Source of the DNA: Spinacia oleracea
Lineage: Eukaryota; Streptophyta; Magnoliopsida; Caryophyllales; Amaranthaceae
Assembly (NCBI RefSeq): GCF_020520425.1
Contig: NC_079490.1
Location: 3,224,001 to 3,288,000 of the forward strand
Direction of reading: 5' to 3'
DNA length: 64,000 nucleotides
Shown here: one piece after another, positions 1 to 64,000 of the stretch
Layout: every line of letters starts with the position of its first letter
How positions within the stretch are numbered: position 1 is the stretch's first letter
Made by a program: the position numbers and the translations under genes
The notes under the pieces: model-generated
The model's input: the letters and a program-made list of their open reading frames with translations, nothing else
The model's database searches: none
What the model was told of the DNA's origin: nothing

Positions 1-1217
1 TGTGATAAGACAGTCAACATTTAGTTTAAAAACACAATCTTTAAACTATTACTCCGTACTAGCTCAACCACTATTACTCTGTGCTAGCTCAACCATAGCA
101 GAATATTCTGAACATTTGTTACCAAGTCCACCGATTTCTTTCATCGATGGATGCGTGAATATATGAATTCATCCACTCTAGATGTTATGAAATGACGTTT
201 TAGTTGTGAGATTTTGACAATCAACGTTTTAGTTGTGAGATTTTGAAAAAACAAGCAATGTTTGACTTAAATTTAGTAGTTTGAAAAGAGGAACAAAATG
301 CTTGTAACGTAACCTTTAAATTATTACTAGCTGGATCATAAAAGGGTCTTCTGAACATTTGCTATCAAGTCTGTAACTGGCTTTTATTCATGGATGCGCG
401 AACATATAAATTCATCAACTCTAGATTTTGTCAAACGGCGTTTTTGATGCACGTCAACGACAATCAACATTTTGTGTGAAAAATAAATAATTAGTCACTA
501 CCAACTAGTGAAACAACTACCCACATAATTTATTTAACATGTTATAATATTATCAAAACTGGAGCAATTTTTTTTAGGGAAGAAATTAGAGAAATTATCA
601 TATAAGAAAATACATACTACGTAAAATTCAATAGACAAAAAAGGACACCGTGAATACTGTTTATTTTATTTTATTTTAAGAAAGTCTTTTTTTATTTTTG
701 TTGCATTGCAATCATACGATCATGTGTTTTCTAGAATAATACATCTATTAATATTTATGATTTTTATGAAAAATCACATGTTGATCGGTACTATTAGGTT
801 TTGTTATGTTCAACTTATTTTGACTTATTTCAGACAATATAAGTTCATATAAGTTCAGTTAAGTTCAGATAAGTTCAGTTAAATTCAGTTAAAAGTTCAG
901 ACATTATAAGTTTAGCAAAAATAAGATTTTTTTTCTAGACATTTTACACACAAATAAGTTTATTTTAGATAAACTAAATTTCTTGCAAATAAAATAAGGT
1001 CAGATAAATTCAATTAAATTCAGATACGTAGTAATATTAATTCAGTCAAAATAAGTCCAATAGAACGGAGCCCTTGTTACAATCATCATTTATTTAAAAC
1101 TCATCCCCCAAAACAAGTCCTCAAGCTCAATCAGCAATCGCACAAACTAAAACAAAAAACCTTGTGTGTGGGATCGGAAGATTCATAGTCGAAACCCCTC
1201 AAAAACCCAGGAAAAAC
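1..1217. other. Upstream flank of the eIF2B-gamma gene with a diverged duplication
   Basis: No gene is seen here. Two diverged copies of a segment of about 90 bp lie at about 107-195 and 347-437; both contain 'ggatgcg' followed by 'catccactctaga' or 'catcaactctaga'. Positions 794-1075 hold an AT-rich miniature element, listed separately. The 5' UTR of the downstream gene probably lies in about 1085-1217. Confidence 0.5.
794..1075. mobile_element. AT-rich MITE, 'aagttcag' type
   Basis: The left end reads TTAGGTTTTGTTATGTTCAA. The right end, reverse-complemented, reads AAGGGCTCCGTTCTATTGGA. Both continue into CTTATTTTGACT, giving an imperfect terminal inverted repeat. The interior is a run of degenerate 'ataagttcag' units. 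Related pieces occur at 8410-8600 and 9409-9527. No target-site duplication was identified, so the superfamily is left open. Confidence 0.45.
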
Positions 1218-4200
1218 ATGGATTTCCAGGTGGTTGTACTTGCAGGTGGCACTTCCAAAAACCTCGTCCCTCTTGTCTCCAAGGTTTTTCAACGAACCCC
1301 TTTTCGTTTAATCCCATTTTTAGCTTCTATTTTCGCGTAATTTCTCATTTCTAATTTGATTAATTTCTCAATATTTCTCCCCATTTCTGGGGTTTTCTGT
1401 AAATTGAAAAATTGCAGGAGGTTCCTAAAGCATTGCTCCCAGTTGGGAATCGGCCATTAGTGTCGTATGTATTGGACCTTTTGGAACAAAGCAATCTCAA
1501 GGATATTATTGTGGTTCGTTTCTTTGCTTTTGATTGTTTTTTAATTGGGAAAATGGCGAAATTGGGTTGCAATATACTTGTATTTGATTATAAAATTTTG
1601 GGAAATTTTGTAAACTTCAGGTGGTTGGAGGTGCAGATGCTGCTGTTAAAGTTGGTGCATGGATTTCGAGTGCTTATGTCGATCGTCTTCGTGTTGAGGT
1701 TATTCGTGATTCCTACATTTCATTGGTGTAATAGTTTCTGGGTTTTGTTCATGTTTACATGTTGATTAGGCATACTAAAGATATTTTGATGTGTTGCAAA
1801 TAGTTTCACATTGGTCAATTAATGGATGTTTATGAGAATTGATGAAATGGCTTACTAGTTCTATGTTGGTTTCTCAGTCTAGTGGGGTTTTGGATTTTCA
1901 ATTTTAGGGTTTTAGAAGATTGCATCTTCTTTTATTGATTTGCTTTAGATAATTGAGAATTCAACCCTTTTGGATGGTGCGAATGTCACGAATGTTCCAT
2001 GACATTGATGGTTTTAAGATAAACACGTGATTGTTAAGAGAAATTTTGCTCTTCACTCAAAATATTATAGCTTAGTGAGAGTGATATGAACGGGTCTTGA
2101 GTCATGCTCACCCAGTACCTTGACTCCGATGTCAAACACGTGATGCTACACTCTCCGTATTGATTGAAATATGGAGGCTTAGGACGGTTGAGCTTATGTT
2201 TTGCTGATTTAGTGATTTGAATAAGATGATCACCGGTCAAGAAGAAAAGGAAGTTAAGGACAAGTGTATATCTCCTTCAACCTACTTCAACTTTAGTACT
2301 TTGGCTTGTTGAACAGTGGGTCTTTGTCTACTACTTAAGAATTGATCAAAGGTCTTAAGGTGACTAAATTACCAAGGTCATTCTGAGCAGCATCGATCTC
2401 TTCTCATATGATGCTTAAGGGTCATGAAAACAATGAGCAAGCCGTCTGATATATTTCAAGTAGTATGAGCAACTTTATCTGTGTGATTTCATGTGTGAGT
2501 GAGAGTTGAAGGTGGGTCAAGGTGCTTATTGCCTGGTTTTCTGGGAGAAAGGGTTCTCTCCATCTAATTCCCAATCTGCACTCTTTAGTAAATGACTTCA
2601 AAATTGTTCTAGTAGCTTCTTCCAGGGTTAGACCTTTCCTTTTGGGTGCTTAAGAAAATGTGGGTGGGGGAATGAAGAGGATTGTAGCATTGGTGGGGGA
2701 TTGAGAGCGTGAAGCTTAAAATTATGTTGTCACTGAAGGTTTGCCTCGCGGAAGTAAAATTGGTGGTTATAGTCTAGATTTTGTGGCATCACTACATAGT
2801 TAAAGAAAAAGCAAGACTTAATTTGATCTTGTTGGCAATACAGCGACTTATGTTATTTGCTTATTACGTGATGCAAGTGAGCCATTAAGACATTTTGATG
2901 TATGCAGTTGACCTATCACCTATGGGCCCTTGGACTGAACCTTTGAACCCGTATAATGGGGCATATCTGTGTGTACAACTGTACATTGACATATTTTTCC
3001 TTTAAATCCTTCGAGGACTGAGATTTTGGCTTTAGTTCTTAATTTATCATAAAGTAACCTTTGTCATATTTTTGGTTTTCCTTGGAGAAAAAAGTTAGAG
3101 ATTAAAGAGAAAATTGGAAGTGTCCATTTCCGATGGAGCCAAATATTCATTTGTTCTTTTGGCTGTGGGATGTAATGGACTAAATCAAAATGGCTCTTAA
3201 AACCTCTTCGCTTTCTTTCCATGAAGTAGAAGATGATCGTCCCCTTGTCGTCCCGTTATTGCTTTTTGGGTCAATTGGAAACAACCTCTCTGCAATTGCA
3301 GGGGTAAGGTTGCGTACACCCGACCCCCCTACCCCGCTTCTTGCGGGAGCCTCTTTGAGGCAATGGGGTAATGATAATGATTAAAGAGAAAATTGGAGAT
3401 AGAACTGACCATGTTCCCACCGAAGGACATGCCCTTAGATTGTTTTGTTAAAAATATATTCTTCCCTGGTTAGCATAGATTACTTGGGATACTTGGTGGT
3501 TTGGTGCTGTCTAATGGGGATTAATCTCCATCCATGCTCTGCCTAGAATCCCACAACTTATTGGGTTGATTTCTGTGGATTTTCAAAATTTCATTTGATC
3601 TCTCTTTATCATCAAGCACGAACTCTACATTGAAGCTGCTTGGATCAGATGTGGAGCATCTTTGTGATTTGTCCGACTAGTCTCTCAAGAGTCAACACTG
3701 CACCCTGGAGTTTCATCAAAGTAGCACCTACTATGACTCCTAAAGTCTCAAAGACATCTACGAGGGAAAGAGATAGTGATCTTGAAGGGGAAGGATCATA
3801 GCGAAATCGTAATTGGGGAGTCTGAAAGGTATGTGTGTGTGTTGGGGGGTAGGGGCAGGCCGGAGAAAGGATTAATTTCAGGTGATTGTTGATATTAGAT
3901 GGAGGAAAAGAGACATAGGGGCAGGTAGTAACAGTTTGTAGGAGAAAAGAGGGCAGGATAGAGGCATTTACTTGCTAGAACAGCCATCAATCTAATTAAC
4001 CTAAGAGATAAAGTTGCGTATCTCTAGAGTCTAGATCTAGCCGAATGCTCATCCATAATATGTGTGATTTGTTTTTGAAATTAACTTGAAGAAAGTCTTC
4101 TGAAATGTGGTCTTTATGGAGGGTCCTTCACTCCTTTGTAGAGTTCCTTCTTTTCCGTTTCTCCGTCTTTTTCTTTTGGGTGACAGAAGATTAGTTTTAG

Positions 4201-7200
4201 TATCTGTAATCATTAAGCTTCCCCAGCTACTACATGGTTGAAAGAGTGTGGTTTGTTTCAAATATGTAAATCATGTGGTTGCTTGATCTTATTCAGGTTG
4301 TTGCTGCTCCGGAGGATAAGGGAACTGCTGCAGCACTTCGTGCAATTTCCCATCACTTGACTGCTAGCGACGTTTTGGTAAGGATTTTGTATTGCGTTTA
4401 TTAGAACAAGCATATTCATCTGTGCATCTTCCAGCAGTTATTAGTTATTACACTCTTTTGGTTCAGTGCTGATATCTAAATCTGCTTTTTGTTGCGGCAA
4501 GGAAAAAAAAATCTATTCCACAACCTACCTTATTATACTTTCACATAAACTTTTTTCGTGATAATGTTCCTATGCTAACAACGTTTCTGCCAAATGTTCA
4601 TTATCCACTCTTATTAACTGTCTAATTTTCTGAAGGTGGTGAGTGGTGACCTTGTTTGTGATGTTCCCCCGGGGGCTGTGGCAGCTGCTCATAGACGACA
4701 TGATGCAGTTGTGACTGCAATGCTTTGTTCCACCCCTGTTAGTGGAAATACAGAATCTGTATCGTCTAGTGGAAAGGAGAAGAAACCAGCACGTTGTAAT
4801 ATCATAGGATTGGATGTCACAAAACAGTTTTTACTGCACATAGCTGCAGGTTTGACTTTTGGATGTCTATTTGTTTGGATCACTTATAAGTTAATTTTTT
4901 TTTTCTTCATATGGGTTCAATAGTGCTGGGTGACTCTTGTCAGGCACCGAGGTTAATAAAGATATGCGATATCAGAAGAGCATACAACAGGCAGCTGGGC
5001 AGGTATTTTACTTCTTTCCCTGTGAAACTGTTGGTGATTCTCTGTGAACATGTTGTCTAAGGAATCTTCAGAACATTTTTCCAATCTTCAAAATCAGAAG
5101 AGAAACAATTTTTTTTTTCCGAGCTGCAAAGCTGTTGTCATTGTTCTCATGCTTCATCCTTGTGTCAGAGATTGTCACGTTGTTCACTATTTTTTGTAGA
5201 TGTGCATTTGGTTCTGTCTAATACTCTCCCTCCCTTTCTTCCGCTCTTTGCAGATGGAGATCCGAACTGATCTTATGGATGCCCATCTATATGCTTTCAA
5301 GAGGTTTGCTTCATCTATTTTCCTTTTGCCCATGGGGGGAGGGTATATTATACTCTCTCCGTATTTAATTAAAAGATACATTTTTTTATAATAAGTCGTA
5401 TTTAATTAAAAGATACACTTTCCTTTTTTGGCATGTCATGGTCTCCGCTTCCAATTATATTAATATTTCTCTCATTCTTGTGGTCCTCCACACTTACCCA
5501 CATCATCTTTTCACTACTCCACTTTTATCTTATTTTAATAAATTCAAATCACTCTTCTGAAATTACGTACGTGCCAATTCTTTTAATTTAAATACGGAGG
5601 GAGTATCATTTTATTTTGTTCTTTTCGAGTAATCTGTTCATCCATCATCTTTTGCTTTTCTTTTTCCTGAAGATCTGTTCTTCAAGAAGTTCTTGTCAAG
5701 GATCTTGACCAGAAAGAGAAATTTAGAAGCTTAAAGCAGGATGTGCTGCCCTATCTTGTCCGTACACAGCTGGTGAGTGTGGTATCTTCCATGAGACGGA
5801 TGCTAGTTTGCTTTTCCTTAACAGCTTATAGAAGTTTCTGAATTCTGACACATGATTGTTGATTGATACATTGTAGAGATCAGATGTCCTGACAAATGTG
5901 ACTCTGCAAACAGAAGAAAACGGGAATGGAATACTCTCATCAGATAAAAACCAAGTTATGCTCTCCCAACTATTGGCTAATGCTTCTACCCCGAGTTTCC
6001 ATGAACTATTTGCGTTGGGACGTAATGGAGTTGCTAGCACTATGAGAAAAACGCACAAATGCTGTGTTTACATTGCTGGCAATGACAAGTACTGTGCACG
6101 CTTGAATTCCATTCAAGCTTACAGTGACATCAATCGCGATGTAAGACTCTAGCACCCAGCACTTAAATATTACTCTCTCCATCCCAATTTATTCTTTACG
6201 CTTTCCGTTTCTAGTTCCCATTTTAATCTTTGCACTTAGAATCTTTCATTTTATATTGTAGCATAAAAGTCACTAATGTTCTGTCAAATATCGTGCCAAA
6301 TGATTATTTCAACCAATCAAATTCATTGAGTGAATTTAACCATTAAATCTCTCGCACTTTCCCATTGGAACATTAAATATTTTTCATTTTTCCAATGTCA
6401 AATTTTTGATAAAAGTGAAAATATTATTAATAAACGCAATTTACACTGTTTAATTAAACAACAGGAGAATTTTTATCCACATTAATTATTTGTTAAGTCG
6501 CTTGCATGATACCAAACGTAAAGAATAAAATGGGACGGAGGGCGTATAACTGATTTATTGGTCTCATTCTGTTATTTTAGCAGTGTTCACCGTTCAGTGA
6601 CCTTGACATCTTTTATTTCAGGTCATTGGAGATGCTAGCCATTTATCAGGGTATTCATTTTCTCCTCAGCACAACATCATTCATCCTTTTGCCGAGATTG
6701 GATCAAAGACTAAAGTGAGATTGATTCTTGACTTCTTTCTCTCTCTCTCTTTTCCCTTTGTTTTCTATATTTTTGCTCGTACACTAATGATATTGTTTTG
6801 TGGAATTAGGTGGGACCGCATTGTATAATTGGTGAAGGTTCACAAATGGGTGATAAATGTAGTGTAAAACGATCTGTCATTGGTCGTCATTGTCGGATAG
6901 GTTCAGACGTTAAGGTACACTTACTTTTTCTCTCACAAATTTCTAGTTAGCTGTATCTTTTAGGTGTTCCTCTTTTTAACCATAACAATAGTTGACAAAA
7001 GAACACATAGCTTTGACTTAAATGTCTAATAAGAGTCCTTCTACTTTGCCGTATTAATGAGTCTAAAATGGAACAGTATACTGTTCTGCATCGTTTTCAT
7101 CATCACAATTTCACGACCCTTCTTTTTCATGAAAATGCAGATCGTGAATTCAGTGGTTATGGATCATATTACCATCAGTGATGGCTGTTCGATTCAAAGT

Positions 7201-8063
7201 TCTGTTATCTGCAGTAATGTACAACTTCAAGAACGCGCTGTTTTGAAAGACTGCCAAGTAAGGGTCTTTGACCTCTCAATGTTTTATCTCTAATCAATCA
7301 TCCATCATATTTTATACTCTTTGATTATAACTATTTTCAGTTTTACCCCTATACGAAAACCAAAATAAGAATGAGAAGAAAAAGATTCGCGGAAGTAGAT
7401 TTAAGGAGTCCTGGAACCGGAATTATACAAATCGAATTTAGCCTGTTCCAAATAATAAGCTACTTTCTATACTTATTACTTCCTCTTTTCTTTTTCATTT
7501 AACAGTTAACGCGCTTTATTTTGGTACACATATTAACAAAATGTGACAAAGGAAGGTAATAGACAATAATAACCCTACCAAGTACCAACTAATACACTAA
7601 CCACGTACCCGCATACCCATGTAAGGGTTTACATAGGAAATTTACATTACAAAACTTGAGAAAATAAGAATTGTGTGACAAAGGAAGGTAATAGACAATA
7701 ATACCCCTACCAACTAATACACACACCCACATACCCGCATACCCATGTAAGGGTTACATAGGAAATTTACATTACAAATACCAAAGTAAGAATTGTATAC
7801 AAATACCAAAATAAGAATTGTGTCAATTGAAAAGAACTTTCCAAAAAGGAAACTAAGAAATGTGTGAACTAACAAAGAACTGAGGAAGTATGTTAAACTT
7901 TGAACTTCCCGAACTATTCTTAATGATATGATCACCAAATTGTTTATCGTTAACTCATGATTTGTCGAACTTGGTCTAGGTTGGAGCAGGTTATGTGGTC
8001 ACTGCAGGCAGCGAAAACAAAGGGGAGTCTTTGGCAAAGAAAGAGAAAACCGTCTCTACATGA
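1218..8063 (+). CDS. EIF2B3: Translation initiation factor eIF2B subunit gamma
   Basis: Catalytic-subcomplex component of eIF2B, the guanine-nucleotide exchange factor that recharges eIF2 with GTP in the cytosol. Thirteen exons: 1218-1283, 1418-1513, 1621-1698, 4297-4377, 4636-4849, 4944-5002, 5254-5303, 5673-5772, 5877-6140, 6622-6714, 6810-6914, 7141-7257, 7980-8063. The sum is 1407 nt, 468 codons plus stop, close to the Arabidopsis orthologue as remembered. The N-terminus MDFQVVVLAGG with EVPKALLPVGNRP is the nucleotidyltransferase-like fold. VVSGDLVCDVPPG (from about residue 108) belongs to the same domain. The C-terminal third (from about residue 337, VIGDASHLSGYSF through the run of VIGRHCRIGS and SSVICSNVQL) is the left-handed beta-helix of hexapeptide repeats. 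All introns are GT-AG. Intron 3 is about 2.6 kb and holds a SINE tail; introns 7, 9 and 12 hold MITEs. No truncation is seen. Confidence 0.95.
3262..3380 (+). mobile_element. SINE 3' portion in eIF2B-gamma intron 3
   Basis: The segment contains TTGGAAACAACCTCTCTGC, then GGGGTAAGGTTGCGTACA, a C-rich stretch, and GCGGGAGCCTCTTTGAGGCA. This is the conserved body and 3' part typical of tRNA-derived plant SINEs. It ends in 'aatgataatgatt'. The tRNA-like promoter half upstream is not recognisable, so this may be a 5'-truncated or diverged copy. Confidence 0.6.
5353..5603. mobile_element. Stowaway-type MITE in eIF2B-gamma intron 7
   Basis: The ends read CTCTCTCCGTATTTAATTAA and, reverse-complemented, CTCCCTCCGTATTTAAATTA. 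TA dinucleotides flank both sides (5351-5352 and 5604-5605), as expected for Tc1/mariner insertion. It is about 251 bp with no coding capacity. Confidence 0.85.
6173..6544. mobile_element. Stowaway-type MITE in eIF2B-gamma intron 9
   Basis: The left end is CTCTCTCCATCCCAATTTAT and the right end, reversed, is CGCCCTCCGTCCCATTTTAT. TA target duplications lie at 6171-6172 and 6545-6546. About 372 bp, non-coding. Confidence 0.8.
7479..7888. mobile_element. Diverged Stowaway-like MITE with internal duplication
   Basis: The left end is CTTCCTCTTTTCTTTTTC and the reversed right end is CTTCCTCAGTTCTTTG. TA lies at 7477-7478 and 7889-7890. Inside, a segment of about 130 bp starting TGTGACAAAGGAAGGTAATA is repeated in tandem (7542-7673 and 7674-about 7800). 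It lies in intron 12 of the eIF2B-gamma gene. Confidence 0.55.
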
Positions 8064-9904
8064 GTTTTGTTTCGCGTACTTTTCTTAGAAATTTAAGATG
8101 CTAGGTTGTTGAAGAGGCAAATGTGAAGGTGGTTGTTTGGATTTTGTTGTATTAAAAATATAGGAAACTGAAGTGAATACCAGTTTCCCTCAGAAAAAAA
8201 AGAAAGGAAACTGAATACCAGTTAATATCATCAATTTTGTTCCAATATCCCCATTTTTTGTGCTTAGATTTGCTTCAGTATATCTGTATTCTACTGAATA
8301 TTCAACAGAAGATCGAGATCTGTTTGGTTAGGTTATGTGAAATTTTATTGAGATGTAGATAAGCGTGGCGATAAGCCGATAAAAACTTTGTTTTTTGCAC
8401 TCATGTATAAGGTTCCGTTCTATTTGACTTATTTTGTCTGAATTTTTATTATACTACGTATGAATTTATCTTAATTTATTTTATCTGAAAAACTTATTTT
8501 GTCTGAAATAGACTTATTTGTGTGTGCAAGTGTTTGAAAGATTTTTTTTTAGATTATCTGAACTTATTTTGTCTGAAATAAGTAAAAGAGAACAAGTATG
8601 TTTTGGATAGGCTTTGACATGTAGATAATCGTCGCGATTAGTCGATAATAACTTTGTTTTACATCTTTGCTTGTATAAGATGAGGCGAGGACGTTTTGGA
8701 TAGGCTATGACGATGTCAAAGCCCTTTCTTTAAAAGACCAAATTGTCAGATCATATGTCAGACGGTATAATAGAAGACTCATCACATAAGTCCACAAATC
8801 CCTTCAAAAAAGAGTCCATAAACCAATAAGTCCATAGATCCCTTCAAAAAAGAGTCCATAAACCATCTAAGTATATGAACAAGAAATTAAGGATTGTAAT
8901 TATTTTCACGAGTCTAATCTATTTTATTTTCTCCAGTATAATTCATAAATTTCTACCAAACAATTATAGCACACAGAAAAAAATTGAACCTCTTGTAATT
9001 CTACTTTATTTTCATATACTAAGTGTAATTGTTAGAATCTAACCTTTCTTGCCTTGTACTTTTCTTATATTTCCTTGTATTTTTCTTATTTAAGCTTTTC
9101 AGAATTTTTCTTTTAAGTTTTACATTTCCGTTTGTTTTTAAGCTTTCTTGCCTCAACAAAGTCTCCTGAACAGATACACTCTCGTCATCGGTCCCACTTG
9201 TGACTGATGTGCGCACACAAGTGCCTGAACGGCGCCCGCGTCTCATTCTTGTCGCCAATAGACAAGAGCGTTTCTTTTCAAAAACCTTGCCTGCTCGTGC
9301 TTCACAAGCCCCTTTAAATTCGTTCCGCACAAGGCTTACCCCCCTGCTGCCCAATAAGTAGGAGCGCGCCGTACGATTCGGTGCCCAAAATATTAGGACC
9401 GTGACAGGGTGCATTTTATTCACCTATTTTTAACTTTTTTTTCTTTTGAACTTACTTTGAAATTATTCAAACTTATTTTAGTTATAAATTATATCTGAAC
9501 ATGAAATAAGGTGAACAAAAACATGGCGTAATATAAAATTTAAAACCTATTTTAACGAAAAAGTTGAAAAAATAATTATAAAATATAAATTTTAAAGCAT
9601 TGAAAATAAAAGGAAAGGTGTTGACTACCTTCTCATTAGTTATGGAAGGTAACTAAGATTTATCTTGTTAACTTTCTTGAAATTTAATTAATAATGATAC
9701 TCAAAATCATCTTATATTCCAAATTTAATAATACTTACTCAATTTAATCATTACGAAGCACTCCCCAATTATTAAACAAACCCATCCCTTTTTTTTTTCC
9801 ACTTTAATAATTTTGCTATATTTCTCTTAAAACCCTTTTTTAAAACCTCAAAATTCTCCCTCTTTCTCTTTTTCACAATTTTGCTGAATTTTGCAGTAAA
9901 AATA
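8064..9904. other. Intergenic region between eIF2B-gamma and the response regulator
   Basis: Contains the 3' UTR of the eIF2B gene (to roughly 8300) and two AT-rich miniature elements. The first is about 8410-8600, with ends GGTTCCGTTCTATTTGACTT and, reversed, CTTGTTCTCTTTTACTTATT. The second is about 9409-9527, with ends GGGTGCATTTTATTCACCT and, reversed, GTTTTTGTTCACCTTATTT. A short direct repeat with 'gtccataaacc' and 'cccttcaaaaaagagtccat' lies at about 8800-8870. A distinctly GC-rich island lies at about 9165-9405. No convincing gene is seen. Confidence 0.5.
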
Positions 9905-12900
9905 ATGTCGAACGAAAGCGTCGAAACTGGGAAAAACAACGTCGAAGATGATTCTGTTGTTCGATCATTATTTCCAAATGGCATGAAAGTTTTAGTTGTT
10001 GATGACGATCCTGTTTGTCTAAAATACGTCACTAAGTTGCTTGATTGCTGCAAATATTATCAAGGTTTGATTTTTTTTCCATGAATTTTTCTTTTTATTA
10101 CGGTTTTTTCTTCCTCAATTATTAGGGTTTATTCTTCCTGAATTATTAGGGTTTATATATTCTCTATTATTAGGGTTTTGTTTGTTTTCTTGTGCTAGGG
10201 TTTTCCTCATCTATTTAGGGTTTTCATGTTTGGATTAATTCAGAGGATCCTAAACTCTCATTTTATTAAAAAGCTTAGATCTGTATTACATTTGTGACTA
10301 ATTAGAGTAAAATCATAAATAAATTTGTTGAAAGGATTAAAAGTTAATTAATCTATACCATATTTTTATGTGACGGTACTTATATTAAATCCAGTGTTAG
10401 TTTTATACTTGGTAAAAAACCATGGACGAATCTAACTCTGAGCCAAATTAAAGATCAAAATCACCAATTAATTTTATTGTTTCCAATTATGTTTTAGGGC
10501 AAATTAACCACCAAAGTATATTTATGATAAATACATAAATGTTACTACGCCTATTTTTAATGCCAATTTGTTGAAAGGATTAAATGTTAATTAATCTAGG
10601 CAAATTTGTCAAAAACTAAAACTTTTTCCCAAATTATGAACGTTGAACAAAATTTCGGATTGAATGTATTATAAGTATCTCACGTGTCATTTAATAACCC
10701 ATTTTCCGTGAGATAACACGTGAGATGCACCTTATAAAGATAACACGTGAGATGCACCTAGGGGTGTCAAATCGGATCAACGGATCGGGTTTGGGTCGGA
10801 CTCATCGGATTCGGGTTGAAACGGATCGGATTGGAACGGAATAATTTGGCTAACGGGTCGGATCGGATCGGATTGAAAACTTAACGGACCGGATCGGGTC
10901 GGATGTTTTATTCACGGATTCATATCGGATCGGGTTGTAAACGGGTCGGATTGTAGTCGGTTTGGGTCGGATCAGATCGGATTGGAATATGACGGATTGT
11001 TAACGGGTTTAGTCGGACTAGAAGGGGTTCGGGTTCATGTCGGTCGGATTCATATCGGATCGGATTCATTTCGGGTCGGATTCATATCGGATCGGATTCA
11101 TTTCGGATCGGATTCATATCGGATCGGATTAATCGGTAACAGACTAAAACGGGTTGGAATGAAACTAATTTAGCCTGGTTACATTGGATTCAGTTTTATA
11201 TTGGTTCGGGTAATTATCGGATCGGGTTATTTGGTAGTGGGTTGGAATTTGGGTCAGTTAGGTTCCAAATTATATATTATCATATCGATGACTTAATTAG
11301 GGGACGAAAATAATAACCAACTTTTAAAAGTAATAAGAATTTAAGATCAGTAATATAAGTTATTGAATATATTATTATATCGATGGGTTGGAAACTTGGA
11401 ATTAGTTCGGATTAAACAGGTCACGGATTAAAAACGGATCGGATTAAACGGGTCACGGGTTGAAACGGGTCGGATTAAACGGGTCACAGATTAAAAACGG
11501 ATCGGATTAAACGGATATTCCTCTGGTTGGAACGGATTCGGATTCGGATTGAAACGGATCGGATCATAAACGGGTTTCGGATCGTTTCGGATCGGATTAA
11601 ATGGATCCGGATTGTCACGGATCGGTCTGTTAACGGATTCGGATCTTAATCGGATCAATACTAACGGGTTGGGTCGGATTCGGGTTGAATATAATCGGAT
11701 CGGATCGGATTTCAGATTTTAACTCGCGGGTTCTAAACGGTTCGGATTCTAAACGGTCGGACAAATCCATCGGGTTCACTGGGTCGGATTGAGAATTGAC
11801 ACCCCTAGATGCACCTAATAAAGTCAATCTCCGAATGTTTAATGATTTAATCAATACTTATATAATCCAACCAAAGGTTTCGCAAAAATCCAATTTTATC
11901 AAGTTGTTTTTGACAAATTTGCCATTAATCTATTATGTGACATTGTGCTTATATTAAATTATTTGTTAATTTAATACCCAATATTTTCTTTTTTTTCAGT
12001 TACTTCAATGATTAATCCAGTTGAAGCACTAAACCTATTAGAGAAGAACGAGGTCAAATTCGACTTGTTATTAACAGACGTATGTATGGAGTTAATTAAC
12101 GGATTTAACCTTCTAGAAGCCGCCCGTAAACATGACATCACGGTGGTGCTGATGTCGGGCCACGACGACCCGAAAAACGTCAAGAACGGCGTTATGCACG
12201 GCGCTCGGTATTTCTTGAGTAAACCTGTAAATTTGAAAGATATAAAGCTAATTTGGCAACATGTTTTTCGAAATCTGATCGAAAAATGCTCGATGAAGGA
12301 GAATTTTGGTGAAGAAAACGAGGTTTTGATGAAGAAGGGGAAGTTTAAGACGATGAGGAGTGGTGGTGGTGGTGATGATGATGATGATGCTGCTGCGGTG
12401 GCGGAGGTGGAGGCGGCGGCGGTGGTGGCGGAGAAGCAGCGGAGGAGGGAAAGGGTGAGGTGGAGTCATGAACTTCATACTGAGTTTGTGGCGGCGATTG
12501 AGAAGCTTGGAGGGAAAGATAAGGCCGTACCTAAGAAGATTCTAGAAATGTTGGGGAGAAAGTATAATTTGACTCGAGAAAATGTTGCGAGTCATTTGCA
12601 GAAATATCGAAGGAGTCTTTCGAAGAATAAGGTTCAGGTTAGTGGCGGATACATGGGGTTTAAGTGGGGTCACGTAACAAAAAAAAGAAGTTAATTGAGC
12701 AAATTGGTAAAAAAGAGTAACCATCAACGACAATTTGGTAAAAAAAGCTTGTTGTGGCGATAAGTTGGTAAAAGAAATAGGGCTTCAGCGACAAGTTGGT
12801 AAAAAAAATTGAGCTATGGCGACACCTTAGGTAAATAAAATGAACTTTGACGATAATTTGGTAAATAAAATGGATTTCTAGTGACATATAGGCCATATTT

Positions 12901-14032
12901 TCTATAATAAAATGGATTTACGTGCCTTTTATATAGATTTTTCGTGTTTTTATCTAATTACCTACGGTTTCGGGTCCTCTAGAGTTCTAAAATAACTCTA
13001 CTAGGTAGAGTTAGAGCAATATCGACCATTAAATGTAAATCTAATGGCTCTTATATTATCTAGAAGATCAAGACTCATTAACTACTCTTGTCACTACACA
13101 TTATTTACCCAAATCGAAACAAAATCTTGTAAAGGCACATGCTGATCAAATTGGAATATTATAGAAAAATTTTGGTCTAGATGTCGTCGAAGCTCAATTT
13201 TTTTTACAATTGTCGTTAAGGGTTACTTTTTTTTACCAATTTGGTCAATTGGCCCAAAAAAATTACCTACTTTTAGTTAATCTTCCATTATTTTTTTAAA
13301 ATACTTGATTTCAGTTAATTTTTCATTATTTTTTAAGTAGCGACCTCGTTACCTACACTTTCTAATTCTTTCTGAATTCGCCACTGGTTTCAGGTTCAGG
13401 GCATTCATCTGCAGCAGAATAACAGCAAAAACAACAATAATACCAGCACCACCACCAGTTTAACTGATCATCATTCTTTCATGGTTCCGACTCCGGTTGC
13501 AGCACCGCCTTCAGGTGGTGGTGGTGGTGGTCAGATGACAATTGGTGGGCCCACATTAACCCGCCACCACCACCATCTTCCTCCTCCTCTGCGACAACCA
13601 TTGAACAACGGTAGTAATCCATGGTTGATGAACCATCATCATCATATGGATCATCATCAGCCACAACCATTGCAGGTTATGCCAAGTCAGGTGATTATGC
13701 AACCACAAAGAATGATGCAGTTTAACTGGAATTACTCCATGGGTGGCAATCATTTATCCCAAATGAATCATCTTCAACAACAACAACAACAGCAACAACA
13801 ACTTCAGCAACAGCAACAACAACAACAACAACAACTTCAGCAACAGCAACAGCAACTGATACCTTATGGGGATTTCAGAACATTGCAAACAGATTCCTGT
13901 GATTCGGTAGGGATGCAAGTGACTGATGATTTCTTTGATAATAATAATAACCGCGATTCTTCTAATGATGTTGGTTTTGGTAATGGGTTTATGATTGATG
14001 GGAGTTTCAAATCATTGCTTGAAGAATTGTAG
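9905..14032 (+). CDS. Type-B two-component response regulator (ARR/ORR family)
   Basis: Nuclear transcription factor of the cytokinin-type phosphorelay, with a receiver domain fused to a GARP/Myb-like DNA-binding domain. Exons 9905-10064, 12000-12637 and 13394-14032 sum to 1437 nt (478 codons). Receiver, residues about 27-145: acidic cluster D33-D35 in VLVVDDDP, predicted phospho-acceptor D80 in FDLLLTD, S106, K128 in FLSKP. GARP domain, residues about 205-262: [32 protein letters not shown] and SHLQKYR. The tail is low complexity: Gly run, His runs, and long polyglutamine from about residue 394. The loop after the phospho-acceptor reads VCMELINGF where most family members have VHMPDMDGF, so the usual Pro and Asp are absent. 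The start chosen is the first ATG of the conserved frame. Exon 2 could instead end at 12631, but CAG|GTTAGT at 12637 is the better donor. Confidence 0.93.
10759..11807. mobile_element. Non-autonomous hAT element with satellite-like interior
   Basis: The ends are TAGGGGTGTCAA and TTGACACCCCTA, perfect 12-bp inverted repeats. They are flanked by a perfect 8-bp target duplication GATGCACC (10751-10758 and 11808-11815), diagnostic of the hAT superfamily. The 1049-bp interior has no transposase. It consists of degenerate units around 'cggatcggat' and 'aacgggtcgga'. It lies in intron 1 of the response-regulator gene. Confidence 0.9.
12655..13275. mobile_element. Foldback-like inverted repeat in response-regulator intron 2
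   Basis: Six or so degenerate units of about 39 bp containing 'gacaagttggtaaaaaaa' run from about 12697 to 12890. The reversed sequence of about 13165-13255 (CCAAATTGGTAAAAAAAAGT, then AACGACAATTG and TTGAGCTTCGACGACAT) matches the first units. The two arms therefore form an inverted repeat around an AT-rich centre. Boundaries are approximate and no target duplication was established. Confidence 0.5.
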
Positions 14033-14067
14033 TCGAATTACTACTACCAGTTCGACTGTTCGAGGTG

Positions 14068-14093
14068 TAGATAGATAGATAGATAGATAGATA
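14068..14093 (+). repeat. GATA-type microsatellite in 3' UTR
   Basis: Six to seven copies of 'taga' lie just after the response-regulator stop codon. A second microsatellite, (gttctt)n, lies at 14228-14254. Both are likely in the 3' UTR. Confidence 0.8.
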
Positions 14094-14394
14094 ATGAGAC
14101 TTTTATCGAAGGAGATTAGTGGTAAGTCTTGATTAGACTACAGTAATTGTGATGGTAATTGAATGAAACAGATTGTAGAATCAGTTTTATTTCTTTTTCT
14201 AGTTATATGTATTATTAAAGATAATGGTGTTCTTGTTCTTGTTCTTGTTCTTGCTGACTTTTCTTAGTTTTCAGGTGTCATAGTTAACACAGATTTAAGA
14301 TCTATTGAAGTGTTGTTCTATTTCTAATTTTTTGGGTTTGAAATTATAATTGTGGAATTTGATGGCAAGAATGATGAGTCCTGCTACTTCGTAC

Positions 14395-14723
14395 TAAAGA
14401 TGGTCACTAGTCCGGCCTGGCCCAAGGCCCGAAACAAGAATTAAATCATGGATCGTGGGCTAGGCTCGGGCCGCAATTTTTTGGAAAAGCACCACAAAGC
14501 AAGGCTTGATACCAACATGACAAATATGTTAAAGTAAAACGAGGCTTAGGCACAAGGCACCACCCGACCCAGCACAAAAGGCACTTGGGCTTGGGCCACC
14601 TTATGAAATTTTCGGCAAAGCTCGGCTAGACACAAAACAAGTAGGTTTGGTGTGGTTGGGCCCATTCAGGCCTAAGACATATTGGCACAAAGCCCGACAA
14701 GGTCCAGCCCACATCCATCTTTA
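14395..14723. mobile_element. hAT-type MITE, TAAAGATGG family
   Basis: The ends are TAAAGATGG and CCATCTTTA. Flanking octamers CTTCGTAC and CTCTATAC match at 5 of 8, consistent with a decayed hAT duplication. The interior is rich in 'ggcccgg' and 'agcccga' motifs plus 'gcttaggcac'. Relatives lie at 16216-16602, 19758-20049, 35038-35910 and about 63270-63640. Confidence 0.65.
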
Positions 14724-14839
14724 CTCTATACTTTAAGTTCATCTCTGTTATATAAGTGAACATGTGAGGGTTTTTTAGTAAATCCACTTTTGGTGTCCCA
14801 CTTTAGATTACTAAAATATCCTCTACACTTAATATAGAA

Positions 14840-15154
14840 CACAAATTCTTATTTACAAAGGGTGTACAATAAATATTGTACACCGAAGTAAAAGTTAACT
14901 CAAAATGTTTAAAAGTTAAGCTTACATGTGTAAAAGTTATATACTTTTAGTGATAAATTTTTTCATTTCAGTAAAAACATATTTCTTCAAAACCACTAAT
15001 AATGTATAAAATTAATCATTTAATCATTTCTATCAACTTTTTTTTACTAATATAAAAGTTAATTAAAACTAGGTTAAAGTTACAAAAAAATGGGTAAAAG
15101 TTATCTTGGTGTACAATAAATTTATTGTACACCTTGTGCGCGCAAGACCTTTTG
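14840..15154. mobile_element. Mutator-like MITE, 315 bp, copy A
   Basis: Flanked by a perfect 9-bp target duplication AATATAGAA (14831-14839 and 15155-15163). It starts CACAAATTCTTATTTAC and ends GCGCGCAAGACCTTTTG. Near each end is a perfect palindrome of the form GGTGTACAAT...ATTGTACACC. Copy B (54140-54454) is the same length and very similar. Copy C is at 26214-26518. A 9-bp duplication points to the Mutator superfamily. Confidence 0.8.
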
Positions 15155-15362
15155 AATATAGAATATAGTGACAACCTACCCAATAAATTCTAATCAATCT
15201 AGCCCCTTAAATAAATTAGTACCATTTTAATCAATCTGTTTATATGCATTCGACTCTATCTAACTTATATATTTCTTATATACGCATGCATCACATTTAT
15301 ATTATATTTTTTACATGTTATTTCAGGTTTAAATGTAACAACACAAATATGTTCTTATATTC

Positions 15363-15389
15363 GCACGCATCGCGTGCATATAAAACTAG
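15363..15389 (+). mobile_element. Helitron-like 3' terminus
   Basis: A six-base-pair hairpin GCACGC-atc-GCGTGC (15363-15377) is followed nine bases later by CTAG, then T. This is the Helitron 3' signature (hairpin, short spacer, CTRR, host T). The matching 5' TC end was not located with confidence; it should lie upstream of 15340. Confidence 0.5.
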
Positions 15390-15903
15390 TATCTCATATT
15401 ATAGGGGATGAGGGGAAGCAGAAAAACAACGTATAAGAATCTATATGAAGGAAGTAAAGAAAGAGATAGTATCATCAAGTCCCTGAACAAAGTGATCAAC
15501 ATCTTCTGGATTCTGGAATGTAAACAAACTTTTGTAAACTTATCACTAAATTTTACAATCTCATAGGGGATAATTTTAATAGCTATAAAATAGTACAAAC
15601 TACAAACTAGTGCTAAGATTGAAACGATCTGCAATTAAGGATAGCTTATTCCAATATCATTAATAACTGATAAAAACCCCAAAGGCAAAATCATATGAAC
15701 AGACCACTTAAACAGGCAACAATGGTCATTACATTGATGGGGAAGTAAAAATTTCTTTCTGTATATATTTTCATGTATCAATAACCAAAAAACAATGACG
15801 CTCGAGTTTTGAACTTTGAGCAAAAACGTATGTATCCTTTCTTTCAGAATACATGTGGCGCGAAATATGGGGGACATAACAGTATAGTTAGAAGTAGCTG
15901 AGT

Positions 15904-18900
15904 CTATTGCTTCAAAGAAGGAAGCAAACAGTCGTAAACTCGTTCCATTCGTGAAGTGATAGTCAGCTTATACGTAATTTGAAGGTCTGGTTTCGCCAAA
16001 TCAATTATATCCTGTCTCAAGCTGCAAAGTCATTATTCAATTGTTAGTCAATATGGAGTATGATAGAATATCTTTGCATGAAGGTTAATTTACAGTTTTC
16101 CTTCCCTGTCAATAAAGCTAGCAGTTGGCAATACACTCTGGGTAGGCAGTCCCATGGGCTAGCCATGGCATGATTACTAAATATGTGAAAGACCTACCAT
16201 CTCAACATAGCCAAATAAGATGGCTGTGGGGCGGGCCGACCCGACACGAAAAAAGCCCGGCCCGACAATGGCCCGAAAAAAGCACAGTCTGGCACGAGCA
16301 CGAAGTCGTGGGACGCTTTTTTTTGGAAAAAGCACGATAAATTTAGTAAAATTAGGCTTAGGCGTGGCGATGGGCCCGGCATGAAGCCCGTGGGCCATAT
16401 TTTAAACTATTTGGCCCAGCCCAAAAGCAATGGGTCCTGGGTTGAACTTTTCCGACTTGGCCCGAAGCCCATGGACTCTTTCTGAACTTTTCAGCCCGAC
16501 CTGAAAGCCTAGGTACCATGTTTTGAACTTTTCGGGCCGGCCCGGCAAGATCCAACATTGGCTTGTCGTGGCCCGGCCTGTTTAGGCCCACGACCATCTT
16601 TATGGCCAATAGCACAGCCACCTATACTGCCGGGGCATCAGTAGCGCGCTCATGTAGGACTAGGTGGCAGGCCCAGCCCACTGCAAGCTCTACCAGGCTG
16701 TCGACTCATGGGTGATGAATGCAACATATTGATTTATGCATGGCTGATCACATGAATAAATGCTTAAAAAAAAAATCAAAGGAACTAACCATGACCATTC
16801 TCCGGTCATCTTTGCATGTCTCTCTACTGCACGATACAGACGATCTAGAGTATATAACACCAAGCCAAAGCTGCATTGCGCATTTTGTGCCTGCAGAAAA
16901 ATGTAACGGTTATAACTTTTCTCTAGATCATGGGAAAGAACCTAAAGAAGCTTGCTTGCACCAGCATTGGTATTCATGATAGAAACAAAAAAAAGAAACA
17001 AAAGTAGGGAAACGGCTCAGAAGTTTTGGTGTTGATTTTGTTGTTCTGTCCGTCTTTTATCATGCATCATAACTTAGTAAGATTTTTCTTTTTTTGTGCA
17101 CATGCAAGGATTCAATCATGCGTAAAGCAAAAGTGCAAAACATATAACTCTTTGATTTCCTTTGTTTAGGGGAGCGGGTAAAACTCTTCTTCACAAAAAC
17201 TTGCAATCTTAAAGCGCTGCATAGTCTGACAGTACAACTGATTCTGATCACAAATTGTACTTGTTTGAATTCATTTAGAAACAAAATTATGCCTATATTC
17301 ATAGTTCAATTATCGCCTATTAACAAGCCCTGAGGTCAGAGCGACACAGAGAAATGACAGAGTAATAGCACTGAAAACAAAAAAGAGCAATATAAGCCCT
17401 AAATACAACACGAAGGAAGATGAATTGAGTAATTTCCAATTAGAGCATTCATTCATATTATCTGGCATATATAGGAATATGAAATCACCATGTATAATTT
17501 TGGGATTCACTAGCATCTAAGTGTTTGGTGTTTACATTAGCGCATGTGTTCTATAGCAGTTTGTATAAAAATGGAATTTCACTTTCCAGTGTAAGGTTGA
17601 TTTGTCCTTAACTGCCAAAAGTTACAGAACGCAAGTTACTCAAATGAAAATTCCTATCATTTTCTAATAAACACGTACTTTTCTGACATGCATCTCAAAG
17701 TTCAATAGTTTTAACTCTCAACAACAGAGACTCGGACATGCATTGAGTGCCTTATGCCAATCAGTTGCACAAGATTAAACGGAGTATTCAAGAAAAGATT
17801 GGCCTAATATACCTGTCCCATGTCCATACAAGACTGATAGTGCATGATCCGTTTCTCAATCTCCACAATGAGCAGCCTCCGCTGACGACGAGCAAGTCTG
17901 CCCCTTCCTTCTGCCCCTTTATCCTAATAATGAAAGCAAACAACATGCTTGAGCAAAGAAATTCACAGATGTACACCTCTTATCTTAGACATACAACGGA
18001 TATAGCCAGATCAAGAGTGTCAAATTGTACATAAAACCTAGCCATATTCCTTATAAGTGGGTTCAAACAACTTAAGTCAGTACAAATCATCTAAAAATAA
18101 TACTCCCTCCGTCCCAAATTTATAGTCCTGTTTGACTAAAAATACGCGTTTTAAGAAAAGTGGAATATAGTGTATGGGAAGGTGGGAAAGTGTATGGGAA
18201 AGTGAAATATATTGTATGGGAAAGTGAAATATAGTGTATGGGAAAGTGGGAAAAGTAATGTCGAAATAAGGAAACATGACTATAAATTTGGGACGCCCGA
18301 AATAGAAAACAGGACGGAGGGAGTAATTGGTTTTGTATGGAGTTGTTCTCTTGATTTAATGGTAACTCTTGATTCAACTTGAACAGCATCTAATTTACCC
18401 CAATTCCAAGTAAAACAATTGATGAAAGAGGTCCATATGCAAACAAAAAAAGAGTCAAGGTTATATGCCAATTCAGCGAGAAAAACACACCCTCGGCCTC
18501 AACCACAACTTACCTACTAGCTGACACTTAGTACTGAATTACAGCTCACTACCATGTTAACAGAAGCCTACAGTACCTACATGAACGCAACTTGCACGCA
18601 CCCCAACATATTTGTACTTCCCAATCCCTGGAGCAGGAAGGATCCAGAGGGGTGCAGTATCTTTATGGAGAGATTATAAACATAAGGGCATTACGGAGAG
18701 TAAATAACTTAAATCACATAACATAATGCTTGAAGAATAGTTTTCTAGCAATAAGGATTTTGGACAAGAAAATCAGTTCTTATTCCATAGGATCATCTAT
18801 AAGAACATACGAAGTATCAATTTAAGAGCAATAGAGAGGTTGAGAGAAAGAAGGAGCACGTGTTGTTTGAATTTATAGAAGAGCTATTCATAAAGTACCA

Positions 18901-21900
18901 GAGGATGTATTATTAGCTTAATTCTAGATATCATTAAATCAATCATTAGTAATTTAAAAGCAAGCAAGGAGAACCAAGGATGCCAAATGAATAGCAGAAG
19001 ATGAGAAGAATAACTTACCTGCATAATCCACGAACGCACTAAAATCATTGAAAGGACAATGACGGCGAAAGCAGGTAACGCAGCTAAAATGGCAAAGTTG
19101 ATTTCATTTGCTTTCAAGATCTGGTTTAATTCAAGCATTGCCCTAACCAAAGTAGATTTTCAACGAAAACAGGATTAGCTTCCATGGAATATTCTAGGGA
19201 CACATGACTGCAATAAAAACTGAATATACTCACGTCTCAATATCTAATTTCAGCTTTTGAACCTGCAAGAGAGCATAAAAAATAAGAGGTTCGTAATAAA
19301 AGCGCACAACACAAATAACAAAAAAACAAAAAAAATCTTCAGATTGTTTACTAAGTAAATGTATGCATAGCACCAGGAAATTAGATGTTTCATTAAGAAA
19401 ATATAAGCATTGCCCTGTCTAACCTGGATGAGCATAGCACGAGCAAGGTCTCCACCAAACATACTTTTAACGGGATGCATCATCTCCTTCTCATATCTGC
19501 ATCAGAAACCAGTCACTGTCATTTATGGACAAGCAAAGCCCGTTTGGATGCATTAAGAGGATGAGACTCTGTAACTGCATCAATCATAATCGAAAAGTTC
19601 AACATGAGTTCGTACATGATCTGACATTTAAACCTACAAGAGGCATCTTAGATTCATGTACTAGTCATGAGCGGATAGTGAATATGAGTTAACAATCAAT
19701 ACCTGATGAGAAGGATACAAGAACACATTCTCAATAACTGAATATCACCACGCCCCGGTAAATGAAAAGGCCCAACCCGGCACGGGCACGAAAAAAACAC
19801 GGCCCGACACGAGCACGGAGTCGTGGGCCGGGACAGGGCCGCAATTTATGGAAAAAGCAAGACAAGGCACACCACGACTCGACAAAGCACACTAAATTTA
19901 GTAAAATTAGGCTTAGGACGACTGCCCGACCCGGCATGACAGCCCGTGGGCCTGGGACCTTTTTGAACAATTCAGCCCGGCACGATGCAGAGAGGGCCTA
20001 GCTTGGGCTCGGCCTGAAGCCCGTCCGGCCCGGCCCACGGCCATCTTTAACGCCCCCCACCCCCTACACCCCCAAAAAAAGAATACAAGAATATATTATC
20101 GCTTCAGTTCTTAGAGCAGATATATCCATTCACTATAATATCGTCATTTCATCCAACAACTCTTGCGATTAAAAGATAGAATACAAATCATGTACATCAA
20201 TAACAAAGAATATGGAATTGTTTCTGCTGATCAGCTTATGCATAGACTTCCAAAAAAAAGCACCATGTATAATTATTAATTCATTTGAATAACCTTATGG
20301 ACACAGTTTGGAAGTATGATTTCTATTATTAATTTACTGTAGAAAAACACACCTCCCCATAACTATTTGAAGAAGGTCAAGATCTGTAGCATTCTCTGGC
20401 AACTTTTCGCCATTTGCCTGCTCGCAGAAAGCCACTAACATTCTGTTCAGCAAACAAAATAGGAAAATCAAGATATGGAAGAGATCAAACGAACTAATAA
20501 AGATAGAAATTATGCCATTAAACAGCCAGTAATTAATTCAAATTAAAATCAGAATTGTGTAAACTCTGTCAACAAACTGGATAAAGAAATTGATTTGCAA
20601 AAGGTAGTCTTATACTACTCTTATAAATACAATTAAATCCAAGGTCAGATCTTGTACAAGTCATGCGCCTGATTCAGCAGTTAAGTGGTATGATAAGCCA
20701 CTGCAACTTTCTAAAACAGGTTAAAAAAAATTGTCCAACGCCACCTATAAAGGCTAAGATGACTGGTTACTGAGTTTAGGAATAAACTTCACCATCCTTT
20801 AGAACATAGATAATGACTAATGTCCAATATCATACACTGAATAAATGCCTAGTGCTAAAAATGGAAAAGCACTTGGGAGTCATCTGTAGTTCTGTAAGAA
20901 AACTACATAGAACCAGCGTATAAAAAGGCGCGTCTAAATCGTTGGGGCGCAAGGCCATAGGGGTCAAGCGCTTTTATTGACCTAGCAAAAGAAATTTTGA
21001 AGAGGCACACAGCTGTTTTTTCACCAAAATTGTAAGCGAGGAGCAAAAAGGCGCAGAAAGATCCCTATCTCCATGGTTTGCATTGAGCCTTTTTATACAT
21101 TGCGTAGAAGTGTAGAACCATGCATAAATTCAGAAAGCTGATCAATACTAAACATTATAAGGGCTTGGTTCCAGGCCCAAGCAAACAACCATCTCAGAAA
21201 ATGAATAGAAATTAAGTTCCTGATATTTAGCAGCTTGTAGACTGAAACTATAGGCAAAAGAAACCCAAGTTGATGAAAATTTGTAACAAAACCGGCAAAT
21301 TACAATGGCATGCTACAGAATTTGATCATATCTAAGGAACAAAAGTTGTCAGAACAAATCTCTTGTACTTGAGACGAGAAATATTACCTACGCAACGAAT
21401 TAGCTGTTAAGTGCACTTCTTCAGCCTCCATTACCCCTCTATGTCTCTTTCTAAATGTCTCAAAAAGTTCATCCCTAATTGACAAAATCTGGCGAAATAA
21501 TGAGGTGAAACGTGAGTTGAACATTTAGCTATGCCTACATAACATGAAATACTATAGAGAGTTTCTAAATCATAGCCTACAAAAAATGACGCATGGCGCC
21601 TCCCAATATTACATGGAATGCTATTTCTGAAGCACTAAACCTACATCTGCTACAACTTCATGGAATACGACTCATTTGCATCTTGGTGATTGATGCCTTA
21701 GAAAAAGAATTGCCCGTGTCCCGTGGGTATGCACCTCTAATTGTGGGGTCTCAAAGTCTCAATACCCATTGTTCCAGACAGATATTACCTAAGGCCTTGT
21801 TCTCTTCATCTAAATTATACTAACCTGAAACTATTTTTACTGATAAAATTGATTACTAATTAGAACTTATTTTTGCTAATCAAAACTGATCTTTAATGAT

Positions 21901-24900
21901 TTACTAGTGTTTTTTGTTGCATGAGGTTACTAATTTATACTGATTTTCACTGGATAACATTATTTTTAGGTTGAAGATAATAAGGCCTTAGAGAAAGCTA
22001 GTCCGCAACTGTTAATATTCTAGGAGTGCCATTCCCATCTTGTACGAGTGTACGCAGTATAGGCCCTTATTTCCAAAAGTAGATGAAGTGACCAATGCCC
22101 AATTAATAAACTAATTGAAACATCACATTATAATTTATAATAACTAGTACGAAACCACTATGAGAGTCATACCGGATGCTCCACATGCTCAGTCCAGAAA
22201 CTAACTGTTGATTCCTTTGCGTCACTAAACCAGTTGTCAATGTCAGGACTTCCAACCAGTCTACTATGACGTACAATCCATAGTGAACAAACAGAAAGGC
22301 CAACTGCACCACAAGTATAACGGATCCAATACCGAGTCATTCTCCTGGGTTTCTGATGCCTAGCAACCTAAAGACAGAAGGAAAGATGAAGGTACATCAA
22401 TATAGTCATACTAATCCCTAATTAGCTTAATTACAAATTGATGAAGAGAGTAAATTGACTGCAAATTATATTTTGGGGGGCTAAGCACATTGACAGCAAA
22501 AAAATAGCATATTAATTTTGAAAGCAGGATACTACAACAGTCATGCAAACTCACAATTCTACCTTTGGATATAGATATTACTAAGCAATTACGCATAGTA
22601 ATGTACTATTCACAAGGAATCTGCAATACATCCAGCAAGGAAACCAATCAAACCATGGTGCATGAAGTGCATCAGCTTTACCGAGAAGCCTTTTCAAGGA
22701 AGCACCATGCACAGTGAAAGTTGATACTTAGAAAGCTAGAAAGTATAAAGACATGGACTTCTTTAATGATATCATTTCCAAAGCTTGATTCTTCTGATTG
22801 ACCTTAGTTAATACAAGAACTTGGCAATGAAAACATTCATCGTAATCTACATAGAATCATTACCACGTACTACAAAAAAAAAATTATAATGTACAATTTA
22901 GCCGTAGGGCGGTCTAAACAAGCAGGTTTTTTACATAGAATACGGATTTACATGCGTTATGATTGTATGACTAAGTCGCATTTTCAAGGAGTCCTGGTTA
23001 TTTACACTAGACAAGCAGACATATATCTATATTTTCTGAAAGTAAACTGTTATCAAAGTAGAAAATACAGAGTTATAGGCTTATAGTTAGCCTTTTCATA
23101 CAAAAATAAAACTTACTGAATAGTTGAGTGAAAAGTAATGCTATGTACCCTTGGATCCCACTTAGCACACAAAAAATCAAAATGATAATTGTAATAACAC
23201 GTAAAAACTTAAATCTGTCATTTCAGCAGCAAGACTGAACATGCATCATATCAAATTAGATTGCTGCACTGAATTTCTATGTACTACAATTGCACAGGCA
23301 AACTAAAAGTTATGCATATCAACAATACCAAAGCTAACAGAACAACATAATTAGTATCATACAATCAGAGCTTAAATAGTATAAATCGAAAGAGCTAATC
23401 ACATGGAAAGAGGTAAATTCTTATAAAAGATCCATGAATAGCCTTACAAGGACGGAAATATATGAGTCCAGCTTCTGGATGTTCTGATTAATTATATCTA
23501 CAGCATCTCGAATTTCACTATCTGACCACTGTGGCTGTTCCAGCTGCACTTCTGTCATTTTATTGAATACGAGTGCAGATGACTTATTCTCTCCAGCACA
23601 CGAATCTATCTGTATGAAATTTGCACAGGGAAAACAAGAAAGGTTGACATACAATGAAAAGGCGACTTGAAAAGTCTGTGCAAAACTGCAAACTAATACA
23701 AAATTAACTGCGCAAAAAACAAAAAGTACCAGCGACATAGAAGCATGCACTTGAGCAATGGTATTCTCAAGATCTGAAAATAGCCCATTGATAGTGACCA
23801 ACAATGATGGCAATGCCTTCTGAGGATCGGTCACCAGGTCCTCCCCTTGTTTATCAATCATCATATATACCTGAACGAATTCATGATAACTTGGAACTTG
23901 ATCAAAGATATCAAATTATAGGAAGCAGAATGTAATATTGCATTAACTTCGGTTTAAAGTAAAAATCAAAATGCCCTTCAAAATAATGGCCACTACCCAT
24001 TAGCCTCATTAAGGGGTAAAAATGCACAAGCAAATAATCCAAGCAAGACAAAGGAGGCAGCAACAAAACAGCAATTGAAAGAAGCTTGATACAGAATCCC
24101 AATTCTAACTAACATACTTACGGACATACTTACGGATTATATCATAAGTCGTCCACATTATTTCAATTCCTACAAATTCTTGTTGCCCCAATGCTTACTA
24201 GATAAGAGGGCAAAGTCATCAAATTTTGTGCATAGCAAGCAAGAGTAATAAAAGTGAACACACCTGTGCCAAGAAAGTAGCGAGTGCAGACTGTAAGCTA
24301 TCCAACACAGCAACCCTTTCAGATATAAAACCTGACGCAGAATGACAAAGTATCTGAAATGACGAATCCTCGGCAATGAAGTTCCGCACAAATTCAACAG
24401 TTTCATCAAATAAAGCTCGTGGCCCTCTCTCGAAAATCATAAAGTAAGCTTTCTGAGCATTAGACCCCTGTATCAAATAACTCAAACGGTCAAACCATTG
24501 ACATCCAGACACATGCCAAAAATGATCATACACATTAGACGCCACAAACACATAACTGGCATGTTGAGGAGCATAGGAAACAGAAATTCATGTAACAACC
24601 TCTGCTTTAGCCTGCCAATATCGCAAATTCTTCTGAACGTTGTGCATATTCGACAAAATATGCTCGAAAACATCCTCCAAAACATCATATATGCTAGATG
24701 CTTCAGTCAGGATCCTGTGGTTACAACATAAACAATCTTAAACATAAGACATAAACAAGATAATTTTGAGCATATTATTTTGAAATATCAAATATTTTGT
24801 ACTAAAAAGAATGTCCTCCAAAAATAATGCAAGCCAATGGATTCTCTCACCAGATTAACAAACCTTAACTTAAATCATAAAGTTTCTAAAAAGAATGACT

Positions 24901-27303
24901 TCTGCAACTCTAAAATCATCTAAATTTCTACAGAATCTCAATCGCATAGCATCGATCAGTACTACTCACTCAAAAAATCCAATTTCAAGACCAATATATA
25001 CTCTAACGAAATTCTGAAGCACAAACAATCTTAATCCATGCAAATATAGTAGTTCATATATAATCACACTCTTTTTATCAAAATAACCAGACATTTGTTA
25101 AAAACAATAATTTAGAAAAATCTAGGAACATGTAATAAAATATCTAGACTATCAACCTAAAGAAATATCTAAGAGTAGACAAACCTAGAACTATCTACAA
25201 AGGGAAGAAAGTAGAATAGTCTAGAGTATTGTAAGTCGGTGGAAACAACCAACATTGTAGTACTGTAAATATGGTGCATTGTAAAGCATGAGAATTGAAG
25301 AAGAATTTCCCACAAAAGTAAACTTTCTAACTCCTTTTCCATACTCTAGCATCATCAATATCATCTAATCAATTACCACCCAAAACACTAAACCCCACTA
25401 CACTATAAAAAACATGGAAGCAAATGTAGAAATTAGAACTTCACAGAACATCATTAGGATCGAAAAACACGAAACACTACTAACTTCATGTAAACAAAAT
25501 GAAAATTTTGAAAACTAATGGATTATGTCACCACTCACCACATTAAAAACCTTAAATTTGACTAGAATATGTAATAATAATGATTATTGCAACTCTAAAA
25601 TCATCCAAATTTCTACACAATCTCAATATCATGGCATTCATCAGTACTACTCTCTCGTAAACTTCAATTCAAGACCAAATTTACTCCCTCGATGGAATTT
25701 TCAAGCTCAAACAATCTTAATCAGTGCAAGTTTAGTAGTTTATATAATCACACATTTGTCACCAAAATAACCAGAAATTGATGCAAATAGGGAGATTGGA
25801 GAACAACAACAAAAGAAAATGACAGCAAATGTAGAAACTACGAACTTTTCATTATATTCATTAAAGTCATACTATTGCTGGAAGTTCTAGTGAGAAAAGT
25901 AAGGAAAAAGTGGAAAACGTGTGTTGTGGTATTTGTTCCACATGGGTAGAAATAATGGGAATAAGCGGAATAAAGTGGAATTGATAATTCTGACCGTTTT
26001 TTTGGCCGTTAAAACTTACGAACCTTCGCACTCATAATTTTTTACTTAGTCTTTGACTAAAAAGCAGAGCTACAACTTCATTGTTTTTGCCCGTTTTTTA
26101 TTGTTAGCTCTCATTACTTCTGATTACTTAATCCATCAAAATTTTGGTTCAATCCAAAACACAATTCACAATTTCCAAACCACGAAAAACGTTCATTGCT
26201 TCCTCTCGAATCGCACAAATTCTTATTTACAACTTTATTGTTTCTGCTCGTTTCTTATTGTTAGCTCTCGTTACTTCTGATTACTTAATCAATCAGATTT
26301 TCGTTTCAATCCAAAACACAACCTTTATACATGTAAAAGTTATCTATTTTTATTTAGTGATAAAAATTTTCATTTTAATAACAAAAATTTCTTCAAATCA
26401 CTAATTATATATAAAATTAATCATTTAACCCTTTAAAATGTTTAGAAAAAACTGGCGTAAAAGTTATGTTGGTGTAAAATAAATTTTTTTGTACACCTTG
26501 TGCATACAAGACCTTTTGCTCGAATTGCTCTAATTTTGGGCATATCTTCTGATTCCATCCAGTCTTGAAAGTGGGCATATCTTCTAAGTCTTTTAGTAAA
26601 TTGGGTATCCACGACGCAATCATTGTTCCATCAAATCGTTCATCAATCAGATAAGTTTGTTCTAATTTTTGTTATTATCGCAACAATTGACTGTTACAAC
26701 TCTAAAATCATCTTAATTTCTACCCAATATCAATCTTATAGCATTCATCCTGTTTCCAATGCTCAGCGGCTTGATCGAACCAAGCCTCCGCAATTTCATC
26801 TTTTTGTTATAGATTTCTGATTTCTATTCTACTGTTCGGAGGAACCAAAAGAGGTTAATCAAGCTCAAACAATCTACGAATTTATTACTCCAAAATTCAT
26901 ATAATCACACATTCACACGATGTAAATAGGTAAATTTTGAAGCTCCTACGAACTTAGTACTCCAAAATTCATATAATCACACATTCACAATAGAAAATAA
27001 TGATGCAAATTCAGAAACTACGAACTTTCTCAAAAAGAAAGAAGTTATCTACAGAAATGTAATAACAGTGGAGGAGAGAGAAAATTACAGTGACGAATCG
27101 ACCGATTTCGACGGAAGTGGAAGAGGCAAACACAGCTTCTGGCGACGAGACTTAGCGCGACCGAATTGACGGCATAAACTGGAAATTTTACCGATGAATG
27201 GAGAATTTGAGAATCGAGTCCAAATATAGTTGGAGTAAAGCAAAGTTAGGGTTCTGAAATTCCTCGATTCAGCGTCCTCTTGCGACGGCGATGCGACTTC
27301 CAT
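15904..27303 (-). CDS. DGS1: DGD1 SUPPRESSOR 1-like protein, mitochondrial (NCA2 domain)
   Basis: Mitochondrial outer-membrane protein of the NCA2 family. In Arabidopsis it affects galactolipid (DGDG) accumulation and associates with a mitochondrial contact-site lipoprotein complex. Fourteen exons, 5' to 3' on the minus strand: 27303-27089, 24714-24600, 24467-24264, 23870-23730, 23609-23448, 22367-22173, 21488-21388, 20442-20353, 19496-19424, 19262-19234, 19142-19019, 17923-17813, 16890-16790, 16021-15904. The sum is 1779 nt (592 codons), near the Arabidopsis length. Landmarks are LYSNYIWTR, FMIFERGPRALF, PSLLVTINGLF, ARAMLIQVQKLKLDIET and MERVYDCLLPSLKQ. Two membrane segments: about residues 291-310 (YTCGAVGLSVCSLWIV) and 460-483 (FAILAALPAFAVIVLSMILV). 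An in-frame ATG at 27334-27336 would add 11 residues; the inner ATG was chosen. The introns are filled with MITEs. Confidence 0.94.
16216..16602. mobile_element. hAT-type MITE in DGS1 intron 13
   Basis: The left end is TAAGATGG (one A fewer than the family) and the right end is CCATCTTTA. Flanking octamers TAGCCAAA and TGGCCAAT match at 6 of 8. The GC-rich interior carries 'ggcccggcccga'-type motifs, unlike the AT-rich intron around it. Confidence 0.65.
18103..18323. mobile_element. Stowaway-type MITE in DGS1 intron 11
   Basis: The ends CTCCCTCCGTCC and reversed CTCCCTCCGTCC are flanked by TA at 18101-18102 and 18324-18325. The centre contains four tandem units of about 25-30 bp around 'gtgtatgggaaagtg'. 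Confidence 0.85.
19758..20049. mobile_element. hAT-type MITE in DGS1 intron 8
   Basis: The right end is CCATCTTTA and the left end is diverged (GTAAATGAAAAGGCCC). Flanking octamers ACGCCCCG (19750-19757) and ACGCCCCC (20050-20057) match at 7 of 8. The interior has the GC-rich 'ggcccg/cacggg' composition of the TAAAGATGG family. Confidence 0.7.
20918..21098. mobile_element. MITE with 12-bp perfect inverted ends
   Basis: The ends GTATAAAAAGGC and GCCTTTTTATAC are exact reverse complements and enclose 157 bp rich in 'gcgc' motifs. No target duplication could be assigned, so the superfamily is unknown. It lies in intron 7 of DGS1. Confidence 0.5.
21791..21988. mobile_element. MITE with AGGCCTT ends
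   Basis: The left end AGGCCTTGTTCTCTTCA and reversed right end AGGCCTTATTATCTTCA match at 15 of 17. TA flanks each side. The interior is AT-rich with 'ttactgataaaattgatta'-type motifs. A TA target would fit Tc1/mariner, but the TIR resembles PIF/Harbinger; unresolved. It lies in intron 6 of DGS1. Confidence 0.5.
26070..26327 (+). repeat. Tandem duplication of about 158 bp spacing near DGS1 intron 1 start
   Basis: Segments 26070-26167 and 26228-26327 are about 88% alike by eye (TACAACTT, then CATTGTTTTTGCCCG versus TATTGTTTCTGCTCG, then TTATTGTTAGCTCTC). The second copy lies inside the left half of the Mutator-like element at 26214-26518, suggesting local rearrangement after insertion. Confidence 0.55.
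26214..26518. mobile_element. Mutator-like MITE, copy C (rearranged)
   Basis: It begins CACAAATTCTTATTTAC and ends ATACAAGACCTTTTG, as in copies A and B. Flanking 9-mers CTCGAATCG (26205-26213) and CTCGAATTG (26519-26527) match at 8 of 9. The left third of the interior is replaced by host-like sequence. The right palindrome is eroded. It lies in intron 1 of DGS1. Confidence 0.65.
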
Positions 27304-29073
27304 GGTGTTTCTCTCTCCTCTAGATTCGGAGGTCATGGCTGTGTTTTTGGCGCCGTTGACGATTACAAGCTGTTTTTCGCCGGAGTTTTTAACTGAGCAG
27401 GGGTTTAATAGTGAAGTTCATTTCTATTTGAGCATAAACATTTCGCTCCAAGGCATCATTTGTACTGGGCCCGTTATTTGTACTGTCGGTAAATATTACA
27501 CTGGGCTGGGCCGAGCCCATCTAAGTGCATAAGTAATTCACTAAATTCAGTACATCACACTATCCAGCATTCCAACCTATAATGGGTTATCACTTATCAG
27601 TTATCACTATTTTCGGTATTGGGTTATTGACTTAGGTTTGGGCGCATGGTCTAGGCTAGACCAGTCAAATCGGGTCTTTGATCGGTTATGAATGAGGTTT
27701 AATCGTTTCGAAGCATATAGGATGCAATGGTTCATAACTTGATACGTGGTTAGTGTCCGAACGGATTGAATGAGTAATATTTTTTCGGGTCACTTTTGAT
27801 TGTTGTTCGATTATATTTGGATTTGTTCAATTTTAGACAGCTCTAGCCTACAGTCCTACACATGACACACGAGTACGAATGACAACGGGTTAGATAGTTT
27901 TAGGTTATTGGATACAATGGTTCATAATTTCATATGGGGGTTAGTGCATCCATACCAATTGAATGAGCAAACATTTATTTTTTCAAGTCATTAAGACTTT
28001 GTTGGATTGTGGTTGGACAGGGTCAGCTTTTTGACAATTTTAGCCTATACGCGGCACACGAATAGGCTAGGAAAGGCGACGGGTCAGATAGTTTTGGATT
28101 TTACAAACTCCTTATCCATCTCACCTCTATTTGGGCTCATGTCTTTTAGAAATGAGATTCATACTCAAATTTATGTATTGAATTTATATGTGAATATTTT
28201 ACTTCATATCATGTTGAATTGAGTTGGATTCAAAGTATTTTATCTTTTAAGATCGCAAAAATTAAAACTTTAGAAAATATTTAAACTTTATGTTATTTTT
28301 AATTGATATTTTTTTTTTAATAACAGAAACATATTTATCATGTTCTTAAATTAAAATATACCTCTAATAGGGTCCAGATTCAGATCGGAACCTTTGTCAG
28401 ATAAAAGTCGAACTGAATTGTAATTACTAGACCTGATCAACATGTACATGAGCCCGACCATCCGACCCGTCCGCAATTTGGCGAGTTTGGGCAGATGTTT
28501 AGGCCCGATTTTCATGACCGGCCAGGCCCAAAATTTTAAAAAAAATTGACAGGTTTTAGGGAAAGTAAAAACTACATTTATATTTATGAATTTGGCTCGA
28601 CCCGAAAATGACCTGTATAGCTCGATGTTTTAGGCCCGAAATAGCGGGGTTGGCCATGATAAAATCGGCCCGAACTTTAGCCCGATCAGACATACATGCT
28701 AACTTTTTAAAGCTCCGGCCCGACCTGCCTTTTGATTAGGTCTAGTAATTACTACACACGAGGGGTAGAACCCACAAACACAAAACAGGACTAACATACA
28801 GTATGATAGTGAATTCAGGTTGGATCTTTGTCGCTTATATGATTATCGGATCTATATCACGCAAAAAGCCTGGATCACACAACTTACAACCGAACAAGGG
28901 CCGACCCGAGCTTTGGCAAAAAATTTGCTAAAGTTTGTGCCCGAAACCCACCATTTTTTTTACCATTTTCGGTCTAAGCCAAATTTATAACCAAATTTCC
29001 AGTTTTGGGCTACCCTATCTCCGTTGAGTTACCATGTCCATTAACCTAGAACACTACTCCGTGATAAATTAAA
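27304..29073. other. Gene-free flank upstream of DGS1
   Basis: The first few hundred bases probably hold the DGS1 promoter. Two diverged tandem copies of about 195 bp lie at about 27710-27905 and 27906-28110 ('aatggttcataactt' and 'aatggttcataattt', then 'gggttag' and 'ttgaatgag'). A hAT MITE at 28428-28744 is listed separately. No coding region is supported. Confidence 0.45.
28428..28744. mobile_element. hAT-type MITE, TAGACCTG family
   Basis: The ends TAGACCTGATCA and TGATTAGGTCTA form inverted repeats. They are flanked by a perfect 8-bp duplication GTAATTAC (28420-28427 and 28745-28752). The 317-bp interior is rich in 'ggcccga' motifs. Related members lie at 34070-34445 and 62460-62712. 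Confidence 0.85.
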
Positions 29074-30180
29074 TCTATACCTAATATTTAAAAAACAAAA
29101 CTATATATGAATAGATGACATATAACCATATATGAATAGATGACATGTATTCATTCTACCTCTTCCATTTTATTTGATCCCCCCTTAACATTCTATATTA
29201 ATTCATCATTTAATTTAATTTAATTTATATGAAGTATAACCTTCAAATTTTACCTCTATTTAATTAATATATCCCCACTAAAATCACAAACTCCCAAACA
29301 ATCTATACCTAGTATTTTTTTTATTTATTTAAAAACTCAAGCCATAGTTACATCACTGACATGTGTCACCTTCTCCATTATCTTCCTTTTTTTATTTTTT
29401 TATTTTTCCTTTTCTTTTTTGTTTGTCTCATTTTAATGTTAATTCAATACTTCCCAAAACATAAACAACTCAAAAGCACGCATAATAAAAATTTAGGTAT
29501 AATCACCAATCAATAAACTAAAATGAATTTGTGATTAATCAATTAATGTTTTGTGCCAATAAAAATAATATTTTATATCAGTACTGATACGTTATTACTT
29601 AATAGTCTTTTTAAATTTTTAACTTACAAAAATAATAAGAGTACAAGAAAACTAAACATCTTTTCCCAATTAACCATCAACCCCTCCTTCCAAGCCCCTT
29701 ATAAATAAATTTGACTACCAACCATTATTCGTTATATCATTCACACAACAAACTATATTACCCCGTACCAATTCATTGTACAATTTTCAAAGGTAATATG
29801 TTTGTACTTTATGTAAGTTCCTCTTTTCTACGGTATAATCTCAAATATTTTCATTTGTTTTGATTATGTTCATTGCTAAATATTTTTCTTTGCTATTTTA
29901 GAGAAATTATATTGTACGTTACATTATCCTTCAAAATTATACCATTGTCGTTGATTGTTTCCGTAAAATTTTGTTTGAAGTAATTTTATAATAATCGTAT
30001 CTTAATGTAAAGAAAGATTAATAGACATAAAATGGTTCTATTTACGCTAATCAAATATTTGTCGTAGCATAAACAAAAATTAATTTGTGATACCTCATCT
30101 AAAGTTTGTATTACGATCTGTTTAAGTTTTTCAAACAATTCATATAATATTCTCGTGCGTTGCACGGGTAAAATTGCTAG
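29074..30180 (+). mobile_element. Non-autonomous Helitron
   Basis: The 3' end has a hairpin CTCGTGC-gtt-GCACGGG (30152-30168), a nine-base spacer, CTAG (30177-30180) and then host T. The 5' end is TCTATACCTAATATTTAAAA after host A at 29073. A second TCTATACCTAG start at about 29308 suggests an older truncated or nested copy. AT-rich interior, no Rep/helicase gene. Confidence 0.7.
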
Positions 30181-30293
30181 TTAAAACTTAAAAAACGGTT
30201 AAACAACAACTACTAATTGTCCATTCTTTGAACGAGCTCAAAAAAAAAGGTAAAACCTAAACCGTATAAATCAATTGACTGTCGACCGACGAC

Positions 30294-30884
30294 CCCCTTC
30301 CTCCATTCCTCCTAAACCGCAGCCCATTATGGTTCACTGGTCCCCCCCCACCTGGTTTTGTTAAACTCAATTTCGATGGTTCTTCCAAATCTTCAACAGC
30401 TGCAGCTGGAATCATCCTTCGAGACTCTAATGGTATCACAATATCGGCTTGCACCTTCCACCTTGGGGACACTCAATCCTTCATAGCTGAAGCCTTGAGC
30501 CTTCACAAAGGTTTACAAGAAACTATCAAACTCAACATCCACAACATTCTTATAGAAGGTGATAACCTACTCGTCGTCAACTGCATCAAGAAGATATGGT
30601 CACCGCCCTGGAAGCTCTACAATATCATCAACGACATCCGCAATATCCTTACCAGCTTTGCAACATGGGAAATCAAGCACATTTACAGAGAAGCAAACAG
30701 AGCTGCAGATTGGATCGCCAATGTAGGACATCTAGTTACTGACTTTATGTACATAGAACCTTGTATTAGCCCAGAATTAACGTATATTCTTCATAGTGAT
30801 CGATATCTTAGGAGTTCCCCTCGTGCGGAGGGTCTCCTAAAATAATTTTTCTTACCAAAAATAAAATAAAAATAAAATAAAAAT
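30294..30884 (+). mobile_element. 5'-truncated LINE (L1-like) carrying an RNase H domain
   Basis: A 591-bp insertion is flanked by a perfect 14-bp target duplication TGTCGACCGACGAC (30280-30293 and 30885-30898). It ends in an A-rich tail (aaaataaaataaaa). The insert is one open frame from its first base to a TAA at 30843-30845 (183 codons). The frame reads GFVKLNFDGSSKS, SFIAEALSLHKGLQ, ILIEGDNLLVVN and REANRAADWIANVGHL, the plant RVT_3/RNase H-like fold found at the C-terminus of plant L1 ORF2. The catalytic D-E-D-D quartet is present (NFDGS, AEALSL, EGDN, ADWIA). No start codon, reverse transcriptase or promoter is included. Confidence 0.85.
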
Positions 30885-31054
30885 TGTCGACCGACGACGG
30901 AGGGAACATTGGCGTCCCACATCAGATACGAATATACGATCCATAATTCATACCGAGTAATACGGATTACAGAGCAGTTAAGCAAAGTATGCTTAACTTC
31001 TTTTCATCTCAAAGCAAGTTCGTTATTCGTTAATAATGTTTTTATTTTAAAATA

Positions 31055-31381
31055 CTCCCTCCGTCCCAGAATACTTGACCTGTTTTCCTTATCGGGCCGT
31101 CCCTTAATACTTGACCTGTTTCTAAAAATGGAAATATTATAACAATATTATATTATTTCTCACTCCATCCCTATTAGCCCACCTACCCCTACTCCATACA
31201 AAAAATAATTAAAAATTCAACCCTTACTCTCTCCCGACCCCACCTCTTAACCCACCTCCCACTAACTACATTAAAATAATACCCCACTATCAACTAATAC
31301 CTATTAAATTAAATAAGTCAATTCAAGTCCCTTAAACTCTGTGCCGGTCAAACCGGGTCGAGTATTCCGGGACGGAGGGAG
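31055..31381. mobile_element. Stowaway-type MITE upstream of the cystatin gene
   Basis: The ends CTCCCTCCGTCCCAGAATAC and reversed CTCCCTCCGTCCCGGAATAC are flanked by TA at 31053-31054 and 31382-31383. A closely similar copy in the opposite orientation lies at 57439-57766 (328 bp versus 327 bp). Confidence 0.9.
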
Positions 31382-31445
31382 TAATCATCTTAAGGTATGA
31401 CGTGGGACCTTATCCCTCTACAAGTCTACGTACAACCAATCGTAT

Positions 31446-31510
31446 AGTCAAACTCACAAAAAGTCAAAAAGTCAAACTCTCCCTGGATTCCCTCTCCATT
31501 TCTATAAATA
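31446..31510 (+). promoter_or_regulatory. Cystatin promoter: W-box cluster and TATA box
   Basis: Three AGTCAA hexamers (reverse-strand TTGACT, the WRKY-binding W-box core) lie at 31446-31451, 31462-31467 and 31470-31475. A TATA box TATAAATA follows at 31503-31510, about 97 bp before the ATG. A CCAAT pentamer lies just upstream at about 31436. The dead copies at 37.5 and 39.4 kb keep the surrounding sequence but have lost the AGTCAA triplet. Confidence 0.6.
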
Positions 31511-31606
31511 TCTTCATCATATACTGGGCTGCTATTAAGCAAACCCAGAATTCCCTCCATAACCAAAAGAAAAGAAAAGCTTCATTCAGATTTTAGAGAG
31601 AGAAAA

Positions 31607-33007
31607 ATGGCGTTAGTCGGAGGTATTAAGGAGAAAGAAGGATCAGCTAACAGTTTGGAAATCGAAACTCTTGCTCAATTTGCTATTGATGAACACAACA
31701 AAAAGGAGGTTTGCTTTTTTGCATCATAATTTTATTCCGATTTGATGTTTATTTAAAATTTGACGAATTCAATTGCAGATTAGTATGGTCGTGTGGATAA
31801 TATCTTGCTTGTTTGAATTTTTTATTGTCTCGTGAATTATTTCCAATTTGTGTTCGTTAATTTTGAATTTGAGTAACAATTGATTGGCGAATGAACCCTG
31901 ATTGTTCCTAATAGTTAATTTCAGTGATTGATGTTTTGTTTATTACAAATTCAATTGCAAATTAGTATGATCGTATGGATAATATCTTGTTTGGTTGTTT
32001 GAATTTGTTTTTGTTTCGTGAATTATTTCCAATTTGTGTTCGGTAATTTTGAATTTGAGTAACAATTGATTGCCGAATGGACCCTAATTGTTCTTGATTG
32101 TATATTTCAGTGGTTGATGATGAGGTAATATTGATTTTAATGGTGGATTATTGATCAGGGGTAAATCTGTCTTATGTAAACCTTGACTTTTATTGGGGTG
32201 TGCAGTTGATCACTGATCACTTCATAATCTGGAGTTAAAGTTGATGATTTTCAACAGAATATACAACTTTTTATTTCCTCAGATGCACATGGATTTGTAG
32301 CTATCATCTGATCAAAATTTCCGAATGTTTAGTTGTAAATAAAACAATACTTGTAGATTGGACCTATAATATCAGTAGAATTGATTTTATAGTTAATGAT
32401 AGTATTGAAAGTTGTGTGGTTTACTGGTTTTCAATGATAATGATGATAATTCTTTGGCGAGCTTCCAACTTTTGCAATTGAGGGAGTAACCTTTGGTTTG
32501 GTGTAAAACGTTATCATTCTTTGGAAACTATTTTCATTTTTCACTGAAAATGTTTTATGCCAAACAAACGGAGCCTTAACCGTTGTATAAAACCAAACAT
32601 CGAGCAAAAGGCTTGCTTGTTGATAATATGGTTCGTAAACGGTAGAATGTAGGGGAATCAATTATTTGGTGTTCTCATGTTTCTTAGAGTGAACCTTAAT
32701 CAAATGGGAACACACTTATTAATAATTTCGCTTGGATGATTAGGAGGTGGGATCATACAGGATAAATTGACGGAGTGTATTATTTTTTTCGCAGAATGCT
32801 TTACTCGAATTTCACAGGGTTGTAAATACTAAGGAACAGGTGGTTGCTGGTACTATCTACTATATTACTCTTGAGGCAACTGACGGTGACAAGAAGAAGA
32901 TTTATGAAGCAAAAATCTGGGTTAAGCCATGGGCGAACTTCAAGGAAGTGCAGGAATTCAAGTATGTTGGCGATGCTGATGCTCCAGCAGAGGGTTCTAG
33001 CAGCTAA
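31607..33007 (+). CDS. Phytocystatin (cysteine proteinase inhibitor)
   Basis: Tight, reversible inhibitor of papain-type (C1A) cysteine proteases, acting on endogenous vacuolar enzymes and on proteases of herbivores and pathogens. Exons 31607-31708 and 32795-33007 give 104 residues, the usual size for a single-domain phytocystatin. All three contact regions are visible: Gly5-Gly6 near the N-terminus, QVVAG at residues 49-53, and the PW pair at 79-80. The plant-specific helix signature is [10 protein letters not shown] at about 22-31. No signal peptide is apparent, so the product may be cytosolic. The intron sits after HNKKE, the conserved phytocystatin position. A 3'-UTR intron is likely: donor after 33038, acceptor before 34603, with the last exon running to about 34900. 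Dead relatives are at 37.6, 39.6-41.2 and 50.3 kb. Confidence 0.95.
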
Positions 33008-34069
33008 TTATGTAACTTCCATGTTACATCTGACAATGGTGAGTTACCTCTTGACCTGAATCTTAGTTATGTGGTTAAGAATTCGCTCTGCTGTTTGTCT
33101 ATTTTTGCATTCCGGAATTTCCAATTTATGCAGAAGTCTAGAAGATAAGATAAAGATGTATAGTTCAGTATGCTACTACATGCCTACATTCATGTTGTAA
33201 CATGTTACTAAATCTTTAGATTAAGGGTACCTACAGTAGTTTAATTCAAGTGAAACATTCAGAAGCGAACCAAAAAGTAAGAACCAATTTAAGAAGTCAT
33301 GTTAGATGACGGAAAGAGCAAGTCTTAGATGAGACCATCTTACACTAATATGTTGTGACTCTTGTGAGACATACTTTAATTACCCCCTATGTTTGGTATT
33401 AACTTAGGAAAGGAAATGGAAAGGAGATAAATACAAAGTGTTAGAAAATCTTAGTTGTTTGGAGATCAATCTTAGTTGTTTGGTATACCGTATACCTTAG
33501 AAAAGGAATCACTTGTAACAAAATGGGGATTGAAGAGAGTAACAATGTTGTTACCATAGGGTTGGGAGAGGTAACAAATGATGGTGTTTGTTACCCTTAA
33601 GAAATGGGTTGTATTATCACTCCTCTCATACCAAACATTAGGTAATGAAATAGTTATTTGATTCCATTTCAATCACTTAAAAACTCTAAACTAAACATGC
33701 TCTTAAAGTAATTTAGTCGCCTCTAGAATTGTGAGACACGGAAGTGTCTCATTCAAGACTTTGCCAATCATGAAGGATGTCATTTGTCTTGGCATCCGCG
33801 ACTAGGTTTTATCATCAAAGCACGGGGTTCTCTTATCTCTTGCTTTCTGTATGAATATGGGAGTCAAATGAACGATGGCATGGGCTGCTGATTTGGACAT
33901 TTGGTTTTTTGAAATGCTAATAATCCTGTTTTTTGGTTGAGAGATTGGCTTTTATTGTATTGTGCTGCAGGCAAAGGTTTACTACTTTACCGTTTTGCTT
34001 TTATCTACTTTTCTCCTAGAATAGTTTGTTCATCTTAGAAGAGGTGTGTGATCTTGCAAAAAATAAAAT

Positions 34070-34445
34070 TAGACCTGGTTATTGGGAGGGTTCGGTCGGG
34101 TCAAGGTCGGTGCGGGTCAAAAGTGGATCGGGTAATAAAAGGGTCAATTTTAGCGGGTCAATAATGAGCATGTCAAAGCAGGTCGTGGGTCAATAGCGGG
34201 CCTATAGTGTGCGGGTCATTAAACGAACAAGGAAAAATGAACAGAAAGAGAGGCGTATGTAATACGAAGCTATCCATTTAATTATTTATATCATACGGAG
34301 TAAGTATTTTAGTTTTCAAAATTATTGTGTTATAAGTTCAACCTTATATTGACCCTGTCCAATAAGAGCGCTACCCAATTAAAACCCCATTAACATGACC
34401 CAAACTCTAGACCCATTGGGCTAACCTGTCCAATAACCAGGTCTA
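34070..34445. mobile_element. hAT-like MITE, TAGACCTG family, in cystatin 3'-UTR intron
   Basis: The ends TAGACCTGGTTATTGG and CCAATAACCAGGTCTA are perfect 16-bp inverted repeats. The flanking octamers do not match, so the target duplication has decayed or one end has moved. The interior carries 'gggtcaa' and 'gcgggtc' motifs. Confidence 0.65.
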
Positions 34446-35037
34446 GTGTATATCTACATCAGAAAGTTATCGCTTTTCGTGTTCTTGGCTTTGACGTAGT
34501 TCAATGCATTCCTTTGTCACAGGTGTTTCACATGGTGTTCTTGTGTATCACCAAAACCATTGTTTCTTTGTACACTGAAGTTCTTCTCTTGTAATTTTGC
34601 AGGTCTCTGCCTCCGGTGATCATACTCAGTTTATTCCGAGTACATTGCGCTGCTAAGACCTGTTTGGAGTGTCATTTCCTATGTAGATCACTCTTCCTAA
34701 ACTATCATGTAACCGTTTTATCCTTTAATTCATTGGAGATGCATAAATGGATTATTGTTCTATACTCTGATCCATATGTCAAGTTCTTAATACTTTTATT
34801 AATGGAAGCATATAGTTGTTCCTCAGTAACTTTCAAGATCATCACAGCTTGGCCGGTGTATGTTGTTTTGTTGTTTAGGAATCATATTCGAACAGTTTAA
34901 CATAAAAAACTGCATACAGCGATACATAAAGTTTGATGTGGGTCGGGCTGAGGCATGGCCCAACCCGGTACAAAAAAGCCCTGCATGAGTGCCTGGCACA
35001 AGCACGTATCGGCAAGTTGGCCATGCCTAGCCCGCGT

Positions 35038-35910
35038 TAAAGATGGCATTGGGTCGGCCCGACCCATCTGAACACAAAAAGAGCACGACCCGTCAATGAC
35101 ACGGAAAAAGCACGACCCAACACGAGAACGAAGTTGTGGGCTGTGGCCTGGTCGCATATTTTTTTTAAAAAAGCACGATGAGGCACAATACGACAAAACA
35201 CACTAAATTGAGTAAAATTAGGTTTAGGCACGATGACTTGACCCGACCCGACAGGAGGGCATGTGGACCTGAGCCATATTTTTGAAATTTTCTGCTTGAC
35301 CCAACGCGTTACAAGTGGGTTTGACGTGGACTGGGCCCGTTCAACCGGCTTGACCCGGTCCATAACCCCACGGATACTTGTTGGCCGAATTTTAAGAGGG
35401 AGGTTGAAGTGTGTTCTAAACCCACTTGCCGTGTTTGCGTGGCTAAGCCAAAATTTACTTATTTTGACATGCTTAATCGTGTCAAGTCGTTCCATGCCTA
35501 CCCCGCATGGCCGCATGCCTCTAGATTCATGTTGGTCAATTTTTTTAAGAGGGAGGATAAGGTACATACCAAAACCGGCGTGCACATATCGTGCCTGCGG
35601 GGCTATCCCAAATTTTACTTATTTTTACATGCTTAATCGTGCCAGGCCGTGCCTTAATGTTCTTGTTAAAAAAGTGTTGCCCGAGTCCGATCCATGACTT
35701 AACATGTATAGTAACATGTCGATGTATTGTGCCAAGCCTTGTTGTTCTTGTAAGAAGAATGTGGTCCAAGTCCGACCCATAACCCAACGCGTACAACAAT
35801 GCGTTGTTACGTGTCGTGCCTATCATATGCCCATGCTGTTTTTTTTTTTGTTGTGTGATGGTTGGCGTTGCAAACTTGCAATGAGCCGGCCCGACCCAGT
35901 ACCATCTTTA
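35038..35910. mobile_element. Composite hAT-type element, TAAAGATGG family
   Basis: The ends TAAAGATGG and CCATCTTTA enclose about 870 bp, longer than other members. Inside, a unit of about 160 bp is repeated (35370-35530 and about 35530-35690) around 'acatgcttaatcgtg' and 'ttaagagggagg'. A further GC-rich half-element lies to the left, 34921-35037. The flanking octamers do not match, consistent with nesting or end loss. Confidence 0.5.
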
Positions 35911-36070
35911 ATTGAGTTGATTAATTAAATACTATAGTAACGGTACACGAGGCATAATTCGATTCCAAAGTGGATTATAGTGATTAAACTACTATCAAAG
36001 AGTTCTTTGATTCCAAATTGGATTAGTGGCTCACTTAATTCGAACCCAATACGAATCGCATAACCATTGA

Positions 36071-36664
<594 letters not shown>

Positions 36665-37082
36665 TTATTTTTAGTTATGGAATTGTGAATTTTCGATTTT
36701 TAAGCTTGTTATTGTGGTACTATTGTTGGAAATTCTGGGTATTTGGCCCTGTTACTGCTTAATGAATGAATGAATGGCTTATTTATGGTATTTTGAGACT
36801 CTTTATTTTGTTAATTTGTCTGAATTTTGCTTATTTTGCATGTTTGAGCTGGTAATTGAAATTGAATTGGTTTGCATGCATCATGGATTCATGGTGAATG
36901 TGTTTGTATTGTAATTGAGACGGTGGGACAGGTGTTGCCAGTTAGGAGAGTGAAGTTTTGTTTCGCAATTTGTGAAATTGAGGGGAAAGAGGGGGTACTT
37001 AAGGTTTTCTGAGTTCACCAGATTGACCTTAACAGGCTCCCTTGGGCCTTCTTTACATACCGGGTTCATCATTGCTATGATG

Positions 37083-40000
37083 GTTGAGGCCATACAGTGA
37101 GATGAGATCAAAGGCATATATTGCTCTGAGTCTGGTGGTTTTGCCTACTCCACTGTTAAACATGGAGTAACATAGATATTGTTTCACAGAGTAAAAGCCA
37201 CAAGTATACAGAGTATGCTTTAGATGGGGGTACAGTAAAGAACAGAAGGTTTAGTAATTGATTACCGCAATTCAATCACTGATCACCGTCTTGTCAAAGT
37301 ATCTATACTTTTTATTTTTGGTATCATAGCAACTCAAATCTGTCTTTGTTACACTTGATCTCTGTGCTCTGAGGCATTGTTTCGAAATCCGAGGCTGGTA
37401 TGTTTCTGTGCCTGAAACCATACAAAAACACAACTTTGGTTGTGCTAAACAGGTCATCATTAACTACCAGACTAGTGTTCGTTTAAAAAAGAATGTGGGA
37501 TCTATGGGTTGGCGGTACAGCCAATCGTAGTTAAACTCACAGAAAGTCCCAGTCTCCACTTCCAGGATTCTGTCTCTATTTTACACAGAGACCAACTCCA
37601 AAGAAAATACTGCACTTAGAGAGAGAGAGAACAACAATGGTGATAGTGGGAGGCATTAAGGAGAAAGAAGGATTGGCGAACAATTTGCTGTTCATGACCA
37701 CAAGAAGTAAGAGGTTTGTATCTTCCTCTCTTTGTCACATCATATTTCGTTTCTACTTTGTTTTTTCTTAATTTGTTGTTATGATGAATTGTGCAATATA
37801 ATTTACTCTGATTTGATGCTTATTTGTAATTCAATCAATTTTGCAAATTGGTATAGATAATATCTTGCCTTATATGTTTCTTTTATTGAATTGCCTCCAC
37901 TTCCAGTTCAGGAAAATGTTGATGTATGAGTAACAAACTAACAATTGATTGTGAACTCCCAACTGTTTCTTTGAAGGTTTTGACAATGTGTTAGTGTGTC
38001 ATTGACTTAATCAGAGAATTCTTGGTTGGAGTCAATATGTGCGGTTGACCAGTTTACAGTCCGGAACAAAATTATAATCAAGGGCCAAAGAGTTTTCATG
38101 AGCAATTATGTTGATATTCAAACAATGCAGAAAATATTTTTTTCTTAGAAGCATAAGAATTTGTAACTATCATCATATTTACTTAAATACAATACGTAGT
38201 AGCTTATTACAAATAAAGCAACAGATTGGACCTCCAACTATTAGCTTTAAGCATCTGTTATTGTGACTTGAATCCAACGAAGAAGAGGAAAGACTGAAAT
38301 TGAGGCTAAGTGAAGTGCCCCAGACGGGCACGTAACAAGCCTAGGACACAAAGGTTCAAAGTCTCTGGTCCATTTGACGGCATCTCCCTGGGAGGGCATC
38401 ATAAGGCACCCTAGGCTGGCTACAGTTCCCTTGGGCAGGTAGATTACCGACTTCAGCAAAGCTTCTCTTTTTATTCCATGATAGCTATAGCTTTGTTTTT
38501 GGGCTATTATTGGGGAACAATTTAGGTTTTTTTTGAGGTGATGTTTTGGGTTTATGTCTTATTAATAAACATCATTGGTTATTTGGTTGATAGAATTCTC
38601 AAGCAATTAAGAGTTAAGACCTTGTATATATAATATTTTTCTTGTGTTTCTCCGTATAAGTAAAAAAAGCCCCTGCTCTCATCCATAACAGCATCTGATT
38701 CTTATTGTCAGTGAAATTAGTTTCCTATTGGTTGATAATAATGAAAGCTCCTCCTCCCCTGATCTCATTCACATCAGCTTCTGATCGACAATAGTGATAA
38801 TTGTTTAGGGAAGTTGCAACTTCAATCCTTGTATGGAATTGAAACATTGAGCGAAAAGCTCATTATACCCCATATATTGGATGGCCTGGATATGGTAGAA
38901 GGAATCAATTATTTGGTGCTCTTGTGTTTCTTAGGCCTGTGAAGTTAAGTTGATTTTCTTAGAAAAATTCATTTTGTTAATTTCGTATTAATAAATTAGA
39001 GGTGTTTGAGGCCATACAGTGAGATCAGAGGCATATTTGCTCCCAGTCTGTTGGTTTTGCCTACTCCACGTTAAACATGGAGTAACATAGATATTGTTCC
39101 GCAGAGTAAAAGCCATAAATTTACAGCTTATGGTTTAGATTAAAGAAGTACAGTAAAGAACAGAATGTTCAATAATTGATTACCCCAATCACGGATCACC
39201 CTTTTTGTCAAAGTATCTATATTTTTGTTTGATATTTCTCATAGCAATTCAAATCTGTCTTATTACATTTGATCGTTGTGCTCAGATGCATTGTTTCTAA
39301 ATCCGAGGTCGGTATATTTCTGTGCCTGTAAGGCTGAAACCATACAATAACACAAAACTTTTGTGTTAAATTGGTGTTTATTAACTATCATAAAAAACTA
39401 TGTCGCTAAAAAAGAATGTGGGATTTTATTTGTTGACGGTACAGCCAGTTGTGTATACGGGGTAGGTTAAATTCACCGAAAATTCCAGTCTCCAGGATAC
39501 TCTCTCTATTTTATACAGAGCCCAACTCTGAAGAAGATACTGCACTTGGACAGAGAGAACAACAATGGTGACAGTGGGAAGCATTAAGGAGAAAGAAGGA
39601 TTGACAAACAGTTTGCTGTTCATGACCCAAGAAGTAAGAGGTTTGTATTATCCTCTCTTTATCATGTAATATTTTGTTTCTACTTCATTTTTTTCTTAAC
39701 TTGTTATGATGAATTTTGCATAGTGGTACTCTGATTTGATGCTTATTTGAAATTCATTTAATTTAATTGCAAATTAGTATAGAATTGCCTCTACATCCAA
39801 TTCAGGAAGATGTTGATATATGAGTAACTCCTAATTGTTTCTTCAGAGGTTTTGATAACGTTTTAGTATCTCATTGATTTAATTGGAGAATTCTTGGTTG
39901 GATTATATATGCTGTATGAACTTTAACTTTAGGTTGTGCTGTTGATCAGTTTACAGTCTGGAACAAAATTACATTAAGGGCCAAATTTTTTTGATGAGCA

Positions 40001-40905
40001 ATTATGTTGATATTCAAACAGTTCAGAACATAACTTTTTTTTCTTAGAAGCATATGGATTTGTAGTATCATCAGATTTACTTAAGTTGAGTATGCATAGC
40101 TTATAGATTGGACCTTTTCAACTTTAAGAAGAGATTGGACCTTATCAGCTTTAAGAATCTGTTATTGTGACTTGAATCTAGCGAAGAAGAGGAAAGACTG
40201 AAATTCAAGCTAAGTGAAGTGCCCCAGAAGGACACGTAATAAGATCCTAGGTGGGATGACAAAGGTGCAAAGTCCCTCGTCTATCATAAGGCACCCTGGG
40301 CTGGCTATAATGCCCTTGGGCAGGGAGATTACCGACTTCTGCAAAATTTCCCTTTTTATTCAATGACAGCTATAGCTTTGTGTTTGAGCTATTATTGGGG
40401 AACAATTTAGGGTTTGCTGAGGTGAAGTTTTGGGTTTATGTCTTATTAAGGTGATAGAATTCTCAATCCATTAAGAGTTAAGACCTTGTATCTTCCTGTG
40501 TATCTCCATAGAAGTTAAAAACAAAAGCTCTCCATCTCATTCATAACAGCATCTGATTCTTATAGTCAGTAAAATTAGTTTCCTATTAGTTGATAATAAG
40601 AAAGCTCCTCTCCTGATCTCATTCGTATCAGCATCTGATTGGTAATGGTGATAATTGTTTAGGGAAGTTGCAACTTCAATCCTTGTATAAAGTTGTAACA
40701 TCGAGCGAAAAGTTAATTATACTGGATGGCCTGGATATGGTAGAATGGATCAATTATTTGGTTCTCTTGTGTTTCTTAGACCTGTCAAGTGGAGTTGATG
40801 TTCATTGAAATATTGCATTTTGTTAATCTCGTATGAATAACTTATAGGTGGTATGGTGTTATGGATGGATTGTTCCATATCACATCTTTAAGTGATGGAG
40901 TGCAT
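37083..40905 (+). repeat. Tandem duplication, two units of about 1.9 kb
   Basis: Unit 1 is about 37083-39003 and unit 2 about 39004-40905. Both start with 'gaggccatacagtgagat', then share 'ggttttgcctactccac' and 'catggagtaacatagatatt', the dead cystatin promoter and exon 1, and the long intron ('aagtgccccaga', 'gggcagg..gattaccgactt'). The left edge begins in the 3' flank of the ubiquitin-RUB gene. Unit 1 ends before the exon 2 that unit 2 retains downstream. Confidence 0.85.
37637..37712 (+). pseudogene. Cystatin pseudogene A, exon 1
   Basis: The ATG at 37637 opens [16 protein letters not shown], aligning with [16 protein letters not shown] of the intact gene. About 20 bases covering the codons for LEIETLAQ are then missing, which shifts the frame and destroys the helix signature. 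The copy has promoter and intron sequence, so it arose by genomic duplication and not by retroposition. No exon 2 follows within its duplication unit. Confidence 0.85.
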
Positions 40906-41160
40906 TATTTTCGCAGAACACTGTTCGAATTTCAAACTGTTGTAAATAGTTACTGATACAATATACTATATTTACTCTTGAGGTAACTGATGCTGACAAG
41001 TCTGACAACTGAGACGGAGAAGGTTCATGAAGCGAAAGTGTGGCTGATGATCTCCACGGAAGTGCTAGGAATTCGAGCGGTGGCGCTGATGCCATGGCAG
41101 AGCCGCAGAGGGTTTTATCAGCTAGGAATGTGCTTCCATGACCCATCCGACAATGGTGAG
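39565..41160 (+). pseudogene. Cystatin pseudogene B (exons 1 and 2)
   Basis: Exon 1 at 39565-39641 encodes MVTVGSIKEKEGLTNS and shares the same internal deletion as copy A. Exon 2 begins after the acceptor at 40916 and runs to about 41150. It lacks the codons for the QVVAG loop ('aaatagttactgatac' replaces that stretch) and has lost two bases near its start. An extra 'tctgacaactgagacgg' interrupts the region before the PW loop. The 3' flank 'gacaatggtgagt' matches the intact gene's 3'-UTR donor site. Confidence 0.88.
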
Positions 41161-43062
41161 TGTCCCTTGACTTGAATCTTAGTCTGTGGATTGGAAATTG
41201 ATTTGATCTTTGTATAAGGAAGATGAAGGTGATATAGTTCCTTATGCTATCTGAAGGGAAACATCCAAAAACAATGCCTGCTAAAAAACACCTAAAATAC
41301 AACCATGGAACTCATTTAAGAATTAATGTTAAATTTTGGTCAAAAGGATGATTTTAACCATGTATATCCCCCTAGACCCTTTCTAGCTATTGGAAGAATA
41401 ACATAACAAGAAAAATAAAGGCCTTGACGTTTGACATGACCAAGATAAAAAATGAATATGTGCTTCTTATCTTTTTAATTACTAAGTATATTTTCCTGTT
41501 GGATCAATTAGAATGAGAATTACTCGTAAAGCATCCATTATTATGACCCAAGTTTTATCTGTAACCCAAAAAAGCTAATCTATGATCCCAAAGTGGATTG
41601 ATTTAAACAGGCACTTTTACAGCTCTTAACATCTGTTTTTAATTAGTGTAGGAATAGAGTTCAAGTAGGTGACATTATGGAGTTTGTGAGTGTCAAGACA
41701 AGATAGAGGTAAGGGTGTGCAAAAAACCCAAATTCTGAAACCGAACCAGAAACCTAAAAACCAAACCGAAAAATAGGTAACCGAACTCAAAATATCGGGT
41801 TAGGGTCACCTTTGAACCTTTTCCCGGGTTACCGGTTTGGATACGGGTATCTGTTGTGTGAGAATTCGTCTTTGAACCTGTTTCCACAGTTGATTATCTA
41901 TATTTAATTTGCAAGTCTTAATATCACGGATTTGGATTGCCTACTTGTTTTACTCCTTGTTAAGGTAGTGTTCGAGTTCGTTTTACTCATCACACGGAGC
42001 ATATATTTGAAGTTATTAGCTTTGAAATTATTTGAAAGTTGGGTATGAACTTATCATATTTTACTTATTAACTTTATACTTAGCAACTTATAACTAATAC
42101 CTTGTTTTGTTTGCCTTGTTTTTCACTTGTTACCTTTATACTTTAGGAAAAATAAGTTCAGATAAGTTAAGATAACTTTTAAAAAAGTAAGATTGGATAA
42201 GATCGGAAAAGTTTAAATAAGATGCATAGTAACTGAGTAAGTAATAAAGATTACTCAAATTACAATTTACAGTTAAAAATAAATTTAGATAATTAAAAAT
42301 TCAATTGAGTAGAAAGCAGCATTATTGTCCTTAACTAGTTTAAAAATTTCCGTTACTCGTAACCAATAAAATAACACGGAAAAAGATATCGGATTGTGTT
42401 AAGTGGGAACAGTGACCCATATATTTGAATCTGGCTTGTTCACATATGCCGTTGCAATTAAAAATTACTCTTACTTCGTATGGCGTAATATTTGGTCGGC
42501 TACTTGACTTGTATGGGACATACAGTTTAGTGAATACTCCTAATTGTTTATTAACCACTATGTAATATGAATATAAAATAGTAACTGTATTAATAATGCT
42601 AGTATAAATATTTAGGGGGCATTTGATTTGGAGAGTGGTATTTAAAAATGATATCATAAATATTAAATTGGCAAAAAAAACATTAAATTAGACGTATTTA
42701 TTCTCTTTTGTGATTATTTTGTAGTGTGGATGGTGGGGCAAGGATGGGGATGAAAATGTAAGGTGGAGATGGAAGAACCTACATACGCATCCGTCCCACC
42801 CGCCTGCCCCATTAACATCCCCATACCTTATACGTCTAAGGGACTAGCTAGTGGTATATTTTTCCAATATAATATAGTCACGCGCAACGATTCCAAAATA
42901 AAGTACCTCGTACTACTAATTTGGGTACAGAAAGAGACAGAGAATATAGTAATAAAATAAGAGTGACCCAAAATTTGAAACTTAGACGTTATAAGTTTAT
43001 AACTAATGGTCATTATTAATGGGGAAACTTTAAAAACTCTGGATTACCCCAATTCAATAATC
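41161..43062. other. Gene-free stretch before the ankyrin gene
   Basis: The start continues the dead cystatin 3' flank. At 41711-41860 a 'aaccgaaccagaaacc' block opening with TAAGGGTGTGCAAA looks like a truncated relative of the hAT elements at 10.8 and 50.7 kb. At about 42105-42240 there is 'aagttcagataagtt' MITE debris. The promoter of the ankyrin gene should lie in the last few hundred bases; no clear TATA box was found. Confidence 0.4.
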
Positions 43063-46000
43063 ATGGCATCTCTAGATATCCAAGAGTTGAGGGAAGCAGC
43101 AGTGTTTGGAGATGTAGAGTTCCTTAAAAAATGTGTTGAATCCAACAAACCCATCCAATACTACACCACCTTCTTCTCTTGGGACGACGATCATCATCAT
43201 CACGGCAATATCTTCCACATGGCAGCTAGGGAAAACAGAGAAGAGTTCATTCGAGAAGTCATTGGAATCTTACCTGTTGAAGACACTCAAAAACTCATCC
43301 TCCAACCCTGTGACAATATAGACGACATACAACGTGCCACGTGTAACCCTCTTCATGAAGCAGCCAGGGTCGGCAATGTTGAGATAGTAAAGATGTTCCT
43401 AAATGTTTACAAATCATCTTCTTTGCCATCTGATCATTCAAAAAGACCATGGTTGCAGAGGAATGACAGAGGACATATTCCTTGTCACCTGGTTTTTTTT
43501 GGTGCTAATGAGGAATGTGCGTTGGAAATATTTAAAATGGATATGGAGTTGCATTGCAATATGCCTACTCGTCGTGGCACTTCCTTACTTTACGAAGCTA
43601 TAATTAAAAGGTTTTTGAATTTGGCTTTACAGATAGTCAGGTCCCCCCACTCTATTTGTTGCACTGGGATAGAAGGCGCCACCCCGTTGCACTTCCTACA
43701 TTTTCTAAATTGCCCAGGTAACTACTCCCATTCTTTATTCTGGGTTTGTAGATTTCAAATTTACAATTTTATTTACTTCGTATGTACATGTCAAGGTGAC
43801 GGATATTACTTTAGTACTCCCTCAGTTCCTAAGTATTCCTCCTAATCGGGCATTCCTAAATAAGTGTCCCTGCAGATGGAAATGCACAAGTTTGTGAGGT
43901 ATACTGCAGTACTTTAGTTTGTTAATGCTGGTACATCAATCATATCCCATTACAGTATTTTTTTTTGATTACAGAAGAAGAGGAAATTTGTCGAGGGTTG
44001 CTCCAAAGAGCGCCGGAGCAAATAAAACAAAAAACTGATTCTGGAAATTCAATATTCCATAGATGGGCAAAAGGTGGCAAACTTTGGCCATTTAAATGTT
44101 TTGTAGAGAGCTGTGATATTATCCCTGATGTTAGGAGGGTATTCGTAGACATGGTCGCTCAAACGAACCACGATGGTGACAACCCTCTACATAGTCTGCT
44201 AGCTGGGCTTACCGCCAGTGAAGAATTCACTACTGAAATAGCAAAGTTTCTCATAGATGTATACAAACGGGAAACATCAGGACATGAATCGAGTATCTCA
44301 CCAGAAGATCAACTTCCGTGGTTAATGGAGAATAATAAAGGAGATACACCTTTGTCCTTGGGCATAGCCCGTCAGTATGAAAACTTTGCAATGTATATCT
44401 TGTCATTGGATGAAAATTCACTTCTTAAATGCCAGAATAATGTTCTGTTTTTGGCTATCGAGAAGGGATGCCATGGTGTTGCAGAAAAGATTTTGGAGAT
44501 AGTGAATAACCGAGGATGGACTCAGATTCTTTTTAATGATCACCAGAATGTCTTGCATCTTGCACCATTATGCACAAGTCAGCTTCTCTTTTAGAGTGCG
44601 TTATGTTATTCACCTGATTTTTACTTACTCCCTCCGTTCTTGAATGTTAGTCCTCTTTTCGTATTGGATTGTTTTTTTATTAGTTCCTGTTGAAATATTT
44701 CCTTATTTGTCCAACATTTATTCTCATTATACCCTCATAAATATCTAGATAGCCCATTTGTTTACTTTCAAGTAAACCTTTATCCCCATTAAGCCCCATA
44801 ATTGTTTCTCTCTCCTACCCACATGGGTTAGATTCATGTGACAAGTGTACTTATATTGGATTGTATTCGAAAAGGGACTAACATTCAGAAATGGAGGGAG
44901 TATGTTTTATGAACTTATCTGAATTTATTTGAACTTATCCGAACGTCATTTTTCTTAAAAGCAGGAGATTTTTGTAAACAGCTAATGGAAGGCCACCCGG
45001 AGTTGCTCAACAGAGTTGACAGAGGCGGTATTACAATTATACATAGCTGGATAAGAAACAGTGAAGTATGGCCGTTTGAATATCTTCTCACGAGTAAATG
45101 GAGAAGTTCTTTCAGCAAACTTATTGGTGCTACAGATTACAAAGATCGAGACAACCCTTTTCATGTTGCTGCCACTGCCCTCCATGAAACAACGGACCAA
45201 CTTGTAGAGCTCCTGGTAGAAGCTTTCAAAGAAGAAATGCCTAATTGGAATGTGAGTGACGTTAGTTTAATGCCATGGTTTCAAAAGAATAAAAAAAATC
45301 AAGGACCTCTACACTTGGCTATAAGCAACCAGCGTGAAAAACTGGCATTATACATATTGTCATTACTTAAGGCCGATCGTATTAATACACTACTAGATTA
45401 TTATGAGCCGGAGCACTCTACTCTGTTTCTTGCTATACAAAATAATTGCTCTCAGGTATCCAAAGCGATATTGGCGAGGCTGGATAAGGAAAGCTGGAGC
45501 AAATATGTCAAAGATTCCTCTAGTGGCCGGAATATATTGCATCTAGCTCCAAGTTTGACAGGTATTATAAGATTTGATCTACTTCATTATGCACTAATTA
45601 TCTATATTTACCCTTTTACTAATTAACCAGTTAGCAGCTGTGCATGGTTTCTTTAAATTTTTTTGAACAATTAGTTTATTCAAATGCTGCATTAATATGG
45701 GTGGAAAACTGGAAAAAGGGTACTTTCAAAGTGCGCATTAGTTAATACTTTTGATTTTCAGTATCAACAACTATATAAATAAGTTGAATTTAGATGCAAT
45801 AAATAAAAGGGGATCATTTCATAATTTACTCCACATTGGATATTTAAAAGTCATCATTGTTTCCAAGAAGAATAAATTAGTGGTAGTACACTAGTACTTA
45901 ATTTCTAAAAAATTTAAAAAAAATAATAAATGAGAGATTTTGGATTGAAAAAGAAAACTGTGCTTTAGTATAATACTAGATTGGTCCTATACATGCACGG

Positions 46001-48297
46001 ATATTCTAAAGTTATTTGACCAATTTTTCATAATACGTAATTCAACTGAAATATTCGTCTCCCTAAAGTTGTTGCATAATTAATAAATCTTGAACATAAT
46101 TTATTTAATCATCTAATACGAAGTATTCAATTTCTGTCCTAATACATTTTAGTGTTTTATATGTTTGATACGCTGATTTGACCAAAATATTCGATATTTT
46201 AATATGTTGATTTGACCAAAATATTCGATATATTAATATGCTGATTTGACCAAAATATTCGATATATTAATATGCTTATTTGACCAAAAATATTGAGTAA
46301 ATTTATTTTCCATTGTTACTATTGTATAACGATTTGACGAAAATATTACCAAAATCATTTTTAGCAAATTATTATTATGTGGCATACATCATTTCCACAA
46401 TCTATAAATAAATATTTTTCCCATACATAAACAGTAAATAAAAAAGGATAGAAAATATAAAAAAAATATAAAAAAAGATTTTTTAGGAAAAAAGTTTTGG
46501 CTAGAAAATTTTACATCAGGAAGTGACACGTGTCATTCCTGGTGTCTGTTTTAGTACAATGTAATAGATATAGATTTTAATTTGGTGAAACATGAAAGCA
46601 GATATAGAGTTAGGAACTTGGCTGGTTAATGTACTACCGGAGTATATAACTGAAAAAGACAACAACGGACAATCAGCTTGGGATAAAGCGTATGAAGTTG
46701 GTCCTACATGGTTTATAAAAGAAGTTCTCAAAAAAGATCCAACTGTGTTCAGTAGAGCACCCTTGGCTTGGATAAAAGCTTGTGAGAATGGTCATGTCTC
46801 GGCTCTTCGTGCCTTCATCGACCATAATCCGGGAGCGTTCAGAGATATTTGTATTGTGCATAAGAAATCTCCCTTGCATCACATACGTCTCCAAAATGTT
46901 ACCGAGTATGAAGAGTTTCTTAAGATTCCGTGCATGAAGGATCTACTCAATGTTCAAGATTCACAAGAAGAAACACCTTTGCACAAAGCTATACGAAACG
47001 AAGACATATACTTGACTGAAATGTTGCTCAACATGGATAAGATTATATACGACATCAACGACAACCAAAATATAACTGCAATGGATCTGCTGGCGCATGT
47101 ATGCAAGAAGCAGGAAGCATGGGTATGATTTCTTTCCTTGGCTTGTGATTTTGACTTCTACTTGGCTTCTGTTGGATTGCACCGGTAAGCTTAAGAAATT
47201 ATATACTTCCTCCGTTCCTTAAATATTGTACCATGTTGACTTTTACGTTTCCTAACACATGACTTCGATGCGTAATATTAAGCATATGTAAAAGTTATAA
47301 AAAAAATAGGTGTTTAGAAAGTATATAACAATACCAATCTAATAATTAGATCCTATATGATTACATTTTTACATATAAATTACAAAAGAGGGTCAAATGC
47401 ATAGTGTGAATAGTGTAAAAGTCAAAATAGTGCGGTATTTGGGGAACAGAGGAAGTAATTGGATCTTGGAATTAAATACTTTGTGGTAATTGAATTGAAA
47501 TTTTATGATTTATGATCTTCATTTGCAAATCATTACAGCGCCAGATGTGCAAAAGAAATGGACTTGATCCAAAGATAAAAACGGCATACTTCCAACATAA
47601 GACGAATTTATTAGACGTGCGAACTTCACTATTTGTGGTAGCGGCTCTACTAGCCACCATTACATTTACTGCTGGATTCACTCTCCCCGGTGGATTTACT
47701 CAAGACACTGGAGAAGCACTTTTGGCCAAAAGGGCATGTTTTCAAGTGTTTATGGTATCAGATACATTGGCCTTATTTTTTTCAATGTTGGTGCTGATTT
47801 GTCTCACATGGTCCATGGTCTTCAGTCCTAGTAAGTCACTAATATTGATTGATCGAAGCATGGTGTTACTCAGGGTGGCACTCAACTGCACCTTAGTGGC
47901 TTTTATGACCGGTGTTTACACTGTTATCGCCCCAAAGTCATTGTGGGTAGCCATCCTTATTATTGTGATCATAAGTTCTCTCATAGTAATTTCAGTCAAT
48001 AAGAACTTCTTGTATGAAGTCATGGACAAGTTGTTCCCCGCTGCAAATAAAGAGTGCAGAGACCCAATGCGTCTACTTGAACTGGTAAGTTATGATATTC
48101 GCATCATAAGCTACAACTTTATGTACCTTATGCGACAGAACTCTGTTAAATTTTTATTTAATGCTTCGACTCTTCGAGGCATAATGACCATTACTGATGT
48201 ACTCAAATCTATGTTTTAATATCAGGGGTACAACTCTAGAGAAGAACAGGATGCCTTGCTCAGTCATAATGGGCAGGGTTCGGACCAAAGTACCTGA
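43063..48297 (+). CDS. Ankyrin-repeat protein with PGG membrane domain (ACD6/ITN1-like)
   Basis: Plants use this family in defence and salt/ROS signalling at membranes. Exons 43063-43717, 43975-44577, 44965-45561, 46602-47122, 47539-48084 and 48226-48297 sum to 2994 nt (997 codons). The long N-terminal part holds many diverged ankyrin units: NIFHMAARENREEF, NPLHEAARVGNVEIV, TPLHFLHFL, NPLHSLLAGL, GPLHLAISNQREKLAL, TPLHKAIRNEDIYL. Three consecutive blocks start similarly (SIFHRWAKGGKLWPF, TIIHSWIRNSEVWPF), which suggests internal duplication of an exon-sized module. The C-terminus has the PGG domain (NLLDVRTSLFVVAALLATIT then TLPGGF, PGG at 842-844) and about four membrane spans. An in-frame ATG at 43006 is less likely than MASLDIQELREA. 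If the last intron is retained, the protein ends at 48219 with SYDIR...KSMF instead. Confidence 0.9.
44628..44900. mobile_element. Stowaway-type MITE in ankyrin-gene intron 2
   Basis: The ends CTCCCTCCGTTCTTGAATGT and reversed CTCCCTCCATTTCTGAATGT are flanked by TA at 44626-44627 and 44901-44902. About 273 bp, non-coding. Confidence 0.85.
45976..46574 (-). mobile_element. Non-autonomous Helitron in ankyrin-gene intron 3
   Basis: On the minus strand it starts TCTATATCTATTACATTG after host A and ends CCGTGCATGTATAGGACCAA then CTAG before host T. It contains the shared block 'gacacgtgtcattcctgg' also found in the element at 57192-58287. Its 5' end lies 27 bp upstream of exon 4. Confidence 0.65.
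46168..46294 (+). repeat. 35-bp tandem repeat inside the Helitron
   Basis: Four units of TGATTTGACCAAAATATTCG followed by 'atatattaatatgc' run head to tail. The first and last units are diverged. Confidence 0.75.
47206..47455. mobile_element. Stowaway-type MITE in ankyrin-gene intron 4
   Basis: The left end is CTTCCTCCGTTCCTTAAATA and the reversed right end is CTTCCTCTGTTCCCCAAATA. TA lies at 47204-47205 and 47456-47457. About 250 bp. Confidence 0.8.
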
Positions 48298-48578
48298 TCA
48301 ATCTTCTAGCCAGTCAAAGCTAACACGGGCTGGGTTCTGACAGAAATTCTGGCAAGGTAGGATCCTTCATCTTACCTACTTAAAAAAAATATTTATATAT
48401 ATTAATAGGGACATATGCAAATATTCTCCTAGGATATATTCATGCATGTTGTCATAAACTTGAAAGACATTGAATTGATAAAATTGAAAGACATTGAATT
48501 GAGCTTTTGAATTCGTTCCCATTTGGCAGAATACGGTAGTGTTGATTGGTGAACTTTTAATTCTCAGGTGATTATGAT

Positions 48579-49410
48579 GAGAATGAGGCAATTTGGCATG
48601 AACATGGCGTATGGACCGTGCATTAGTTGTAAATTATGATTAAATCCTCCTAAGGAGGTTGAAAGCATTTTAACTTCAGACAAGGTTCACTGTGAGTCTT
48701 TGTAGGATGGCCGTTTTTATAGTTGTGAGGCTGCTGTAATTGTTGATGTCATCTGTATCCACATTTTCGACAGATAAGTTTTAGAGGTAGATGTTGATCT
48801 TGCTCTTAAAAATAGTCCAGTTCTCAGTGATATTAAGCACTGGTTTTAAGCTTGAATGCTGTAATATTTGCTGGTTATGCTGTTGCTGTTGGTATTCTTT
48901 GGGCTTCTGTAAATCACTGATGTTGTTTACTTTTTACAAATTTAGCTAAACTACCATAAAGGTCCATAACTATCATTCATTATCTAGTGTGTGTGTGCAC
49001 ATGCGTCTAAAATCTCCATCCGGTCACCATTTGATCAATTGAGAACGAAAGACGAAGTGTTGAGGCAATACATGACATATGAACGGTGCATTGGTATGAT
49101 TGGGTTGATCTTTTGAAGCGTGCCTGTAAATAGGGGTTGAAAACTTTTACCTTCTGACAAGGTTCGCTCTGAATCGCTGTGGGATGGCCGTGTTCAAAAT
49201 TGTGAGACTGCTGTAGCGGTTGATGTCATCTGAATCCAGATCTTCAGACAGATAAGTTTTAGAGGTAGATGTTCTTGCTCTTAAATTGTGCAGTTCTCAG
49301 TGATATTTAGTGTCTGATTGTATGCTTTGTTCTACTTGAATTCTGCAATCTTTGGTGGTTATGCTGTTGGGTATCTCTGGGCTTCTATAAATCACTGATG
49401 TTTGTGTAAT
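48579..49410 (+). repeat. Tandem duplication of a non-coding unit of about 465 bp
   Basis: Copy 1 (about 48579-48935) and copy 2 (about 49043-49410) share, in order, 'gaggcaat', 'gtgcatt', 'gacaaggttc', 'ggatggccg', 'gttgatgtcatctg', 'gacagataagttttagaggt' and 'aaatcactgatg'. No open frame persists in either copy. The source could be a dead exon or the 3' UTR of a neighbouring gene; it was not recognised. The rest of 48298-50300 shows nothing further. Confidence 0.65.
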
Positions 49411-50311
49411 TTTATATTTTCTCAGTATTTCTTTTACTTGCACCATTTTCCTTTTTTGGAAGTTGCATATTCATTTCCTTTTATGGTATGCATTCACGTG
49501 CTTTTTGGTCTGTTCACACACCAAATACCCATTTCGCCCATATACATATTTTATATTTACCATTAATACCCAACATTTTTCTACCTAGTTTGTTTGTTAT
49601 CACATGGACATTCTTGATATCTTCATTTCTTAATGTTTGTGCCCAACCCAAATTGTGCAAGTAAAAAAAGAAACAGTGGATAACTTTTTTGGCTCGTATG
49701 TTCTTCTACTTCCACGAGTTCTCTTTATTGGAGTGTAAATCTTGCACAAATGCCGCAATCCCAAGTTTCATTTCCTATTATGGATAAGCAGGGTGTAGAT
49801 CACTCATTTGCCTTTTTCAACTAAAGCTTTGATGTTGGAGATGCTGTGATTTACTTTGAATCATGGGATTTAAAGAATTGTTTGTTTTAATGTCGTAATA
49901 TATTAATGGAATTGAACCACATTTTTATTTGGGGAAGAAAAAACAGGATTTACATTTTACAGAAATATACAGCTTTTGATCATTGGTTCTGTATTCCTGA
50001 ATGCCTGAAGACTGTCAAAACAACCATAGCCTGTAATTTGATGAAAATTTGATTATATTTTTCTTGTTATTGCGACTTGCTAATAAGCATCTGATACCTT
50101 GATTGAAAGATTCATTTCTGAAATGTTTTAGTGACAGGAGTGGAGTAAAGAATACTCCAAATTTAACAAATGCTAGTTTTTCATTCCTTTTATGCAGAAT
50201 ATAGAAACTTGAAGATGAACTAGTTCCATACTTCCATATCACATTCTTTTATGTTTTGGAAACTATTTATGAATACAAGTGATGGACTGATGGAGTGTTT
50301 TATTTTCGCAG

Positions 50312-50534
50312 AATGCTTTGTTCGAATTTCACACTGTTGAAAATAGTTACTGATACGAAATATCGAGTACTATGTTACTCTTGAGGTAACTGATGGTGAC
50401 AAATCTGACAACTGAGACGGAGAAGGTGTATGAAGCGAAAGTGTGGCTGATGAACTCCACGGAAGTGCAGGATTTCAAGTACGTAGGTGGTGCTGATGCC
50501 ATGGCAGAGCCACATCGGGTTTTATCCGACAATG
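50312..50534 (+). pseudogene. Cystatin pseudogene C, exon 2 only
   Basis: The acceptor 'ttattttcgcag' and then AATGCTTTGTTCGAATTTCA align with the intact exon 2. It has the same missing QVVAG loop and the same 'tctgacaactgagacgg' insertion as copy B, so it descends from an already dead gene. It keeps a better C-terminal stretch than B ('gtgcaggatttcaagtacgt', encoding VQDFKYV). The following 'gacaatggtgagtgtccctt' matches the flank of copy B. No exon 1 lies nearby. Confidence 0.88.
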
Positions 50535-50683
50535 GTGAGTGTCCCTTGACTTGAATCTTAGTCTGTGGTAAAGTAATTAACTTGTTTTGTGGTAAAATTC
50601 AAATTTCAAGTTTTCATTGCTGGATGTTTGTTGCTTTAAATAGGAATTTATAATCATGAAAACCATTTTCGAAGTGTCATTGG

Positions 50684-51168
50684 TAGGGGTGTTCATCGGT
50701 CCAAACCCGGACTGGATCGGACCGGACCCGGACCAGACCGATCCAGACCGGACCGAGGCCGAAATTTTGACAATTCAAGACCCGAAGACCGGACCCGAAC
50801 CGGACCGGAAAAATCGGTCCAAAACCCGGACCGGACCGGTTTGGTCTAGTTGTAGACCTATTTCTATATATTTTTTAATTTTTCTAAAAGATATAGTAAA
50901 AAATGAAAAAAATATATATAAAAAACCAATTGTTTAAGGCCTTTTTTGGAAGCTAAAATAAAATATATTGAAGTAGGGAATTAAAATTTTAAATAGTTAA
51001 TATAATATTTTATTAAGGAAAAATCGTTCCAGTCCAAAATCGGGATTTAGACCGGACCGGACCGAAAACCGGAAATTGATATTTCTCGACCCGGGGACCG
51101 GAACGATTGCCTTCGGTCCGGTCCGGCCCATTTCTTTTTTGGTCCAGACCAATATTTGCACACCCCTA
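50684..51168. mobile_element. Non-autonomous hAT element with 'ccggaccgga' interior
   Basis: The ends TAGGGGTGTTCA and reversed TAGGGGTGTGCA are flanked by a perfect 8-bp duplication GTCATTGG (50676-50683 and 51169-51176). Both subterminal regions are made of 'ggaccggaccgg'-type units in opposite orientation around an AT-rich core. Same end sequence as the element at 10759-11807. Confidence 0.9.
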
Positions 51169-51315
51169 GTCATTGGCATCATTAATTCTAGCTCAATTTT
51201 GTTTTGCTTTCCATAATAGGTGATGTGAGGAAATAAAAAGTAGAAAGAAAGGATTAAACTCAAATCCGGCTGCTACAATAAAGAAGATTGCTGGATTGGT
51301 AACAACTCCTTAACA

Positions 51316-51560
51316 AAAAGCAACAAAAAAAAACAAGAAGATCATTATTTATGTTCAATTGAAAAAATTGAACCACTTGTACCACAAAGCAACTCACACA
51401 CAAACAAAAAGCCACAAAAAAAAAAAAAAACAAGATTATTATTTATGTTCAAATAATAAACAAGATTATTATTTATGTTCAATTGAAAAAATTGAACCAC
51501 TTACCACAAAGCAACTCACACACAAACAAAAAGCAACACAAAAAAAAAAAAGCAACAAAG
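51316..51560 (+). repeat. Tandem repeat of about 130 bp upstream of the DUF761 gene
   Basis: Two units share 'attatttatgttcaattg', 'aaaaaattgaaccactt', 'accacaaagcaactcac' and a poly-A run. The first is about 51316-51430 and the second about 51455-51560. The intervening 'aataataaacaagatt' is a short partial third unit. Confidence 0.7.
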
Positions 51561-52047
51561 AAAAAACATAAAGCAAAAGCTTACTTCTTAAGTATTCCAC
51601 TTGAAACAACCAAAATGGACCCCACTATCCCCCTTAATCCCCCACTAACATTATGGCCTTAATAATAATGACAATTGCTTAAATTTTGGTTTAATCTCAA
51701 CCCTCCATTTCAAATCCTAAACTCCAAAACCAATACATCTTTTGCCACTACATTTTTCACCATATTATATCCCATTTGCTTAACCCTAAATCTTTCCCAT
51801 TATCTAGTCAAGTCAAGCTTCTAGTTGAAGCTCATATATTTCTACCTTTTTTACGTACCACAATTCCACAAACTTGTGTATTTATATTAACACTTTGGTC
51901 ACACATTTCAACTACATTATTGCATTTCATTTCAATATAGTGTGCTCTTTTCTTCTTATTTTTACATCTTTTCATTCAAGAAAAAGGCAATCCTCTCTTC
52001 TTTTTTAGTTATATTATGTGATATTGTAAAGAAGAAGAAGAAGAAGA

Positions 52048-52674
52048 ATGAAGGTGAAAACGCCGAGTTTGTTGAAGAAGATAATAGCCGCATTTTCAAA
52101 CAAAACAAATGATCTAAGAATACGGCTCATGATATTCTTTCTCCTACATAAAGACTTAGATAAGACCTCACTAACCAATTCCCTTCAAGCCTTAGTTTCT
52201 CACCAAAAGAAGAAAAACGACGACGCCATTATCGACGAAAAAGAAGAAAAAGAAGAAGAAGAAGAAAACGAAGAAGAAGAAAGTAAGAAGAGTGGTTTGT
52301 TAATGAGCTACAACAAAGCTACATGCATGATGGCACGTGACACCCACGACATGAAGTTTATGCCGTTGAAACGTAAAGCAAACTACGAGCATGACCTAAA
52401 ACGTGCCGTTGATTTGACACACGCGCTTTTTAAGGAGTCAGAAGCGGAGATGGAGAAGGAGGGTGAGACGGAAGAGATGGCGGTCGAGGGCGGAGGCGAA
52501 GGCGGTGGCGGTGGCGGTGGCGGAGGCGGAAGTGTTGTTGTGGAGGAGGAGATGGGGGAAGAGGATATTGATCAAGCAGCTGATATGTTCATACAAAGGT
52601 TTAAGAAACAAATGCTACTACAAAAACAACGTTCTATAGAGAGACAACAATGGTTGTTGTTGTCTAATTCTTGA
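52048..52674 (+). CDS. DUF761 domain protein (cotton-fibre-protein type)
   Basis: Intronless, 208 residues. The N-terminus (SLLKKIIAAFSNKTNDLRIR, then LMIFFLLHKD) is basic and then hydrophobic. An acidic Glu/Lys-rich low-complexity stretch follows at about 70-83. YNKATCMMARDTHDMKFMPL comes next. A poly-Gly run lies at about 147-160. The C-terminus, EDIDQAADMFIQRFKKQMLL, is the DUF761 motif, a short helix typical of small plant proteins of unknown biochemical role. The ATG follows a (gaa)n run in the leader at about 52030-52046. No other in-frame upstream ATG is closer to the family start. The function is not established. Confidence 0.82.
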   Translation: MKVKTPSLLKKIIAAFSNKTNDLRIRLMIFFLLHKDLDKTSLTNSLQALVSHQKKKNDDAIIDEKEEKEEEEENEEEESKKSGLLMSYNKATCMMARDTHDMKFMPLKRKANYEHDLKRAVDLTHALFKESEAEMEKEGETEEMAVEGGGEGGGGGGGGGGSVVVEEEMGEEDIDQAADMFIQRFKKQMLLQKQRSIERQQWLLLSNS

Positions 52675-52953
52675 CAATTATTTACTCCTATTAGTAATTA
52701 ATTATTACTTTTTAGGACAATCCAATCCAATTAAGATAAAGCCTTTTATTATGTGTCGTTTTTATGCCTTTTTAAATTCACTAATGGCACACTACCTAGC
52801 TATAGTACGTACCACTCCATTATGTGTAATAATTTTGTTTTGGGTTGTTCTACCATAAATTCTTTCCTTTTTTTTTTATTTATTTTGTGTTTGTTGTTGC
52901 AAATTTTGGTATGACACCGACAGTCTCATGGAATGAGATGGGTTAAAAATATA

Positions 52954-53210
52954 CTTCCTCTATTCTGTTTTACATGACACAATTATTTAGGCATATTTGT
53001 CAATGCACGATTTCAAACACTAATATCATTCATTGTAGATAAGAAAAAAATTATAAAAAATTAATATTTAAATAATATTTATCGAGAAGAATTTAATAAG
53101 ACTCCACATGACTATGTTTTTTGCTATATATAAATCACAAAAGCAAGTCAAATGAGCTTGTGTGAATAGGGTCAAAAACTCAATTGTCATGTAAATAAGA
53201 ACGGAGGAAG
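52954..53210. mobile_element. Stowaway-type MITE
   Basis: The ends CTTCCTCTATTCTGTTTTAC and reversed CTTCCTCCGTTCTTATTTAC are flanked by TA at 52952-52953 and 53211-53212. About 257 bp, in the 3' flank of the DUF761 gene. Confidence 0.82.
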
Positions 53211-53274
53211 TATAAGTCATCATTTTTCTTAAAAAATTCGTCCCGTAATTAATTGTTGAGTTGATTAATATATA

Positions 53275-53544
53275 CTCCCTCCACATTGAAATAATAGAGA
53301 CACTTTGAGTTTTGACACTATTCGCAAATTACAATTTGACTATCATTTGTGATTTATGGGTAGAGAAAAACATAGTCGTGTGGGTCTTGTTTGATTCGTC
53401 TCGATATGTACTTTCGGAATATCAACTTGTTATAATTTTTACGAATACAAAATTAGAGATATTGATATCCAAACATTTACATTGACAAACATAAAAGGGT
53501 AAATTACCCCCATTATTTTGAAACACACTGAGTACTGGAGGAAG
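53275..53544. mobile_element. Stowaway-type MITE
   Basis: The left end is CTCCCTCCACATTGAAATAA and the reversed right end is CTTCCTCCAGTACTCAGTGT. TA lies at 53273-53274 and 53545-53546. It lies 64 bp beyond the previous element. Confidence 0.7.
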
Positions 53545-53546
53545 TA

Positions 53547-53782
53547 TTTTCTGATATCAGATATGTGCTTGCAAATACATATCATAGTAAAAGACAAAAT
53601 AGGAAAAAGGACAAAAAAAGAAATTAAATGGTACTTTTTAAAAACAAAAATGGTACTTTTTTTTTTACAGAATGGTACTATTTTTTTTACAGAATGGTAC
53701 TTCTTTTTTACAGAATGATACTTCCTATTTTGTTTTTAGCTATTTGTCTTTTAACTGATATCACATATCTGATATGCGAAAA
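53547..53782. repeat. Inverted-end repeat with internal 'ttttttacagaatggtac' array
   Basis: The left end reads TTTTCTGATATCAGATATGT. The right end, reversed, reads TTTTCGCATATCAGATATGT. Between the arms is a run of about four 18-20-bp units of the form 'atggtacttttttttacaga' (53629-53723). It is probably a small MITE; no clear target duplication was seen. Confidence 0.5.
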
Positions 53783-53835
53783 AACAACCTCCTGAGTACT
53801 GCGTACTACGTAAGGAATTAAGTAAGTCGTTAAAG

Positions 53836-54084
53836 TCGTTGGTCTGTTTTAAGGCATCTCCCTTTGAGGGCATCACAAGGCACCCTAGGTAGATTACCGA
53901 TTAGTAAAGCTTCTCTTTTTATTCCATGTTTGCTATAGCTTTCTTTTTTGGGCTATTATTTGGGAACAATTTAAGGTTGAGGTGATGTTTTGGGTTTATA
54001 TCTTAAAACATCATTGGTTATTTGGTTGATAGAATTCTCAAGCCCATTAAGAGTTAAGACCTTGTATATATAAACGGATCATTA
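53836..54084 (+). pseudogene. Cystatin intron fragment D
   Basis: The segment aligns with the intron of the duplicated dead cystatins (about 38352-38640 and 40230-40500): 'ggcatctccct', 'ggcaccctagg', 'tagattaccga', 'gcttctctttttattccatg', 'gggctattatt', 'gggaacaatt' and 'attaagagttaagaccttg'. It resembles unit 1 more than unit 2 ('aaacatcattggttatttgg' is shared with unit 1). No exon accompanies it. Confidence 0.8.
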
Positions 54085-54139
54085 TTTTTTTGGCAAAAGC
54101 TTAAAGACCTAAATTGTTTAATACGGACTAATCACTTTA

Positions 54140-54454
54140 CACACATTCTTATTTACAATGGGTGTACAATAAATATTGTACACCGAAGTAAAAGTTAACT
54201 CAAAATGCTTAAAAGTTAAGCTTATATATGTAAAAGTTGTCTATTTTTAAGTGATTAATTTTTTCATTTTAGTAAAACTTATTTCTTCAAAATCACTTAT
54301 AATGTATAAAATTAATCATTTAATCATTTCTATCAACTTTTTTTTACTAATATAAAAGTTAATCAAAACTAGGTTAAAGTTACGAGAAAAGGGGTAAAAG
54401 TTATCTTGGTGTACAATAAATTTATTGTGCACCTTGTGCGCGCAAGACCTTTTG
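54140..54454. mobile_element. Mutator-like MITE, 315 bp, copy B
   Basis: Flanking 9-mers ATCACTTTA (54131-54139) and CTCACTTTA (54455-54463) match at 8 of 9. It has the same ends, length and paired terminal palindromes as copy A at 14840-15154, with few differences by eye. Confidence 0.8.
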
Positions 54455-54934
54455 CTCACTTTATGATTTGAGCAAATAGTATTTTTAATTTTATTAGTAA
54501 TGTAGTCGAATCATGTCTTAATGTTGAATAGTATCATGCATAATAAATAATTTAGTTATAAACTCTAGATTTTCCAATTGGATATCCGGGTACCCGATAT
54601 CTGAGCTAAAAGTTTGGATACACTAAATTCGGGTATCTAAATCGGTCTATAGGTACCAATGTTTAGAGCTATTGATTTACAGTGTTTTTTAATTACACAT
54701 AGTTTTTTTTGTTTGTTTGTTTCTTTTGACAAAACGAGATGAACACGTAGTTGATTAGACAATAAACAACTTTTAGATATAAACATACATGAATTAACTA
54801 TTTTACAATCTACTTGCATAGTTGCATGCATTTTGAAAAATAAAAGTAGTTCACCAAGCATTGAGAAAAATGTGTACTGAATAGGTGAAGTACAAACTCC
54901 GTTCTTTGAAGAGATACATAGTTACATATCCATT

Positions 54935-55253
54935 CAGGGTCTTCTATAGGGAGGTCTGATAGGACCTCCAGTATAAGGGTTCTAAAAACTTTTGGGGCCC
55001 AAAAAAAAATTAGTGGTAATTTATATAGCCTAAATATTGGTTATATAGTAAATCGTGCAAATAGAAAATACTTAATTGATTTGTGAATCAATGGTACAGT
55101 CTTCTCTTAATATTTCATAGGTTGTGAGATTGACTCTCAATATGTATAGTTTTTTGTTTTTAGTGTTAATAATCATTTTATTAAGTAAAGGACTTCCACA
55201 TTTAAAAAAAAAAAGAAAAAAAATAGGGCCTCCAAATTCCCAGAGACGGCCTG
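54935..55253. mobile_element. hAT-like MITE with CAGG ends
   Basis: The ends CAGGGTCTTC and reversed CAGGCCGTCT share only the CAGG core. The flanking octamers TATCCATT (54927-54934) and TAACCATT (55254-55261) match at 7 of 8, as for hAT. The subterminal regions hold 'ggggccc' and 'gggcctcc'. Confidence 0.55.
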
Positions 55254-55473
55254 TAACCATTTGTAATTTACGTGTCTAAAATGCATATCTTTTGATGAGT
55301 ACATTTTCAAGAAACTAATAGAGAGTACAAGTTTTTGGTAGAAATGAGGTGGTGATCATTTTGATGATAACTATCCTATTTGTCAATCCATCAATTTTGA
55401 CCAGAATTTTCATACTTTTGGGCCTTTTGGCCTCCCTATCAAAGACATGAAAAAGTCCTCTTATTCCCATCTC

Positions 55474-56405
55474 TATAAATACAACAAATAGTGACACCAA
55501 AGGCATTCAATCTTGATCCAGTGTAATTCTGATTCATATCCTTCTTTTATTTCCATTATTGTATTTGAGGTACACATTCTATCCTAGTCTTTGTTTATTG
55601 GTGTTTATTTAGTGATAAGGTGGGATCGATAAACAAGGTCAAATATTTTTGTATTGGTTCTTCCCCTCAAAGCACTATTGCTTTAGCGGAGATTGATTTG
55701 AATTAACAAATTTGATTAACTACTATCAGTACATTAACATTTAAAACAAAATACTTTCCGGAAATATTCTGAAAGTATTTATTCATTAGTTACTATTTGG
55801 GGTTGTACTTTGACAGTTTGATGATCGATTAGCTGGTTGAATTAACTATTTGTGTAAATTATTTGGTAAATTAGCTATTGGTTACTAGCTGTTTTATGAC
55901 TAAGATGACCATTATGAACTTTGAAATAAAGTGATATAGTTCAGTAATGATCGCAATTTTAGACATCACGATTGCATGTCGTTCTTTTCATTTGAATTAA
56001 CAAATTAGATTAACTACTGTTTTTTTCCCTACTATTTTAAAACAAAATACTTTCTGGAAATATTTTTAAAAGTATTTTATTCATTAGTTATTATTTGGGG
56101 TTAGAAGTTTCTAAAATTTGACTCTTGAAAAAATATATTTTTTGACCGAGGGAGTACAAATTACAACTCTGTTTGGCAGTTAGTTGATTTGAGTATTTGA
56201 CTAGCTGGTTAAATTAACTTTTTGTTTAAATTATTTGGTAAATTAGCGAGTAAGATGACCACTATGAACTTTGACATAAAGTGATATAGGTTGGTAATGA
56301 TCGTAATTTTAGACATCACGATTGCATGTCGTTCTTTTGCTTTAATTTATTTACTTTAATATAGTTTGGGTTTTGTAACGCTGACAGAGATACCGAGCTA
56401 GCCAG
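55474..56405 (+). promoter_or_regulatory. Probable promoter and duplicated 5'-UTR intron of the relic at 56.4 kb
   Basis: A TATA box TATAAATA begins at 55474. A plausible 5'-UTR donor GAG|GTACAC lies at about 55570. An acceptor 'tagccag' ends at about 56405, just before the ATG at 56412. The intron contains a tandem duplication of about 305 bp (about 55693-55993 and 55994-56341) recognisable by 'gacatcacgattgcatgtcg' in both copies. Confidence 0.45.
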
Positions 56406-56411
56406 GTGAAA

Positions 56412-56841
56412 ATGACTTCGGTGCAACAAGTGGACCCGGATTTGACCCAACTCACCGCCGAGGAGAAAGCAACAATCAACGAGGCGATGAAGGAGGCGCA
56501 AACGTTGCTGGAAAACAACGGCAACGATGATGCTAGTGTGCAGCCTGCTACGGTTGCAGGTGGAATTAAAAATTCCCAGGAAGAGCCTATATATTATGCT
56601 TAATAAAACGTTTAATGGGTCCGGACTCACCGGAGTTTTCGTGGTGGCGCCACCTGCCAATGTTGGCGGGAATGGCGGCGGTGCGTTTGTTCATAGGGCT
56701 CCTATTTCCCGTCCTTTTCCTATTCTCGGCGGCGGCGGCCATGGTCCGGTGATCATAGGGTGTAAGGATGCAGTGATATATGGTACCTTTGACAAGGATT
56801 TGCCTCAAATTGGGTATCTCTTGGCTTGGTTTAAGGCTTAG
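56412..56841 (+). pseudogene. Broken gene resembling 23-kDa jasmonate-induced proteins
   Basis: The frame from ATG 56412 reads MTSVQQVDPDLTQLTAEEKA and continues to a TAA at 56601-56603. A different frame carries NKTFNGSGLTGVFVVAPPAN, GNGGGAFVHRAP, DAVIYGTFDKDLP and IGYLLAWFKA to a TAG at 56839-56841. The pattern GAF-H ... A-VY ... LLAW resembles the jasmonate-induced proteins reported from Atriplex, beet and quinoa, from memory only. A frame change near 56560-56600 and the early stop, followed by SSDEHKV in frame, argue for a pseudogene. An unrecognised short intron is the alternative. The usual C-terminal third is missing. Confidence 0.42.
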
Positions 56842-57191
56842 AGTTCTGATGAACACAAGGTATGTTGTCACTTTCGCGTACGCCAATGCACAATTAAGAT
56901 ATCTTAAATTCTCTCCAAGCAAAAATTATAAAAATTTGATATTTTGAAAATACGTATTGACACGAATCTAACAAGACCCCACATGACTATGTTTTATTTC
57001 ACGTATGCCAATGCACAATTTAGATCGTTAATATCTTAAATTCTCTCCAAACAAAAATTATAAAAAGTTGATATTTTGAAAATACGTATTGATACGAATC
57101 TAACAAGATCCACAAGAGTACATGACTATGTTTTATTTGACATATAAATCACCAACAATAGTGAAAGTGGAGTATGTGAATAGTGTAAAAA

Positions 57192-58287
57192 CTAGGTTAG
57201 GTCCCGTGTAACGCACGGATAAGGCTATTTTTTTAATTTATTTTTTCTGTTCTGAGTAATTTATCTAAACGAAGTTTTAAATAAATAAAATCAATTTTTT
57301 AAACGGTTGGGAGAATCAGAAAAAATTATTATTTATTTGGAGTGTAATTAAAGTGATTAGTGCGATCTTATGAATTTAGCGTTTCGACAAAAATACTTAA
57401 GTTTATAAGAAAAAAACTTATCAGACAATAATTAGATACTCCCTCCGTCCCGAAATACTCGACCCGATTTGACCGGCACAGAGTTTAAGGAACTTGAATT
57501 GACTTATTTAATTTAATAGGTAGTAGTTGATAGTGGGGTATTATTTTAATGTAGTTAGTGGGATGTGGGTTAAGAGGTGGGGTTGGGGGAGAGTAGGGGT
57601 TGAATTTTTAATTATTTTTTGTATGGAGTAGGGGGTAGGTGGGTTAATAGGGGTGGAGTGAGAAATAATATAATATTGTTAGAATATTTCCATTTTTAGA
57701 AACAGGTCAAGTATTAAGGGACGACCCGATAAGGAAAACAGGTCAAGTATTCCGGGACGGAGGGAGTATCATTTTCTTTGGAATTGAATAATATCCGTAA
57801 TCATAACCATACCCGTACCCTCGATCTGTCCAAATTTTTGGATATGGTATTGATTTGACAACCATGTCAGTTATAATACCCTATTTTCTAGATTTGGTAT
57901 ATAACAGGCTTTCAAGGTTTATAAGTAATTTTACTGAACCCACTTTTTAACACTTGTTTTACATAAAATAAAAAATAAATCATTGTTTTTTGTTTGAGTA
58001 TGGTCGTATAATAACACATATGTATTATTTATTAACTAACATTAATGTTCTTCAAATGAGTAATAATATATTTTTTTTAATCCTTGTCGTAATACAAGAA
58101 ATTATAATTTATTTTTTCATATATACTTCTATTATATTAAATAGAAGGAAAAAGTAAGAAAAAAAAAAATCAAAAATCTGATATTTTAAAAGATTCTTAA
58201 ATTAAAAAAAATTAAAAAAAATACTAAGGACTCACTAGGACGTGACACGTGTAATTCCTGACGTGTCTTTTAGTATATAGTAATAGA
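57192..58287 (-). mobile_element. Non-autonomous Helitron with nested Stowaway
   Basis: On the minus strand the 5' end is TCTATTACTATATACTAAAA after host A. The 3' end is CCGTGCG-tta-CACGGG (hairpin), ACCTAAC and CTAG before host T (57191). The Stowaway MITE 57439-57766 lies inside it. The block 'gacacgtg' near the 5' end is shared with the Helitron at 45976-46574. Confidence 0.7.
57439..57766. mobile_element. Stowaway-type MITE nested in a Helitron
   Basis: The ends CTCCCTCCGTCCCGAAATAC and reversed CTCCCTCCGTCCCGGAATAC are flanked by TA at 57437-57438 and 57767-57768. It is nearly the reverse complement of the element at 31055-31381, so the two are recent siblings. Confidence 0.92.
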
Positions 58288-58919
58288 TATCAAACGTTGC
58301 GAGTATATATAAACATAAAAAGTATTATTTTTAACACGAAACGGAGACAATATTATTATATTTAGGACCTAACTCCATAATCGAGTTTGTTAAAAAAGGG
58401 CCAATATATATGCCCAACTAATTACAAAAAGGGCTTATCTTGTGTTTCGGGGTTGAAACGATAGTAGGAGCGTCCTTGGTATCTTGAGTTCCGGTCTCGT
58501 GCGGTGCCTGCAAGATGAACTCCGGGCCAAGGGGGGGGTCCCCGAGGCGGAGCCTCCGACGCTCAAGTCAGTACAATTGATGTATAAAATGAGGTGTTTA
58601 GGGGAGAGAGAGTAGGGTGGCTTCTCTAGGGTTAGAGAATGACCCCTTTACCTTGCCCTTTGAGAGGTATATATAGTGCCTTTGTTGGGCCTTTGAGGCC
58701 TTGTAAGGGATATTGGGCTTGAGTGGATTTTATTGGCTTTTAGGTTAAAATGGTGGGCCCATTTTAACACCCCAACAAATGCCCCCCAGACCCAATTCTA
58801 TTTGAAAAATGGGTTGGGTTTTGATTTTGATCACTTCCAAGTGAAAGTCGATTTCAGCTCAGAATTTTAACCTCGGCTCGGATTGTAACATCGGTTCGAG
58901 TTGTAATCTCGGCTCGGAT

Positions 58920-59425
58920 TTTACCTTCGGATTTTTGTCCTTCGGTTTTTTACCTTCGGCTCGGTTTTGTCCTTCGGATTTTTACCTTCGGCTCGGTTTT
59001 ATCCTTCGGATTTTTACCTTCGGCTCGGTTTTGTCCTTCGGATTTTTACCTTCGGCTCGGTTTTATCCTTCGGATTTTTACCTTCGGCTCGGTTTTATCC
59101 TTCGGATTTTTACCTTCGGCTCGGTTTTGTTCTTCGGATTTTTACCTTCGGCTCGGTTTTGTCCTTCGGATTTTTACCTTCGGCTCGGTTTTATCCTTCG
59201 GATTTTTACCTTCGGATTTTTACCTTCGTCTCGGATTTATCCTTCGGATTTTTACCTTCGGCTCGGTTTTATCCTTCGGATTTTTACCTTCGGCTCGGTT
59301 TTATTCTTCGGATTTTTACCTTCGGATCGGTTTTATCCTTCGGATTTTTACCTTCAGCTCGGTTTTATCCTTCGGATTTTTACCTTCGGCTCGGTTTTAT
59401 CCTTCGGATTTTTACCTTCGGATCG
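58920..59425. repeat. 32-bp minisatellite, left block of the LTR element
   Basis: About 15-16 head-to-tail units of 'ttcggatttttaccttcggc' plus 'tcggttttatcc'. Because 32 is not a multiple of three, overlapping open frames with a 32-residue periodicity arise; these are not taken as genes. Confidence 0.92.
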
Positions 59426-60945
59426 GATTGTAACATCGATTCGAGTTGTAATCTTTGAGCGATTTTTAACCTCGTTCTTCAAATCCGGAGATCTGTTTAA
59501 GAACGTGCTTCTAAAATCGGCTCGGATTGTAACATCGGTTCGAGTTGTAATCTCGGAGCGGCTTTTTACCTTCGGCTCGGATTGTAACATCGATTCGAGT
59601 TGTAATCTTTGAGCGATTTTTAACCTCGTTCTTCAAATCCGGAGATTTGTTTAAGAACGTGCTTCTAAAATCGGCTCGGATTGTAACATCGGTTCGAGTT
59701 GTAATCTCGGAGCGGCTTTTTACCTTCGGCTCGGATTGTAACATCGATTCGAGTTGTAATCTTTGAGCGATTTTTAACCTCGTTCTTCAAATCCGGAGAT
59801 CTGTTTAAGAACGTGCTTCTAAAATCGGCTCGGATTGTAACATCGGTTCGAGTTGTAATCTCGGAGCGGCTTTTTACCTTCGGCTCGGATTGTAACATCG
59901 ATTCGAGTTGTAATCTTTGAGCGATTTTTAACCTCGTTCTTCAAATCCGGAGATCTGTTTAAGAACGTGCTTCTAAAATCGGCTCGGATTGTAACATCGG
60001 TTCGAGTTGTAATCTCGGAGCGGCTTTTTACCTTCGGCTCGGATTGTAACATCGATTCGAGTTGTAATCTTTGAGCGATTTTTAACCTCGTTCTTCAAAT
60101 CCGGAGATCTGTTTAAGAACGTGCTTCTAAAATCGGCTCGGATTGTAACATCGGTTCGAGTTGTAATCTCGGAGCGGCTTTTTACCTTCGGCTCGGATTG
60201 TAACATCGATTCGAGTTGTAATCTTTGAGTGATTTTTACCTCGCTCTTCAAATCCGGAGATCTGTTTAAGAACGTGCTTCTAAAATCGGCTCGGATTGTA
60301 ACATCGGTTCGAGTTGTAATCTCGGAGCGACTTTTTACCTTTGGCTCGGATTGTAACATCGATTCGAGTTGTAATCTTTGAGTGATTTTTAACCTCGCTC
60401 TTCAAATCCGGAGATCTGTTTAAGAACGTGCTTCTAAAATCGGCTCGGATTGTAACATCGGTTCGAGTTGTAATCTCGGAGCGGCTTTTTACCTTCGGCT
60501 CGGATTGTAACATCGATTCGAGTTGTAATCTTTGAGCGATTTTTAACCTCGTTCTTCAAATCCGGAGATCTGTTTAAGAACGTGCTTCTAAAATCGGCTC
60601 GGATTGTAACATCGGTTCGAGTTGTAATCTCGGAGCGGCTTTTTACCTTCGGCTCGAATTGTAACATCGATTCGAGTTGTAATCTTTGAGAGATTTTTAA
60701 CCTCGTTCTTCAAATCCGGAGATCTGTTTAAGAACGTGCTTCTAAAATCGGCTCGGATTGTAACATCGGTTCGAGTTGTAATCTCGGAGCGGCTTTTTAC
60801 CTTCGGCTCGGATTGTAACATCGATTCGAGTTGTAATCTTTGAGCGATTTTTAACCTCGTTCTTCAAATCCGGAGATCTGTTTAAGAACGTGCTTCTAAA
60901 ATCGGCTCGGATTGTAACATCGGTTCGAGTTGTAATCTCGGCTCG
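59426..60945. repeat. 154-bp minisatellite, central block of the LTR element
   Basis: About ten units at 153-154-bp spacing. Each contains 'taacatcgattcgagttgta', 'aaatccggagatctgttta', 'gaacgtgcttctaaaatcgg' and 'taacatcggttcgagttgta'. Adjacent units are nearly identical. Each unit itself contains two related halves around 'cggattgtaacatcg'. Confidence 0.92.
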
Positions 60946-61310
60946 GATTTTACCTTCGGCTCGGTTTTATCCTTCGGATTTTTACCTTCGGATTTTTACC
61001 TTCGGCTCGGTTTTATCCTTCGGATTTTTACCTTCGGCTCGGTTTTATCCTTCGGATTTTTACCTTCGGCTCGGTTTTATCCTTCGGATTTTTACCTTCG
61101 GCTCGGTTTTATCCTTCGGATTTTTACCTTCGGATTTTTACCTTCGGCTCGGTTTTATCCTTCAGATTTTTACCTTCGGCTCGGTTTTATCCTTCGGATT
61201 TTTACCTTCGGCTCGGTTTTATCCTTCGGATTTTTACCTTCGGATTTTTACCTTCGGCTCGGTTTTATCCTTCAGATTTTTACCTTCGGCTCGGTTTTAT
61301 CCTTCGGCTT
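60946..61310. repeat. 32-bp minisatellite, right block of the LTR element
   Basis: About eleven units of the same 32-bp sequence as the left block, in the same orientation. Several shortened 'ttcggatttttacc' units are present. The unique sequence 61311-61664 that follows ends in 'ccccacagacggcgccaaat' at the start of the right LTR. Confidence 0.9.
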
Positions 61311-62085
61311 GAGGTTCACTGGACTTCAATGGAGATCCACATGCCCTTTCATTCGTTTTTAATCTGCTGATGCCATTACCTCTTTGGTTCTTGTGGGCTT
61401 TAACATGTAATTTGATTTCCAATAATATTGGAGAAAACAACATGCTACTAAATTGCCACATTATTTTGTGACTGAATTGTCGTCAATGAGCTTGCCAACT
61501 CAATTATTACCCACTTCGTAAAGTTGGATATTTGTTGGCAAAATGGTAGTTTTTGACCGGCTGTTTTGAACTTCCCGGTCACTTCTTTGTGCTTGAAGAC
61601 GATAGCCATGAACGAGTGGATATTCATGGGTTATTGTACTCGATCCCCACAGACGGCGCCAAATTGTTTCGGGGTTGAAACGATAGTAGGAGCGTCCTTG
61701 GTATCTTGAGTTCCGGTCTCGTGCGGTGCCTGCAAGATGAACTCCGGGCCAAGGGGGGGGTCCCCGAGGCGGAGCCTCCGACGCTCAAGTCAGTACAATT
61801 GATGTACAAAATGAGGTGTTTAGGGGAGAGAGAGTAGGGTGGCTTCTCTAGGGTTAGAGAATGACCCCTTTACCTTGCCCTTTGAGGGGTATATATAGTG
61901 CCTTTGTTGGGCCTTTGAGGCCTTGTAAGGGATATTGGGCTTGAGTGGATTTTATTGGCTTTTAGGTTAAAATGGTGGGCCCATTTTAACACCCCAACAT
62001 CTTGTATTACAATCTATCCTTAATGTACTATTCACTTTCTATTTTGGTGTGTTTCATAATATTTTACTCGTATTTTAAAATATAA

Positions 62086-62430
62086 CTAGCTTCTGAGCCA
62101 GTTCAAAGAACGGAAAATTACATAGTGGTTATGATGGTCATATTTTAAAGTGTTAATTTTGTTGAAAGTTTGTGATTTTAGAGGTGAAATTTGAGAAAAA
62201 AATTAGATGATTAATTAATATTGAGTGTTAAAAAAGGCGATGGAGTGGAAGAGGTTGAATGAACATATGCATGGTGAATTGATATTGAATGAGGAAGATG
62301 AAGTGGGAGAGGCGTTGAAGTCGTATATTGCATATTTCGTATAACAAACCATGGGTAAAAGATGAGGATCGATGACACGTGTCATCTAGTCATCCAAGGT
62401 TCTCCTTTTTAAATATTAGTTATAGATAGA
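62086..62430 (-). mobile_element. Diverged short Helitron
   Basis: On the minus strand it starts TCTATCTATAACTAATATTT after host A and ends in CTAG before host T (62085). The shared 'gacacgtgtcat' block is present near the 5' end. The terminal hairpin is no longer recognisable, so the call rests on the 5' end and the family block. Confidence 0.5.
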
Positions 62431-62459
62431 TTCTTGGAAATATCTTACTCCCCTCCCAG

Positions 62460-62712
62460 TAGACTTGATCATTTTGAATCCGGCCCAGAAAGTGAAGGGT
62501 TTGGACAGATTTTTAGGCCCGTTTTGAACACGGTCCGACTTGGCATTTTATTTTTTTGGAGCAACTTAAAATCCGGTATTTTAGGCCCAACCTGAAAATG
62601 GCTTGAAAACCCACTATAGTTGGCCCGAAATAGCAGATGTGGACACAAAAAACCGGCCCAGCTAAACTCTTTGGTCGTGGCCTAAACCCGACCCTCCTTT
62701 TGTTTAGGTCTA
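62460..62712. mobile_element. hAT-like MITE, TAGACCTG family
   Basis: The ends TAGACTTGATCA and reversed TAGACCTAAACA are related to the element at 28428-28744. The interior has 'ggcccga' and 'taggccc' motifs. No matching target duplication remains. It sits immediately upstream of the coding fragment at 62.8 kb. Confidence 0.6.
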
Positions 62713-62792
62713 TTCCCCAATCCCCACAATATTTGAAATGAAACTTGTGCTTTTTTTGTAAAATGATTTAAAAATCTTTTAATGTCTGAAGG

Positions 62793-63021
62793 TGTATGTT
62801 GAAGCTGGGAATCTAAGCAGGCTAATGAAAATGGAGTGGACTGAAGTTCAACAAAAACTGGATGCATCGAACATGAAAGTCGGTTCGTGGATTCCGAGAC
62901 AGGTGCTATAGCAGCTGCTCAAATCAAGGATTTTGGTGACAAATCTGATGATAATGTGGCTTTACTTGGCGCAACCTTTAATCGAGTTTTCTTTGATACT
63001 GGAAATTCTTCCCAATCTTGA
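62793..63021 (+). pseudogene. Unidentified coding fragment (possible last exon, frame-shifted)
   Basis: After a plausible acceptor 'gtctgaag' one frame reads VYVEAGNLSRLMKMEWTEVQ and QKLDASNMKVGSW, then stops. From about 62870 a second frame reads SRFVDSETGAIAAAQIKDFG, DKSDDNVALLGATFNRVFF and ends at a TGA near 63021. Composition and the smooth hand-over between frames suggest a former terminal exon with one frame break. The product was not recognised. No upstream exon of the same gene was found; the LTR element, a Helitron and a MITE lie directly before it. Confidence 0.4.
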
Positions 63022-64000
63022 AGTTCGAATTTAAACTGTCTCTGTTCGGATTTAATAGTCACGTTGATAGTTTGATTTGAACTAGCTAGTAATGTGACAA
63101 TGAAGTTCGAGGGCGCTTATGTTTTACTACATATGATCCCTTGTTTTATTCTGTATTCCGAAAGTTATTTACATGTTTGATAGGAAAAAGCAATAAGTTC
63201 AATAAATTATGCCGCCTTTGTTTTCTATTACGCTGTTTGTATTTGGTTTTTGTTGATTGCGGTGTAGCTATATTTGATATGGGTTGGGGTGGCCCGAGGC
63301 ACGACATTACCCTAACATGAAAAAAGCATTGCTCAACATGGACACGGAAAAAAGGACCGCCTGCCATGAGTATGAAGTTGTGGGAAACGGACTGGACTCT
63401 GACCGTGTTTAATTGGGAAAAGCATGACAAGACATGTTAAATTTAGTAAATTTAAGCATAGACGCGAAGGTTCGGCCCGGTCCGAGGGCATGTGAGATTG
63501 GGCTGTGTTTGGACTGTCTTTTTGAAATTTTCCGCATGGCCTTGCCCGATAAGAAACAAGTGGGTTTGTCATAGATCCGAGCCGCTCAAGCCAAAGGTAT
63601 GTATGCCCGACCCGAAGCTTGGCCCGGCCATTTTTATAATGTGTTGTTACATACCTTCTCCATGCTCATCTACTTCGACTCGAATGTGAGTTAAAATTTG
63701 GCATTTGCATTTTGGACCCTTTTATTAAAGGACCTGTAAATTGAGCCAAAAGCCACTTAATAGACAAATCCTAAGCCCAGCCCAATTCCATATATGTACT
63801 CTCTAGTCTCTACTACCGTATTTGATTCATGGATCGACTTTCGTTTTAAAAATAATTGCATCTTTTTGACTTTTTACAGTGCTTATCTATTAACTTTGAC
63901 CAAGTGTTTTACACTTGTACTATACAAACATGACGACCGCCCACCCTTGACACTCCCGTCTCCGCCACTGCTCTTGTCCGGTTGGTGCTTGCGGCTTCCC
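63022..64000. other. Right end of the window
   Basis: A diverged GC-rich hAT-like MITE occupies about 63270-63640 ('ggtggcccgaggcacgac' near the left, 'cttggcccggccat' near the right). Nothing else is recognised up to 64000; the last 60 bases are GC-rich and may begin a new feature. Confidence 0.4.

Follow-up and report, generated by a model that had tools for sequence, protein, structure and literature searches.

Non-autonomous LTR retrotransposons of the TRIM and LARD types consist of LTRs, a primer-binding site (PBS) and a polypurine tract (PPT), have no coding domain and depend on a helper. Macas et al. are said to have described in 2009 how 3′UTR repeats of Ogre elements in Lathyrus sativus turned into satellites. 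According to the parts of the literature consulted here, Tat elements often carry hypervariable tandem repeats in the 3′UTR. In two Lathyrus families the arrays often occur in non-autonomous elements without pol, and strand transfer between co-packaged copies is a hypothesised cause of such arrays (PMC7004042). Elements of the Tat clade (Ogre/Retand) are marked by a polyprotein with a second RNase H, aRH (PMC6317226). Retand elements carry tandem arrays in about half of the recently active elements, with one array in the spinach cluster; between pol and the 3′ LTR, 97% of the Retand clusters carry an antisense ORF for TRP28 (PF04195). Origin and function of the Retand arrays are stated as unknown (PMC11963269). 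Further satellites derived from mobile elements are reviewed in PMC9659126. Spinach repeats are described in PMC7840529 and PMC6337768, whose consulted parts do not mention the family treated here. A literature search at the level of titles, which is no proof of absence, found no paper titled on it.

The window analysed, a stretch of 64,000 nucleotides of the Spinacia oleracea genome, contains a complete LTR element at positions 58443–61999. The positions of PBS and purine tract define the minus strand as its reading direction. In this direction the order is 5′ LTR, PBS and leader, a 32-bp repeat block, ten 154-bp units, a second 32-bp block, a tail, the PPT and the 3′ LTR, all on the minus strand. 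The 5′ LTR (61665–61999) and the 3′ LTR (58443–58777) are 335 bp long, have termini of the TG...CA type (TGTTGGGG...CCGAAACA) and are nearly identical, with exactly two mismatches at LTR positions 143 and 223. The motif TATATATA is located at 61890–61897 and 58668–58675. The PBS region ATTTGGCGCCGTCTGTGGGGA (61644–61664) abuts the right LTR, and its TGG begins 3 nt past the LTR. Together with a non-repetitive 5′ leader, it covers 357 bp (61308–61664). This leader belongs to class C as defined below; of the 41 listed matches, copy L017 alone reaches 99% identity along all of it. The first 32-bp minisatellite block of 14-bp and 18-bp motifs (60941–61307) is followed by the 154-bp block (59430–60940), in which ten unit cores were counted and the units contain diverged 18-bp sub-repeats, and by the second 32-bp block (58914–59429). 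A 3′ tail of ~120 bp (58794–58913) leads to the PPT GGGTCTGGGGGGCATT (58778–58793), which abuts the left LTR. The final ~70 bases of the tail are similar in all 21 copies aligned. The target-site duplication, a feature without strand that reads TCTTG on the plus strand, is present on the left at 58438–58442 and on the right at 62000–62004. A PBS after the 5′ LTR and a purine tract before the 3′ LTR are marks of an LTR retrotransposon, and the window element is a real, young and mobile one. A young element with two 335-bp LTRs had been proposed in the sequence-only reading; the duplication and the minus-strand orientation are added here.

Tandem arrays were called with Tandem Repeats Finder (TRF). 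The 154-bp array extends from 59405 to 60964 with 10.1 copies, 98% matches and a score of 3008, and its units have an inner period of 18 bp. Arrays of 32 bp were detected between 58914 and 59426 and again between 60943 and 61307. TRF recovered the three blocks of the sequence-only reading, and tandem repeats account for 2442 of the 2887 interior bases (85%). The description of the blocks as mirrored was wrong: both 32-bp blocks run in the same direction and are direct repeats. One reading of the 32-bp unit is that it joins a 14-bp and an 18-bp version of a single motif, and a motif of ~18 bp is common to the 32-bp and the 154-bp units; both block types likely have a common origin. The arrays stop about 90–140 bp short of the 3′ LTR and are located in the non-coding region before it, a common but not universal trait of the Tat clade. 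A separate minisatellite cluster, in which a similar TCGGAT motif abounds, is present at 11029–11761 of the window; its units are 32 bp or 16 bp (TCGGATTCATATCGGA) long.

A single 154-bp unit has a predicted fold of −44 kcal/mol versus −26.9 kcal/mol for shuffles (z −4.7). A selected functional RNA structure was rejected because both strands of the unit fold better than shuffles and pairing was kept by 9 of 29 distinct paired-position substitutions (31%, null 35%), none of them with both sides changed. Substitutions at paired positions were somewhat fewer than under the null (29 versus 36.8, sd 3.3).

The claim that the element has no coding sequence holds in substance. Open frames without stop run through the repeats for up to 255 codons, yet none of the five window frames tested reached any Pfam family cut-off, and the antisense repeat ORFs were rejected as genes. 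These frames contained no gag-pol domains, as is typical of a non-autonomous LTR element. In the 20 other short copies introduced below, the longest frame outside the tandem parts has at most 184 codons. PF04195 (TRP28) was absent from the window frames scanned while matches exist in the genome (150 scored of 2698 candidates). The element is therefore not classed as a typical Retand.

The genome searched comprises 894,210,420 bases in 242 contigs. Allowing two mismatches, the PPT-LTR junction was found at 119 places and the LTR-PBS junction at 683 places, which include other families; the reversed controls gave 0 for both. For each junction, the 100 places listed first were used for pairing: 71 PPT-LTR places have an LTR-PBS partner and 29 have none. 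The interiors span 953–4688 bp in 59 of these pairs and 7.6–16.1 kb in 12. Eleven of the 12 long pairs were retrieved; the twelfth shares its 5′ junction with another pair and is possibly not a true pair. The 21 short copies read are a biased sample: the window copy, 12 copies chosen by LTR likeness and the 8 with the shortest interiors. They have interiors of 953–3593 bp, and their LTRs show 0–6 mismatches per ~335 positions plus 0–4 gap positions. Identical 5-bp target-site duplications are present in all 21, so that the several insertions each have the signature of an LTR retrotransposon. Identical duplications and few LTR mismatches establish that the movement assumed in the sequence-only reading is real. 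A substitution rate of 1.3e-8 per site per year yields estimated insertion ages of 0–0.7 million years for the 21 copies and 0.23 million years for the window copy. The family is recently active, with dozens of copies differing in their repeats. In two places, a pair of family LTRs is arranged head to tail with ~10 bp between the two (C4:13231680-13232350 and C6:47331818-47332497). At C1:93544082-93563734 (L028/L029), LTR, interior, LTR, interior and LTR form a chain in which the middle LTR is common to both interiors. One interior of this chain carries a 3.8-kb internal duplication with 98% identity.

The window copy and its relatives are probably recently inserted non-autonomous LTR retrotransposons, copied in trans by a helper of the Tat group and changed in their arrays by RNA switching or slippage. 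The element would retain only what copying in trans needs: an LTR with a TATA box, PBS, leader, tandem region and purine tract. The repeats would be a travelling cargo at the site where Tat elements have their hypervariable tandem region, between pol and the 3′ LTR. The presumed source of Gag and Pol is a Tat-group Ty3/gypsy element, Ogre/Retand-like, that has coding capacity and has its LTR end and primer site in common with the window element. Three loci with same-PBS junctions (L050, L051 and L052) were selected by the PBS pattern itself, and their PBS likeness is a selection effect. All three junctions lead into gag. RVT_1 is present in two of the three (L051 and L052) and RNase H with RVT_3 in one; L051 has two RNase H-type modules, RT_RNaseH and RVT_3. 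Over 4.5–5.0 kb compared at E 0.001, the three loci match the window element only over 37–45 bp at the junction. Among the copies read, no helper shares the LTR of the element; coding gypsy elements share only the LTR end and the primer site. Gypsy machinery with the same primer site is present in the genome, and it may mobilise the family. The element has no polyprotein in which aRH could be sought, so its Tat membership is putative.

An autonomous element with the same LTR may exist or have existed recently, and the copies may be its plain internal-deletion derivatives. We consider this rather improbable. It fits with four longer copies that share LTR and ends and have interiors of 7.6–10.3 kb (L027, two in L028/L029, and L030). 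However, the frame pieces scanned from L027, L029 and L030 (17) and from the long copies L031 and L035 (10) all stayed below the Pfam family cut-offs; L028, represented in the scan by L029, is 98–99% like it over shared stretches. Likewise, nothing in Pfam matched 20 non-tandem frames from 11 short copies at E values of 0.1 or below. Five other long copies hold Ty1/copia domains, which are taken as nested insertions. The three copies with interiors of 14.0–14.4 kb (L021/22, L023/24 and L025/26) belong to these and were rejected as autonomous partners; the others are L033/34 and L037/38. The domains seen were Pol_BBD, gag_pre-integrs, rve, SH3 and RVT_2. Among the copies read, which are part of the family, neither a gag-pol of the family's own nor the autonomous partner with the same LTR envisaged in the sequence-only reading was found. 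Some of the 5 copia-bearing copies among the 11 long copies retrieved have 154-bp units on both sides of the copia domains, and a preference of copia elements for 154-bp arrays is possible.

Other copies with the same LTR but different unit numbers do exist, as had been anticipated. With A for the 32-bp block and B for the 154-bp units, the layout A-B-A is present in 10 of the 21 short copies, some with a very short A. Five copies have B-A, one has B alone, one A alone and four have longer alternations. The number of 154-bp units per copy ranges from 0 to 11, with a total of 121. The tandem fraction of the interiors is 27–85%; the window copy has the highest value, and several of its relatives are much less repetitive. 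The array is hypervariable, and the sandwich layout is one of its states. Longer non-coding members carry other arrays with periods near 246 bp and 160 bp (L028:929-2394 and 4676-6149; L029:1584-3057; L030:6808-8449), hence array types differ within the family.

Unequal crossing-over or replication slippage in copies already inserted, as in ordinary minisatellites, could be the main source of altered repeat numbers, with reverse transcription merely copying the array. Units are indeed slightly more alike within a copy (95.5%) than between copies of the same leader class (94.3%) or otherwise (93.1%), and the difference between within-copy and between-copy likeness, 0.022, is above all 999 label shuffles. 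The array of L010 and L011 was also copied nearly unchanged. Their interiors have 3 differences in 2827 sites and an equal unit number, and they are a recent sister pair at separate sites with the duplications ACTCT and ATTAT. Their near-identity demonstrates that arrays can move nearly intact. On the other hand, copies with 0–1 LTR mismatches already span 0–11 units (L039, L019), and a fixed locus cannot yield mixed combinations of U5 haplotype, leader and units. A change mainly after insertion is thus unlikely.

These combinations emerged from leaders, LTR ends and units of the 21 copies. The leaders form class A with seven copies, class B with four, class C with the window copy and L017, and class D with L010 and L011; six copies are outside these classes. 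Leaders of different classes are 77–86% alike over aligning stretches. Class A leaders have 0–5 differences per 448 sites, yet their copies carry 0–11 units of 154 bp, and their interiors span 953–2524 bp. The U5-side part of the LTR (sites 277–331) has two haplotypes that are 8–9 linked sites apart, and both LTRs within each copy have the same haplotype. Leader A occurs with both U5 haplotypes, in two (L009, L020) versus five copies, and so does leader B, in one (L012) versus three copies. Haplotypes of 8–9 linked sites are not explained by single mutations. L012 needs an extra step, since its LTR site 331 is not accounted for by one switch at the boundary of LTR and PBS. L043 with leader B and L045 with leader A differ from each other by 1 LTR mismatch, yet the likeness of the two leaders is about 80% in the stretches that align. 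Exact 154-bp units are common to different leader classes, for example, to the window copy (C) and L043 (B). An ancestral retention of these units is possible but less likely because the leaders have diverged.

Four-gamete conflicts within the LTR affect 33 of 120 site pairs. Of these conflicts, 29 involve the LTR sites 36, 133 or 136 and may be due to recurrent mutation; within a single copy, the two LTRs can disagree at sites 133–136. The four-gamete counts were for this reason downgraded as main proof of recombination. The mixed combinations of U5, leader and units point to strand transfer between co-packaged RNAs. In retroelements, strand transfer can lead from U5 to the 3′ end of another RNA. 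Copying in trans would start with two unlike RNAs in one particle, between which the reverse transcriptase would switch or on whose repeats it would slip. The first strand transfer would bring the U5 of one RNA to the 3′ end of another, followed by switching inside the arrays. Each round could alter number and order of the repeats and join a leader to another LTR half, as the mixed combinations suggest. The tandem array may even have a function instead of being cargo, as a long homologous landing strip between leader and U3 on which reverse transcriptase could join any two co-packaged RNAs, a doubtful proposal at present. If true, a protein-less element would persist by constant end swapping, and the family would be a reassorting population held together by a minisatellite.

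The sequence-only reading had suggested that such an element could serve to seed satellite arrays throughout a genome. This, or the capture of a pre-existing satellite, is very unlikely here, even though a satellite origin from such arrays has been published for Lathyrus sativus Ogre elements (PMC7004042). Array loci were grouped from the listed part of 323, 610 and 688 matches, three overlapping sets. Among the matches listed, all array loci of the three sets (40, 39 and 21) are located within 4 kb of a listed junction, a vicinity covering at most 0.18% of the genome, and the longest array spans 3.0 kb. Genome-wide, 610 cores of the 154-bp unit were found with up to three mismatches. This number roughly fits 119 junctions if each copy carries 5.8 units, the mean from 121 units counted with a looser match in 21 copies. 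Satellite DNA forms long arrays independent of a mobile element; among the matches listed, neither such arrays nor a free satellite array founded by the element's repeats were seen in the assembly. An assembly artefact is hardly conceivable: tandem arrays are error-prone in assemblies and the unit numbers derive from one assembly, but 21 insertions, each with its own duplication, have the same repeat types in different arrangements.

The window copy is a protein-less element with an interior of 85% tandem repeats that was still copied recently. The family is young and without coding constraint, and each of its parts (leader, LTR half, repeat unit) can be scored on its own. Strand transfer is therefore testable with orthologous insertions across accessions. 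The family is valuable mainly because the way in which its ends and units are mixed allows array turnover, an open question, to be tested.

TRIM and LARD elements resemble the window element in the presence of LTRs, PBS and PPT, the absence of a coding domain and the need for a helper. The window element is larger than TRIMs and mostly smaller than LARDs, and its interior is tandem repeat instead of a conserved unique stretch. The Ogre elements of Lathyrus sativus share short LTR-framed arrays, sometimes in non-autonomous elements without pol. In the consulted parts of that study, a GAG domain stays near the arrays in two families, whereas gag and pol were not found here; the Ogre repeats also form longer satellite arrays, one of them hardly, and none were seen here (PMC7004042). 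Retand (Ty3/gypsy, Tat clade; cluster 'Spinacia oleracea 1') is similar in its arrays before the 3′ LTR, its family-specific repeats and its recent activity, and some Retand clusters are non-autonomous. The clusters tabulated have internal regions of 7.4–12.9 kb with coding domains and LTRs of 315–1194 bp; the LTR of the Spinacia oleracea cluster has 425 bp versus 335 bp in the window element (PMC11963269). The window element differs from Retand in that its interior has 2.9 kb, codes for nothing, lacks TRP28 and interleaves two types of unit. The sequence-only reading had called the element unusual. This applies to an interior of nearly only tandem repeats and not to the arrays as such, which have been published for Tat, Ogre and Retand elements including non-autonomous ones (PMC7004042, PMC11963269). 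Tandem arrays before the 3′ LTR of Tat, Ogre and Retand elements, defective copies included, are known; the unusual feature is an interior so rich in repeats.
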